NCBI GenBank assembly: GCA_000442125.1
Contig: KE546977.1
Location: 124,001-188,000, forward strand
Length of the DNA stretch: 64,000 bases
Reading direction: 5' to 3'
Source: Opeltia flavorubescens
Taxonomy: Eukaryota; Ascomycota; Lecanoromycetes; Teloschistales; Teloschistaceae
The notes under the pieces are model-generated. The model was not told where the DNA came from and made no database searches. It worked only from the letters and a program-made list of their open reading frames with translations. Shown here piece after piece: positions 1 to 64,000 of this stretch. The translations under genes and the position numbers were made by a program. Every line of letters begins with the position of its first letter. The stretch's first letter is position 1.

Positions 1-789
1 TTTTTTGGAGGAGGGACAGATTTTGGTTTCGGTGAGAAGGGGTCTGATTAAATTGAATTATCCAGGATTTTATCGATGTTTTCTTCGACAACGGTGAGCT
101 AGTCATCCTTTATTGGAGTTGACATTTTGGCTGACGGGAGGTATCTAGTCGGGGGTGAAGTCCTAGACCTAGCATTATCTCGCGCAAAGCCACACGCTAG
201 ATTCGTCATGTGTGGAGGTTCGCATACTCCAAACCCATTCACTTCTATCACCCATTCGCTAACACCACGCAAGGTATCTCCCAATACAACTCCTCCTCAT
301 CCCAAGGACCAAAAGTGCGCTCCCCTTCCCCCACCCCACTCACACTCCCCAGTCCACACACTAACTCTGCAGCAGAACTATCTCAACATCATCTCAATGC
401 GGATACGGTAAGCTCTCCCCACTCCTCCCACCCTATACATACACTCAAATCCAACAACTGATACATCGATTTCGGCAGCATGGAAGGCTTCATCATCCCC
501 GACTACGCCCTGCAATTCCCCGAAGCTCGGAAAGAGCTCGCGCAGTGGTTGGCAGAAGGTAAGATCCAGCGCAAAGAAACCATCATAAAAGGGGGATTAG
601 GGCAAGCGGAGCAAGCACTTGCTGATTTATATAACGGGATGAATACCGGTACGTATTGCTCCTTCCCTGAAGAATGTTGACAGGATTGGGGAGCGTAGAG
701 GTGGAGAGAAATACTAATTGGAATCTGCAGGAAAATTACTAGTCGAAGTCTGCCCAGAAGATGATGGGAATGTAAAGGCGAATCTATGA
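1..789 (+). CDS. NADP-dependent medium-chain reductase (MDR, leukotriene B4 12-hydroxydehydrogenase-like), 3' part
   Basis: The C-terminal part of a zinc-independent MDR oxidoreductase; the 5' end lies outside the window. Spliced by eye, the frame reads FIDVFFDNVGGEVLD, then HARFVMCGGISQYNS, then MEGFIIPDYALQFPEARKEL, then NTGKLLVEV. This is the usual order of the cofactor-domain end and the C-terminal catalytic-domain return in prostaglandin/LTB4 reductases. Introns run from about 94 to 150, 216 to 271, 315 to 372, 408 to 478 (GTAAGC..CAG) and 649 to 730 (GTACGT..CAG, with a CTAAT branch site). The stop is TGA at 787-789. Any exon upstream of position 66 is uncertain. The family reduces activated double bonds with NADPH in the cytosol; the substrate cannot be read from the sequence. 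Confidence 0.8.
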
Positions 790-1506
790 TTGATTGCAAA
801 AGTATTAGAAGGGGTGAACGTACATATTAAAACAGCATGTACTCTGATCGTTGCAAAATTGCATATCAAGATGAGAAAAGACCAAAAAAGCAAACCATGC
901 AAATTACTTGCCACATCAACACAAGTACTCGAGGTATCTCTGGAAAGACCAATCATCGCATAACTGTCTAGGAGCGGACTTCGCAAATTCATCGCGCATG
1001 GAGATGCTATAGTCGTGGTCTTGCTCTCCGGGCATTCTCAATGAAAATGTTTCCAATGGGACTTTTTTGATCAATCCGGAGTGGTCATTTGGAATATATG
1101 AACGATATTATTTCCTTATACTTCCGTCGCTGTTGTATCGTCCCCAATTTTATTTGTTTCTCTTGAATCTATTGCTGTTCGATAGTTTATTCACTGCCGA
1201 AGGCCTTGCCTTGAGGTATTTGCTTGTTATGTCTGAACCAATGACAACGACGGGCGCTTTTGGCGATTGAGGATAGTTGGGTTGGGGTCTCTGGAGTCAC
1301 AACCTAAACCCACCCGTCAGAAAATCGTAGTCTCTACTTGACTAGCACCAAAACGTTCCTAACTTTCTCCATCCGATGCACCATGATTCCCTACCTTTGA
1401 ATGCAACAGCCATTTCACCTACACCCATACCACACATAAAAAAGGATTTACAAAACGAATAAGTTATATCTATCTAAACTCCGTCAAAAGTCCTCCCTCC
1501 CACATA
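790..1506. other. intergenic, nothing recognised
   Basis: Lies between two convergent genes. It contains only short open frames with no protein-like composition, and presumably holds the two 3' UTRs. Confidence 0.5.
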
Positions 1507-1980
1507 TCACAACATACTCCTCACCTCCACCCTCCCCTTCTCCCTCTCCTCCCTCAAATTCTCCAACTCCCCCACCATCCCCTCCAAAACCCCCTTCCAC
1601 TCTTCAAACCTCACCCTCCTCTCCTCCTCCAGCCCATCCCTATCCACCGCCCCCCTCCCCCCATCCCTCATCTCTCTAAACGGATTCAACTCGACCTTCT
1701 TCCCAAAAGCATCCGCATCAATCGCCAACTCTTTCATTCTTGTTGAGAGTTTCTTGCGCAGCGCAGGCAGTGCGTTACTTAGTAAAAATTCGATCTCGGT
1801 GACTTGATGGAGCAAGGTTGAAAAGTGGTATGCGCGCGTGGCGGCGATATGTGGGTCGGGGACGGGGCGGAAGATGTTATGGTGGTAGTCGTAGTTGCGG
1901 CGTTGGAGGGAGTGGTAGAGGGAGGGGAAAAAATCGACATATTTCTGTGGGTGGGTGGTGGGAGTGGTGGTGTATGCCAT
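1507..1980 (-). CDS. uncharacterised coiled-coil protein, tandem paralog 1
   Basis: An intact 157-residue reading frame. I do not recognise the family. Its C-terminal half is highly charged (many E, R, K) and probably a helical coiled coil. The N-terminal half has a YDYHH motif also found in the neighbour at 2450-2932. Shared blocks in order are YDYHH, EIE.L versus QIENL, DADxxG...ELNPxR, and W..VL.G..GEL..REER. A strong splice donor (GTAAGTA) near 2132 and a TACTAAC branch site near 2030, just upstream of the ATG, suggest a 5' UTR intron. No signal peptide or membrane segment is seen. Function is unknown. Confidence 0.6.
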   Translation of the reverse strand: MAYTTTPTTHPQKYVDFFPSLYHSLQRRNYDYHHNIFRPVPDPHIAATRAYHFSTLLHQVTEIEFLLSNALPALRKKLSTRMKELAIDADAFGKKVELNPFREMRDGGRGAVDRDGLEEERRVRFEEWKGVLEGMVGELENLREEREKGRVEVRSML

Positions 1981-2236
1981 TGTGGGAGAGGGAGATTGGT
2001 GTTAGTATTGCTGTTACTGTTAGTACCGGCTCTGGTGTTGCTGTTGCTGTTGCTGTTGCAATATGCAACAGACGTGGAAAGACATGCCCGCATGAAAGTT
2101 GATATAGAATAATGGATTTTTGATTACTTACCGTGACTCATTTTTCCCTATTTTCCTCTATTTTTATTATCCGCTGGTAGCTGAGATGAATCGCTCGGAA
2201 TTTCTGATTCAATTTTTGATTAGTAGGGTATGCGTT

Positions 2237-2307
2237 GCGCCGATGGTTGAGGTACTTGATTTACCCTGGCCTTCGCTAGGCTACCATATGGGTACCTCTG
2301 CCTGAGA
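2237..2307 (-). promoter_or_regulatory. duplicated upstream element, copy 1
   Basis: About 70 bp upstream of paralog 1 that matches 3122-3190 upstream of paralog 2. Shared stretches include GCGCCGA, CTTSGCTAGGCTACC and CTGCCTGAG. It is probably promoter sequence copied with the gene. Confidence 0.5.
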
Positions 2308-2449
2308 CAAGGCCCCAAATCCTACAAGCGCCGTGAACTCCCGGCCTTTCCTTAGTCACGACAATCATGATATTACTACATTCTCGTGGAACCATCCTAA
2401 GCCCCCATGCCATACCACGTGGGATGATTTTCAAAGACAATCAACCTCC

Positions 2450-2932
2450 TCAAAGCTCACACCCCGGTACCCACCCAGTCCGTGGCTGCCAATCACGCGT
2501 CTCCAGCGCCAATGCCCTCAATCTTGCTTTCCTCTCCTCCCTACAACTCCTCAACTCGCCCAATAACCCATCCAACACGTGCTCCCATTGAAGAAACATT
2601 TCAATCCTCAAATGCTTTAGCGCCTCTTCACTTCTCGAATTTTGCGCCCCCCTTGGCATCCTCATCGGATTCAACTCGATCATTCTGCCTAGCTCGTCTG
2701 CATCAACGGTCATCCTTTGAAGATTGGCTTCAACGCGGGCACGTAAGTCACGCGGCGGCGAGAAGCGGCACAGATTTTCAATTTGGACGACTTTTTCCTC
2801 GAGGTCGTGGAAACTGTATTTGGCTGTTTGGGGATGTTGGGGGGTCGATTGGAAGAAATGGTGGTAGTCGTAGGCGCGACAGTTGAAGGAATGCTTGAGG
2901 GCGGGGAATTGGGGGTCGGGTGGGAATGTCAT
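2450..2932 (-). CDS. uncharacterised coiled-coil protein, tandem paralog 2
   Basis: An intact 160-residue frame that is the paralog of 1507-1980, on the same strand about 950 bp away. The first ~35 residues are proline- and aromatic-rich (AYDYHHFF). The centre carries VVQIENLC and a DADELGRMIELNPMR block. The C-terminus is a charged helix with WEHVLDGLLGEL and then REER. A GTAAGTACAG donor near 3040 and a CGCAG acceptor near 2970 again point to a 5' UTR intron, so the exon layout is conserved as well. The last ~18 residues are an extension absent from paralog 1. Function is unknown. Confidence 0.6.
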   Translation of the reverse strand: MTFPPDPQFPALKHSFNCRAYDYHHFFQSTPQHPQTAKYSFHDLEEKVVQIENLCRFSPPRDLRARVEANLQRMTVDADELGRMIELNPMRMPRGAQNSRSEEALKHLRIEMFLQWEHVLDGLLGELRSCREERKARLRALALETRDWQPRTGWVPGCEL

Positions 2933-3121
2933 TTGTGCAACAATATGTGTTTGGGAAGAACTGCGGTTGTATATGACGAGGAAACATAATGTAGAGCAGA
3001 GCTTTATATACGCATTGAAAGAGACTTTTCGCTGTACTTACTGTAATCTACTTAATGTTCAACCCGCTCTCGGCTGAGCTGGAAAAGGTCGTCCGGCACG
3101 ATGATTGGTCAAGTTTACTTT

Positions 3122-3190
3122 GCGCCGACGGTAAAGAGCCTCAAATTGCCTTGGCCTTGGCTAGGCTACCCTTCGAATTTCCCTGCCTGA
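3122..3190 (-). promoter_or_regulatory. duplicated upstream element, copy 2
   Basis: Counterpart of 2237-2307. It has the same order of short conserved blocks upstream of paralog 2, including CTTGGCTAGGCTACC and CCTGCCTGAG. Confidence 0.5.
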
Positions 3191-3309
3191 GGCAGAGAAA
3201 TGAAGCACCTTGGAGGGAATAGCATCATTATATTTGAGTCAGCGGATGAATAGGCACCTACTCAGGGAGTTACCAAAAACCCTATCAGTGCCAGCGCTGC
3301 ATAGCAAAT

Positions 3310-3498
3310 ATGGATATCAGTTCGTTGATCAATTCTCATGCCTCGGGGTCTGCCTCAAAGGCATCATCTCCAGCACCAGAAGCGAGAAGAGACCCAATAC
3401 AACAATTCAAGCCCCCTCGTGGAAGATACCAAGACATTGAAGATGAAAATGACTGGAAGGAATCTTCAACCGATGTTTTTCTCCGCACGACGCTATGA
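3310..3498 (+). CDS. possible small ORF, 62 aa, doubtful
   Basis: The frame starts MDISSLINSHASGS, continues into a Pro/Arg-rich stretch, and ends in acidic residues. The opening resembles N-termini of some fungal transcription factors, but nothing follows it and no DNA-binding motif is seen. It may be a first exon, a relic, or chance. It sits about 100 bp upstream of the aldo/keto reductase and could be part of that leader region. Confidence 0.2.
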   Translation: MDISSLINSHASGSASKASSPAPEARRDPIQQFKPPRGRYQDIEDENDWKESSTDVFLRTTL

Positions 3499-3600
3499 CG
3501 TCACCGTACCTGAGACATCCTCGAACTCGGTCGATTGACTACATAAACTCTATCACAATGCGAGCTTCCGTACCAGACCTTCTTGACTTGACCAGCAGTC

Positions 3601-4706
3601 ATGAAGTCAAACCTTTGGTTCCTCCAGGCTGCGGCTACGATCGTAGCCGCTCTCGATAGTGCTCATCTGCAACAGCCTCTCACTACTACACCTTCAACGA
3701 TCCCTCTCCTCGGCTTTGGTACCTGGAATCTCGACAGATCCAATGCCTCCGATGCCGTCTCTGCCGCTCTAGAAGCTGGCTACCGCCACATCGACTGCGC
3801 TACAATCTACGGAAACCAGAAAGAGGTGGGCAAGGGCATCGCTGAAGGCTTGAACAAGACCGGTTTAAAGCGATCCGACATTTGGATCACCTCAAAGCTA
3901 TGGAATGACCAGTGCGGATTCAAAAATGTATCACTGCGTCAACGACGCTGACAGCTGCCGCTTGAACAGTCACAGTCCAATTCTAGTTCCCCAGGCACTC
4001 GAAGACACCCTCTCCGACTTGGGCATAGAATATCTCGACCTCTGGCTCATGCACTGGCCCGTTGGATCATCTCATGGCTCGACAAAATTAGACTACCTCT
4101 CCGTATATCCCTCTCCCCCGCATCCTGCTCTTCGAACCTCCAACGACTAATTTCTAAACTCTCCAGACTTGGCACGCCATGTCAGCAACCTTCCACACAA
4201 CCTCCAAGATCCGTCAAATCGGCGTGTCCAATTTCTCCCCCTCCCAATTGGACGACCTGATCGCAAACTCCACCGATAAACCCTCAGTCCACCAATTCGA
4301 AGCGCACCCCTACCTCCCTCAATCTCAATGGGTGGAAATGCACAAAACGAACGGCATCGCAGTGACCGCCTACTCCCCCTTCGCCAACACAAACCCCACT
4401 TACAATTCCGGCGACGACGACCCACCCTTATTGCTCAAGAGTGAAGAGATGTTCGCCATAGCAGCCGAGAATGGGTGTACTCCAGCACAAGTGGCGCTAG
4501 CATGGGGAATGGCACGGGGAACGGCTGTGATACCAAAGAGTGCGCATGTGGAGCATATAAAGGAGAACTTTGGGGCATTGGATTGTAAGCTTGATCGTGC
4601 AGGGATCAGGCATGTGGATGAGTTGAGGGATAAGTATTCGAAGAGGTTTAATAATCCGAGCGAGAGCTATGGGATCAAGCTGTTTGACGGATTAGAGGAC
4701 TCGTGA
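3601..4706 (+). CDS. aldo/keto reductase with signal-like N-terminus
   Basis: An NAD(P)H-dependent aldo/keto reductase of about 305 residues. The catalytic tetrad is visible: Asp in YRHIDCA, Tyr in TIYGN, Lys in ITSKLW and His in LMHWP. The C-terminal half has [14 protein letters not shown], the Q-F-E-A-H-P-Y-L strand and the cofactor-binding [12 protein letters not shown]. Three exons: 3601 to about 3927, about 3995-4102, and 4167-4706. The second intron (GTATAT..CAG, phase 0) is clear; the ends of the first are ambiguous. The N-terminus ([24 protein letters not shown]) is hydrophobic and ends at a plausible cleavage site, which is unusual for this cytosolic family. Confidence 0.85.
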
Positions 4707-5590
4707 ACGACGAAGAGAGACTTGGGTTGCATTTTGGTCTGACAAAAACTTGATTGGAAAGCTGAAGTCATAAGTTGGTGTTGGACACCAAAAGCAATGG
4801 TAGCTGGATTGCTTCTCACGGTTTGCTGGGGCTACGATATTATGATTCATGGGGCTCTAGCGATGTCTGTTCATAAAGTTTTGCTTCGGTCCTCGACATG
4901 GTATAAAAACAACTTTTATTCCATTTCGGATCCAACATTACGAACGCAGCGATGGTTGGCTGATCTACGTCGGTGAGGATATTTAGCTTTCAAAAATCGA
5001 GTGGCAACGAAAGCGCCGGCGAGCGAGAAATAAAGCGAATATGGATAAAAGGTCGAGGCAAACCGTTACCAAATTGACAAAGCTTCGCTCGCCGNCCCTA
5101 ACTGACTTTTCTCAACAATACTACCTACTCGAAAGGGTTTTACATCCGTTTGCAACAACATATATTTTCGCTTGAGGACCTTTGCTTCAGTGTAACCTAA
5201 TCGCTTCCGAGGGCTGAGTTGAGCCTAGCGTTGCATGTATGTGCATATTGCGAGGCTCTGGCATGCAGGTCCATGTGGTACACCTGCAGGTCATACTGAG
5301 GATCTATAATTCTTCGGATCCTTAAATTCCATTGCGAAGGGAAACGACGTGATCTAGAATTTTCAAACCGCCAAATGAATGTCATTATCACGCGATCTAG
5401 ACATGGCTTTCGTGCTCCTAATGCCCGACAAAAAAATTCTTTGAGCTGCATGTAGACTAAAAAGCCTGACCAAAAGCAACATGCATACTACAGGTTTCGA
5501 TTTTCATACCCAAACTAGGTTGGCCCTTTTGGACCGAAACTCAATTGGCCGAGATTAGCAACTCGCAACTTGGGCTCCAATTCCATCCAC
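4707..5590. other. intergenic with a short inverted repeat
   Basis: No gene recognised. A perfect 10-bp inverted repeat (CGGCGAGCGA at 5017-5026 and TCGCTCGCCG at 5085-5094) encloses 58 bp, and the base after it is an N (5095). This may be a hairpin that disturbed sequencing. Confidence 0.4.
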
Positions 5591-5609
5591 ATACAAGATG
5601 AGACTTAAC

Positions 5610-6180
5610 AAAGCCAATATGACTACAGAGGATCCACGACAGAGTCTAGGGACCAAGGGATCGAAAACGCTTATCCAGCAAAGCTAATCCATGAGTCGAA
5701 CTTTGTACGGTACATCTTGCACTGGCTCAGTATGCGAGTAGATCTCGCCGGATCTATGCGGTCGCTGATAAGCGAGATGGGCCACGTTCACTATGCTCTC
5801 TATCCACATGCAGGTGCCCTACCTCCTACATTACTGAGCGCGTGGGAGTTCGATGCCGGCCAGCACGGGTATCCAGACAACTCCATGTAACCCACTGGCG
5901 AAGCACTATCCCAGAAGAAGACATACGCGACATGATCCTGAATTATTCCTGGAATTATGCGACCACTCCTTAAAAGCGGTGCAGCATTCGATATCCCAAC
6001 ACCATGGATCCAGCATACTCATAGTCTCTGCAGGATTGATCTCCGTTTTACTTCAGGTCCAGACCCTTCCAAAGTTTCTTTCGCGATCTTGCAAGCGAGG
6101 CCGGTACTCATCCTCAGTGGAACTTGACCGGTCGAGAAGCAAGACGATCCTTGCGTGGAACTGACTCGGAGACTGATATC
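5610..6180 (+). pseudogene. coding-like shreds, probable decayed gene
   Basis: One frame looks coding in two stretches: 5610-5889 (contains VRYILHWLSMRVDLAGS and HYALYPHAGALPPTLLSAW) and 5930-6130 (contains SLCRIDLRFTSGPDPS and VSFAILQARPVLIL). In-frame TAA and TGA codons separate them. A second frame between them also looks protein-like (EEDIRDMILNYSWNYATTP). This suggests a decayed gene or an unusual multi-exon gene. I do not recognise the family. Confidence 0.3.
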
Positions 6181-6312
6181 GACTATAAAGGAGTAGTCCT
6201 CACCCAGCTCAAAATCGACATCAACAACGGAAAAAAACGACTTTACATTGTAGATCTACCTTCCCGCAGTCCCAACGTTTTTTCTACCCCATCTTCGCGG
6301 TAGTATTCCACC

Positions 6313-7228
6313 ATGCTATCGAAGCTCCTCGTTCTAGCTCTTGTATCTCTGAGTGGTAAATAAAGAGCCTTTCGCAATCGCTATATCATCCCCGCTAACC
6401 CTTTGCCAAAGCGGCTCAACGCTGCCAAAACTATTGGAATGGCCGTGCCCCTTTCTGTGCCCCGGGCGGTTGCGCCTCCGACGCCTACAAATGGTGGGGT
6501 ATAGTGTCCGACAGTGGCGATGGCTCCCAATGCTTGACCGGACAGAAACGCCTGTGTCAATGCCTCGCCCCTGGCAGCCTTGACGCCTGTGTGCCTACCC
6601 TCCCCCCAAAGGAGAGTAAGCAGTTAAACGGTCTGTTCACGACCTGCAACAATGGCTGCTCGGTGTACGTCTGCGGTATAGACTGGGTAAGATTCTGGAA
6701 GAGAGAGGGGAAAATGAAGAGAGGAGTGCATATGCGCCGTAAGTGAATTATAAATACCATTTACTTCCTTCAATCCCCCATTTTTTCAACCCGCTATCCC
6801 CCTTTACCCATTTCAAAAGAGCTCAAAAAGTATCACCACAAATCCCCACGCAACCAAACTGACACCACCCTCGAACAGTACTCCCCTGCGACGAACACCC
6901 TGAGCAGCCCCACTGCACTCCCCCCGACCCACCCCCACCGGCCCCTGAGCCCCCAAACACAATCTCCTCTACCCCCCTGACCCCCGACCAAGTTCGCATC
7001 GCCTTCTCTCAAATCCCACTTAATTCACTCGCCGAAGTTCTCACATCCCTCGGCGAGAACACCGCGGGCAAATCGCAAGCCGATCTCGTGAATGCGGCGT
7101 GGAACCAATTTTCCGCCAGCATGGGAAACTTAGATATCGGACAGGTCAATGCACTTGCTAGTCTTGGTAGCTTTGAGCAAGGACAGGGGGGATGGGTTTA
7201 TTACGATGATAAGATCAAGCCTTCTTGA
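6313..7228 (+). CDS. secreted cysteine-rich protein (12 Cys), effector-like
   Basis: Three exons: 6313-6355, 6412-6738 and 6879-7228. Introns are GTAAAT..AAG with a GCTAAC branch site, and GTAAGT..CAG. The product is about 239 residues. It opens with a signal peptide (MLSKLLVLALVSLSAAQ), then a Cys-rich domain starting RCQNYWNGRAPFCAPGGC, with LCQC and CNNGC further on (10 Cys). After a second short Cys pair comes a Pro-rich linker (about 20 residues, many PP) and a helical C-terminus ending GGWVYYDDKIKPS. The even Cys count and secretion signal fit a disulfide-stabilised extracellular protein. The donor at 6739 was chosen because it keeps phase with exon 3; a GTAAGA at 6687 does not. Confidence 0.7.
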
Positions 7229-8003
7229 GGAGAGTGCGCCAGGTAAAAGTTTTCTACGGCCGTATTCCCAAAATTGGTTACAGGAACTCTGTCTATGGTG
7301 CATTAAATATTTTCTTCGATGAAGCGGCGAGAGAAAGGAAAGGAGAGGGGATATATCGTTGTTGCAACATGGGAGGCCTAAAATTCAGTCCTGCGGGTTT
7401 ATTATAGTAAGCTTCCTGGGCTGGTTATCTCCCGTAATAGGGTATTCTGTTAGGATCTGCGATATGAAGGGGATACCTAAGGTGTCAATGTTTAGCAGCT
7501 CTTCGCCTATTACGTCTCGGGTAGTGGATATACATGCTTGTTCCCTGAAGTTATGACATGGATTGCATTACGATACGGAAGTGATTGATATGATCTTCGT
7601 ATCTACATTATATGTCTTTCATTCTTCCTTCTCTGCAGCATAAATATCTTATCTAGAAGTCTGCTACAAAGGCTTAAGGAATCACTATCCTTTATGTTAG
7701 TAGCTATACGCAACCATCCATCGCATTCAAGTTTTGTGTAGAATTCTCTTCTAATTTGACACAACGGTTTTTACGCAGGCGTGAAACCCCTATTCGTAGG
7801 CTTGAACGGCATAGCTGTTGCATCTCCAGATGAATTTCCTATGATATAGATCTGATTAAATCTTGACTGTATTCAAAATATACAAAACTCTGTCTTCAAT
7901 CTACCACCCAGATTGATAGAACATCAGCGCGCCCGCCCTCTCATTCCCTTCGCCGTCTCTCCTCCATCACCTTCTGTCTACCCACCTACCCGCTTCAACC
8001 AAT
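7229..8003. other. intergenic, convergent gene ends
   Basis: No gene recognised. It lies between the 3' ends of the Cys-rich gene (+) and the MACPF gene (-). The open frames here have no protein-like composition. Confidence 0.5.
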
Positions 8004-11000
8004 CTACAAGTCGAAAATACTCCCAATCATCATAGCCAAACCCGCAATCGGTGCTGCCGCAGGACCCAATATGCACCCTGCGATAACCGCCTCCGGACCC
8101 CCACTCAGAAGTTTCTCACCCAAATTCTGCGAAACGTCCAGAGTCCGCTCAGTATTGAACTTCGAATTGGTCTTAACCGCTTCCGTGCGTGCAGCCGACA
8201 CGATATTCATGTAATCCGCCGCGTCGCCGAGGCCATTGTTCCCTACAGTCAATCGTCATTTAGCTGACCGCTCACTACCCTCATGACAAACACAGAGAAG
8301 AGTTATTTAGAAGAGAGAGTTTGAATAACATACCCACAGAATCCAACCTAAACCTCAAATCATGAAGGCAATAATTCACCACCTTCTCTCCCCCATCCTC
8401 GCCCTTCGCCGGCAAGATCTTAATCCCCTGAATGAGCGGCTTCTCGATATTGGCGGGGGACATCACCATCGCCATGCCCGCACTCCCCTCCGCATTCTCA
8501 AAGCGCGGATACGGCACTTTCAAATACAATGCATCATAGGCACACTCCTTTGGTCTCTGAAATCGACGCCGGCCATAAAGATCGTCGTAGAAATCTCTAA
8601 AGCCGCTGACTTGGTCGCTAAAGCGCCAACAGAGGCGGATCTCGTCGCCGTCTTTAATGCGTATGTCAGCAGAAGAGGGTGTGATGGGCTCGATGCGCCA
8701 GTATATGGGGTCGTCGGTGCTGGTTATTGCGGGAAGGAAGACACCTTGTTGGTTTCTGTAGACGGTGAGGGCGACGGGGGGTTTTGAGGCGTCGGCGAGG
8801 GATTTGATGCAGATGAGACAATCAGACCCGAGCTGTGATCATCATCGTCAGCAGGGAGATTCGGGGTTTTGGGTAAAAGGGGGAAGCAGACACTGTATTT
8901 CTCCGGGACTTCGAGGCGCCAGGCTGTATGCATGAGGGCGCTGTCTCCGACGTTGCCTGTGCGTGTTACTACGGGATCTCAAATGCGAATAGGTCGTTTT
9001 GTGACCTACCGACGAAATCATTGGTGACTATGTCTTTGGTCTGAAATTCTACTTGTTTGTTGATTGAACCCGGGAACATGAGTACGGGTGCTTGAGTACT
9101 ATATGGAACATGAGATATACGTTATAACGCATGTTCCTGGATTGGCTTACCTATGTGGGAAAAATATCGTATCACTAGTTGTCACCTCCGTTTCCGTCGT
9201 GACAGTAGTCAAGTCGATTGAATTTCCAAATGGAAAGACTGGAGTCACAGTCTTCTGAATGGTCTGGAATGGCGCAAGCAACTGAAGACTTTTACGAATT
9301 GGACGCGGCGCCAGTGAAGGATCAGGGTTGTGACCAAGATAAGCTGTATTCTATGTCTTCTTTTAGTAGTCGCACACGGAATGTCTTGATCGGATGATGA
9401 ACACTTACAGCTTGTCCAGAGATCCGTGAAATGGGATCATCCATGACTGCTTTGAATCGCACGGCCAATGTACGAGACTCTGGTATGATGATATACTCGC
9501 TCAATTTTGGAATCGCTTTCACGAACCAGGATTTGACGGCTCCATAACCGGGGACCTGTGCAAGGACGTCCGCCAGTGGTGTCAATCCTTGCTGATCAAT
9601 GACGCGCCAGTTGTTGAAATCTGTGACAGAGCCTGACCATGCTGGTGGACTGTGCCTCCCGTAAGTGCCGCCCTCTCAACGAAGATCAGGACTTACTCAG
9701 CCGCCAAGATTGTATTACCTCCAGTAGCTTCGAATACCATTGCTTCTCGCGTATCAGTCTGCTTCTGTTGATTCTCTTTGGTGTCTTGAGTCTCGTGCGA
9801 AGCTTTGACGCCTCCACCGACTCCAAACGGCTGCAATATGAGCAATAGTCATACAGTATGCGATAAATTCTTACCGTTGAAACCGCAAGACCAACTGAGG
9901 CTTTGAAACCCTCTTTTTCCATTGTCTGCTCGCCCTCTTCTTTGCCAGTAACTACTTTCGTCGTCTGTAGGCAACCCCCCAAGGTGGCTTCAGAACAGAA
10001 AAGGTGACCAAAAGTGGTGTGTAATTTGCGGAGTGCATTGATCTGAATAGGATCAGCCGACGGTCCATTGCAGACTTTTTTGCGTGACGAACATTCTTGG
10101 TTTTTCGTACGAGCTCCAACGCGTTTCGGAGCTCCTGCGTCGGCTCCATATCTTCAGGTCTGAGGAATATTGTCACGCGAGGAAACTTGAACCTGTTCAG
10201 AATATATTCCTCATAGTTAGATAACACTTTGACATACCTTGTAAGTTGCAACCATTGTTTTCGTAAAGGTCTTACTCGACTGACTTTTGCCACTGGTGCT
10301 CTCTGAAGCCAGTCCTCCACTGATACCTACCGAGACGCCCGCATAGCCACCTGATCTGACCCAAGCATTAGTGATAACTATGTAATGTATTTGAAGTACT
10401 TGCATAGATGCCTCGAAAGAGGACGCGCTAAAGTGATTTTCTGCCATGGATTTTTGGAACTCATGAGATACTGTGGCAACCTCAATCTTTGATGCATCAT
10501 TGATCATGTACGATGGTATTGCCCCAGGCTTGTCTGGAGCTTGCATGCGCAAGTCAGCTGCAGTGACTGGTTTAGCAAGCATTGATGTTGTATCTGTTTC
10601 TTCGACAGAGCCATCGTCGGACTCGTCATTTGTTGGAGGTGTCATCGTCTTCGGCCGTGGTTCGTCATTGACGAGTAGATCGGTGTCAGGAGATGGCAGT
10701 GGTGGCACCTGGATGTTGTTGCGCAGTTTGAAAGCTGCACTAGTCAGTAATCTGTTTATTGTGATTTTGTATAACATACCAGGAGTTGAAGCACGGCTGA
10801 CTTTATTTGTCTTTTTATCGACCTTCCAACCGTATAGCAAGCAGCAGTTCCTCAACACTCGGTCCCAATCATTTTCGTCCATCTGTCCCGCAAACCTGAG
10901 TCATAATGAGGCTATGCACTTCTAGAAGATGGAAGAAACATCACTTTGCAGGATTCGCCTCATGTGCTGCGAATTGCGATGCGTCCAATTGCTCCTGTAC

Positions 11001-12252
11001 TTTGAATTCCGCTGTGTCAATTTTCAGAGCGTCTTGACTTCGATCCTGATTCTGGATTACTACCAGCCATATATATCGCGATAGATGACATTACCCCAAA
11101 AGTGAGGTCCGGTTTCAATTGCTCCATGGCTGCTAATACCTCAGGGCTGGCTTCGTGGAACTTGGACTTTTTCTTCTGTTGCACTTTGGCACTACCAGAC
11201 TTGCGAAAGTTGACGACGATCGACGGAATTCCGGACTCATCAGCAACTTTCAGATCCTGTAGATAATCAGCTGCCAAATCTCAAGGGTGATATAGTAGAA
11301 CTCTACATCTAATTCCACATATTCACCTAGTGTGATTTCATCGCCGACGGCAGTACAATCCCTTACACAAAATGTATGCATCTCTGGATTCTGAGACCTG
11401 TGATACATCGTGAGCAGATCATTGATAGTATTGCTAATGTGTCGTACATGGCTTTGATCAATTTCCTAATCTCGCCCATACGTATGCTGGCCGCTTCCTG
11501 ACCCTTGAAAGCCGACGAGTGAAGAGATCCTTCGTTCACAAATCCTTTTTCCGAAATTTGAATGAATTTGGTCAGGAACGGCGGATTTACGAGTGCAGCT
11601 CTAGTTGTTGTCTGTGGGCTATCGAAGGCTGTCACATAGACTTCAAACGTATGGTCCATCTAACAACGCATGAGTACGCATTCTAGACTTCAGGAGAGAC
11701 TCTCACAGTATGATCTTTAGGCGTTCCCATCAATTTCATGTATGAGTCTAGTGATATCTCATCGGCAACGGTTGTACAGTCTGCTGTACAGAACTTGAAG
11801 ACTTTACGATTGCTGGGATGTATTAGCTAGCATGCGAAAGGCTCGAGTAAAAGCTCATACTCTTTGAGTACCGCTTCAAGCTCTTTTCTAAGAGCACGCA
11901 ATGTCGTCTCAGATTCGAATGACTCTCTGTTAGCACTTGTAGGGTTTAGTCTCCTGTTTGTCCAATAATCACGTGTAGCTTACGCTGTAAAGTTGAGGGT
12001 TGTCAAGGGGAGCATGTTCATCGAGGTCTCCTTCGACTGGCTCTCGTCCAATGTTGTTTCCCGGATGGCAAGACTTGCCACCTTCACAAAGAACTGTTGT
12101 CCAACTTTGTGCCTAGACCTCATGTTGGGTGTCTCCGTCATAGACTCGACATCATCGGAGACCTTTGCAGAAGCCATCTCATTTTGAGGAGACTCATCAT
12201 AATTTTGAAGGGATTTCATCGGACGGCGTGACGCCCGAGACTCTGTAACCAT
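8004..12252 (-). CDS. large multi-exon MACPF-domain protein (putative pore-former)
   Basis: About a dozen exons on the minus strand splice into one protein of roughly 1,000 residues. N-terminal to middle: two related modules, each ending in an F-C-x2-D-C-T-x-V-x-D-E-I-[ST]-L-x2-Y motif (near 11760 and 11340). Next is a segment with MDENDWDRVLRNCCLLYGWK (10882). Then comes the MACPF core: a Gly/Ser-rich GGYAGVSVGISGGLAS segment, TFTKTMVATYKFPR, and a degenerate signature TTFGHLFCSEATLGG (9969-10025) in place of the usual (Y/W)-G-T-H...GG. It is followed by NNWRVIDQQGLTPLADVL. A C-terminal region of about 350 residues has beta-rich segments and ends with a hydrophobic helix pair (PEAVIAGCILGPAAAPIAGL). 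MACPF proteins oligomerise and insert beta-hairpins into membranes; no signal peptide is seen. The start may lie further upstream, in an exon between 12330 and 12521. Confidence 0.75.
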
Positions 12253-12521
12253 TCCAGAAGATTATATGGTACCTGCAATAGTGGTCACTGTGAATTGAAT
12301 TGAGATCATTTACAATGAAGGCTTGGAGGGCAAAATTGATTGTGATACCTGGTGCAGACTTCTTCGCATGAGAGTAGACCGTCCGATGTTTCACGAGATA
12401 TGATATGAGGCCCCTTTATTAAACGGTCTATGTTGAGCTTACTTGAATAGCGAACATCGATCATTATCAATTCTGTCTCATTGGAAGATCTTTGACCATT
12501 CAGGTCTCCATGTGAAACCAA

Positions 12522-13184
12522 ATTGCTCCATTGATATCATAGCTGAATTAGTTCAAAGATATAAACAATGCCGCAATGCCAATGTCCACCACGGCCTAGA
12601 GGATAGTGGGGCCTCGGGGAACCCAGTGCTCGGATGTCTTTTGCCCAAAGCAAGGATCTGCATACATTCCAATGAGCTTAGCAATGTGGCGTCATCCAAC
12701 AGAAGCTAATGATGACAGAAAGAGGAATGTTGCGATCCGTGGAGGTTCGATTGATGTAGTAAGAGATCTCAATGCCACACGCGTGAATTCTTGTTAGGAC
12801 CGTGAACGACGACAGATCTGGCACTCAAATCGTTGATCCAGGAATGCAGCTGCGAAAATACAAGCCACAACCAATATTGTTAGCCGTGACTCCAAATGCA
12901 TAGAAAACTCCTTGTCCATGGGTCCCAAAGGAGCTTGATCAGCCTGATCATCATGATCTAGACGGGATGTCCGGATTCCGCTGGGACGATATTTTGTTTG
13001 AGAGCAACTATGGACAGATACTCGGGTTGGGAGGATTATAGGGCGTGTTGCATCCCCTGTTAGGACTGATCGTTAGGATCGTCCGGCATTGAAAGATATT
13101 AAATTGCAGGCCAATTGACTATAGCAATCCCTTGAGCATCTATCGACAGCATCAATACTTCGTTGTCACACCGTTGCAGTGAAG
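12522..13184. promoter_or_regulatory. shared divergent promoter region of two pore-former genes
   Basis: About 660 bp between the divergently transcribed MACPF gene (-) and the MACPF-like/jacalin gene (+). No coding content is evident. The head-to-head arrangement would allow co-regulation, but I see no specific operator. Confidence 0.4.
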
Positions 13185-15098
13185 ATGGTGTCCCTGCTTC
13201 TTGCGCCTTACAATAATTCCATGCATTTGGGCCAGGGCTTCAACTCATTCCTACATATCCAATGCATTGATAATGCAGTCCAAGTCGCTGATGATTCCAT
13301 CGAGACACAGGCGACGAGATCTGGCGGCCCTGACAATGTCTCTCAGGTCGTTTCATACAGCTCGAAATTTGTGGATAAGATTTCAGACGTGGTACGCAGC
13401 ATGAATGTGAGCGCAAGCTCTTCAATCAAAAGCGGTAGTATTGAAGTCAATGGTAAATCTTTGAGCGTGGACGAGGCGAAGTTTGCAGCGAGTGATCTGA
13501 ACGCGGTTGTCTCGGTGAAAGTCATCAATCAAACGACTCAGCTAATCAACGAACCACAATTCGTCCCGCTCAATGATGTCAAAATGTCTAGTGAGAAGTT
13601 CTTTGATATCTATGGGGATTGTTTCATCTCTGGATTCATGGAGGGTGGTGATCTCCACGGCATGGTTTCCATTAAAATCTTGGATGTCTCTCAGAAGAGC
13701 CGGGTTGAAGCCACTCTGAAAGGTCAAATGAACGGCGCCGCTGGAGATTTCACCTTGAGCGAAGCCGGATCATCCGAGACGAATGCTGCTTTGAAACAAA
13801 CGGAAACCACGATTACTGTCAACTGGTCGGGGGGTGGTCAGATCAAGGACCCAAGCGAGGAATGGTCATTGGAGTCACTGTTCAAAGCGGCAGCGGGCTT
13901 CCCCGCTAATGTTGCCCAATGTCCAGAGCGGACATGGGCGGTGTTGACGAGATATGACAACAATTGCAGCTTTCTCGAGTGGGCAGATGCACACAGGATC
14001 AAGATCCCGCAGTTCACAAATTGCCAGCAGTATACTTCGGATCTGCTGGATTCGTTCATGGAATACAAGAACAATGTGGCTCGTATTCAAGCCGTCCTTG
14101 CAAATCCGACAGCCTACACATTGAGCCCTGCCACAAATCCCGTCAACATCGGCGTGGAGGCTTTGGTTGCAGAACGAAAAGCCATCAAGAAAGAGATGCG
14201 GAAGATTGTCACGGAGATTGATAGACTCAATTCCGACCCCTCTGAACTACCAACAGTGGAGGCTCATTCGACGATTCAATCACCGGAGGTGTGGGCTACT
14301 AGATTGCCGATCCTAAGGGTTGAAGCAGAGGAGAACGGCTTTTCGGCCATCAAGGCTGCGGAAGCCCTGAGCGGTTTCTCGTTTCTTGAACCATTTTCAG
14401 AGGCTAGTGGGCAGAAACCGGTGCATGGCGCTCTCAAATCCGAACAAGCTGTCAAAGACATCAATCAGCAAGCCGAGCATGCCATTGTATCGGCAGTTGC
14501 CGAACCAAAGAAGCCGAGTCCACTTGCAGTACCACCAGCGGAGCCATTATGTCCTTCCCATATCGAAGCCATGCTCACGAGCGATATGAAAGCATTCCTT
14601 GCCTCAGATGATAATCGCAAGAAGTACGCAAGCCTTAGATTTGATCGTCATGTCGGAAGCAATGGAGGTGGGCCCTTCAACGATGCCCCGACCCTGCTGA
14701 ATGCGATGGTCCCCGTCAAATGGCCAAGAAGGATCGAGTTCTACATGGTGTCATGGGAGTCCGACATCATCGTTCGGGTTGTCAACGTCATTTATGACCA
14801 GATACAGCTCTCCCATGGCACACCTGGGACAACCCATAGCTCTATTGGCCTGGATCTAGGCCCAGACGAGCAGATCAATCGGATGCGGGTTGGAAAAGGC
14901 AAGCTCACATGGGGTGTTGAAGGCGTTGCTTTTGTGGAATTATCCACGAGTGCGGGACAGATAATCAAGATCGGCGATGAAAGTGAGAAAGAGATCGTCG
15001 AATATTTCCCTTACGATGGGCGAACTGGCCTGAAAGGGTTCCACGGCGGCTCTGGCGACGTTGTTGATCGGCTGGGCCCAATTTGGGGTTCTGCATAG
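13185..15098 (+). CDS. MACPF-like protein with C-terminal jacalin-like lectin domain
   Basis: A single exon of 637 residues. The frame is open from a GTG at 13179, but the first ATG is at 13185. Residues ~140-175 carry KFFDIYGDCFISGFMEGGDL followed by a beta strand, as in fungal MACPF/CDC-like proteins. The region around it is rich in Ser/Thr/Val strands. A coiled-coil-like helix (ERKAIKKEMRKIVTEIDRL) is at about 330-350. The last ~140 residues are a jacalin-type beta-prism: HVGSNGGGPFNDA, strands with IIVRVVNVIYDQIQLSHG, then GLKGFHGGSGDVVDRLGPIW. Jacalin domains bind glycans, which suggests a carbohydrate-targeted membrane-active protein. Its MACPF-type neighbour is transcribed divergently. 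The jacalin call is firm; the MACPF call rests on the short motif. Confidence 0.75.
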   Translation: MVSLLLAPYNNSMHLGQGFNSFLHIQCIDNAVQVADDSIETQATRSGGPDNVSQVVSYSSKFVDKISDVVRSMNVSASSSIKSGSIEVNGKSLSVDEAKFAASDLNAVVSVKVINQTTQLINEPQFVPLNDVKMSSEKFFDIYGDCFISGFMEGGDLHGMVSIKILDVSQKSRVEATLKGQMNGAAGDFTLSEAGSSETNAALKQTETTITVNWSGGGQIKDPSEEWSLESLFKAAAGFPANVAQCPERTWAVLTRYDNNCSFLEWADAHRIKIPQFTNCQQYTSDLLDSFMEYKNNVARIQAVLANPTAYTLSPATNPVNIGVEALVAERKAIKKEMRKIVTEIDRLNSDPSELPTVEAHSTIQSPEVWATRLPILRVEAEENGFSAIKAAEALSGFSFLEPFSEASGQKPVHGALKSEQAVKDINQQAEHAIVSAVAEPKKPSPLAVPPAEPLCPSHIEAMLTSDMKAFLASDDNRKKYASLRFDRHVGSNGGGPFNDAPTLLNAMVPVKWPRRIEFYMVSWESDIIVRVVNVIYDQIQLSHGTPGTTHSSIGLDLGPDEQINRMRVGKGKLTWGVEGVAFVELSTSAGQIIKIGDESEKEIVEYFPYDGRTGLKGFHGGSGDVVDRLGPIWGSA

Positions 15099-15659
15099 AC
15101 CGAAGTTCATTAGTTTCAAACCATGTATTCATTGGGTGTGAAAAACGATCTGAATACCACCAAATAACGTACTCCTCCAACGAATATCAAATTGGAGTAG
15201 AATTGATGTGGAATGTTGTTATGATCAGCGGTCCACCCAAAAAAGATGGGGGTCTTTCCTGGTTTGGACTCATGGCGCTTCTGTATGCATAAGTGTGGCT
15301 GACTGATAATCGATCCTTGCTTGGTATCGATGGGCATAATTCCCTTTGGTCTAGAATACTGCGTGACTTCGAAGTTTCGATTGCAGCTTCGAAATATTGT
15401 TCTCGAGTTTCCCCAGATTGTGTAATAAACGTCTGTAGCTCCACTTGTACCTTCGCAGCAAGTACCTACATTCTTAGCGGACCGGCTAGTAGACAAAAGA
15501 GGTGACCAGTGATCGTAATGATGAACACTTCCGGATATGTTAAAGGAGTACATACATTACCGACCGGCGTCCAAAGTAGGTTTGCGACAAGTCAAAAGGT
15601 AATCATGCCTGTGACTGCAGACTGCGTGAAGAACGACCAAACTTTCGAATGCTGACATA
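15099..15659. other. intergenic with possible upstream exon of the MBL-fold gene
   Basis: No complete gene. An ATG ATG near 15521, a GTAATC donor near 15600 and an ATAG acceptor near 15659 could supply the missing first exon of the next gene, but the phases do not fit in the obvious combination. Confidence 0.3.
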
Positions 15660-18210
15660 GTCAAATCAAAGGGTATTCTTGTGACAACCGATGAAAATTT
15701 ACCTACTGCCAATGGGACGATCAAGGCCTACGAGGTCGTTACCTATCAAGTTCCTGTTCCTCTAGGCGACTGCTCGATCCATGTGCTTCTATGCAATAAT
15801 AAAGTGGAAACCATGTTCATCATGGATGGCGGCAAGAACCTTGGTAAGAAGGGAAAAAACTCTGGTATCAAGGCAGTGGATATGATCAGGAATACATTGG
15901 ACATCATCATAAAGAATTACAAAGGGGCTACCAAGTTGGCATCATGGGTAGTTACCCACTGGGACAACGATCATTATACCGGTGTCATGGAGCTAGCGAA
16001 ATGTAAAACAGATCGCCTGAAATATTTTATCACGGAGCCAATCCTGTACTGCGGTGCAGATTGGAATGGTGAAGCTAAAGGAGGCGGCGTCCCGTCAACG
16101 GGTGAAAGAGCAATCGTTCCATCTCTAGGCCAAACGGAACTCAAGAAATTAGCAAGTATATCAACTGAATCTTGACATGGCAGTGGATTAATTAGACCTA
16201 GGGTGAAACAGGCTTCAAGCTGAAGGAGGAGTATCTAGGTCATCAACTGCTAGGGAAGGACTTCTTCATCGATAAGCCACTATTTGATAGAGATGGCGCA
16301 CTATTGATCGATTCGGATTTCGATCGACCAAGGTTTTTCTGTCTCGCTGCTGACGGATATGGTATCTGCACTGGACGACACACGCCATCAGATCGTAATG
16401 AAACCTCAATTCTATCTATTCTGTACTGGCCATCTTCCGGGAGGAGCTCTTACTACACTGGGGGTGATGGCCATCCGAAGCTTGCAGACAGTGTGTTTGA
16501 GAATTTCTTGAAGCCGAGTACCTCTATAGATGAGCATGTCGCTGTTATCAAATTGGATCACCATGGCTCGAGTAAAGAATTTTCCGAAGCGAAGAAAGAT
16601 ACAGCTGCCGGAAAGCGTGAGATCTTTGTGAATATGGTCATCAATACGAAACCCGATAAGGTCATTGTAACGCCAGGTCACAAATATGGTCATCCATGTA
16701 TGTGATCTCTCTCCGGACTAGTAATGAAGCTGAATATAATGAACAGGCTGGGACGTCATGGCTTTCCTAAATAAATGGCGACAACAGAGATGGAACGATG
16801 CAGATCCAAAGCTCTTAAAAGGTAGCATTATCCCTATCGCCTTTCGGCAAAATAACATTGTTCTTACTCACGACATATATCAGGTAGAGATCAACCTAAA
16901 GCAGACTTTTTGTATACAACACGAGACCCCTATTGGCTCAAGAAAACATACTTGACAGACATGGATCTGAATACGACGGATGACAGGCTTGCTTTAACCG
17001 ACAGGCTTCTCTCAAGTGTACCCCAAATTAAGTCACAAATGAGCGACGCATCGGAGGTGATGTTCTTAGATCATGAGTTCTTGTCAGAATTAGCACGCAC
17101 TGATGCAACTTCACCCAACAAAAGGCAGCTCCTGACGCCAGAGCAGCGTAAAAGGGCTGAGAATCGACTAAAGTCGGCTGATGAATTCGTGAAAAGCGTC
17201 ACGACCAATCTGAAGAAGACGACGAAACAGGACAAGAACGTGAGCGTCCAAATAGCTCCCGAACGTACGTTGACTAATACAACCACAAATAGGCTACAGA
17301 GGAAGCAGCAAAAATCCGACTACAGCAATTAATCAAAATATGGGAGAAGGCAAGATGCGTTCCCGGAGAAAAAGACGAGATCGACGAGAAGGACGAACTG
17401 GACGAACTGGACGATTCAGATGACGATGAAGTTGCGGACAAAGAGGATTTACAATTCTTAGCCCTTGCAGCATGGGGGCGACTATGTCAGCAATACTCAA
17501 GGGACGATAATGGAGCACAATTTTACTTGCTTCGTCTCTCATCGACCAATGATGCAAAAACCGATGGCAGAATCGATATCTTGACGCCCCAAGGTGAACC
17601 TGTGACATTATCTACCCAAAGTTTCTTCCCCCAGCGACCGCTATCGACAAGGAAACTTACACCAGCGAAGAACCCTATAGAGTTTCTTGACGATAATTCT
17701 CTAGGCCCGCAAGGAAATGATGATCAAGGCCAGAGGCGGGACCCAGTCAATCCCGATGCTAATGATATGATTATTCTCAATCCTCGAACGTCCAAGATAG
17801 GCAGTCCCACAATATCCGACGGAGGGAAGACGCCCGGAAAAACGCCCGTCGGCTCCAATCTTCGAAGATCGACACGAGCAAATACGACTGTGAAAAAAGC
17901 CAATGATATTGAAGAAGAAAAGGCCACCAGAAAAAGACACCAAGATTCTATCGGCATCATTGATGATGATGAACCCAAGACATCGGCTGATCCGATACTT
18001 AAGAAAAATAAGAAGACTGGCACGAAAGCCACGACAATCAAAAATTCGATTACGATGGAAGAGGAGAAAGAGGAGAAACCAAGATTGGGAAAAGTCAAGA
18101 AAAAGGATACAGCCCCCACCAGAGGGGGTTACAGAGGGAAAGATAAATCTTCAGATGATTCACCGTCACCGAGAACTTACTATCAGCGCGGTCGAAAAAG
18201 TGACCGTTAG
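15660..18210 (+). CDS. ComEC-type metallo-beta-lactamase-fold protein with disordered charged tail
   Basis: Several exons join into about 750 residues. The MBL core has FIMDGG, the metal-binding T-H-x-D-x-D-H motif in SWVVTHWDNDHYTGV (near 15960), then SYYTGGDGHPKL and AVIKLDHHGSS (near 16555), and VIVTPGHKYGHP. The T-H-x-D-x-D-H spacing and the LDHHGS strand are those of ComEC/Rec2-like MBL hydrolases. No membrane segments are present, so the protein is a soluble stand-alone hydrolase. Introns lie near 16156-16205, 16699-16746, 16823-16884 and 17270-17308. Beyond residue ~430 the chain becomes acidic (DELDELDDSDDDE) and then Lys/Glu/Pro-rich, probably disordered. The true start is unresolved: the frame is open from an acceptor at 15659, and the first in-frame start-like codon is a GTG at 15681. 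The substrate is unknown. Confidence 0.75.
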
Positions 18211-18310
18211 CGTTGCAGCGGAACTAGCTATCGATCAGGTACATGTAGTGTATCTAGCAAAAGACCTTAGCACTCAGAAGTCTCTGTATTGAGATTTCCA
18301 TGACGCCTCC

Positions 18311-18757
18311 TTACACGAAATGGCTGTATTTCTGCTTCCTCTCCCAAATAGCGAATAAAATCATACCCATATCCTTTGCCGCGAGGTTTTCAGAAAATTT
18401 AGCGTGATATAGCTCAAGGCGTGTTGCTATTGAAGCTGGTTTTTGGTGTTGTAGAAGGATTAGAGTGATACGGCACATGCGGTTAAGCCCTGGGTGAGTG
18501 AGATATTTGGGAAGATCAGGCGATTGAATCAGATGGAGGATGTCCATGTTTACTGATTTCTTAGCTTGTATGGATGGGAAAGCTGCACAGCTGCTTGGGT
18601 GTGAACTGGTTACAAAGAATAACAGGCCGTGCAATTGTAGGCAACGATGAACATCCGAAGTCATTAATAACCTACATTGGTCTCTTTTGTGTGCTGGGTC
18701 GCGATATCGTGTGGACAGCAACGTTTGCACCTTTATTCTGTCAGCAGTGAGATACAT
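18311..18757 (-). CDS. uncharacterised ORF, 148 aa
   Basis: The C-terminal ~80 residues look protein-like (MDILHLIQSPDLPKYL, LILLQHQKPAS, LAAKDMGMILFAIWERKQ); the N-terminal part is less convincing. No domain is recognised and no signal peptide is evident. It may be a terminal exon of a longer gene. It is convergent with the MBL-fold gene, about 100 bp away. Confidence 0.35.
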   Translation of the reverse strand: MYLTADRIKVQTLLSTRYRDPAHKRDQCRLLMTSDVHRCLQLHGLLFFVTSSHPSSCAAFPSIQAKKSVNMDILHLIQSPDLPKYLTHPGLNRMCRITLILLQHQKPASIATRLELYHAKFSENLAAKDMGMILFAIWERKQKYSHFV

Positions 18758-19022
18758 AAAAGCGCTTCCATTGCTCAGGGAAAATTCATTTGTCGAGTAT
18801 GGAATGACCTTGACCTAATAAACCTGATGCTCGAAGGTGATTCTCGAATTTTGAGCCGGGAGAGAAGCTCGGATGTCAAGCAATAGCCTTCCTTCCAATT
18901 CATCCCTAGCTATCATCAAGGCAGCCTCAAATTAAGCTCTCACTTCTAGGAACAATCTCTTCCATCAAACTCCATCATGTCGGCATCCCACGTCACGGGT
19001 AGAGATCCAATAGCCCCATCCA

Positions 19023-19523
19023 TCAAACCTCACACATGCCACTCAAAACATACGCCATTGCTCCAACCACAAACATAGACCACTCCCAAGTCTTTATAGT
19101 CCCTCCAACTGTAGCAAACATAGATTCATATTCCAATCTCCTTGAAAGTACTTGAACCATGGCAGTGATACCGAGGACTCTGACGTCTCTTGTATAGACG
19201 AACCACAAGACATAGATCCCGGCAATCAATTCAATTGCTGCAAAGCGGCGCCTCCGATATTTCCGTATGACTGCCATCCGCTCTGTATAGGTGACCGGTT
19301 TGCAAGAACATAGTGGATCGTCTTCGCAGATCTTCTTTGAGGGGCTCGTATTTTTTGTTGTGGCTGAGGGAGGATCGAAGGTATAGTTGGGTTTTTGTGG
19401 GTCGTTGTCCAGATTGTAGAGAATGGTAAGTGCCTCGGTGCACAATATTGATCCTGAGACGAGGGAAAGAGCTAGAAAGAGGAAGCGAAACATCGGATAG
19501 AGTAGGTTGCGTAGGGAATCCAT
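19023..19523 (-). CDS. small membrane protein, tandem copy A
   Basis: A 166-residue protein with an N-terminal hydrophobic segment (MFRFLFLALSLVSGSILC), a polar loop with CEDDPLCSCKP, a basic patch (RKYRRRRF) and two further hydrophobic segments near 105-120 and 145-163. It aligns with copy B through RRFA..(x)..LWF...D.R.LGI....V and the C-terminal hydrophobic block. A GTAAGT donor near 19575 and a CAG acceptor just before the ATG indicate a 5' UTR intron. The upstream element at 19676-19732 is shared with the other copies. The family is not recognised. Confidence 0.6.
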   Translation of the reverse strand: MDSLRNLLYPMFRFLFLALSLVSGSILCTEALTILYNLDNDPQKPNYTFDPPSATTKNTSPSKKICEDDPLCSCKPVTYTERMAVIRKYRRRRFAAIELIAGIYVLWFVYTRDVRVLGITAMVQVLSRRLEYESMFATVGGTIKTWEWSMFVVGAMAYVLSGMCEV

Positions 19524-19675
19524 GCTGCTGATTAATGTAAGTATGAGAGATCAAATCAAGGGTTGAAATACTTACTCGGTATCCGTTGCGGTATCAGGTC
19601 TTTAGGAAAGGTATTACTTGAGAGCTGCACAGATGCGAAAGAGCGAAGAAATTGTGAGCCTGAAGAGGGAGGGTG

Positions 19676-19732
19676 TGGGCACCAACCCGAAATGGGAAAG
19701 TTGACAACGTGACGAAATGATAGCCGAGGAGA
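19676..19732 (-). promoter_or_regulatory. repeated upstream element, copy A
   Basis: TGTGGGCACCAACCCGAAATGGGAA followed by a GATAGCCGAG block. It also occurs at 20594-20638 and 21355-21400, each time upstream of one member of the membrane-protein array. Confidence 0.55.
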
Positions 19733-19979
19733 TGACCTGATGTATTGATTGTGTAGACTGGGATGTGATGTCTTAAGAATGAAAGCCACTGTTATTCAAA
19801 TCTTCCAAATTGTGATGGCTGTGATCTTACTAATCCTGACGCTCCGACGCCATTTTGCCAGCCTTCCTTGCAGTGATCTCTTGCTGTCATCTGGGCAGAG
19901 TTCCATGAAGATAACCAGCCAACACATCGTAGTCATCGTCTCAGGCAAAATTAATTTCAATCGCCCTATTCCTTGCAAT

Positions 19980-20476
19980 TTATTCCGGACGGAGGACATT
20001 GTAACCCAGTGCCACAGCCGCGCTGATGACCACGCCAGATAACGCCTTTCTGAACCCTCTTCCACCAGTTCCATAGAATTTCAAAGTATCATCCACCACT
20101 GGCAACATGATCATCACTAGCCCCACGATACCCAGAGCCCTATCGTCTTCTAGGTGGAGGAACCATAGCAGTAAGACCACCAAAGAGAGCTTATAAAGCG
20201 CAAAGCGCCGTTTCAAAAGCCTCGTGAGACCTTCTGTTCGTCTTTTAGACACACGCATTCTGTCAGAGATGGGCGTGACTTACTTGTATCGATATTGAGT
20301 GGAACTTCTTCGTTATCCGTTGTGGGCGAAGGGTTTGGGCGAGCAGGGCCAAATCTTGCCGCGAAATCATCTGGGTCGTAGAGAGTGTAAAGTAAGCCTG
20401 CATACGCTAACAGGCTGGCGATAAGTACATAGTTCTTGATTAGACCATAATCGATGAAGGGACGCGGCATAGCCAT
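19980..20476 (-). CDS. small membrane protein, tandem copy B
   Basis: Two exons joined by a 50-nt intron at 20234-20283 (GTAAGT..CAG, phase 1). The product is about 149 residues. An N-terminal hydrophobic segment (KNYVLIASLLAYAGLLYTLY) is followed by an acidic/Pro-rich linker (PSPTTDNEEVPLNID), the basic RLLKRRFALYKL, and hydrophobic helices LSLVVLLLWFLHLEDDRALG and SGVVISAAVALGY. It is clearly paralogous to copy A and to the decayed copy C, with the same intron position as C. No domain is recognised. Membrane topology with both basic patches on one side is inferred. Confidence 0.6.
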
Positions 20477-20593
20477 GCCAGCGATGAGTCGTGAGGAGAA
20501 GGTGGAGTAAGTGGGCTAGGTTTGATATTCGGAATGCGCAATTCTTCTGGTATTGAGTTTTGGTGGGAATTGTCAAAATGAATCACAGCCAAG

Positions 20594-20638
20594 TGGGCAC
20601 CAACCCCAAACGGGAAATTGATAATAATAGCCGAGGAT
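20594..20638 (-). promoter_or_regulatory. repeated upstream element, copy B
   Basis: AGTGGGCACCAACCCCAAACGGGAA, then ATAATAGCCGAGGATG, upstream of copy B. Same order of blocks as at 19676. Confidence 0.55.
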
Positions 20639-20779
20639 GTTCTCTACTGATATGGACTCGGATGTGATCGATGGATGGACAACTCACTGTCTTGAACGCA
20701 GGTCCCAGGTCGAATTCTCGATACCACGTGCCAGTCGTCGTCTTAGACAGAACATGAGTCGCCCCATCCCTAGAACTTA

Positions 20780-21270
20780 TCACGGACCTCTCACAGTCCA
20801 TCCGTACGTTGCGCCTGCCACGAAGACCAGCCAGTACAACGCCATTCTCAGTAGAAATCCTCCAGCCTCATAGCATAAGATGACTCCTTCCACGTCTATG
20901 AACACCCCGTACACCAGCACTCCGTCTATGAGCCCTACCTTTTCGCCTTTCAAATAGCTAAACAAGATGTGCGACTGAACCGATCGAATAGAGGGCCAAG
21001 TGGCGTAGCGTAATAATCACCGCATTGTTGGCTGCTGTGCGCTGATTTGGAATATGGATTCTATTAAAGATGGGCGAATTACCTCTGTCGATGGTGAGAA
21101 GGGGAATATTACTCTCTGTAGAGAAATGTGGGCTTCGAAAGGTTCGGTTAAGTCTGCGCACTTGGATTGTCGTAATGGTAATTCAATACGCTCACTATTA
21201 CTAGACTCGTCTAGATCGTGACTTCGAAGACGACCAGGCATGGATCATCCATTATGGCGGGTGAGTGAGG
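20780..21270 (-). pseudogene. small membrane protein, tandem copy C, frameshifted
   Basis: A third paralog, decayed. The block IPLLTID, an intron at the same position as in copy B, and RHLALYSIGSVAHLV match copy B, but that frame then stops. The alignment resumes one frame over with LFSYLKGEKVGLIDG and ends near GATYGWTVRGP. Upstream, the match to the LYDPDD region (NYHYDNPSA) lies in yet another frame. At least two frame disruptions make a functional product unlikely, unless they are assembly errors. Confidence 0.55.
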
Positions 21271-21354
21271 TAGGTAGCTGTAGAGGCTGTTATGAGAGGC
21301 AGAGAGGAAGTGAAGTTTGCAAGACTCGGAAAGAACGGAAAAGCTTTGCGAAGG

Positions 21355-21400
21355 TATGGACACCAACCAGAAATGGGAAGCTAGAGCCGAGCGGATGGGC
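21355..21400 (-). promoter_or_regulatory. repeated upstream element, copy C
   Basis: TATGGACACCAACCAGAAATGGGAA, then AGCCGAGCGGATGGG; the third and most diverged copy of the element. Confidence 0.5.
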
Positions 21401-21756
21401 TGCTGTATCATTCGTTTAGTCAGGCTTGAATGTGATGCACTAAGTACAGTAAACAAACATCAACGAACACTCAAAATTTATTTCGTCATCATCAAAAGCT
21501 TTGGTAGAGCACCCCTCGCATTTTTTCTGTTGAAGCCACCCAAAGCTAGGGTCAAACGCTCTAAGATATGAAGCGATATTGATTTATGCGTCGATATTTC
21601 GAAAGCACTTTCGAAATCGAGATATCGGCAGCACTCTCAATCCAGTCTCTCCCTGGGGTATATGATTGACCTTTGCCGGAAATACGCCCCAACTCCCGAA
21701 TGGGAACAATTCTCATTGGGATCGTTCGCTCAGTTTTACAGATTAAAAACACCTCC

Positions 21757-23034
21757 TCAATCTTCAATAATGAAGTCATTCCTCGCATCGTCTGTCTCTC
21801 CTACAAATGATACTGAGGTGCTAGGAAGTTGATGGATTTCTCTCTTGGCTCGTTGAGCGTGCAGTATTCTAACATGCTCATCGAAGATTGCAAAATCCTT
21901 CGTGCAGAGACTTTGCCAAAAGTCGTCCATATTCCTATCCGACCATTGAAATCTGCGCGGTGTGTCAAAATACCCATCAAGCAGTTCTTGCTGATCATAT
22001 CGAAAGATTGCTTTGACTTCTTTCCAGCTTGCTTCTTGGTCGCTCAAAGTTTCTCCATCTAGTCGGCTGATGCTCGCTTGCACCTCCCTTGCACGCTCAA
22101 GGCACGCTGGGGATGAGCAAGGATGATTCGGGAGGCCGGTATAGCGCGTAGTGCGATGAAGGGAGAATTTCACCAGGTTCGGCACGCGAATGCGCTTCAG
22201 AGGCGCAAGGTAATCCGAACAATAGGGCACGGCGGGTTGAAACCAAGGGTGTACATCATCCAGGTATGCACATAGGCATGGCGCTGTTATCGTCAAGTTC
22301 CGGACGATGTTTCTCGACGAAAGCTCGTCACAGATCAAACGAAAACATTCCATAACCCCAGAATGATCATGCTCGTAGCACGCATATACTCTATCAATGT
22401 TCAAGTGGTAATTGCGCATACACTTGAGTGGAGGCCACCGCGCAATTCTCTCATCGTTGTCAAAAGCAAGTAAGTATCCCATCCGGCATCCGCGGCCTTC
22501 CATACCGCCCATATAGATTTCTAGCCGGAAGAAAACTTCGTTTTGCAATACCGCGAGAGCTTCTGTTGAGATCAATTTATTAACGCGGAAGAGTGCTGTA
22601 GGTATGGTGTCTGCTCGAACTTTGGGTGAGTTCCGAATAGCTTCGTTTTCGAGGTCATCCTGGTCGTCTCTAGTGAAGAATTTGTAATGCAATGGTAGAG
22701 TACGGTCATCTGGCATTAGGAGACGAAAAATCATGAGTCGAATTTCGGTTGGAAGTCTTTCCAGTGGGGAGACAACAGCTGACCTGTCATCCCGCTGGTC
22801 CAGATCTACCACATTTCCAGTGACATCTTCTTTGCTACCGATCTTGTCAGTGTCATTTGGTAGATTGTACTCGCTACCCAAGTCTTTGTCTGCTTCGATA
22901 CCGGACTGGCGCTCTACGGGCATGTTCTGTGGAATTGATGGACCGGGATGCTCATTGCTAGTAGTCATTATCGAACCTTTGTATCTGTGGTTTGATGGAA
23001 GAGGGAACGGGGCTGTCCTAGTCTTGGGCACCAA
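21757..23034 (-). CDS. F-box-like / 2EXR-type fungal protein
   Basis: A single exon of 425 residues. After a polar N-terminus, residues ~90-110 read SPLERLPTEIRLMIFRLLMP, the F-box-like opening typical of large fungal families. The rest fits their usual layout: ALFRVNKLISTEALAVL.N.VFFR, then a region with NYHLNIDRVY and a Cys-rich loop (HPCSSPACLERARE). Such proteins are often presumed substrate adaptors of SCF ubiquitin ligases, though few have been tested. A second in-frame Met (MTTSNEHPG, near 22968) is an alternative start. Confidence 0.75.
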   Translation of the reverse strand: MVPKTRTAPFPLPSNHRYKGSIMTTSNEHPGPSIPQNMPVERQSGIEADKDLGSEYNLPNDTDKIGSKEDVTGNVVDLDQRDDRSAVVSPLERLPTEIRLMIFRLLMPDDRTLPLHYKFFTRDDQDDLENEAIRNSPKVRADTIPTALFRVNKLISTEALAVLQNEVFFRLEIYMGGMEGRGCRMGYLLAFDNDERIARWPPLKCMRNYHLNIDRVYACYEHDHSGVMECFRLICDELSSRNIVRNLTITAPCLCAYLDDVHPWFQPAVPYCSDYLAPLKRIRVPNLVKFSLHRTTRYTGLPNHPCSSPACLERAREVQASISRLDGETLSDQEASWKEVKAIFRYDQQELLDGYFDTPRRFQWSDRNMDDFWQSLCTKDFAIFDEHVRILHAQRAKREIHQLPSTSVSFVGETDDARNDFIIED

Positions 23035-23673
23035 TAATTCAGGCAGCAGGGTGATGAGTAGTACGGCAGTCTTCTCAAGGCGAAGCGCAGCAGAAACTGG
23101 ATCATGGATAATCCGACGTCATTCACAGATAGGACCGTACCCAAATCAGAGAGCCAATCAGACCTTTCCCATCAGGCTGCTGAGTCATCATACGACTGTT
23201 ATCCCTGCTGGCGCTCATATCATACCAACGTCAGATAATTTAGCTGGATTGATAATCCCTACACCTACAGGATTTCGGTCTCAAATTGACAGCATTCAGG
23301 CGTGCAAGGAATATCCAATCTCTCATGCCTGAGCATATAGTATCCAATCAAATGTCGTCGCTGACATGTAAACATCTTCAGCCGCCAATCTCCATGGCCA
23401 ATCCAGTTCGAGACTTTATCGAGAGCTTTATCAGGACAGGTGATTGGTGGATGGAAATGCCTTCTACTTGGAGCCACTTCCAATGGTCGTCCCTGATCCA
23501 CTTCCGATAAGTGCCCTCACAGTACCAATGTGCTCCAGAATGGGTGTTCTAGGNTTCAGCATCACACGTCATTTCAGAAGACAGAAAAACTCTCCTTAGG
23601 ATGTGAGCGTTAAGTAAAGTAGCTTGGTATCCTGATATCTAGAGATTCCCGATTGTTTATGCCTCACGTTAAA
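23035..23673. other. intergenic
   Basis: No gene recognised. Contains an N at 23554. Confidence 0.4.
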
Positions 23674-24025
23674 ATGGAGAAAGACATCGCCATAATCGGA
23701 ACAGCATGCCGGGTGGCCGGTGCCAATTCGCCTGCGGAGCTCTGGGAGAATCTGCTGCAATCTCAAGATGTACAGCGACAATAACGCGCTTCAACAATAG
23801 TGCCCTTTGGAATGATCCTACGACGGATCAAACGCATGTTGGCCGTGCCTATATGCTTGACGACAACGGCGTCGACCAATTCGACAATACCTTTTTCCAA
23901 GTCACTCCAGCTGGAGCCATAGCCATGGACTCTTAGCACCCTACGCTGCTGGAAGTCTCCTAGGAGGCCCTGTATGATGTTTCTTCTGCGTAGCCAAGAC
24001 AGTCTGGCCAAAAACTCCCTGCTAG
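23674..24025 (+). pseudogene. polyketide synthase KS-domain relic, N-terminal part
   Basis: The sequence opens MEKDIAIIGTACRVAGANS and PAELWENLLQSQDV, the canonical start of a fungal type I PKS ketosynthase. A frameshift near 23785 follows. It continues ITRFNN, then HVGRAYMLDDNGVDQFDNTF and FQVTPAGAIAMDS, and then has in-frame stops where an intact KS has Gln (MDPQ-type) and Tyr (EVSYEAL-type). The match fades after EALYDVSSA. The KS active site is not here; the following segment of the domain is found inverted at 26883-27086. Confidence 0.8.
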
Positions 24026-24684
24026 GACAACATTGGCATTTGCCAAGGTCTCATCGTCTTCTCGCCGCCAAGCTCCCCAAGAAAGCCATCAAGCCATCCG
24101 CAGTAGACTCTTCGACCGAATGCGGGGCGCCCAGCAGCCACTATCCACTTTTTGGACCACCGATCTATGAAGAACCGACGATGTCATCTTGGCCTTCTAT
24201 TCTTTGAACTCGACATGGTCGCGCCTGCACGTTCTCGGATAACCATGACGCCTTAGGTTGATACAAAGGTAGATCACGCCTTATCGCGCCTTATTCAAGA
24301 AGTATCGAACGCGTACACTCATGCTGAGCCCCTTCTCAATCTGACCTAGAGAGTTCTCCCTAATGTCTGACGTACACATTCATTTGTCGATGCTCTCCTC
24401 CGCTGGGCATCTCCACCTTGGCCATACCTGCGGCAATGATGATCCATGGTCACACAGTATGGCAAACAGCTTGGCTGAAGTGACTCTTACTGCCGAGAAG
24501 TCGATTTGCGGGGAAGGCAACTAACTTCGTGGATAGGATATAAAGAGATTCATTTCCTCTGCCAGAAATTCTAAATTCCAGGATCTCAGACTATCAGAGA
24601 CGAATCAACTGCCATAACCGTTGTTTCTGACATCCATCAAGCAAGTCATTGATCAGCAAGAGCGTCCATCCGACAAACTCCACG
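24026..24684. other. probable pseudogene debris
   Basis: No open gene. The sequence just after the KS relic still has short coding-like stretches (near 24040-24200) but no recognisable domain. Confidence 0.3.
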
Positions 24685-25352
24685 ATGAAAGCATCAATGA
24701 TCGCATATACTCTCGCAGCCTTGGCACCTGCATCAGCGATGCCGCCTTCGAAACGACAAGACTCCTCAAAAGTCGAATATCCTCGTATCAACGCCAGAAC
24801 GAACTCCTGCCCCTCCATATTCAACAATACCAGCCCGTTCTTCAACTTCACATCCACATACCACATCCTCGCCACCCCCGACCAAGTCGTCAACGGGACC
24901 ACCGACCCCGTCTTCACAGGCGGTCTCCCGGGCGCCCAGGCTATTTTTGACTTTGGCATCAACGCGGATCTGGATCTGATATGTTACGATATCAAACTCA
25001 CCGGGTTCAAAGGGGAATACCAGTCTCCAGCCAGGACGGCGACGCACATTCATGAAGCGGGGATGGGGAGGAACGGACCGCCTAGATTGGCTTTCCCGAA
25101 TCCGAAGGGCGATGGGGAGGGGGAGAGGAGGAGTGTGGGGTGTCTGCAAGGTATGTTTTGAAGACATAGATGTTTGGATGAAGCTAATATGTTAGAATAG
25201 GACCTTTCACGACGGGCTTACTCGTTAATGGTACCGATACAGGGGAGGGATTCAAGGTGATGAAGATCGAGAGTAACCCCAGTGGGTTCTTCGCGGATTT
25301 GCATTCTAGCCTTGCAGTTCCGGGGGCGGTAAGGGGGCAGTTTGAGGGATAA
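24685..25352 (+). CDS. secreted CHRD-domain protein
   Basis: Two exons, 24685-25150 and 25201-25352 (GTATGT..TAG, phase 1), giving about 205 residues. A signal peptide (MKASMIAYTLAALAPASA) is followed by a KR that could be a Kex2 site. The domain has FTSTYHILATPDQVVNG, AIFDFGINADLDLICYDIKL, the ATHIHEAGMGRNGPP strand with conserved His-Ile-His, and GFFADLHSSLAVPGAVRGQF at the end. This order matches CHRD (chordin-type) domains of fungal secreted proteins, which lack a known activity. It sits between two halves of a broken PKS KS domain. Confidence 0.75.
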
Positions 25353-26882
25353 GAAGGCGTGCGTGAGAGGATGAGGGAATACATTGGGAAGGGGATGGGC
25401 TTCAAAGAAAAGGTTTGCATGCAGAGAGTAGATAAAGGGAGAGGAGGCAGACAGAAAATTGACTATCTACACTATATAGGGTATCTTCCCACGATTGCCT
25501 TTCCTCGTGAAACAACGCGAGGGGAAAATCGAAAGTCAATATCGATAATGATTTCCTTCATCTATATTCTATTCTCCTTGAAAGAAAGAAGGGGCCGTCT
25601 ATCAATCCATATCCGCCATTTCCACAAGACCTGCCCACTTACAGAAAAAGTTCTTTGTCTACATATCCCCTCCCTCCCTGCCTACTCATGCATCCATCCA
25701 TCCAAAACCCATCGCCATTCATGATCTCATTCCTTTCATCCTCCCCTCTTCCCTGCCCTCTCTACTAGTTTCTCCTAAGTCCTCCAGTCCGCTCTCTACA
25801 TCGAAAAATAGAAAACTTTCTCAGCTCATCCCCCGTAAAAAATCGCACAACGAGATCCTCATCTCGCACACCATTCCAACTCAAAGTTTTCCTACACTCT
25901 CTTAGACCGAATAAAAGCAAGCTCCTCGGCTCCTAACATCACCATAAACCTCCAATTAAGGGGAAAAAAAAAAAGAAGAAGGGAGGAAGATCTGCACAAC
26001 ATACTCATACTCATAACATACCACTCATATCAAGCGCCCATTCCACATCCCAAACGACCAAAACAAAACCCTCATTCAATCAATCGAAAAACTCAATCCC
26101 CACAGGGCCTAATAAATTCCGAAAAACCTCATCCTCCGCAGAAATCCTGTTTCCTTCTTCAAGACATACATATCTATATAACCCGTCTCAATCAAACACC
26201 CACCTCCTACAAATACTAACAGCCGAAAAAAAAGCAATTCGGCCTGGCGCAACAAAATGAACAATGAACCAATTTTTACATCGCCTCTTGAACAGAAGAA
26301 AGCCTACACCTACGAATAACTTAGGGTTACTCCTGCCGTAAATGTATACTATATCGATATCTCGCTTGCCATCATCTGCAATAAATTGGGTCAGTCGCCA
26401 GCAGCTGCCGTCCGTTCCAGTAGTGAGTGCTCCCTGATCAAGAAGTTAGCAAGAAAGAAGTCTCATACTAATTATGTGCATATATTCAAGAATCCAGTAC
26501 CAAACAAACATGAGGTTTCTAGGTATATGTATTATCGATGGGTTCGATGTGCGTCGAGTGGTTAATTTCTTTATATATACAGCGCGCGCTCCAAATTCTC
26601 CTTCCTGCGCTTTTGGCCGAACGAGTAAAGTGATTCCTTGAAGTTCTACCATTTTGATTAAATACGAGTACCCATGATACACGGCTCTTATCGAGTCAGA
26701 ACCAACGACACCGATATCTTGGCCCCCCCCTCCCCTCTATAGCCTTCAGAACTCGCCCTAAAATTATAATCAGCGTCCGGTAGAGCTTAAGAAAGCCACG
26801 TTCACTCGTAGAGACAAAATGATGAATCCGGAACAAAGAGTAGATGAGCGCAGCATACCATGGCCATATTCGAATCGCCTTA
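25353..26882. other. long intergenic, pyrimidine-rich, no gene seen
   Basis: About 1.5 kb of C/T- and A-rich sequence with no convincing frame on either strand. It probably holds the 3' UTR of the CHRD gene and untranslated spacer. Confidence 0.45.
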
Positions 26883-27086
26883 TTGGAGCGCTCGAACAGC
26901 TTGATGCAAAGCTACCACAGAGGACAAGCAGGCAGTATTGATACTCATGCTTGGACCCGATGAATTGCAGAGATAACTTAAACTACTAGCAACCATACAG
27001 CTATCAGTGCCAGTCACGATGTAGCCGGGAGTAATCCCTGGGCCCTGAGCCATGGCTGTATGATAGTCGCTACCCTCAATACCCAT
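26883..27086 (-). pseudogene. polyketide synthase KS-domain relic, active-site part
   Basis: A 68-residue frame covers the KS region just after that encoded at 23674-24025: GSDYHTAMAQ, then TPGYIVTGTDSC, SLSYLCNSSGPSMSINTACL and SSVVALHQAVRALQ. The active-site motif is NTACLSS instead of DTACSSS; the nucleophilic Cys is kept and one Ser is replaced. The frame stops straight after ALQ. The strand is opposite to that of the N-terminal piece. Confidence 0.8.
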
Positions 27087-27405
27087 GCGGATCAGTCATC
27101 GTAGCGGCCGCGGATGGAAAATCGACATGCCAGTGAAAACGGCAGTATCAAGTTTAATGACTTTCTGGAGAGGTATACCGGCGTTTTCAAGGCGGTTGAG
27201 ACAGTGATGATGACTTCTCGCTGTTTTTCGTAAATTGCCTTCCAGCTTGGCAGCGGAGAATCTTAATACCTGGGTGCCTCCACAATTTCTGCCCTTCAAA
27301 GCTGAGAGTAAGAGCCTAGTACCTGTACAAGTCGTTATATCGAGGGAAGAAAGACATTGTCTCATGTCCCGAGACTTTTTCGACGAAATAGGAAAAGATC
27401 CTCGC

Positions 27406-29678
27406 TCAGCATTTGAGCGCGGTCTGAACCATCTTCTCTTGAACTTGCTTCCAAGCATTCCGAAACTCGATCGAATCCAGACAATTGGTCACATAACAAT
27501 GCAATTTCCCTGGTGATCTGTGGTCCAATTCCGCAAAGCGGTCCGCCCAATACCGGCAAGCCTTGAAATAGTCCGCACCGCCTTCATAGTCGGGAAAATA
27601 ATCAGTGATGGGATGTCGAAGGATCGTCCGCTCGAAGACGTCAGCCTTGTTGAGGAAAAGGAACACCGGGAGGCTTTCTACGAAGACGTTATTGATGACA
27701 CTCTTGAAAACGCAAAGGGAGTCCACCATCTGATTCTGCAAACCGTATACTTAGGAACTGATAGCTTTGCTCGGCATAGGGAAACCCGACTTACCGCATT
27801 GGGGTCTTCCACCAGGTTCTGACAATATCCATTCAAATCGACCACATAAATCAGGTAATCCGGTTGGTCTGCCATGCAGTGTATCCATTTCCTTCGGCAA
27901 GAGCGCGTTCCGCCGACATCGTATATCTCGACTTCGAAGGAATTGGTGGCGATATTCGATTTGTATATCCCCGTGGTTTTGATATGCATACAGAGGTTGG
28001 CAATACAGGCATGGCTTGGTGTGCCCCAGAATATGTCAACAAGGTTGTCCATTATGCTAGGTTTGATTTAGCAAATGGCGTATACGGATAAGTGGATGTG
28101 TCAACTGACTAAGGGATGTTGTTGGGTGTCTGAGGCCATACTTTGGCATTGATTGCCCATTTGATTTCTTGTTGCTTCCACAAATGATTGAAAACCACGA
28201 GTGCCCCATCAAAGTACTCCTCTTGTGGCATTGTGTCCTTAAGAGAGCCGTGTAAGACAAGAGAATACTGCAATTCAAGATCAGACTCTGTAGAGCATCT
28301 CAAGCAGGACAGCTCCGCCATTGCTTACCTGAGAAAGTAGGTCAAAGGCTTCCCCATGGCTGTCTCTGCCACGCTTGTCTATGCATTCGCTGAGTACGCG
28401 CCTGAAAGAGTCGATTACTGCTGTCCGGATGACTGTGCGAGCTTCTTCCAATTCAACTGGAGTTGGCTTGATTCCCTGCATCAGCTGAAGCTGTTTGAGA
28501 ATNGTCGACTTCCCCGCATTCGAAATACCTAACATCGCACAAGATTAGCTTTGATCGCAGATAAGTCCCGACCCGTACGCTCCAAAATCGAGAAGCTTCA
28601 ATACACATACCCAGAATGAGGATCTTGCTACCAGACCGAGATATTGAACCGGACTTATGAAATAGATCAGGCGATACGCATCTTTGTGCCAGAGGTTCCC
28701 TGTACCGTTGACCATTGAAAAGAGAATGGGCTGCCACGGGCAGCGAAACCAAAGAGATATTGGAGACATCTGCAAGACTCAAGCCGGAAAAGAACGAAGA
28801 CCCGATTGAGCAGCTCGAGGAAGAAGGTAGTGACAAAAGGTCTGGATCCGACCTGCGGACTATGGTCCTGGAGACTCGTGTGTAGACGCGAGACTGATGG
28901 AGATCTTTGTCGAAGGAGAAGGCGTAATCGGACCTCCCCTCAGCAACTCCGGTCACATCGCCGTAAGCGCAAGAATTCCTCTTGGGTTTTAGGGCGGATG
29001 TATCATCATCGGTCAAGTCAAAGCTTTCGAGCGCAGACGGAGCACTTTGGTGCTTCAATTGGATTGAAAGATCCGATCTTTCGAGGCGACGGCAAATTTC
29101 TTGATTATGCGTGAGGACATCACGGACAACCTTGGTGAGGGATTGGATTGACTGCTGAGCTTCATCCAGGCCGGCGCTGGACACATCGAGGATCAGTGAG
29201 CTCATACCTTCACCATTGAGAGCTTCATGGGACGATCACTCAAGACTGACCATGACAGAGTCGTTAATATCAGATTCAGCGAGAGCTTAGACGATTGCAA
29301 CCTCTGCAACAGCCTCGAAATAGTCGGTTCTTTAGCAATCCATTTCAACCTGCTACCAAAGAGCATAGAATTCCGAGCCCTCAACCCATCCAAAGCATCT
29401 TCGAGCTCCGAAAAGGTCATGACGGTATGGGTCAAGATAATGCAAAACTGATCAACCGTGATCAATGCCTTCCTCGACCTCAAATTCGATGTCCCGGACA
29501 AAACCAATTCCTGCATTCGTTGAAGACATAGCTTCAGATCCTCGACTTCAGCGATGACACGGCGTGCTAGTCTTGGTGCATCCTTGACGCCGTGGACAAG
29601 ACCTGTCAAGAGTTCCGAGACCTTGGCTGCCGCTCCCAGCAGACCGAGGATGGAGGCGGATACAGAGATCGGATCCAT
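27406..29678 (-). CDS. PigL_N-type NLR N-terminal domain fused to a GTPase-deficient G-alpha domain
   Basis: Start chosen at ATG 29678 (MDPISVSASILGLLGAAAKV), the typical opening of the PigL_N domain of fungal NLR-like proteins; an in-frame Met at 29858 would only add a basic leader. PigL_N spans about 210 residues and splices (GTCAGT..CAG) into LSCAGLDEAQQSIQSLTKVV. A Ser-rich linker of ~150 residues follows. Then comes a complete G-alpha fold: P-loop ILILGISNAGKST (the Thr codon is ACN at the N of 28503, so Thr regardless), an alpha-helical insert, switch I HIKTTGI, switch II YDVGGTRSCRRKWIHC, FLNKADVF (NKxD) and a diverged TCAT loop (TNCLD). The catalytic Arg of switch I is His and the catalytic Gln of switch II is Thr, so it should bind GTP but hydrolyse it poorly. 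There is no N-terminal myristoylation Gly and no usual C-terminal receptor tail (ends ALKC). Confidence 0.8.
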
Positions 29679-30412
29679 TGGCAAGCTTCCATGAGAATGT
29701 ATTACTCGGAGCCTGTTGAGTGCTTTCTGTTCCTGGCGTGAGATGGTCTCGGTCGACTGCGACCGGAGGCATTGGAACCGCCGCCATGACGAAAAACGCG
29801 GGAAGAGACCTGAATGCCTGAATTGCCTGCTCCGCTCAGCCTCGCGGAAACCAGCCAATCATGGCAGGTAATTGAACGAGAGAAGAGGCTGTGATATGCA
29901 ACTACCGATGCACGTCAAGTCGAAGTGGTGTGGTGTTTGCGGCCCGGAAGATTAAGTTCCCCTCGTTTAGAAAGTACACAAAGATCACGTGACTAGAAAC
30001 TCTCGGTCCAAGATTTCACCTATCACCATACTAGTATCATCCTGAGCAAGCAGCCATCCATTAAGCTCAAAGACAGCCGAATGAGGATTGAATTAGGGTC
30101 TAGCAATATCGCCAAAGAAGGGTATCTATGTAACAAGCTTTTTCGAACCGAGAAACCTCAATCAAGCCGCCCTGCAACCAAGTGCCAGCGCTCTATTAAT
30201 GCATGCCCTTCCACAAGAAACTCCGATGCCAGCTCTTGATCCATGACGCCCGATCTTCTTTTGTATTACAGCTTCCATTACCACAGCGTACCTTTTAGAC
30301 AGTCGTCGAGCCTTGAATAACCCCTAGTATCACAGGTCTTCGTGTCACACTATTCGCCAAGACCGAACGCTTCTGAGAACCTGGCCATAGATCGTTGGAA
30401 AGATCATCCCAA
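29679..30412. other. promoter region and intergenic
   Basis: Upstream of the G-alpha fusion (-) and downstream of the 14-3-3-like gene (-). No additional gene is seen beyond the in-frame leader up to 29858. Confidence 0.4.
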
Positions 30413-31504
30413 TTACCTTGGGGATCCATCATATGGAGTCTTCACACCGTTCGTCGTCGCAACAGGGACTTTTGGCGGTGCCTCGAATCTCGTCGTCCTT
30501 GATGCCCGTGGTGTACTCGGAGAACTCTCCGCACGTGGTGTGCTGGCATCGCCACCCAATCTTGGTGTACTGCTCCCCACACTTCCACTCATCCCTCTCT
30601 TCATCATTCTCCCGAGTAGTTGTACCATCTCCGCAGCATCCTCGAATTGATCATCGTCCATCCCCTCTTGTGCCATGTAAACGTCTTTGATCGCTTGCTG
30701 GGCCACCAGCCGTGAACCGTCGGCATCATGCAGGCAATCGTACATGTACGCCGCATACTCGGTCTTGACAGATAAGCGAACCGGGTTCGACCCGCCGAGT
30801 AGAGTGTCCGCTAACGCAGATGCTTCAGTGAAGCAAGCCGTAGCCCTAGGAACATAATCGGTAGCTGCGAGAAGGAAAGCGGCTGCAGGCTTGGCAACGG
30901 CCACAGGCGAGAGACCTGGTGGCAGAGGCTGGACTGGTCCACCTTTGAAAGGACTAGGTGAAGAGCCCATTGACGATCTATCTGCAGCTTTGCCCTTATT
31001 GCTCGATGGTGTAAAGCTCGGAATGGCGGTCTGGTGGATGGATGGTTGATTGTGGAAAAGGACGAAAATATGGTAGAAGCTGGCGCGGAGTTTGTAGGAG
31101 AGAACCTTCAGTTCGGCAAGATTCTCGGACACCATAGGAATAATGTATTGTTCGATCATGATGAGCCCTTCTCTTGAGAGCCATATTATGTGATGGTACA
31201 ATTGTAGTGATTTGGTGTCCCGAGTCGTATCGAGCTTGCGCAGTCGGCGAGCACGGATAAGCTTTTTGGAAAGGAGGACGGAAAGACCGAGAACTTTGTA
31301 GAGGAAGGACGAAAGGAAAGGATTCGAGTTGTTTGTTCGCTTGGCGAAGTGACCGAGAAATTTCTGATCGACCTCCGAAGAGGCCATCAATAGGAGGTAG
31401 TTGTAGTCGGCGAGGTCCTGAAAATGAAGAGCTTCAGTGTCAGCCAGACCTGGATAGATATCCATTTTCACGACGTGAATTTGCGACATGTTGTTGCAAT
31501 TCAA
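30413..31504 (-). CDS. 14-3-3-like protein with disordered C-terminus
   Basis: A single exon of 363 residues; the second Met (MSQIHVVKMDIYPG, near 31489) is an equally good start. The helical 14-3-3-like region includes ASSEVDQKFLGHFAKR, SSFLYKVLGLSVLLSKKLIR, LYHHIIWLSREGLIMIEQY and LSYKLRASFYHIFVLFHNQP. This is the divergent fungal type, not the canonical ~260-residue 14-3-3. A second helical half covers ATDYVPRATACFTEASALAD to DVYMAQEGMDDDQFEDAAEM. The last ~60 residues are Ser/Pro/Thr-rich with several S/T-P sites. Canonical 14-3-3 proteins bind phosphoserine clients; whether this divergent type does is not visible here. Confidence 0.75.
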   Translation of the reverse strand: MNCNNMSQIHVVKMDIYPGLADTEALHFQDLADYNYLLLMASSEVDQKFLGHFAKRTNNSNPFLSSFLYKVLGLSVLLSKKLIRARRLRKLDTTRDTKSLQLYHHIIWLSREGLIMIEQYIIPMVSENLAELKVLSYKLRASFYHIFVLFHNQPSIHQTAIPSFTPSSNKGKAADRSSMGSSPSPFKGGPVQPLPPGLSPVAVAKPAAAFLLAATDYVPRATACFTEASALADTLLGGSNPVRLSVKTEYAAYMYDCLHDADGSRLVAQQAIKDVYMAQEGMDDDQFEDAAEMVQLLGRMMKRGMSGSVGSSTPRLGGDASTPRAESSPSTPRASRTTRFEAPPKVPVATTNGVKTPYDGSPR

Positions 31505-33369
31505 AAACGATAAGTAGCACGATCATGAAGTTTGCAAGAAAAGAATCCTAGCATGTCGAAAAGTATCACCAAAACAGGCAGCGCCATGAACAGTTCATTC
31601 ACGCAATGTTGATTTGATCAACTTACTTGTTGTCACCCACAACCACACCCCCTCCGGTCACAAAGTGTTCTCTTCTCCTCTTCGTATGTCTATCGCTTCG
31701 GTTCAATGGTTGTAGGTGGTCGTTGTGACTATGTGTCGAGTTCGGAGTATGCATGCTCGAGGTAGCTTCTTCTATAGCTGGGTTGGAAGTCGATGATGGT
31801 CAATGACGAAGGCGTTGCCAATGACAGGCTGAGCTTGTATGTTTGGTATGTGATTCGTGGCTAGGTCAGGTTTTGGGCAGAGCTAAGGATGGTAACATCC
31901 GATTCGAAGGAATTGATGCCGTAAGCGCCACGATACTCTCAGGAAGCCCAACGACGACAGTCGATCGTCTGAAGGAAGGGAGACTTCTAGTGAAGGGAGG
32001 CTATTGCACGTGGATACTAAAATGACATGCTTCTCAAGCCATCAACATCTGCACGATCGATCATTGAAGATGTCGTACCTTTGTAGAGATATCCTTACCG
32101 TGTTGTCGGCTTGACCTGAACCATAGAACCCAATGTAAAGACAACCTTTTGAAGAGAAGAGGCCAATACTCGGAGAAGTAGGATGAGGTATTTTGTGGGT
32201 TGGCAGGAGAGAAGATTTTCGCGATTGAAGAGCTATGGACCGGCAATTGCAAACTTGGGAAAAGGTCGGAAGCTTGGACGACAAATTTCCCCAGATCCTA
32301 GTCGTGGATCGGCAGGAAGCTCCCAGAGCCGCAGAGGCTAGAATCCGCCACAAAATTCGACCGTTTTGTACACATGAGATGACGATTCGAAGAGCGTGTT
32401 GTGAGATATCCACTGCAGGACGACCGAGGATGTATTCAAGAGCTGGGCTTCGGGTCGGAATGAAAGGACCGCTCCACGGAATAAGGTATGTACGAGTGAG
32501 GCACGACTGACAACACAGAGGAAGCGGAAGTCAGAGTAGTAGTCGGAGGGTGATGCAATTGCAGCGGTGTAGAGGACGGCATGTTGGCAAAATTGGGACG
32601 GAGGAAGTGTTCGTGGGAAGATTAAGGTTGTGTGGGATTTCGCTGGTCCTGCATGAAGCGTGCATACGTGTCAGACGGACGCTTCATTTCCCTCGTTGTA
32701 GATCCCAGCAGGTTGCCTTAGCCGATAAGCTATCGAAGCTTTCCAAGCCATCGAAAGGTTGGAGAGCCGACCGAGAGTCTAGATTGAAAAAAAGTGCGGC
32801 GGACTGAGGATGATGAATTGGCACAAATCAAAGACACGGTAGAAATTGGTGAAAGTCGAAAGTCGCGATAGACGGATCCAAGAAACAACGGAAGGAGCGG
32901 TGACGATTGGGTAAAAAGTGGAGTTGTCGTTATGCCTGGTCGGGGATGGCTTCGGACCGGGTTGGGCTGAAAGGCTTGCATGTGGAAGGGGCGACTGAGA
33001 GGCCGAAAAGCATGGGTATGGAATACCTGGTTAGACCAGTAGCAGGCCTGATTAGGATTCTATGATGGGTTTAGCCTTTGGCGTCCATGTTACGTTAGTC
33101 ATCAAGTCTTTACCTTCATGATTCCATTCCCAACTTCCTTCCGTCGCGTCCATTCTGACATCCTTACCAACACCCACCTCTGCAAATGGTAAGACCATTT
33201 ACAATACCAATTTCCTTGGCATCGATCACGTGAAAGGTTGGATACCGGTTAAGTATCCACGATCACACTTTTGCATGACCATTGTACTCTGTATCAACAG
33301 CAAAGACAATAGCAATCAATGCATAAACCTGTTTCATTGACCGTCCACTGTAATCTATCTGACCGTCGC
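31505..33369. other. long intergenic, probable upstream and 3' regions
   Basis: About 1.9 kb between two minus-strand genes. Open frames (such as 32042-32413 minus) lack protein-like composition and conserved motifs. It may hold a long 5' leader of the 14-3-3-like gene. Confidence 0.4.
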
Positions 33370-34775
33370 CTACATACAATTTTTGAGCTTTTCCTTCAGC
33401 CACTCTGGGTCGATCCTTTTGCCAGTCTGATCGAAAAACTTTGAAGCCATGCGGATCCATCGCTGCTCCTCGAATGCGCAATTCATGTTGTAGAGGTATG
33501 ACAGCTGCATCTCGAATGTTAGTCAATGCCCTCCAAAATCTTCAATCATGACACCCAGAAGGAGACTGACCTCCTCTAGATCCAAAGGATCGTTCTCATC
33601 GACATAGATGACCGGACTGCCGTTGAGCTTCGTGATTCCTTCAGGGATCTTGACATTCTCGAATTGGAAGGCACCGTCAGAGCCTCTTTTAAGGATTCCT
33701 TTGATTTGACTGTCGGTTTTGTCCGCCACGACAGCTTCAGCGGGGTGGACAACGACAGCAGCGGTGGGGCCAGCGACAGCAGCCCCTGAACCAGGCGGAT
33801 CCACGGCAGGCTCAGTTTTCGCCCCTTCACCTTTGGCATCTCCCTGCTTTCCCTTTCCTTTCTTGCCTCCATCACCCTTCTGCTTTCCTTTGTTGCCCTT
33901 TCCTTCGTTGGACTGAGCAACTGGTGCAGCGGCTCCACCTTCCTTGGCTGCTTCTCCTCCTTCAACAGATCCGACTCCTCCAATCTCCTTGAAGCGGAGA
34001 CGGAGCTCTTCCCTCTCGCGACCCACCAAGACATCACCAATCTCCTTCCAAGTCTTGTTCTGTGCTTTCAAGCTGATGAGTGCAACATCTTCCGCTGGTG
34101 TCCAGGCTGCCTTGGCTGCTTCATCTGCAGGCTTTGCTTCTTCGGTCGGCTTAGCATCTTCGGCTGCTTTGGCTGGATCGTCGGCTTTGGGAGTTGCTGG
34201 ATCTGCTGCTGCATTGCTCGATGCTGCTCGCCTGCGCTGACGGTAAATAGTCAGTGGATTTCTCAAATTAATCGTGCAACATATTGTGAGGCAGCCTTTC
34301 TCTGAACCGCTAGACCCTTCAAAGTGGCGCTTGCATTGAGATTCTGCCATGACGGGGAGACAAGCAATGAAAGCAAGCGACGGACGAAAGCCAAGAACCC
34401 TTTGTCAGAGATCTCAAAATCAAGCAATGGGTAAGATGATGACGAGCCAATGGTAGCAAGGATAACTAGACCTGTCGAGGAAAGCATGCTGTCTGCAGCG
34501 AAAGAACGGCATAGGTATCCACAGCTTTTCCGCTGCAGGCTGATGTAGGGCTGATCACGATCACAACGGCAGTGAATGTCATAATTTCCATCAACATAAT
34601 ATACACCCATATCCAACACATTGCGAATGGTGGAGCAAGAAAATTTACTCACCTCCTGCCGCAGCTGAAGCTCTCCTCTGAGTTTATCAATCTCCGACTT
34701 GCTTACGAACAAGTCTAGGAAACTCGCTTGAGCTTTGCGCTTGCTATTGGGCAAAGGGATGGCGTCATCAGGCAT
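33370..34775 (-). CDS. SANT/Myb-like domain nuclear protein
   Basis: Exon 1 (34775 to about 34655) encodes MPDDAIPLPNSKRKAQASFL and a short coiled coil (SEIDKLRGELQLRQE). A ~415-nt intron (GTGAGT..CAG) precedes the main exon, and a last intron (GTCAGT..CAG, about 33500-33567) leads to LSYLYNMNCAFEEQRWIRMA and the terminal LKEKLKNCM. The main exon is Ala/Lys/Glu-rich around a SANT/Myb-like repeat (AWTPAEDVALISLKAQNKTW then KEIGDVLVGREREELRLRFK). A basic Lys/Gly tract (KGNKGKQKGDGGKKGKGKQG) follows. DNA or chromatin binding is inferred from the SANT fold. The C-terminal ~45 residues may be a second interaction module. Confidence 0.75.
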
Positions 34776-35461
34776 GTCGATGAAGCTGTGGATGCTAGCG
34801 AAGAGCAATGGATTGATTTTCGTATGACTTTCAATGGAAGAGCATTGAAGCGAAGTCTACAAGCTTTCAGATGATGCTACTAGATTTAGTGGAATACTAG
34901 ACTAGCAGCTTCTTAAATACGTGACTCAAATTATAACATTTCTATCATTCACATCACAGGATTTATCAGGAACGAGCATCATTACATTAATCCACCTGAC
35001 GTACACACATTATGGTGGGGGTCATCAGAGTGTATCAACAACAGTCTATCTTCGGCTTCTATACAAATATTTTGACTGGTAGTAGGGGTTATGAGTGGGT
35101 GAGTGACAACAGTAGCCAAAAGTGAGTGATATTCAACTCGATGCTTGGCATTGTTGACCCTCAGGGGCTTGCGTTCTTGATGCTCGTAGACCACCGTAGC
35201 CCTCACCCAACGCCAAGACCAGATTTCCTCTTCACCTTGCCGACTTTCGTTCTTCTTCACAGCTGTCGATAAAACCATCCAGTCCTTACCCCTTCTCTCA
35301 CCTGCGAGCCTATATCACAGCCTCTTCTTCCGCCTTTCCTCCATCGCTACGACCGATATCAACACCCTCCCGAAGAGCGCTACCTCTTTCCCGCCTTAAC
35401 ATTCTTCAGCTCGTCAACCCTCCGCCGCGAACCTTTCCACCATCCTCTTTCTTCCATCAGC
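34776..35461. promoter_or_regulatory. bidirectional promoter region
   Basis: Lies between the SANT gene (-) and the p24 gene (+). Pyrimidine-rich just upstream of the p24 ATG. No additional gene seen. Confidence 0.4.
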
Positions 35462-36272
35462 ATGCGGACTCTAACAAATCTGGTCGCCATCCCCCTTCTC
35501 CTCCTCACACCCTTCATCACAGCCCACAACATCAACCTCGGCGCCCACTCCCGAGAATGCTTTCATGAACAGCTCCACAAAGATGACAAGATGACCGTCA
35601 CCTTCCAAGTTGGGGACAGAGAATTCGGCGGCGCAGGGAATTTGGAGGTAGATTTCTGGGTACATTCAGCCTCCCATGTTGCGACTACCGTTAGAGAGTA
35701 GCAATGGCTAATTCCGTTCCTCTCTACACCAGATCCAACATCCTATGGGCCGGAACATCGTCCATCAACAAGCCGTCTCATCCGGTGACCACAGTTTCGA
35801 TGCGGACGCCGACGGGAAATACCTCTACTGCTTCAGTAACGAACATTGGTCTGCGGCGACGAAGGAGGTCAGCTTCAACGTGCATGGGATAGTCTATGTG
35901 CCGGAGAGTGAGGCACCGTCGGATCCATTAGAGGTGGAAGGTATGGTGCCTCTTCTCCAATTCCGGACACACATGGAGAATCAGGCTAACGGATACGATT
36001 CATGATACAGTCAAACAACTCTCGGAGATGCTGAGCCAAGTCAAAGATGAACAGTCTTACATCGTTGTGAGGGAACGAACACATCGCAACACAGCTGAGA
36101 GCACGAATGGGAGGGTGAAGTGGTGGAGTATTTTCCAACTAGGAGTGCTTTTGGGTGAAGGGATTTTCCAGGTCTGGTGGCTGAAAAGGTTTTTCGAAGT
36201 AAGTCCCCAGCGAGGCCAGGGATTGTTCGAGGAAATACTAATCATGAGGCATAGGTCAAGCGCGTCGTTTAG
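35462..36272 (+). CDS. p24 family cargo receptor, Emp24/TMED2-type
   Basis: Four exons: 35462-35659, 35733-35940, 36011-36198 and 36255-36272, encoding about 203 residues. Signal peptide (MRTLTNLVAIPLLLLTPFITA), then a GOLD domain with RECFHEQLHKDDKMTVTFQV, DFWIQHPMGRNIVHQQAVSS and YLYCFSNEHWSAATKEVSFN. Next is a coiled coil (LSEMLSQVKDEQSYIVVRER), a transmembrane helix (WWSIFQLGVLLGEGIFQVWW) and the cytosolic tail LKRFFEVKRVV with diphenylalanine and dibasic sorting signals. p24 proteins cycle between ER and Golgi in COPII/COPI vesicles. The YIVVRERTHRNTAESTN block favours the beta (Emp24) subfamily. Confidence 0.9.
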
Positions 36273-36876
36273 AATGAGCTGTATGAGTAATCTGAATGTT
36301 TTTCTTCCTGCTGAAAACTCCCCTTTTCCTCCCCAGATCTAAAGAACCCCGTCTCACTTCGGAGCATCTGTACCCTTTATAATGACAACCATTGAATTTG
36401 ATACAAAAGCAAGGTATCATTGAACAGTAATTGATGGTACCGATATCTCTGGGAAAAGAACCTTGATTGGAACCGCGTATCAATGAAAACAAAGGTCGAA
36501 GCTGCTAGTTCTTCCTTACACTACACTATCGAAAGCACACCAATAAACAAGTGTCAAAAAGTCGTGTCCGTAGTCCTGCATCTCTTCTTGTTTCATTCAG
36601 GTACTTTTCATACTCGCTTAGCGCGGATCGGGCGCCCGCAAGTCAGGGAAAAGACCCTGCATGCTTTTTACATGTATGGGCACATGATGATCCATCGACT
36701 ATCCTTACGTATACTCTACTCTATTTGTGGTCTCATCAGCCCATAAATGTCCATCACTTACAGATCTTCAGTATACAACTCTAGCTTCATAACCAATAGC
36801 AGCTATTGCACGCACTTTCACTCACTATCACTCAAAACCCTGTGTGATATCAGCAAGAGCCCGAGCTACCGTTGAA
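36273..36876. promoter_or_regulatory. intergenic / promoter
   Basis: No gene recognised between the p24 stop and the next start. The frame of the next gene stays open to a GTG at 36844, but the first ATG is 36877. Confidence 0.4.
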
Positions 36877-38954
36877 ATGTCATCCAACCAAAACAACGGT
36901 TCTATCCTTGATCGCGCAGCAGTTGAAAATGAAACGTCCTTTGAGAGTATTGCCAGCTCTCATTCAACTACAGATGTCGACATACATATGTCCAAACGAA
37001 AGCGATTCAGCGGCAAAGTCAAGAGCATTTTGCACGTCCACAACGATCAGCTGAACATCACCGACAACGCCGACGCTGTTACTCTATCGCCTTCCCCTGA
37101 GGTCACTACAGGAGAACCTCGCCTTGATGAAGGCTCCTCGCCCGAAGAGCCATCTCAAGGCTTCCGACAATTGGTCCAGCATCCTGTCGATACCATCAAA
37201 GCTAAAGCCGAACGTAAGACTAACAAAGAGGTTGCCGCCAACTTGTTGAGTCCAGAGGTCACACACGCACAGGATGTGGAGCTTCTCCGTGCTAAGGATA
37301 CGATGGATAACGCAGACTCCGAGAGGGAGAAGATACGAGCTTGTGAAGATATGGAGACTATCAAGAAGGCTCGGCAAGATCTATTCGTACGCTGGACCAT
37401 GGATCGTCATGTCTTGAAGTTGAAGCGACTCCAAAGCGAAGCTGAGAAGGCGAGCGATGAGAAGTCGAGCAGTAAGACGAATCCTGAGAGTTTCAATCGA
37501 GGGTGGCAAGAATACAGCCAAGAGGTTCGGATGCCATGATGTGTCCCTAGTATACTATTTGCCGCTGACTGACTGAATTTTGTGATCCTCCAGTTCATTC
37601 TTCGGCAGGCAGAGAAATATGGTGGTCAGTACATCGGCAGCTTCTCTGAACCACCACCCGCGTCTCAGGAGACTGTCAGTGCCAGCATTGAAAAGCTCCT
37701 GGTTGCTTCTTCCCCTTGGCAGGCATTGGGCATGCACATTCGCCGCATCTATAGATGGGAGAATCAACAAGAGACATCAGTATACTTGATGGCGTTTATG
37801 ATTTTGTGGGCATATGGCGCCCTTTGCGCAGTTGGAGTAAGGCACTCGCATCTCAAGATTAAACCACTTACCAATGCTGACTCTATTCAAGTGTCTAGCA
37901 CTTATCGGCCAAGTTCTACGTCGCAGATTTCAGAGTCCTTCAATGGAGAAGCTTCGACAAGAAATCATGCGCACAGAAGATTCTTTGTCCACGGCTCATA
38001 CCTTGACGGAGCAGATCGAGAAACGAGGCGCGCAAAGCTGGATCGACCCTTTGATCGAGGACATGGGAGAGTGGATGCTTTTGCAGCTGGGAGACTTATC
38101 CAATGTCCTGGAAGTGATTTTGAAGTAAGCCTTGATAGATATCTATCTATCAGTTGCCAAATTTAGCACCCAGCTGATCTCATTTCCGATTGCCAGCTTC
38201 TATGAATGGCGACAGCCTAGACGGACAGCGTGGACGCTCGTCTGGATCGGCATCGGTTGCATTTCATTTTATTTGACCCCAGCATGGCTTCTTGCCAAAA
38301 TGATGTCCCTCTCAATGGGCATCACCTTCTTCGGCCTCTTTCCCATCGCAAGTCGTTATCCCAAGTACAGGCTACTAGCTTCTCCGATTAAATGGCTCTT
38401 CTGGGACATCCCTACCCATGGTATAGCGCTATTGCGACTCCCTTGAAAAGCCTTTTCTTTTCTTGGATGACATATCACTAATCTCTACTTTAGCCGAGTG
38501 GGCAATTGCACGACTTCAAGTTCAGGGATCGCGTCTGAACGCCGAGCATCCAGATACCGAGACAACCATACATGGATCCTACACATGTTCGAGCAACAAT
38601 CATAGCGGCAGACTCGTCGTTAGCTCCAAAGGTGTTTGTTTCGACTCTTTCGGTGTCCCGCGTCATGAATGGAATATGCCGTACAACAGGATGAATCGCG
38701 TGGAAAAGGTTCAGTCAAATAGCCCCTTCCTTCCCTTTTTGGAACTCCTTGCTTGGGCAGAAAGAGAACGTGCTGACGGAGAGTGTTTGGAATACGTATA
38801 GGTGAATGCCGTAGCCCAATTAGGCTCTGGGAAGAATCTACTTCTCATCGACGCGAATGAAGAACAGTACACCGCCAACAACATTGCGAGTAGAGACGAG
38901 GTGTTCACGCAGATAGTGGGATACAGCCGAGTGAAATGGCAGGTAGTGGGCTGA
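36877..38954 (+). CDS. GRAM-like multi-pass membrane protein
   Basis: Six or so exons, about 560 residues; ATG 36877 is chosen over the in-frame GTG at 36844. The N-terminus is polar, then HPVDTIKAKAERKTNKEVAA and a charged helix (ARQDLFVRWTMDRHVLKLKR). Hydrophobic segments follow: VYLMAFMILWAYGALCAVG, LVWIGIGCISFYLTPAWLLA and MSLSMGITFFGLFPIAS. The C-terminus is a GRAM-like fold (SGRLVVSSKGVCFDSFGVPR, then AVAQLGSGKNLLLIDANEEQ) ending VKWQVVG. GRAM domains often bind phosphoinositides or other lipids at membrane contact sites; that role is inferred. Introns lie near 37528-37593, 37831-37891, 38126-38200, 38420-38490 and 38708-38801. Confidence 0.7.
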
Positions 38955-40348
38955 GATTGTGGATTGGAATCTATCTACATCCGATCTTACCTCATGAATT
39001 ATCACTATATCTATATCTGTGCCTACAGGTACCGTTCTCCCATTTCCCTTTCCCTCATCCCCTACCATCTTTATTCCGTATCCCGCATCCATGCTGACTT
39101 TTCCTCTTCTATACTCCAGCTCTTCAATTTCCCTTTCGCGTGTCCCGGCAGTCGATTCCCATGATCTTCTTGGCCGAATCGACCCCCTCCGAAGCCTTCG
39201 AACACCTTCACAGCGTCCCCGACTGCCGCGCTTGCCGGCGCCGACCCATCACGTTCAATATATGAGAGTCACCAGCTGAGCCCACCAACGTAGACGCCAA
39301 GCATTGGAACTGCGCTAGCCACATCTTGGCATGCGAATACACCGTAGCAACGATTCGTCGAGCCTATCACAGTCATCGAATTTCATTGGTGTTACGTCTT
39401 GGCATTGGTAGGGATCACGATAGAAGTCATGATTGGATTCTATGCTCGACAGTGTCATCATATGTGTGCACCTCCCACATCAATTGAGATCGTATGATAT
39501 TGGCTGCAGCTATGGGTGCAGCGAGTGGTATGCTCGAGTTTCTCCGGGAGGGTCGTTCCCCGCATCCTAGACCTTTGTCGGACATGAAGTCAATCGGTGA
39601 CTATAGCAGCACCGCTCATCAGCCAGTCACAATTCATCCTCTCCGAATCCTCACACCCTCATTGCTCATCAATCGCTCCACGATACATCCCAGTACTATG
39701 GGTGAATTGTCGACAGCCAGTGACCATACGTGGCACTTGCTATTTTTGTCGCGGACTGCAGGCCGCATCACCAGAATCCCACAAAGAGAACGAATGATGC
39801 ATCTTGTAGGCCAAACCCTATTTAATGAGAAGAACATAGGTTTCCCCATCAGCCATGAAGATCAATATGGTGGGGATCAGCAACAGAGGGTGGTCGGAAC
39901 ATGTAGACCTGAAAGGCTGTTGAATGACGCGACGACGCGAGATCGCAAGGACTTTCTGCGAAGGCTGGCTAAACGATATCGAGAAAAGGAGTGTGCCTAA
40001 GAACATGACGGATCAGAAATGGTAAGGATTTGCGAGTGAGGCAGGCCGAGAAACACCGTTCAGCTCTAAATCTGCTGGGACAATTTTGACCTACAGGTGT
40101 CTTTGGCTACCATTCCTCGGCGTTCAGCCATGCTCATGCATGTAGGTAAAGCAATGTATCTGCTGATGCATGAGAGGCGTCCACTGCTGTGACCTTATCA
40201 GGTCTAATGATGCTGCTGAGCTTGTCTATATAACTTTGAGTCCTTCAGCCTGGATCAGAATTCTCGATTCTTTCAAGGTACTGCTTTTATCACTCATACA
40301 TTCTCCCCAAGTTCTTTGTCTACCTAGCAGACAGCGAGTGCGTGAAAC
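38955..40348. other. long intergenic, unclear relics
   Basis: No convincing gene. A short frame at 39161 (MIFLAESTPSEAFEHLHSVP, then CRACRRR) and a 168-codon frame at 39494-40000 (C-terminal DRKDFLRRLAKRYREKECA) are open, but nothing ties them to a family. Either could be a relic or chance. Confidence 0.3.
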
Positions 40349-42547
40349 ATGGCAACTATCACTGTCAATGGCAACACGATCAACCCAGAAGCCACGGAAT
40401 ATGTGTCACAAGACGCGAAAGACTCCAACTTCATCTACATCCAAGGCAATCATGATCTGGCCGTTGAAGAAAAACAGCAATTGGCGGCGATGGGTGTAGA
40501 GATCCTAGAGTATGTTGCAGAGTACACATACTTGTGCCGCTACACACCAGAGGACCTTAGGCAGATACAAGAGCTGCCTTTTGTCAGGACTGCCAACATG
40601 TGAGTGTCGAGTAAGGTTACTTGTTACGTTCTTCTCTAGGTTGATACCCAGAAATCAGCATGATCCATCTGATCGAATTATGACAAAATGCAGGGCGCCA
40701 GCTGACCTCTTGCAGCTATCATGCAGAGCTCAAGAGCACCATTTCGCTAAAGGGCATGGTCGAGGGCGATGCTAGTCGGACCGAATACGAGATCGATCTC
40801 ATACTCCACAGCAAACCCAACATCAGCTCTGAAGAATTAGGCCCTTATGTCGCAGAGCGCGCAGGAGTCGATCTCGACGAACTCGAAATCCTTCCAAATA
40901 AAATCCGGCTCACTGTGGCCCAAGATAAACTCGATGATCTTGCAGCTCTCGACAGCGTGAACAGGATTGAAGAAGTCCGACCTAAGAGACTGTATAACGA
41001 TCAAGCGCGAAGCGTTCTGCAAGCTGATGCACTCTTCACGTCTGCAGGATATGAAGGAGCTGGCCAGGTCATCTGCGTGGCAGATTCAGGTTTCGACCAA
41101 GGCGATAGCTCGGATACAAAGGTTCATCCTGCGTTTGTTGGTCGAGTGGAACGTCTTGTCTCTCTGTGGGCCAAGGGTGACTGCAAAGATCCCGTCGGAC
41201 ACGGCACTCATGTTAGCGGATCAGCCTGTGGCAATGGCATCTACACGAATTCAGTTGATGGCAAGAAAAGCAACATGAAGGGAACTGCCCCCGCTGCCAA
41301 GCTGATGATGCAGTCATTGTCCAAGTACTCCCAATATTTGAAAGCATGGACACTCGGGGCACCCACCGATCTGTCCAAGCTTTTCTTGGGGCCATATAAT
41401 TTTGGATATCGGATTCACAGCAACTCCTGGGGTAATGAATGGGATTATACCGTCGGTCAACTTGGCTATGAAGATAGTGCCACAGCAATTGACACATTTA
41501 TCAACCAACATCAAGACTTCGTCGTACTGATCGCAGCCGGAAACGATGCGGACGAAGAAAACCATGGGAACAGCCAGATTGGCGATAATAGCGCAGCTAA
41601 GAACTGTATCACCGTAGGAGCCACAGGTTCAACGCGGTTCAACGATGGTTATAGCTACAGGTCCAGGAAGCCACCAAATTACACAGGGCCAACCAGCACA
41701 GCAATATTCAGCAGCAGAGGACCCACGCTAGGCAGTCAGGACTCTCAAGGTGGAGTGACAACTGGCCGTATCAAGCCAGATATTGCAGCCCCAGGCGTCG
41801 CCATACTATCAGCCGCTTCACGATCAGTAGCTATGGATGACGCCGTCAGGACAGATAACGGAAGGTCTAACGATAATGACTGGATCTATATGTCTGGCAC
41901 AAGCATGGCTACGCCACTCGTAGCCGGTTGCGTAGCTCTAGTACGCGAGGCGCTGCAAAAGTACGGAAAACAGCAACCCAGTGCCGCTTTGGTCAAAGCT
42001 CTATTGATCAACGGCGCTGTGAACTTCTCAAGCACGAATGGCCTTGGCTTCGATTACGAACAGGGTTTTGGACGTGTCAACATCGACAGCACCGTGAACA
42101 TGATCAAGCAGTCCACTTTCATCGATGGGGGAAGCAAATTGGAGACCACCAAATATGACGTTCCTGCATTGCGCCTGACCCTGGATACCGCTAAGCGATG
42201 GGAAAGTCATGCAATCTCTATTCCCACTGGTACCAAAAAGTTCGTTGCTACTCTTGCGTACCCCGATCCGCAGGGTGCCCTATTACAAAACGATGTGAAT
42301 CTCATAGTGAGAGCGGGTACAGTTGAAAGGCACGGCAATAAGGGTGCAAGCACGGACTTTGACCATATCAGTGGGTTTTCCATTACTCATTGATCATACC
42401 TCTACTGAATCAATTATAGATAACGTGGAGAGAGTTATTTGGGATAATCCACCCAGTGGGACGATCAAGGTTATTGCGCAGGCTTACGCCTTCACCATAC
42501 CAACTTCAGAGCAATCGTTTGCGGTGGCCTGGAGTGTTCAGGCTTGA
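40349..42547 (+). CDS. S8 subtilisin-like serine protease without signal peptide
   Basis: Three exons, 40349-40599, 40716-42370 and 42420-42547, giving 677 residues. The catalytic triad is complete: Asp207 in CVADSGFD, His249 in GHGTHVSGS and Ser480 in SGTSMATPLVAG. The oxyanion Asn is in IAAGND. The first ~200 residues are two propeptide-like repeats (around EYTYLCRYTPEDLRQIQELP and LDDLAALDSVNRIEEVRP). A beta-rich C-terminal domain (about 130 residues) follows the catalytic core. The N-terminus (MATITVNGNTINPEATEYV) is polar with no signal sequence, unlike secreted fungal proteinase K or cerevisin types. The architecture resembles bacterial S8 peptidases. Substrate and location are unknown. 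Confidence 0.85.
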
Positions 42548-43122
42548 ACGAGCTTTGAAATGATTCGTATTTTGGTCTTCCAAGCAATGCTGAGAAGAAC
42601 ACTGTTAAGAAATCAATTTGCTGCGTGTTGTAATTTGAATCGATTCATGATAATCTCGATCGTAGCAAGTTCTGTTATTTCTTTGTTCTACTACCATCTC
42701 ACAAGAATGCACTGATACAGTAAGTTGAATTTCAGATACGGAAAGGTAGGTCAAGAGTCACCAGCTTTGTTTCCAATCCTATGTTCAAACTAGAACAAGG
42801 TCATTTGACAACAAAGCGATTGTTCCATAATTTCACCATCATTGCTGTTGTAAATGTCTTTGTTTGAGAATCATTGCAAATCAATGGTCATAAGTGCCAG
42901 CGAGTAGACAAGTCAGTGAAGATTCTAGTATATAATGCTTGACATGGACCTCTGGGTTTTCTATTTCATCACAAAATCAGATTATATCAAATCGACCACC
43001 ACCACAACATTGTTCATAACGCTTGAAGAATCAAGAGAATTGCAGAGACCCTAGACGATAGATACTAGCTCTCTTTGCCATACAGAGACTTCCTGCAATA
43101 CTACTTTGAACAATACTTCAAA
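42548..43122. promoter_or_regulatory. intergenic / promoter
   Basis: A/T-rich spacer between two plus-strand genes. The next frame is open from a TTG at 43075; the first ATG with good context is 43123. Confidence 0.4.
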
Positions 43123-44739
43123 ATGCCAGGTAGACGTGGAGCTCAAGGTACAGGACGCTCAAGAGGCTCAAGAGCTCGAGCACATAGGTACTCTACCTCA
43201 AACGCGTCAACATCAAACACGTCAGCAGCGAACCCACCACAGGGAAACTCGGGAACCCCAACAGATACTTCACCTCCACAGGACACGGACGCTCCTGTCA
43301 ATCCCGCCCAGACATCTCCTGAACAACTTTCCGGTACAGGTGAATCACCAGGCGAGGATCCTCTGCAAGGCTCTCCAGAGCTACCTGTAAGCAATCCACC
43401 CGATAACACCCAGGAAAACCCCGGACCTTCAGAGCTCATACCATCCAGATATGATCATCAGTCTCCGTCCCCAGCTTTAGAAGCTGCAAACGGTGCCCAC
43501 CTCCCTTCAACAATGGCAGACGACAACGGACAATTCATCCATCACGATGGCCCATTCGCCGCACCAGAGGGCATGGGTACTTGGACACTGGATGGAATCG
43601 ACGACATGCTCTTTCAAGGCATGGACGCACCAAACCCCCCCATGGACGGACTTGAGGTAGACCCCGTAGTTCCTCCCCAATCCATCTTCGACGATCTCTA
43701 CAACCGAGTTTTCGGCGGGACGAACGATAACCGAAACACAGATCCATTCATGGGCGCTCCTTCCCCTTCAGAATCACCGGCAATGGTTCTCACCGCCCCT
43801 CCACAGGGTTACCTCGCTCCACGATCAAATCGGCAAACTCAAACGATAAACCCGGGTCCTATACCCCAACACCCCCTTGCAGATCCTTACCCGGAAATCC
43901 TCAGCTGGGCTACAACCATCACGCCTCCTCCCCCTCAAGCGCAGCAACCTCCCGCCCTCTGCACCGCAGCCGACTGCCCCCTCTCACCCATGGCTCATAA
44001 AGTAGGAACATACATCCACGCCCAAACCCCCGCCCCCTCCCCTCTACCAACATTCGGCTCCTCAAACCCTCCCCCTTCCATCTGGCAGGCAGTGCAAAAC
44101 GGCACACACTGGCTCGGCACCCACGCCGACGCTCTGAAAATCTCAGCGTTCATAAAATACCACGTCACAGATGGAAACATCCTCCTAGTCCCACATACGA
44201 ATTTCCTCTGGGGAGAGGGAGAAGCCGGCGCTGGCTATACTGTACCAGGTGCACCGGTGGTAACACTCCCAGAGATGGTAATGCCGTTGAGGATTGGGTT
44301 TGACGCTTCGCCTAATCTTTCGCCGCACCTTCGAATCCTCAACCCCAATAATCCTAATCCCGCTAACAATCCCACTCCCGCTGCTAACAGCAACACAACC
44401 AACATAAACAACGCCCTCGCATCCCTCCCCGCAGCCCCCCTCACTCTCGCCCCCCCACCCCTCGCGATCGGCCCTCCCCCCACAGAAATAAACCGCTGCA
44501 TATCCACCACCTGCCCCATCCTCACCGAGCACGCCGTAGGCCTATACCGGCACAACAACCTCGGCCCTCGTATCCACGCCGCTGCCTTCGGGCCCGTGGC
44601 GAACCCGCCGGAAAATGTATGGCGGGCTTGGGAGAGGGTGGTGAGAAGTGAGGAGTTGGGTGTGAGGGCGAGGAATGAGGATCGGTGGTGCGTGGTTGGG
44701 TTTCGGAGGTTGCATTGCGGGGGGATGGAGGGGCGGTAG
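43123..44739 (+). CDS. proline-rich protein with two Cys modules
   Basis: A single exon of 538 residues from ATG 43123. The first ~300 residues are low-complexity Pro/Ser/Thr/Asn/Gln-rich with an Arg-rich start (MPGRRGAQGTGRSRGSRARA). Two related modules follow. Module 1 (from 43959) has CTAADCP..HKVGTY..NPPPSIWQAV. Module 2 (from about 44495) has CISTTCP..HAVGLY..NPPENVWRAW. The shared skeleton is C-x4-C-P...H-x-V-G-x-Y...F-G...N-P-P-x2-[IV]-W-x-A. An Asn/Pro/Ala-rich linker joins them. I do not recognise the family. There is no signal peptide, and the Arg-rich N-terminus could favour nuclear location. Confidence 0.6.
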   Translation: MPGRRGAQGTGRSRGSRARAHRYSTSNASTSNTSAANPPQGNSGTPTDTSPPQDTDAPVNPAQTSPEQLSGTGESPGEDPLQGSPELPVSNPPDNTQENPGPSELIPSRYDHQSPSPALEAANGAHLPSTMADDNGQFIHHDGPFAAPEGMGTWTLDGIDDMLFQGMDAPNPPMDGLEVDPVVPPQSIFDDLYNRVFGGTNDNRNTDPFMGAPSPSESPAMVLTAPPQGYLAPRSNRQTQTINPGPIPQHPLADPYPEILSWATTITPPPPQAQQPPALCTAADCPLSPMAHKVGTYIHAQTPAPSPLPTFGSSNPPPSIWQAVQNGTHWLGTHADALKISAFIKYHVTDGNILLVPHTNFLWGEGEAGAGYTVPGAPVVTLPEMVMPLRIGFDASPNLSPHLRILNPNNPNPANNPTPAANSNTTNINNALASLPAAPLTLAPPPLAIGPPPTEINRCISTTCPILTEHAVGLYRHNNLGPRIHAAAFGPVANPPENVWRAWERVVRSEELGVRARNEDRWCVVGFRRLHCGGMEGR

Positions 44740-45890
44740 GGGGGGTTTTTTTTGGTAGGAGGGGGGGGATGGGGAGGGATGGGGGGATAGATGGGAGGAG
44801 GGGAGGAAGGGGTAGATTGATTCTAGAAAGAATGTTTTAAGTCAACTTTTGAAAAATTGGAGGGGTTTTTCGGTTTCTTTTTTGGGTGGTGGTATGGATA
44901 AAATGGACCTGGTAGACAATTTGAATTTGAATTTGATTTGCCCAATTCAACAAAATCATAGAAAATTGAATTATTCGAAAGCATGTACCTTCTCTATATC
45001 CTTTCTTAAATACTAAAATTCTCTTTGAAAAACATACTAAGTTTTCTATTACTTATGACCAGAGTATTATCGGGTAAGAGAGATGTTCAAAGATCGAAAT
45101 ATCTGATACAGCAAGCAACTTTCACAGTATCGTGAAGAGAAGAAAAGGGGGTCTATATCCATGTTTAGAGTCAGTATATATAAATACGCTTTATTCACTC
45201 ATGTTCTGCCACCTATTCAAAAAATAAAAGACCCAAAGCCACCATATGTCATGCCATCCTATCTCACTCGAATGCTCGATAGATTTAAGGGAAATTTAAA
45301 TAGGTATGAGTATTAAATAACAGTGCTACGTTGATGACTGTCTACGTAATAGAATGATCAATCATTAAATATATACATCTCTCCATGGATAGAAGAAGGA
45401 AGAAACAACTGATTTCACAAGCAACAAACAACCAGACATATCACGTACACAGACGGAACAAAATGTCAAAATAGTCAGAGAGGGAGGACCAAAGTCCATG
45501 TATCCAATAAGACAAACCCCACAAAGCTACAATACTACGATACATTTCATCAATCCCCACCGCAGTATGAACACTTTCGAAGTTGGATAAGAAGAAGAAG
45601 ATAAAGCATTTACTTACACATATTCATCAAACAGCTCTCAGACATCGTCTTTCGATCTCAAGAATCCTGCCATAAAATTCAAAAGAGGTTTGCTTCCTGC
45701 TCTCAAGTAAAGCGGTGTACATAAAGCGACACAGTAGTTAGTCATAGATTGGCAGATAAGTTATGTCTAGCATACAGCCCAAAGAAAATACTCAAGCAAG
45801 AACGTCTCACGTTGATTATACCTCTAATTCCGCAAATACAGTGCTAGCACACTAGGCTTTTACAAAACTGCCGTTGCTTACGCGCCGTAA
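44740..45890. other. A/T-rich intergenic
   Basis: G-rich just after the stop at 44739, then A/T-rich with no frame of interest. It probably contains 3' UTRs of convergent genes. Confidence 0.45.
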
Positions 45891-46818
45891 TCACAGAACA
45901 TCCCAGTGTCGTCCCTCACATAGACCATGAGTTCTTACGTAAAACTCTTCGCTTTCGCGCGTGAAGACGACTACAGCACTAGCAGACCTACCATGCTCTT
46001 CTTCAGAAGTCTCGGGAACAAGGTTGAGCGCGACCTTTGGAAAGGGGGTCAGTACCAAGGGACTTCCGGCTCCCGTCAAGAAAAAGAAGCATTCATGAAA
46101 ATACTGCAACTGGAGTCAGGCAAATGGCTTAGTTGTGATTCACCGTTCGAAGGGTTTCTATCTTGCATTTGAATTGCAACTTGAAATTCTTCGACTACCG
46201 CCCTGACGTCTTGGCCTTTCACTCAAGCATGGTCACTTCCCTGTTCCTTGCTGTCATGGACCGACAGCTGCGGCCATCCTCGATCGAGCGGGATTCCGCT
46301 GGTGACGATTCAGGTACGATCGCCACTCTTTACTTTGTTCCTCTGCTCGAACCGTTTTGGTCACGAACCCAACCCCCAGAATCGAGGTGTTCCATGCCAA
46401 CACAGCGCAAGCAAATTGCCTACGAACAGCATTACTAGCCCCGTATGGCCGCATACCAGCGAAAACCCGTGTCGCAGTTTCCCAAAAAGCAGCCAGTCCG
46501 CCACGACGATTGACGCGACTCCGTTGACGCTCACTGCAAAGATGAAGCTCGAGCTGTCGGCCAAGAAAATTCGTGCAGTCGGCCAAGCCTTTATAAAATG
46601 AAGAGCTCCACAGAGCTCTGCAGACAGTTCTCGCGTTTCCACGTTGCGCCTGCGGAAAACAGTCGCTTACGACTAGTGAGATAGCAAAGTATCGGTAGGT
46701 ATGGTCAAACACACCCGCACAGACGATACCTGCATAGCCGTTTGAACTAAACTTTGACGAAAATCTGGGGAAAAGGTGTACCTGACTTAGTACGGAAGAA
46801 GCCTTTCTTATCCGCCAT
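45891..46818 (-). CDS. uncharacterised membrane protein, exon joins unresolved
   Basis: A central frame (46642-46361) reads LSAELCGALHFIKAWPTARI, then hydrophobic stretches SSFIFAVSVNGVASIVVADW and GFSLVCGHTGLVMLFVGNLL, ending near HGTPRFWGLG. A downstream frame (about 46110-45891), behind an acceptor TTGCAG, reads CFFFLTGAGSPLVLTPFPKV and ends in an acidic, Ser-rich tail. A first exon with ATG at 46818 (MADKKGFFRTKS) is plausible, but the splice phases I can find do not join it to the central frame. Probably two or more transmembrane helices. The family is not recognised. Confidence 0.4.
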
Positions 46819-47071
46819 TTCATTTTCGTCATGCGAGCCTGTCATGTGTTCCGAAGTTTGCGATGATGGCAAATCAAACGTTCATTGGATTGCGTGTGCT
46901 GCTGACATTGCGGAAGCGCTGATTGGCTGAAATGCCAAGAGGTGTGTTGCCGCATTGGGTATTGTCCAAGGTACATGAGTGTCAAACCCTCCGTCAGAGA
47001 GACTGCTGCACCTATCCTTCCATGTTCATACTTTGAAATTCCTCATTCTCTCTCTCAAGTAGATCTCCAAA

Positions 47072-48150
47072 ATGTCCTTCATCTTGTTGAAAAATCTCCT
47101 CCGGGATAGGCGGCAGGTTGCGCCCAGCAGCAAGACCGAAGCTGCATCTCCCGTATGTGTAGTACCGCCTATCAGTAACGTGACAATACCTCCGCTCTCG
47201 TTCCAGAAAACAGAGCAGAGCTGGGAACCAAGGCCGGCATCTAGTGTCGACCTCGAAGCTCAAACACCAACTGATGAGACGTCCTCAACCTCTACCGATC
47301 TCGTCAAAGCCAACACTCGCACTTCATCGTCTTCCTCCTCCAAGATCTCAATCCTCTTCCGGGAAAAATGCACCTCCATCAGAAACTTCAGGCCGACAGC
47401 CAGGATGATCTCAGATGCCATCATTGGTCTGTCTGATGGAATGACCGTACCGTTCGCCCTCACAGCTGGCCTTTCATCTTTCGGAGATACCCGCATCGTC
47501 CAGCTGGGTGGAATAGCCGAATTAGTGGCAGGCATGATTTCCATGGGTGTAGGTGGAGCTTTGGGTGCAAAGGCAGAATCGTATGTCAAGTGTAATTCAC
47601 CATCTGCTCCCCGAAATCACTAATAACGAGCAGCGATGGGTACAAAGCCAAGCTGGCAGACACCGTAAAGATGGTCCTCCAATCCTCCGCTGAGGCCATA
47701 GCTCTCGTTCACGACGTCCTTCGCCCTTTCGGAGTTGACCTGCCTCAACGAGATATTATTGCAAGGAACCTGATGCAATCCTCAGATCGGATGGTCGACT
47801 TCCTCATGCGCTTTCATCATCAGGAGAAACAGCCTGATCCTTCCAGACCAATAACGTGCGGTTTCACCATCGGCTTAGGATATGCAATCGGAGGTCTTAT
47901 CCCGTTGATCCCGTACTTTTGCGTGCACAGAAACCAGGTACTACTGGCCCTCTACATCAGCATCGGTATCATGGCTATCACGTTGTTCCTGTTCGGATTC
48001 TTCAAAACAGTCCTCCTCGCGGAAGCGGATCGAGATAGGAGTACTTGGAAAGCATTCCTCGGCGGGCTCGAGATGTTAGCTGTAGGAGGAGGTGCAGCAG
48101 CGGTTGCCGTTGGAGTGGTACATGGCATCAATATGAGCATGACTGATTGA
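47072..48150 (+). CDS. VIT1/CCC1-family vacuolar iron or manganese transporter
   Basis: Exons 47072-47580 and 47634-48150 (GTATGT..CAG, phase 2) encode about 341 residues. The N-terminal ~105 residues are polar and Ser-rich. The membrane domain then opens with ARMISDAIIGLSDGMTVPFA followed by LTAGLSSFG and a Gly-rich helix (GISMGVGGALGAKAE-like), the VIT/CCC1 signature. A cytosolic helical segment (SAEAIALVHDVLRPFGVD) and three more hydrophobic helices complete the five-helix fold. Family members move Fe2+ or Mn2+ into the vacuole in exchange for protons. The intron falls at the end of the second helix. Confidence 0.85.
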
Positions 48151-48390
48151 GTCGGTCAAAAATATGACGATTGCCAAGCAATAAAGATGGTCAGAGCACA
48201 TGAGATGGCCGGTGTGTAGAAGAACCCTTGGCTTCCAGGTGCTGGTGTCCTCAGAACGGATTCTTCCGGAACACACCCTTGTGGTGCTAGAATAATAGGT
48301 TCTATAGAGCATGTTCAAAGTGGTCAATCCCATGCTCAAAAATCCTAGTCAGATACCTAATTCCGAATATCATTCTTCACACATAAACTT

Positions 48391-49548
48391 TCACTGCTTT
48401 CTCAGCTTAGCCAGTGCAGCTGCGACACCATCGTTGAGCGTGCTTTCCGACTGTCGTGACTTCTTTGTACCCATAGCAGGCTGTGCAGTCGTCACGACAG
48501 CTGGTTGATCTTCTTCAGCAGCAGCAGCGGCCAGAAGAGCTTCTTCATCATCTTCACCAGGTTCCCAAGTTGGCATTTCCTCCGCCAACCTCTTTGGTGG
48601 TCTTTTTTCCGTATCCGGTACTGCACTTGATCGTGACTGATCTCTGATAGACACAGGTTTGATGGGACTGAATGCCCTTGCACTGGTACTAGTCTGCTCC
48701 TGAACATCTGGTGTCTGCGCCGTTTCTTCAAACAAGCTGTCCTGCCTCGTCAATCCCATAGAACTTTCCCCCCGTGGTAGACCGATCCCCCTCTTTGCTG
48801 CCTTTCGTACTCTGAATGGCTCATTGACCGTCGCACACCAACGTTGGACTTTCTTCTCGCCCCAGCCGGGGATTATGCCAATCTCTTCTGGTCTCGCATT
48901 GACTGCCGCACGGATGCTCCCAAAGGCACTGATCAGACTCGTCGCATCGGTAGTATTGATGCTCCTTGGTGTCGTGACGAATTCGACCAGCTTGTCCCTG
49001 TATGACGTTGACTGATGTGCTTTGATGGAGGTAGGTGAGGCGTGCTCGTATGATTTGTAGAGTTCGAGGTATCTTCCAGCTTCTTGAGCGGACCAACAGA
49101 GGATCAGGGTGAGGCTGTTGACCATAGATGTTTTAGATAGCTCTTTCAATGGCTCTTCGTGGTTTTGGATATCCACCATGGTCAGAAGGACACGCAGGTT
49201 GTATTTGTGGCCAAGGCTGCGTATTCGATTGTAGATGTATTCTGGATGGAGACGATGGTATTTCAGACTGAGGAAAAGTGCACATGTTGTAGCTCCGAGA
49301 ACGAAGTCTGCTGGTATGTCACTGTACTCCCAGGGGAGAGAGCGAACATTGTTCAAGATAGGATTGCCCTTCTGTCTTGGAGAGACTTGAATGGATGAGG
49401 GTGCGCTTCTGTTTGGGAGAGCTTGAGGTGTAGGCTGCTGGATCTTCTTCGACCCAGGATTAGGAGCGGGTGGCTTAGAGGCATGGGTCTTTTCGACAGC
49501 ATCAACGGCTGCTGCAAAGTCGGCGTCATCGCCAAAATCATCATCCAT
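48391..49548 (-). CDS. RAD10: DNA excision repair protein Rad10/ERCC1
   Basis: A single exon of 385 residues. After an acidic N-terminus and a Pro/Ser linker comes the ERCC1 central nuclease-like domain: NPILNNVRSLPWEYSDIPAD, FVLGATTCALFLSLKYHRLH, PEYIYNRIR, then VDIQNHEEPLKELSKTSMVN and LTLILCWSAQEAGRYLELYK. A tandem helix-hairpin-helix domain (LISAFGSIRAAVNARPEEIG, then IIPGWGEKKVQRW) mediates pairing with XPF/Rad1 in family members. The C-terminal ~120 residues are Ser/Thr-rich and extend beyond the human protein, as is common in filamentous fungi. The heterodimer cuts 5' of lesions in nucleotide excision repair. Confidence 0.92.
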   Translation of the reverse strand: MDDDFGDDADFAAAVDAVEKTHASKPPAPNPGSKKIQQPTPQALPNRSAPSSIQVSPRQKGNPILNNVRSLPWEYSDIPADFVLGATTCALFLSLKYHRLHPEYIYNRIRSLGHKYNLRVLLTMVDIQNHEEPLKELSKTSMVNSLTLILCWSAQEAGRYLELYKSYEHASPTSIKAHQSTSYRDKLVEFVTTPRSINTTDATSLISAFGSIRAAVNARPEEIGIIPGWGEKKVQRWCATVNEPFRVRKAAKRGIGLPRGESSMGLTRQDSLFEETAQTPDVQEQTSTSARAFSPIKPVSIRDQSRSSAVPDTEKRPPKRLAEEMPTWEPGEDDEEALLAAAAAEEDQPAVVTTAQPAMGTKKSRQSESTLNDGVAAALAKLRKQ

Positions 49549-50103
49549 CTACAGACTGCAGATGGGATAGAAGCTGACCCAACTCGTATCGGGATCAAAT
49601 TAGGCTGTGCATCGGTTGTCGTAACAAAGAGGCTTGGATTACTAAATCGACACCAGCCCACGGCCGGCTACGCGGAGGTGGAGTCACCGATAATATTGCA
49701 GCCCGGCCCGATTGTGGACCGCTGCTAACAGACCACGAACCAATCGAATGCTTTTGAATAAAGTATTGTTGTATTCGCTCGGCCGTAGCGTTTATTGTGG
49801 GTGTGTGGATGAAGCGCTTGCGAAGCTATCTACGAAGCCCCAAACTACCAATTTTAACGTCCATAGTATCTCGATGTCGGCCGAACACATGGGCACTATC
49901 CAATTATCACCGTCGGTCGGCATTACACGCCAATTGGTAGCTCAGACCATTAAAGCACGAAACTAAGATTACACGGCCAAGGCAATGGGTACATATATCA
50001 TGATGGAGCCCCTCCTCGCACCCAGCCTTTCCATCGCAGCAAATACCAAAACCCCACCAGTCCATCTCCTCCCTCTCCTTTACACAGCAACAAGAAACCA
50101 ACC
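49549..50103. promoter_or_regulatory. bidirectional promoter region
   Basis: Lies between RAD10 (-) and the MDR oxidoreductase (+). No further coding sequence recognised. Confidence 0.4.
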
Positions 50104-51114
50104 ATGACCGCCATTCGCAAAGCCGTCATCTCCGCCTACGGCGATGAATCCAACATCTCAGTCGTCGACGCCACCCTCCCTTCCCCACCCTCTAATCAAG
50201 TCCAATGCAAAATCCTCTACTCCGGCTTCGGTGGCTCCGACATAAACATGCGACACGGAACATACCCTCTTCAGAAGTCCCCACCCTTGACCCCAGGCTA
50301 CAGCTTCGTCGCCCGCGTCACCACCAACGGGCCCTCCTCCTCAAGATTCCGCCCGGGAGATCTAGTCGCATGCCTAAGCGTCTACGACGGGGACTCCACA
50401 TTCGTCAACATGCCCGAGAAACACCTCGTACCCGTGCCCTCTGGCCTAGACCCCGCGCAAGCCACCGCCTTGATCCTGGACTGGAACACCGCATACGGCA
50501 TGGTATACCAATCCGCCAAAGTTTCCGCCGGCCAAAAAGTCTTCATCCACGGCTGCAGCGGCGCAGTCGGATACGCATTACTCGCTCTCTGCAAACTCCA
50601 AGGCGCGGAAGTCCACGGTACATGTTCGGAGAAGAATTTCGCCCGTATCAAAGCACTAGACGCAACGCCATACACATACACGAACAAGAATTGGATATCG
50701 ACGATGAAATCCCTCGGAGGCGCGGATGTAGTTTTCGACGCCCTCGGCTTCGAGAGCTGGGATGAAAGCTACTCTATACTTTCCACCAAGGGGAAACTCA
50801 TCGGCTACGGTGGGAATTTGAAAAACTTGACTGGAAAACCGGGGGAGGGGTCGGTGTTGATGCCAACCATGAAGCTGTTCAGCAGGAATCTGGTGTTTTG
50901 GTGTGGGAAGAGTACGACGTTCTACTATATTGATCGGAGCCAGAAGACCTTTGAGCCGAATCTGAAGGCTCTGTTTGCGTTGTTAGGGGAAGGGAAGATT
51001 GAGGTTCTGATTAAGAAGGTTTTTGAGTTGGAGGATATAAGGGAAGCACATCGGCAGTTTAACAAGGTTGAGGGGGTGGGAAGTTTTGCCATCCGAGTCG
51101 GGAGCGACGAGTAA
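50104..51114 (+). CDS. quinone-oxidoreductase-like MDR (NADPH-dependent)
   Basis: A single exon of 336 residues. GroES-like N-terminal domain (CKILYSGFGGSDINMRHGTY, then PPLTPGYSFVARVTTNGPSS and FRPGDLVACL). The Rossmann domain has the NADPH-binding KVFIHGCSGAVGYALLALCK (AxxGxxG-like pattern) and ADVVFDALGFESWDESY. The C-terminal return is KKVFELEDIREAHRQFNKVE. The zinc-binding residues of alcohol dehydrogenases are absent, as in quinone oxidoreductases. The natural substrate cannot be inferred. Confidence 0.85.
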   Translation: MTAIRKAVISAYGDESNISVVDATLPSPPSNQVQCKILYSGFGGSDINMRHGTYPLQKSPPLTPGYSFVARVTTNGPSSSRFRPGDLVACLSVYDGDSTFVNMPEKHLVPVPSGLDPAQATALILDWNTAYGMVYQSAKVSAGQKVFIHGCSGAVGYALLALCKLQGAEVHGTCSEKNFARIKALDATPYTYTNKNWISTMKSLGGADVVFDALGFESWDESYSILSTKGKLIGYGGNLKNLTGKPGEGSVLMPTMKLFSRNLVFWCGKSTTFYYIDRSQKTFEPNLKALFALLGEGKIEVLIKKVFELEDIREAHRQFNKVEGVGSFAIRVGSDE

Positions 51115-52570
51115 TTTACCGTGGTGTCTGCTGTTCATGGGGTGGTATTCGAAGTTCTTTCTACGGCGTTTTCTTAATGTATATAAAATAAACCAAGCGT
51201 AATGTATATATAACAAACCCAGCGTGATATGACCCGGACAATTGCTATTTCTCCCAAAACCCTCTAGCGACGAAGTGCTAAATTAAATCAAGGAATTGCA
51301 CTAATTCCATAAGCAAGCACACCATACCAACCCAATATATCGAACTCATCCACAAAATCCAGCCAATGCAAAATTCGCATGGACACACCCCATCATCCTC
51401 ACCGTTTCCAACCAATTAAAATCTTGATATCGTCCCCATCTCTTCATCTCAGCATACCGTGCAATGAATCTTATATTTACGTATACTCTATAAACATGTA
51501 CAAATATCACCCCATAAAAAGAATGACGTAACAACACCTCTCCCCCTCCCTTCCATGCATCACATATCTCCCATACTCCCCACCTCGTCTCCTCTCTCTC
51601 CCCGCAACCTTTCCTCCCCCATCTCCCTCCCCCATCTCCCTCCCACAATCTTTCCAAAACCACAACCCCCACCAAAAACATATCCCTCCCCAATTCCAAC
51701 TCCAACTCCAATTCCAACTCCAACTCCAACCCCAAGTCCAACCCTATAGACCCTACATCCCCATCCCCATCCCAATCCACTCCTCAAACCCAAACCCAAA
51801 CTCAAGATCCAAGAAATTTACCCTCTGCGGTGGAGGAAGCGTTGGAATCTACTGAAGCTGATGCAGGGGCGGAGAAGGGGAGTTCGGCGGCGGGGGAGAT
51901 GAAGGGGATGGTTGTGCAGGGGGCTGCTGGGAGGGGGGCTGAGGTTGGGGGGAGAAGGAAGAGAGGAGGGGAAGGGAGGGAGGAGAGGGGAGGAAAGAAA
52001 GGAGGGGAAGGGAGGAACTGGGAAGGGAGGAAAGACAAAAGACGGGGGAGTAGTACAATCAGAACGCCGTGGTAGAAAAAAAACAAAAGTAAATAGAAGC
52101 GAAGGCGACACTTCGATTTCCAGCCAAACTCAACCCAACCAGAAATAATTCAAGAAAGCTGCATACGTGACTCGGACAGTCCGTTTAATATTACGACTTG
52201 GAGGACCTTATAGATATCATCCAAGGATACGAGTATTGCTAGAGCACTGTCTATACAGCACTTACGACGGTATTCGCGTGCCCCTTTGTTTATGTTTATT
52301 TTCTAGAGTCCAAGGCGCGGTAGGGTGGGTTGCTATTCCGGGATGTTCGTTAGTCGATATATCTGTACGCTTATATAGAGTATACATGAATCCGATACAA
52401 ACCATTTAATCTCTATATCGCCGCCCATCAAGAACTCTCAAACCCCCAATACGGCGCTCCAAAGCCTTAATCTCCCATCCCAATCCTCCTCATCCAATAA
52501 CCCAGCACCCAACCATCAAGAACAAAATCCTCATCCCATTGACACTCCAAGCGCCCACATCCGCGGCAAA
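51115..52570. other. low-complexity intergenic with strand asymmetry
   Basis: No gene recognised. The stretch 51540-51790 is almost pure pyrimidine plus A on the plus strand and includes a CCAACT-type microsatellite. From about 51820 to 52050 it switches to purine-rich. Long frames here are by-products of the biased composition. Confidence 0.5.
51691..51743. repeat. microsatellite of CAATTCCAACTC-type units
   Basis: Several near-identical repeats of TCCAACTCCAAY in tandem. Confidence 0.7.
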
Positions 52571-52573
52571 CAG

Positions 52574-52596
52574 CCCCCCCCCCCCCCCCCCCCCCC
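52574..52596. repeat. poly-C run of 23
   Basis: An uninterrupted run of 23 C; the exact length is likely unreliable in assembly. Confidence 0.9.
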
Positions 52597-52662
52597 TCCA
52601 CACCCTTCATCCTCCTCAAAACCCAACACCATAGCTTCTGTACCGAGGCCAAACGTAAACAA

Positions 52663-52699
52663 GGTCGCTAAGCTCAGTTGGCTAGAGCGTGGTGCTAAT
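52663..52699 (+). pseudogene. 5' half of a tRNA-Ile(AAT)-like gene
   Basis: GGTCGCT acceptor strand, a complete D-arm (GCTCAGTTGGCTAGAGC), an anticodon 5' stem and the start of a CTAAT loop, as in fungal tRNA-Ile(AAT). The sequence diverges after the anticodon, so it cannot fold alone. A possible 3' half lies at about 53222-53253, past the foldback element. Confidence 0.5.
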
Positions 52700-52770
52700 A
52701 CTCTTCAAAAAGTCGAGATGAAAACGCCAAGGAAAATCATTTCCGTCCAAATTTGGAAATTTCTAACTAA

Positions 52771-53216
52771 GGGAGCACCTCCTCGCACCCCCATTTGTCA
52801 CTAAAACACACTCCCGTTTTCACTAAAACACACCCATCCCAATATTTGCAGAGCTCCATACAGCGTAATAATATAGATATCAAAAATCTGAAGAGTGCGT
52901 TTTGAAGAGCTGAGCAAGCCCGTTCGATAGATAAGTTTTTTATCGATAATTTACGTTAATCCAGCGCTAAATTATAAGATCTTAACTCTATGAATAATGC
53001 CAAGGCTTCTTTACGGCGGTAAACTTTTACCGTAGAATATCTCTATAGGGAAAGTTCGTATTCTAGTAAAAACTGAATGCATCGAACAGGCTTACTTAGC
53101 TCTTCAAAACGCACTCTTTAGATTTTTGATATCTATATTATTACGCTGTGTAGAGCTCTGCAAATATTGGGATGGGTGTGTTTTAGCGATAATTGGGGGT
53201 TCGAGGATCATTTCCC
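52771..53216. mobile_element. foldback / MITE-like element with 108-bp inverted arms
   Basis: 52821-52928 is the reverse complement of 53081-53188 with 7 mismatches in 108 positions, all transitions. The similarity extends weakly outward on both sides to a shared CCTCG-x-ACCCCCA-type end (52771-52800 and 53189-53216). On the left, a CACTAAAACACAC block is duplicated. The ~150-bp centre has no coding capacity. This looks like a non-autonomous DNA transposon relic; the superfamily is not determined. Confidence 0.7.
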
Positions 53217-53221
53217 AAAAC

Positions 53222-53253
53222 TAACACGGTATAGGTCGCGAGCAGTGACCATG
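53222..53253 (+). pseudogene. possible 3' part of the tRNA-Ile-like gene
   Basis: AACACGGTATAGGTCGCGAG then AGTGACCA. The terminal AGTGACC pairs with the GGTCGCT at 52663 with one G-T wobble, and AGGTCGCGAG resembles a T-arm 5' strand. The T-loop and its 3' strand appear deleted. A weak call that stands or falls with the 5' half. Confidence 0.3.
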
Positions 53254-53630
53254 TTTTTTTCGTCTGGAGTTTTACCACAATGTTTTTGGAAAAGTATGTC
53301 ATATGTTTCTATCTATGTTGTTCTAGATTTCTTTCTTTTTTCGAGGATGGGTTCGGTGCATTCGTCTGTTCTTGGAGAGCGAAAGAATCGCTTTTTTCTC
53401 TGATCGTCTTATAGGGATTGGTTAAAATTTCCATGCTCTATCAAGATGAGAATGTTACGGAGGTTCGAAACTAGGATAGTCACAATGCAGTAATTGGGTA
53501 TATGGGGTATTACAAAGTTAGGATAGTATGACAAGTCGCCCATTCACGGCTGCGCACCGAAGAAACTTAAGGTCTAGCTATACATAATCCAAGGTATTTC
53601 CGCCAATAACAATCTCGACGTTCTCATCAA

Positions 53631-56087
53631 TTACGATCCTCCCAATTCCGCGCCCCTGAAAACATGATGATCCTCAGCCGGCAACTCCATAGCCACCGCT
53701 TGCGTCCATTCCACCTTGATGGGTTGATCCCTGCTCAATTTTTGGCCGTTGAACCCTATCAATCCAAAAACATTTTCATCAGCTTTCTTTCCTCTCAACA
53801 CAATACAAGAACCCCTTCCCCAACAGCTCTCCCATGAGAAAATAAGGGTGAATGAATGAATGAAGAGAACAACTCACAAAGTTCAAACCTCACATCCGCC
53901 GGCCCAATCAAGACCTTAACATCATAATCCACTTTGAAGTAATGCTTGCCCAAACTCCAGAAATGTTTGTTCTTCTCTTTGAATTTCGATTCGTCGGCGG
54001 TGGAGAGGTCGGATTCGATTTCGCAGAGGATGTGCGCGTCTACTCACTCCCAAGAACAAAATTTTATCAGCCAACCATTGTGAATGAATATGCGTGGGAG
54101 GCAGAAGTAGGAACGATGATTACCTCCAGCTCCCATATGATGTGGCAGAAATTGTTCATCGGCATGAGACTCTACGATACTTGTTGGGAACGCTCGGCGG
54201 GGGTCTCCGGGCAACATTTTTCGGTGGAAACTATGCGTGATGGGTTCGTCGGATGTTATTGGTTTGCCCTTTGCAGTACGTAAGCATCAATTTATCCCAA
54301 AAAAACTTCCTCTACTACATCAGAATCATTGTCCATTTCAAAGCGCCAACGATCTGATAAAATTACCTCGGTTCACCCCCACAGATATGATGACACAAAT
54401 GCGGAAATAGGTTATATATAGGATATGAAAAGTGACCAGATTTATGTGTCTCACCTTCTTAACAAACCAAGCAATACTCCCCACAACATAAGACTTGCCA
54501 TTCATAGGATCCTTCGTCGTCGGCCGCCCAGCATGCAATGGATTATCCTTGTTAAAAACTTCCTTGCAAAGCATCCCATACGAAGCGCGACAACACCGCG
54601 AATTCAGCACTGATTTCCCGGCTTTTAGGCGTCGAAGCCGGTCTCCCACAAGTCCTTTGCAGACGGCCAATTGTGGGTCTGGGGCCACGCGGACTTGGAT
54701 GGCAGTGGCATTTGGATGACCACCGCCTGTTTGGAAGCGGGTACGTAGCTGATTTTGCACGTAGGGTGAGTGGCCAAGTCCACCCGCGAGAATTAAATGA
54801 TTCTAATTTTTTGGGTTAGAGGGAATTCGGAATATTGATGGGAGGAAATCGTACCACTTGCTGTCCGGGGAATTTTCGATGCATGGTACGTAGCTGGCTG
54901 TCGATGAGACCTACGAGCTTTTGAACTTGCTTGTCGAATAATCTTTGAAGATCTTCCCTGAAATTCATATCAAACCCTGCATATCCGGAAACAGGACTCA
55001 TTCAAGATATACCTTGCAAATCTCATCTCACCATACTCGATACCTACCGTCAAGTTCGTATACGTAGGGTCCAGCTTCGGTATCGGAACCGAAAAGACAG
55101 GTGAATCGCCAGGACCACCATGCTCGCATTTCGTATTTTGGAAATCCCTACTCTTCATCATCTCCCACGCGACTTGATCCAAGGACATGGAGAGCGGAGA
55201 AGTCATCTGAGCAATCTCAAGCTGCGACCGCGTGTAAGATTCGAAATCGTAATCAATGGCTGCAGAGCCAATTGTGGCGCCAAAGACCACATCCAATTGC
55301 TGGAGCGTTAAAGCATTACTTTGTGTATCTCTGACACTGAGTACCGAAAGATCCGTCGTGCCTCCACCGGCATCGCATACGAGGAGAATGTCTTGTTCTT
55401 TGAAGATACCAGATGCTTCTAGTGAGGTATGCACCGCTGCCGCTTCTGCTTCGGTAAGACCAATGCTTAGAGTGTGGTTTCTGCATGATGCGAAACCAGA
55501 TCTTGCTACAATAGACCGGTATCTCTCGACGATCTGAGGGGACCATGTCGTAGGCACACTGAATATGAACTCGACAAAGGCATTCTGCCAAGGAATTCCA
55601 GATAATTCAGACGATAATCTGAACTCGATATGCCTGTACAATAATCTGTGATAGTCCTCATACCAGCGCTCGACCTCCTCAATGGATGTTGGTGAATACT
55701 GCGGATCCTCAGCCTGTTTTTGCCTAAGGCGGACAGGATCCAAGAATGTCTTGAACCAATCCTTATAGTCTTTATCGGGCGCATTCTGCTCCGAAACTGT
55801 CTCTGATAGAAATCCCCAAGAGCTAGGATCGCGTTGATGATTTGGATATACAAGAATTGTCGGTACTTTATTTTCGTTTGCTTGGCTGCGACCAGGCCAT
55901 TTCTGGATCCATTTGACCGTTTCTGAACCAATCGACAAGTTTGCATAAGAGACACCTGCGAAACACCAATATTAGTCATGGTGAGGCTAGGACCAGCTGA
56001 AAGGATCAGATCACGGGATCAATTCGTACCAGTCGCAGTCATGCCAAAGTCCACACCAACAACGAGGTCTGGCTTCCTTTCACTCAT
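53631..56087 (-). CDS. HSPA12-like divergent Hsp70-family ATPase
   Basis: Several exons from ATG 56087 (MSERKPDLVVGVDFGMTATG) to TAA at 53631. The actin-like ATPase fold shows the first phosphate motif VGVDFGMTATG, the second in LLVCDAGGGTTDLSVL, the adenosine motif in THLVLAGGLGHSPYVQ, and TEAEAAAVHTSL between them. The C-terminal ~150 residues (from TSIVESHADEQFLPHHMGAG to KVDYDVKVLIGPADVRFELC) are beta-rich but lack the canonical Hsp70 substrate domain and EEVD tail. The last exon reads LSRDQPIKVEWTQAVAMELP. This class is expanded in filamentous fungi; its clients are unknown. The minus-strand exons are separated by short introns near 56020, 55000, 54830, 54400, 54110, 54040 and 53860. Confidence 0.8.
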
Positions 56088-57142
56088 CTTGAAGTGATAT
56101 GAAAAGCCGACAAGTCATTGAATGGAGATGTAAGTCACTACTTGAAAATACTAGGCATTATTTGAACACATCCATGAAACATATTAATGCACAGGTTATT
56201 ATCCTCCCCATTAAGATGCCACATCTCCGAGATTCAGATGAGGCTCGACGATGTTTTGCATGCTGCCTCCCATGCAAAACTGTGCCGCACGCAAGGTTAT
56301 CGATATGGGGAAAGGCAAGAGGTTTGTCGAGTCATGATTTGACGAATGAACAAATGAGCTAGAGAGAATTGCGAGCCGTAATTCCTAGCGAAGCAGGGAT
56401 TTGATTCGACCCGTTCGGGTGACACCACAGACATCTCCTGGCATCCTGCATAATGCTGCGGCATCCACTCCGCCACGACTAGCTGCCGATTCTGAAGGCT
56501 GAAAATCCTTCCACTAGCCGAGTCCAATCTCCTCTCATCAACATTAAATAGTAGCCTCGGTGTAAGGATCCAGGGGCCTTTGATAATGATTCACCCAAAA
56601 AACATCTTCATTTTTGACAGGACCTTGAAGATTCTTGATCATAGAGGAAAGATGTTCAATGAGCAAAGGCCAGGATAAGGCTGCGCTGCGTTCCCGGGGT
56701 GCGCTAGGGGAGCAAGAAGCCGCCAATGACCTTTTTCAGCTCGCGTTAGCGTACTAAATCATCGCAAGGCTGGCCCGTCTGTGGGGGCGATTTGTATCAA
56801 AATCTGGCCGCTTCGTCCCCCCGAAGGAACAGAGCCGTTGCTGGAGGTGCTCAAGTGCAGCTCCCGAAACGGGGTTTGCATTATTATTGGAGACAGCTGC
56901 GCCGCTCTCTCTAGTCTCCCATGATCAGGATAGAATTAGAGAGCCGCTGCCCCACGATGCTTAGATTTTGGGGAGAGGCGCTGCTTTACGCTCTCCATCT
57001 GCACTCGACGTAGATCTACTTTCTTTTCCAAGTCCTTTTCGTTCTTTCGTACTCACCCTATTGCCATCCTACCTGACCCCGTCACATTTGTCTCGATACT
57101 TGTGTGAGGACTGCTGATAAGGATTCTTCGAAAGTGTCAAGG
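56088..57142. promoter_or_regulatory. divergent promoter region
   Basis: About 1.05 kb between the Hsp70-like gene (-) and the membrane-protein gene (+). A tRNA-like stretch near 56370-56480 was examined and not accepted. No gene recognised. Confidence 0.4.
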
Positions 57143-58599
57143 ATGGCAGAGACCAGAGCTTTTGCATTCACGACGTTGATATATCCACCAGGTGACCCAG
57201 GTGATGGAAAGCCACCGTTCACCGTTACTCGTGTGACTCAGATGATCAGTGATCAAAAAACGTTGCCAGTCGTAGTGCAAGGAGTAACGATATCTATCCC
57301 GGGAACAGACCCTGCCATTAACACCATACCTTTTCTTCCCGTAACCAAACCAGGACCAGAGGTAGCACCAACAGACTCCGGTTTATCGGGTCCGCCATTG
57401 AACACGTCACCGTCCACCACCTCTACAACGTCTGGCACTCCGAGTCAAAGCACCTCCCACACGAGCTCGTCTTCGACGTCCAGATCATCGTCCACGACCG
57501 GAAAACCGACTGCGAATGCTGGCTCTTCGAACCAAACAACCAACGGAACAACTCAACACCATGATTCAAACTCGAATTCAATCAGCGCTGGAGCAGCAGC
57601 AGGCATTGGAATCGGTTGCGCAATCGCCGGGGCCCTGATTGCAGCTGCGATCCTTGCTCTGCTCTTCAGGCGAAGAAGGCGTCATGATCCAGCACGCAGT
57701 GAAGCTATCCCCCTGAACGGTTTCGCTGCAGCCGACAAAACCGCCATCAGCTCACCCGATGTATCCAGTCCTGTAGGACTTATCGAGAGGAACCTACCAC
57801 AACCGGCTGAAGACCAAGCACTGGGTGGAGAACTGTCAAGACTAGGGACTGCAATCAAAAACCATGTGCAAAGTTATTATCATACGAACAACGTCGTAGG
57901 AAGCGTCGACCAAGCCGCGTTGGGCGTGATAGCAGCTGGAAATATGCCGTTGATTGCTTCGACGTTAGCATCGCTGCTCACCAATCCAACGACAAGATTG
58001 ACGGCTATTCGCTTCTGCATTGCCTGGGTCGCCATTTCGAGGATTGACCCGAGTTGTGAACCAAGCAGAAGCTTTCTACCGCCAGAGATAGCAGGATGTC
58101 TTGTCTCAATCGCTGGCGCCCGAGAAGATCCTTCAAGTAAGTCCAGATCTAGCCGATGACAGCAGACGAATGATCTGACGCAATATCAGCACGAATGGCT
58201 TTCCTGAGCAGGTGGCGTGCCATCACAGCAAGCTTACTGCAGAGCAAATACGGCGGAGGTAACTTCGGCTCTTACGATCCTCGCAACCAGAACCTTTCGG
58301 AAGCTCTGCAGGCCTTGGATACCGTCCTCAGTCCCTTCATGGCCGAGAAACGAGACGAGCGGGCACGTACGCAAAACCTCGAAGAGATACTGAAACGAGG
58401 AGCACGTTTCGGTTTCTTGCTGTTCTCACAACCCAGCACGTGGGAGCTTGATTGGAATGCGCCTCCGAGCGCAGGAAGAGGAGTATTGGCGATATCACCA
58501 GCATTGGTGCAGGTTGGAGATGATAATGGTCGGAGGTTGCCGAGACCACGGACCGTTGAGGAGCACGATTTGGCGCGTGGGTTAGAGTCGTATCTATGA
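57143..58599 (+). CDS. Ser/Thr-rich single-pass membrane protein
   Basis: Exons 57143-58136 and 58190-58599 (GTAAGT..CAG, phase 1), about 467 residues; ATG 57143 is chosen over an in-frame GTG at 57104. The N-terminal ~165 residues end in a Ser/Thr/Asn-rich stretch, probably O-glycosylated. One transmembrane helix (GIGIGCAIAGALIAAAILAL) is followed at once by a basic stop-transfer (FRRRRRH). The ~260-residue cytosolic part is mixed-charge and helical, with LSPFMAEKRDERARTQNLEE near the end. The layout recalls fungal wall-stress sensors of the Mid2/WSC type, but there is no clear signal peptide or WSC domain. Function is unknown. Confidence 0.65.
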
Positions 58600-58851
58600 T
58601 CAGTATACTCATTTTTTAGAAGATTGTAAGGGTCTGGAGAACGTTTCCCGGCATTGGCCGACAGCGGTCAATGTAGTTACTGCAAGGGCTAGATCGTACG
58701 GAATATGCCCATCCGTATTTCGATGTATGAGAGGATCGTTGACCGATTCGAGTGACAAAACCTAGTGCAATGGTGGTTAGAAATTGATCTTCCATGGCCC
58801 TCATGGGCAACGCGTACAGAAATACTGCTCCGGCGACACTATTTCCCCTCC

Positions 58852-59455
58852 CTACGCCCCATCGCTCAACAATGGTTGTTCTTCTCCACCTCTTCCCTCA
58901 CCCTCTCTCTTCAATCTTCTTTCCTGAATCAATCCTGCCCAACCTGTCGCCCAATGATCTTTCCACCTCTTGCCATTCCACCTCTTCGAGCTCCAAGTCT
59001 TGCGCTTATACCTCCGCCTTATCGCCCTCCACACAACTCGCGAAACCCATACCAAACCCACCACAGCCAAAGTCCCTACAACAGTCACCACCACAGACAA
59101 GAAGTTCCTAGTACTGACATTACAGCCCAATCCCTTAGCTCTCAGCTCCCATCTTTCATGGCCGTGGGTGTCGGGACAGATGAGCGGGTTCGTAAGCGGA
59201 GAGAGGAGCGGGAAGGTGGCGGGGTTGGGAATACAGGCGGAGGACTATGATTTTGATTAGCAACCGTCCTGCCTTGAGGGGGTGGAACGGGGCAGGGAAG
59301 TATACGTAGGGACACCATCCACAAGCATAGTCCTTATTATCGAGGCAAGAATCGCAGGTATTTAGGCGCCAGCAGTGGGGAAGGAGATCTTCGTAAGTGG
59401 ACTTAGAGGTCCGAGTGAGGGTTCTATCATAGTCATGAGATGAGAGGGATTGCAT
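58852..59455 (-). CDS. PSI-domain membrane protein
   Basis: Two exons around an intron at about 59247-59306 (GTATAC..TAG). A PSI-type Cys pattern is visible: CWRLNTCDSCLDNKDYACGW then CPYSSACIPNP, and after ~30 residues GLGCNVS. One transmembrane helix follows (SVVVTVVGTLAVVGLVWVS), then a basic cytosolic tail (RAIRRRYKRKTW) that ends EEQPLLSDGA. The order PSI, TM, basic tail matches a conserved fungal family of unknown function. The frame is open upstream to a GTG at 59548, inside a perfect hairpin; the first ATG is 59455. Confidence 0.7.
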
Positions 59456-60753
59456 CGACTCTTCTGGAGGACTGGGGAACGAAATCAGAGGGATGTGGGA
59501 TGAGGTTCGGGGTCCTCGGTGCCGAAAGCGGTAGGTGAGTGCGACCACTCACCTACCGCTCTGGTTTCCAGCAAAACGGTCAAATTAATCCTCAAGAAGG
59601 CTTAGACACACGGCTAAATCTCGGGGAATTAATCCGGTAGAGGGGTCGAGACAAAATCCATCCTCCCACCAGAGGATGTTGAGAAATCGATCACTCACCC
59701 CAAAGTTATGTATGCTGTGCTTTCTTGCAATGACTTCGGCATATCGAAATACCAGGATTGATCATTTGGTGGCCTCTCAGCGTTCGAAATGGAGACGACT
59801 AACGATGCGGGTGGGGTTTGTTCTTCTTCATAGCGACCGCGATCCAAAATCACGAAGAACTGCAGGGATTCATTTGAGTAGAACAAAAAAGACTTTCCAG
59901 GATGGGTTGACCGATTACAACTGAGCGGGTCAGTGCGTCGTAATCCGGAAGGTTTCCTTCGAAGAACCATTCGTCACAGGTACCGGCATTATCATAGTAT
60001 TGAATCAAAATGGGTGTGCGAGTCAATATGTCGACTTTAGGGTACGTGTGATGAAGATGAGCAGGTCAATCTGCCTCGGGGGTTATGCTTATCCCAATAT
60101 TTAGGCGGAGAGAGTAGGCTTGCGGCTTAGGGTAATGAACAATGATATTGTGGACGGTTCACCTGAGACTAGACGCGTAGGCATGAACGCCGAAAGAGTT
60201 TGCAAAGCTGAGAGGGGTATATCACAGATCTATGCTGAATGGATGAACACTTGCTGATGGAGTGACCTTGAGGTAACTGCTTCAACAGTGTTCAGTCATG
60301 AGCAGAAAACGTGCAGATATTTTCAGTACATTATATACAAACGTCCGTCCTTTGAAGTTTTCTGAGAATTAGACTAGAAAAGGAGCCAAGACAATTTACC
60401 ACTTAAGAATTCAACCCCACCAAAGAGAAATAACCATTGGTGAACTATTTAGATGTTACGCTCCACTGCCCTTGCAAGCCTTTCGCCTGCAATCACTCAT
60501 GGTTGCTATTGATGTGATGCTCAGTCCGTAGCAAATCCTAAGCATGAACACAAAATATAATATGTGATGAAACTAAGTGACGAGAAATACTGTCGAAGGT
60601 TGAGGATATGACGACCACTAGTCAACACGAATAGTCATTTTGAATATGCTCAATAGGTCCCAAAAGTGTGCTGTCATCTCACACTGACATTAATCAGTCT
60701 TTCTCAAAGGCAAAAAAGAGTCCTGATAACATTCGCAAAAAATTTAAATTACT
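59456..60753. other. intergenic with a perfect hairpin
   Basis: No gene recognised apart from a possible 5' extension of the PSI gene. 59527-59541 and 59546-59560 form a perfect 15-bp inverted repeat with a 4-base loop. Confidence 0.4.
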
Positions 60754-60854
60754 CGACAACTAGAGGACTCGAACCTCTGCCCGCGAACGGAATTGATTTC
60801 AATTTTTCGACAGAAACTTCTAGTCAATCGCCTTAACCACTCGGCCAAGTTGTC
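60754..60854 (-). tRNA. tRNA-Ser(AGA) with intron
   Basis: Minus strand. Acceptor GACAACT pairs with AGTTGTC, discriminator G. The D-arm is GCCGAGTGGTTAAGGC. Anticodon stem ATTGA/TCAAT with loop C-T-AGA-A-A, interrupted after position 37 by a ~20-nt intron (GTTTCTGTCGAAAAATTGAA). A long variable arm (around TCCGTTCGCGGGC) and a T-arm (AGAGG-TTCGAGT-CCTCT) are present. All arms pair, so the gene is likely functional. Confidence 0.9.
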
Positions 60855-61882
60855 GATTTGTGATGAAGACGTGGTCACTCTAAGTATTTTATACAGGAAA
60901 TACTGTATTGGACTTTGTGCTTGGCGGGAAATCTATGTTGCCAACATAACGTCATCTGAACAATCAATGCATGATTTCCATAGAGACGAGCTCATCTACA
61001 CATTTCTACTCATTGTCAACTTGCGCGTCTCGGAGGTGGATCTTCTTTGAGAAGGCATTATTAGCTGCACTGACTATTTAGGCAGTTATGTTGGCGATGA
61101 TTGTGCGGGGTGAAAACCAACCCTTAGACAGACGAGATAAGTATTACTGGCGAGGTAGAGGATCATCGTTGCATGGTATAAAACATCATTGTTGATCAAG
61201 GATAAGACCATTTTCATAGTTTGAAGAACACCATTGTAGGCCGTCATTTCTTACTTGCGACTCTTTCTTTGTTACAGAATCATTATTGCGATATATCCAG
61301 CGACGTTTCTGTCCTTCCTCTAAAGTTGGGTCTATTCGCTTTACGTCCGTGCCCAGACCGTCTGAAAGCATATTGTAAATGATGCAGAAAGTTGCTCTCA
61401 TCAGTCACGACGTCTCGTTGTTGCGCTCTTTACTGCGCTTCCAGTGCTATACGTTCTATGAAAAAGATACTTGAATCATGAAGACAACAGATCTATCGAT
61501 ATGGACTAGAGCTCATCGATCTCCACCTCAAAGTCATCGGCCAGTGTGGGGTTCTTGGGTCGGATCTCTGACATCGGCTCGGCCAGCTTTCAAGTTGTAC
61601 TTGTCGCACCCCTACACGCTTATTTCTCCCTCGGAAGTCGATTCTGCTGCTCTATGTAGTCTCGTCTTATCGAGGTATCGAGCTGATTTGCGGTCCTAGC
61701 CATCTGGACCAGTGACAGTTGCTTTCTTGATAGATGAAATCGTAGTTGTGATGTCCGTCAACATCAGGAACGTACAAAAATAAGTCACTTATTCAGCTTT
61801 AAATCTTATCAATCTTACCGTTCCCAAGATTGGCCCTCGGGATCCAACACCCAGGAACTACTCCGAATCATTCGATCTTGCT
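60855..61882. other. intergenic, no gene seen
   Basis: Short frames only on both strands; none has recognisable motifs. Confidence 0.4.
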
Positions 61883-62053
61883 ATGGCGGACCACCTGTCG
61901 ATTACGGTTGGAATCGTTGCTATTGCAGGAGCCTGCTCTGCTAAGCTTAAAGCAGTCAGATCAGTGAAAAAGGAACCACAAGAGCTTTCAGGCCTTGCGA
62001 AAGGACTTCTTCACCTTGAGCTCATGATCGCTGCTATCCAGGAACGAATATAG
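61883..62053 (+). pseudogene. PigL_N-type NLR N-terminal domain, truncated relic
   Basis: MADHLSITVGIVAIAGACSA, then KLKAVRSVKKEPQELSGLAK and LELMIAAIQERI, then a stop. This is the classic opening of the N-terminal domain found in fungal NLR-like and ankyrin proteins, cut after 56 residues. Downstream to about 62500, short coding-like bits in several frames with stops suggest the rest of the gene has decayed. Same domain class as the N-terminus of the G-alpha fusion at 27406-29678. Confidence 0.65.
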
Positions 62054-63004
62054 AAGGAAATCCAAGGAGTAATGAAACTGCCAGAGCCTTAACAACCAAG
62101 ACGTTGACTCAAACACAGGTCGTTACTCAATGTCTGGGAATTTTCTTACAAAAGTACTCTAGCCGAGTACATTTCATACCACATGAGTAAAAAGTTACCG
62201 AGGAAGATATTGACCAAGAATAGAAGAAATATCAACCTACAGGTCATTTCTTGATTTGAGGGGATGAGAATGACTAGGGCCGCTCTCGCTGACACCATGG
62301 CAGTGCCAATTTTGTAGTATCACCCCTTGTTACTTCGGCCTCTCAGAAGGCTGATAATGAATTCCCAGATTGTATACTATCAGATTTCCTTCCACTATGG
62401 GAGGAATGGCACGAGCCACTGGAGAAGCTGTAACAGATAATCATTTTATGAACCTTAGCACTTTAGTGGCTAAGATATTGTCGCAGTATTGAGCTTAATT
62501 TGACCGTCTACTTCAACTTCAAAATGCCCACTATTCTACGAGCTTCGTCTCAAGCTGACCTAGCAAATTCGAAAGATGTTTGCCATGTGCTCTTGAGATA
62601 CTACGATGGTATCTTTATGAGCAACATCGTGATGTCTTGAAACCCCCCACTCCCTTGAAATCGGCTCCGTAACCGCTGGCAAGCCTACCATCTGCGTTTA
62701 CATATTCAAAACAGAGAATATAATTAGTGCACGTATACATAGTTGATATGGTGGTGCGAATGAAAGGCTTTCTGGCGGACAATCTCCACCATGCTCTATA
62801 GACTTTGAAGAATCATGTCTTCATCATCCTAATTCCACATGGAGATCTGTGGATTCTGCGTCGTCCGGGAGAGAAAACCCATGCACAAGCCAACGCACAT
62901 CTCCAGATTTCCGAATAAAGCCCACTCCTCGATGAAACGTTTGCCATTCCTTCTTGACCCTACTCTTGCACAACAAAGGCGCTCTCTACGCATCTTCATC
63001 AGCA
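62054..63004. other. decayed sequence downstream of the PigL_N relic
   Basis: No intact gene. Broken coding-like stretches near 62060-62170 and 62330-62450. Confidence 0.3.
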
Positions 63005-63421
63005 TCAAGCAACAAAGGGGTCAGCTAGGATGATCTTGGGCAACTCACCAGGTTCCAAAAGACAGTAGCTGTTCTTGCCCTCGTCTCCATGTTTACAGTC
63101 AATGGGGCAATATTTCTTATAACTGAGAGTATTGCCAAGGTAGCATTTGAATAGATATTTGTACATGACCCCGCCCCCGTCACCTTCCCCCTGTGCTGCT
63201 TTATCGCGGAGGTCTGACTCTGCGTAATCTTTTGGTTGGTGCAGTGTCGGTCAGCGGTCTGAGCGCACCATTGTATTTGTGCTGGCTGGCTCAGGGGGGG
63301 AGGGGGGCATACCAAAGTTTACCAATTCGTCGCCGCAGTAAAAGAGGCCGTTTCTGCAGTGTGCTGCGATGGTGACACTGGTGAAGGTCATGGCCGCTGT
63401 TGCGAGGAAGGCAACCTTCAT
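63005..63421 (-). CDS. small secreted cysteine-rich protein, effector-like
   Basis: ATG at 63421; signal peptide MKVAFLATAAMTFTSVTIAA; mature part starts HCRNGLFYCGDELVNFD. An intron (GTATGC..AAG, about 63312 down to 63230) is in phase 1. Exon 2 continues with YLFKCYLGNTLSYKKYCPID, CKHGDEGKNSYCLLEP. Six Cys in the spacing C-x6-C...C...C-x3-C...C, as in a common fungal family of short secreted proteins ending in SDYC-like motifs. A GTGAGT donor right after the final LEP may mark another intron; if unspliced, the frame ends GELPKIILADPFVA at 63005. Confidence 0.65.
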
Positions 63422-64000
63422 TATGGTGGATGGATTTTTGGGATATTCTTTATGGTCTAGGGCTGATGGGTGGTTTTATAAGATGATGGAGAATTCTTTG
63501 GATGGATGGAAGGAAAAGGACCTGGGGTGATGATATGGTAATTGCGATACCGGTTTCTTCGGGATGCTGCCCCCGCTTCTCTTCTATGCGGGACCACGTC
63601 GGAACGCTGTGTCACTTCAGATCCTCCGGTATTCGTTTGCGGCTGCATAGAGTTGGAACCACAATTGAGTGGATGCCGTACTGGATAAATCCGGATTCTG
63701 CCCCCACCTCGAACGCGAGACCACACCCCACACCCCAACGCCAGGTGGATTCGGATACCCTAGTATTCGTGTATCTTATGGCTGCATGGAGCTGGAAACA
63801 CTATTGAATGGATGTGATGCTGGTCATTTCGGGACAACGAACCCGCTCGATAGCGAGAGACTCGTATGAACGCGGTCCTGCCCAAGCAGAAAAAAAGCCA
63901 TTCTTGCATTGCATCACCTAGGTGATGGAATTTTCGCCTTGGTAACAATGCTACCCGGTCCGCTGGTGTCGTCGATGATATTTGAGTTTTGACTACTGAA
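63422..64000. repeat. intergenic with an imperfect ~125-bp tandem duplication
   Basis: 63561-63690 and 63691-63825 share the order GGATKCTGCCCCC, GCGRGACCAC, TATTCGT, GGCTGCATRGAG, TGGAA, TTGARTGGATG. The copies are clearly diverged. No gene recognised. Confidence 0.4.

Follow-up and report, generated by a model that had tools for sequence, protein, structure and literature searches.

Mutations that remove either hydrolytic residue of a G-alpha subunit, the switch I arginine (Arg178) or the switch II glutamine (Gln204), usually activate it. These residue numbers, like the others given below for G-alpha, are taken to be those of Galpha-i1. Glu43 contacts Arg178, and changes at Glu43 and at Gly42, which we take to be the equivalent of Ras Gly12, should impair hydrolysis further. 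Changes at Ala326 affect GDP release. Rap1 naturally carries Thr at the Gln61 position, and RapGAP supplies the missing groups.

Extra fungal G-alphas that have lost the glutamine are known already, as are GTPase-poor plant G-alphas with N-terminal extensions; what follows on them is from the available excerpts of the papers cited. GaoC, the fourth G-alpha of Aspergillus flavus/oryzae, has Ser in place of the DVGGQ glutamine, lacks the P-loop glycines, consists of a G-alpha domain only, and is described as probably inactive (PMC5869405). The plant-specific XLG proteins bear a Cys-rich region and a nuclear localisation signal in their N-terminus, where these excerpts describe no PigL_N; XLG2 acts in defence (PMC8584482, PMC13185490) and is described as probably nucleotide-free in vivo (PMC8584482). 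Rnd1-3 and RhoH are GTPase-deficient, lacking the equivalents of Gly12 and Gln61, and Rnd proteins stay GTP-bound; these are small GTPases with neither helical domain nor fused bundle (PMC8305018). HELLP, HELLF, and a group of fungal NLRs carry a HeLo-like N-terminal domain under the control of an amyloid motif or a STAND NTPase, with no G-alpha; PF17111 appears as Helo_like_N among NLR N-terminal domains (PMC9815663). Animal MLKL joins a four-helix bundle to a pseudokinase.

The gene described here lies within a 64,000-nucleotide stretch of the Opeltia flavorubescens genome (the window; C13:124001-188000, in an assembly of 23 contigs totaling 34.4 Mb). With canonical fungal G-alphas it shares the Ras-like and helical domains, the PF00503 match, GKST, the switch I Thr, DVGG, and NKAD, but it lacks the Arg, the Gln, and the P-loop Gly/Glu, and its TCAT loop is altered. 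PigL_N and a linker replace the usual N-terminus, and the C-terminus, TALKC, is without the usual tail. A probably GTPase-poor G-alpha with an N-terminal extension makes the XLG proteins an analogue only; the loss of the Gly12 and Gln61 equivalents is shared with Rnd1-3 and RhoH, the status of an extra fungal G-alpha without its Gln with GaoC, and the N-domain with HELLP, HELLF, and the HeLo-like NLRs. The likeness to MLKL, a bundle with a pseudo-enzyme domain, is an analogy of layout only.

A spliced gene joining PigL_N to a full G-alpha domain

The gene occupies the minus strand in six exons (Table 1). Its five GT..AG introns measure 74, 82, 61, 53, and 59 nt, and the spliced model reads through 647 amino acids with no internal stop. 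The families above Pfam cut-offs are G-alpha, Arf, and PigL_N only. PF00503 is nearly complete at residues 324-638 (E 7.6e-60, 203.2 bits versus a cut-off of 48.8), and PF17111 covers residues 1-170 (E 1.7e-7, 31.2 bits versus 27.2). The open six-exon frame and the Pfam matches bear out the initial annotation, which had called a spliced minus-strand fusion of PigL_N with a full G-alpha. In the same Pfam scan the protein has no NACHT or NB-ARC STAND NTPase and no repeat family of the kind that forms a C-terminal sensor; the G-alpha domain ends the protein. The single ambiguous base is the third of the P-loop Thr codon (ACN), which encodes Thr in any case.

Table 1. Positions in the window of the fusion gene, its parts, and adjacent frames.
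Feature	Position	Strand	Basis
Whole gene, ATG at 29678 to stop ending 27406	27406..29678	-	splice model; joins versus ten relatives
Exon 1, residues 1-143, most of PigL_N / HeLo-like domain	29251..29678	-	Pfam PF17111; AlphaFold model
Exon 2, PigL_N end, linker, first base of first P-loop Gly	28611..29176	-	splice model
Linker motif KHQSAP, residues 184-189	29038..29055	-	alignment of relatives
Linker motif DLHQSRVYTR, residues 234-243	28876..28905	-	alignment of relatives
Linker motif SGLSLADVSNISL, residues 273-285	28750..28788	-	alignment of relatives
Exon 3, remaining P-loop GISNAGKST (residues 332-340; Ser at G42, Asn at E43), helical domain start	28329..28528	-	splice model, motif table
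Ambiguous base N	28503
Exon 4, helical domain	28110..28267	-	splice model; structure model of relative P0003
Exon 5, switch I and switch II	27795..28056	-	splice model
Switch I, HIKTTGI	27966-27986	-
His475 at catalytic Arg178 position	27984..27986	-	alignment to solved G-alpha and motif table
Switch II, DVGGTRS	27900-27920	-
Thr501 at catalytic Gln204 position	27906..27908	-	alignment to solved G-alpha and motif table
Exon 6, NKAD, TNCLD, C-terminus TALKC	27406..27735	-	splice model, motif table
NKAD, residues 567-570	27640-27651	-
14-3-3-like ORF	30413-31522	-	PF00244, 32.9 bits versus cut-off 33.2
Beta-ketoacyl synthase fragment	26880-27095	-	PF00109, 46 bits

Two introns beginning with GTCAGT (29250-29177 and 28109-28057) had been singled out as doubtful. 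The peptides across these joins match the deposited gene models of most of ten relatives; the exceptions are gaps in P0013 and P0018 at the first intron and, at the second, a gap in P0011 and a different peptide in P0016. A gene-model artefact, in which two neighboring genes were wrongly merged or a pseudogene is decaying, would fit the truncated models of many relatives, and the deposited models may stem from similar pipelines and so are not fully independent. It is nonetheless very improbable, given that the six-exon frame stays open, that the same fusion occurs in ten relatives of 600-665 amino acids, that the joins are mostly conserved across them, and that the functional residues are invariant in 11 complete models.

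The G-alpha part has the Ras-like and helical domain fold; of the proteins with solved structures, Galpha-o matches its sequence best, followed by Galpha-i. For residues 1-142, AlphaFold predicts a four-helix bundle (mean pLDDT 77) whose first helix is hydrophobic (Kyte-Doolittle 1.63). In a Foldseek comparison the PigL_N model has no match at E <0.001 and HET-S is not among the matches listed, results that exclude nothing, while its helical-bundle fold matches, MLKL included, are non-specific. Two patterns find no PP amyloid motif in the protein.

The linker has pLDDT mostly <50 in the structure model of relative P0003. Its KHQSAP motif recurs as K/R-x-x-S-A-P in most Teloschistales relatives and is absent from P0081, P0100, P0102, and P0106; looser forms of DLHQSRVYTR and SGLSLADVSNISL are also present in PigL_N paralogues without G-alpha. 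We take the K/R-x-x-S-A-P stretch to resemble a 14-3-3 site. The gene has a 14-3-3-like ORF about 0.7 kb upstream, and any link between this ORF and the linker stretch is speculative. About 0.3 kb past the stop is a beta-ketoacyl synthase fragment, perhaps the remnant of a polyketide synthase.

Catalytic residues lost and nucleotide contacts kept

The motifs reported earlier, GISNAGKST, HIKTTGI, DVGGTRS, and NKAD, with His for Arg and Thr for Gln, are all present as claimed. The protein retains GKST, the switch I Thr, DxxG, and NKxD of the nucleotide-binding site. The genome also encodes three canonical G-alphas; they read G[AS]GESGKST, Arg, and DVGGQ, keeping Gly42, Glu43, Arg, and Gln.

The loss is a property of the family. 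Both switches align in 23 of 36 rows (the query and 22 of the 35 relatives P0001-P0035), the other 13 models being truncated or misaligned there, and all 23 lack both the catalytic Arg and the catalytic Gln. The Arg position is occupied by His (19) or Tyr (4), and the Gln position by Thr (11), Ser (11), or Ala (1). Read error or chance was rejected as the source of the missing residues because none of the 22 switch-aligned relatives, among 35 scored, has either one. The P-loop, present in 30 of the 36 rows, is changed as well: the Gly42 position holds Ser (26) or Ala (4), and the Glu43 position Asn (26), His (2), Ser (1), or Gln (1).

Few residue types stand in for the catalytic Arg and Gln, and the genome contains RGS-domain matches. 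Both points could fit an otherwise normal switch whose active site is completed from outside, by an unusual GAP that plays the part of RapGAP toward Rap1. This reading is quite improbable, as Gly42 and Glu43 are changed too and no GAP candidate was identified.

In contrast to the catalytic residues, those that contact the nucleotide are preserved. The second glycine of DVGG (G203) is kept in 23 of 23 switch-aligned rows and G202 in 19, with Ser in the other four. Twenty-one aligned rows extend as far as NKxD, and 20 keep it; P0001, which does not, follows a different frame of the last exon there. GKST occurs in 30/30 P-loop rows, a count largely built into the row rule. The row rule demanded Thr181 and Asp200, and the P-loop rule Gly45, Lys46, and Thr48, so counts at these positions are not independent evidence. 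A less circular test of contact conservation uses 11 complete models, for which ten relatives were picked for length from the 36 family matches after the motif table had been seen. All eleven nucleotide-contact positions are invariant in 11/11 (the domain mean is 1.25 bits), and none of 20000 random sets equals them. The gene, its fusion, and the pattern of kept and lost motifs with its conservation are features of the sequence itself.

The guanine-contacting TCAT loop departs from this pattern, reading TNCLD versus TCATD or alike in canonical G-alphas. Among the 21 aligned rows long enough to include the Ala326 position, 14 have Ser there and 4 have Cys, one of the latter being P0001 with its different frame; a Ser mutant at this position has been crystallized (1bh2).

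Relatives, paralogues, and the order of loss

The closest named proteins come from Gyalolechia and Loekoesia, with 66-71% identity over 70-87% of the query. Gyalolechia belongs to the Teloschistaceae (Lecanoromycetes), and the genera among P0002-P0035 other than Gyalolechia and Letrouitia are presumably Teloschistales. The idea that the fusion is unique to the query was rejected: the N-module is common to 36 of 78 protein matches (P0001-P0036), most of them labeled G-alpha. The search for PigL_N plus G-alpha elsewhere that the initial annotation had suggested thus finds the fusion in Teloschistales relatives and in further lineages. Each protein search scored 7994-7995 candidates sharing most words, and confinement to the Lecanoromycetes does not follow from it.

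Two sets of relatives have unusual gene models. P0001, 92% identical to the query, follows in its last part another frame of the query's last exon, owing to a different splice or a frame error. The fusion models of P0025 and P0034 (Teloschistes) continue into a carboxylesterase-type PF00135 domain, either a further fusion or a run-on into the next gene.

A search with residues 1-325 of the Usnea relative P0036 finds the N-module joined to G-alpha in other lineages; Usnea, Cladonia, and Dirinaria are Lecanoromycetes outside the Teloschistales. P0100, the nearest outgroup, keeps the Arg and has lost the Gln (DIGGV). In P0081 the Arg is replaced by Cys, and the protein reads NFDGK; in Cladonia borealis P0102 it is replaced by Ser, along with DTGSG and THLD. 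Dirinaria P0106 has lost GKS as well. P0103 (Geoglossum simile) has PigL_N and the linker fused to a P21-Rho-binding (CRIB) domain, another GTPase-signaling partner.

The Opeltia genome holds a second G-alpha fusion on C8 (L009, 2585-4734, minus strand; 679 amino acids spliced, with the FAFDAEIFRSKVY motif). Its G-alpha domain scores 105.6 bits without GKS, DVGG, or NKxD, making it a pseudo-G-alpha; its N-terminus is weakly PigL_N-like by the family profile (E 0.24) and matches no Pfam family. The three genes of this genome closest by N-terminus (C8:857k, C2:2372k, and C13:1469k) fall below the PF17111 cut-off yet reach E 1.4e-32 or better with the family profile. One is followed by LIM domains, two lack any G-alpha match, and a NACHT match on the same strand is absent from all three; the window likewise contains no NACHT match. 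On C2, locus L047 (2008-3843, minus strand) has a PigL_N-related exon and the same linker motif, then a predicted same-strand LIM frame. About 54 kb from the fusion gene and outside the window, at C13:97.3k, locus L050 (812-2146, plus strand) has PigL_N followed by NPHP3_N (127 bits) and is NLR-like, with NACHT at 24.3 bits, under the cut-off of 26.7. PigL_N was said to be an NLR-type domain, a view upheld by this arrangement before an NPHP3_N/NACHT-type NTPase and by the Helo_like_N label of PF17111 in the available part of PMC9815663.

In a tree that is rooted at its midpoint and has several long branches, P0100 groups with the Teloschistales clade at moderate support, 86/81 as against 100/99 for the clade. 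The position of this Arg-keeping, Gln-lacking protein suggests that the Gln was lost before the Arg. As to a single origin of all fused G-alphas, the tree needs two changes, and P0102 and the C8 paralogue lie nearer the canonical G-alphas on long branches. The fused set falls on one side of a branch in only 1% of 200 bootstrap trees, and the well-supported branches are compatible with one origin.

P0081, P0102, P0106, and the C8 paralogue are each missing at least one of GKS, DxxG, and NKxD, which makes nucleotide binding dispensable somewhere in the wider architecture. That these remain long open proteins, and that the TCAT loop is changed in the present clade, favors a nucleotide-independent pseudo-G-alpha scaffold, its fold kept as a docking surface and its occupancy irrelevant, as XLG2 is viewed. 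XLG2 that has lost GTP binding keeps its roles in defence and development (PMC8584482), a warning that such domains may not need nucleotide to work. For the present clade a scaffold is unlikely, since free drift is not expected to keep the contact residues invariant or NKxD nearly so; the altered TCAT loop leaves it some room.

A proposed GTP-loaded switch on a HeLo-like bundle

The protein is most likely a GTP-binding, hydrolysis-impaired G-alpha switch tethered to a HeLo-like bundle. The invariant contact residues and the family-wide catalytic loss lend sequence-level support to this reading. The initial annotation proposed a GTP-trapped or slow switch; GTP may be trapped, hydrolyzed slowly, hydrolyzed with the help of an outside GAP, or not bound at all. 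The G-alpha domain would bind guanine nucleotide and Mg, hardly hydrolyze GTP, and so be mainly in the GTP form, a state that should follow from established G-alpha and Rnd biochemistry (PMC8305018, in its available text). GDP release may be faster too, through the change at Ala326, which is Cys or Ser in the majority of relatives; the same altered TCAT loop could weaken nucleotide binding, which counts against this explanation, as do the XLG2 case, the motif losses in the more distant fused relatives, and the non-specific bundle matches of PigL_N. If the domain loads GTP and hydrolyzes it slowly or never, control must come from elsewhere than the RGS-driven GTPase cycle, which would leave its abundance or expression, its partners, or phosphorylation within the Ser-rich linker.

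By analogy only, the G-alpha would present or restrain the N-terminal four-helix bundle, and the bundle would act by oligomerizing or by reaching a membrane. Taken as a whole, a two-part signaling protein of lichen-forming Lecanoromycetes, with a GTP-loaded G-alpha and a HeLo-like bundle, is somewhat favored as the best explanation.

A reading compatible with this two-part switch, though unlikely, is an immune-type executioner of cell death resembling MLKL, in which a G-alpha takes the place of the pseudokinase as the pseudo-enzyme switch that holds back a HeLo-like killer bundle. The particular form in which a lichen-fungal executioner of cell death or non-self response has its bundle held by a GTP-loaded, hydrolysis-dead G-alpha is doubtful. 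As the earlier annotation proposed, the G-alpha may replace the STAND NTPase in the role of activating module of an immune protein. The one observation that points this way is the shared N-domain, and it is weakened by the occurrence of N-module relatives with LIM, CRIB, and NACHT-type partners.

Among the literature matches listed, mostly from non-subscription journals, no paper has a PigL_N/HeLo-like-G-alpha protein as its subject by title or start of abstract; database records of the relatives already carry both Pfam labels. The clade lacks both hydrolytic residues, keeps the nucleotide-binding residues, and joins the switch to a domain that also occurs in NLRs and cell-death proteins. It offers a putative naturally GTP-locked G-alpha for study and a possible evolutionary series, from Gln lost with Arg kept, to both lost, to nucleotide binding lost. 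It also allows a direct test of whether G-alpha signaling feeds HeLo-type cell death in fungi. Such a link has precedent, since MOD-D, a G-alpha, is listed among incompatibility mediators in the available part of PMC1325252. Were the executioner reading true, the protein would stand beside MLKL as its GTPase counterpart and beside plant XLGs as their fungal one, G-alpha signaling would be tied directly to regulated cell death, and the fusion, acting as a Rosetta Stone, would bear on what the G-alpha MOD-D does in Podospora incompatibility.
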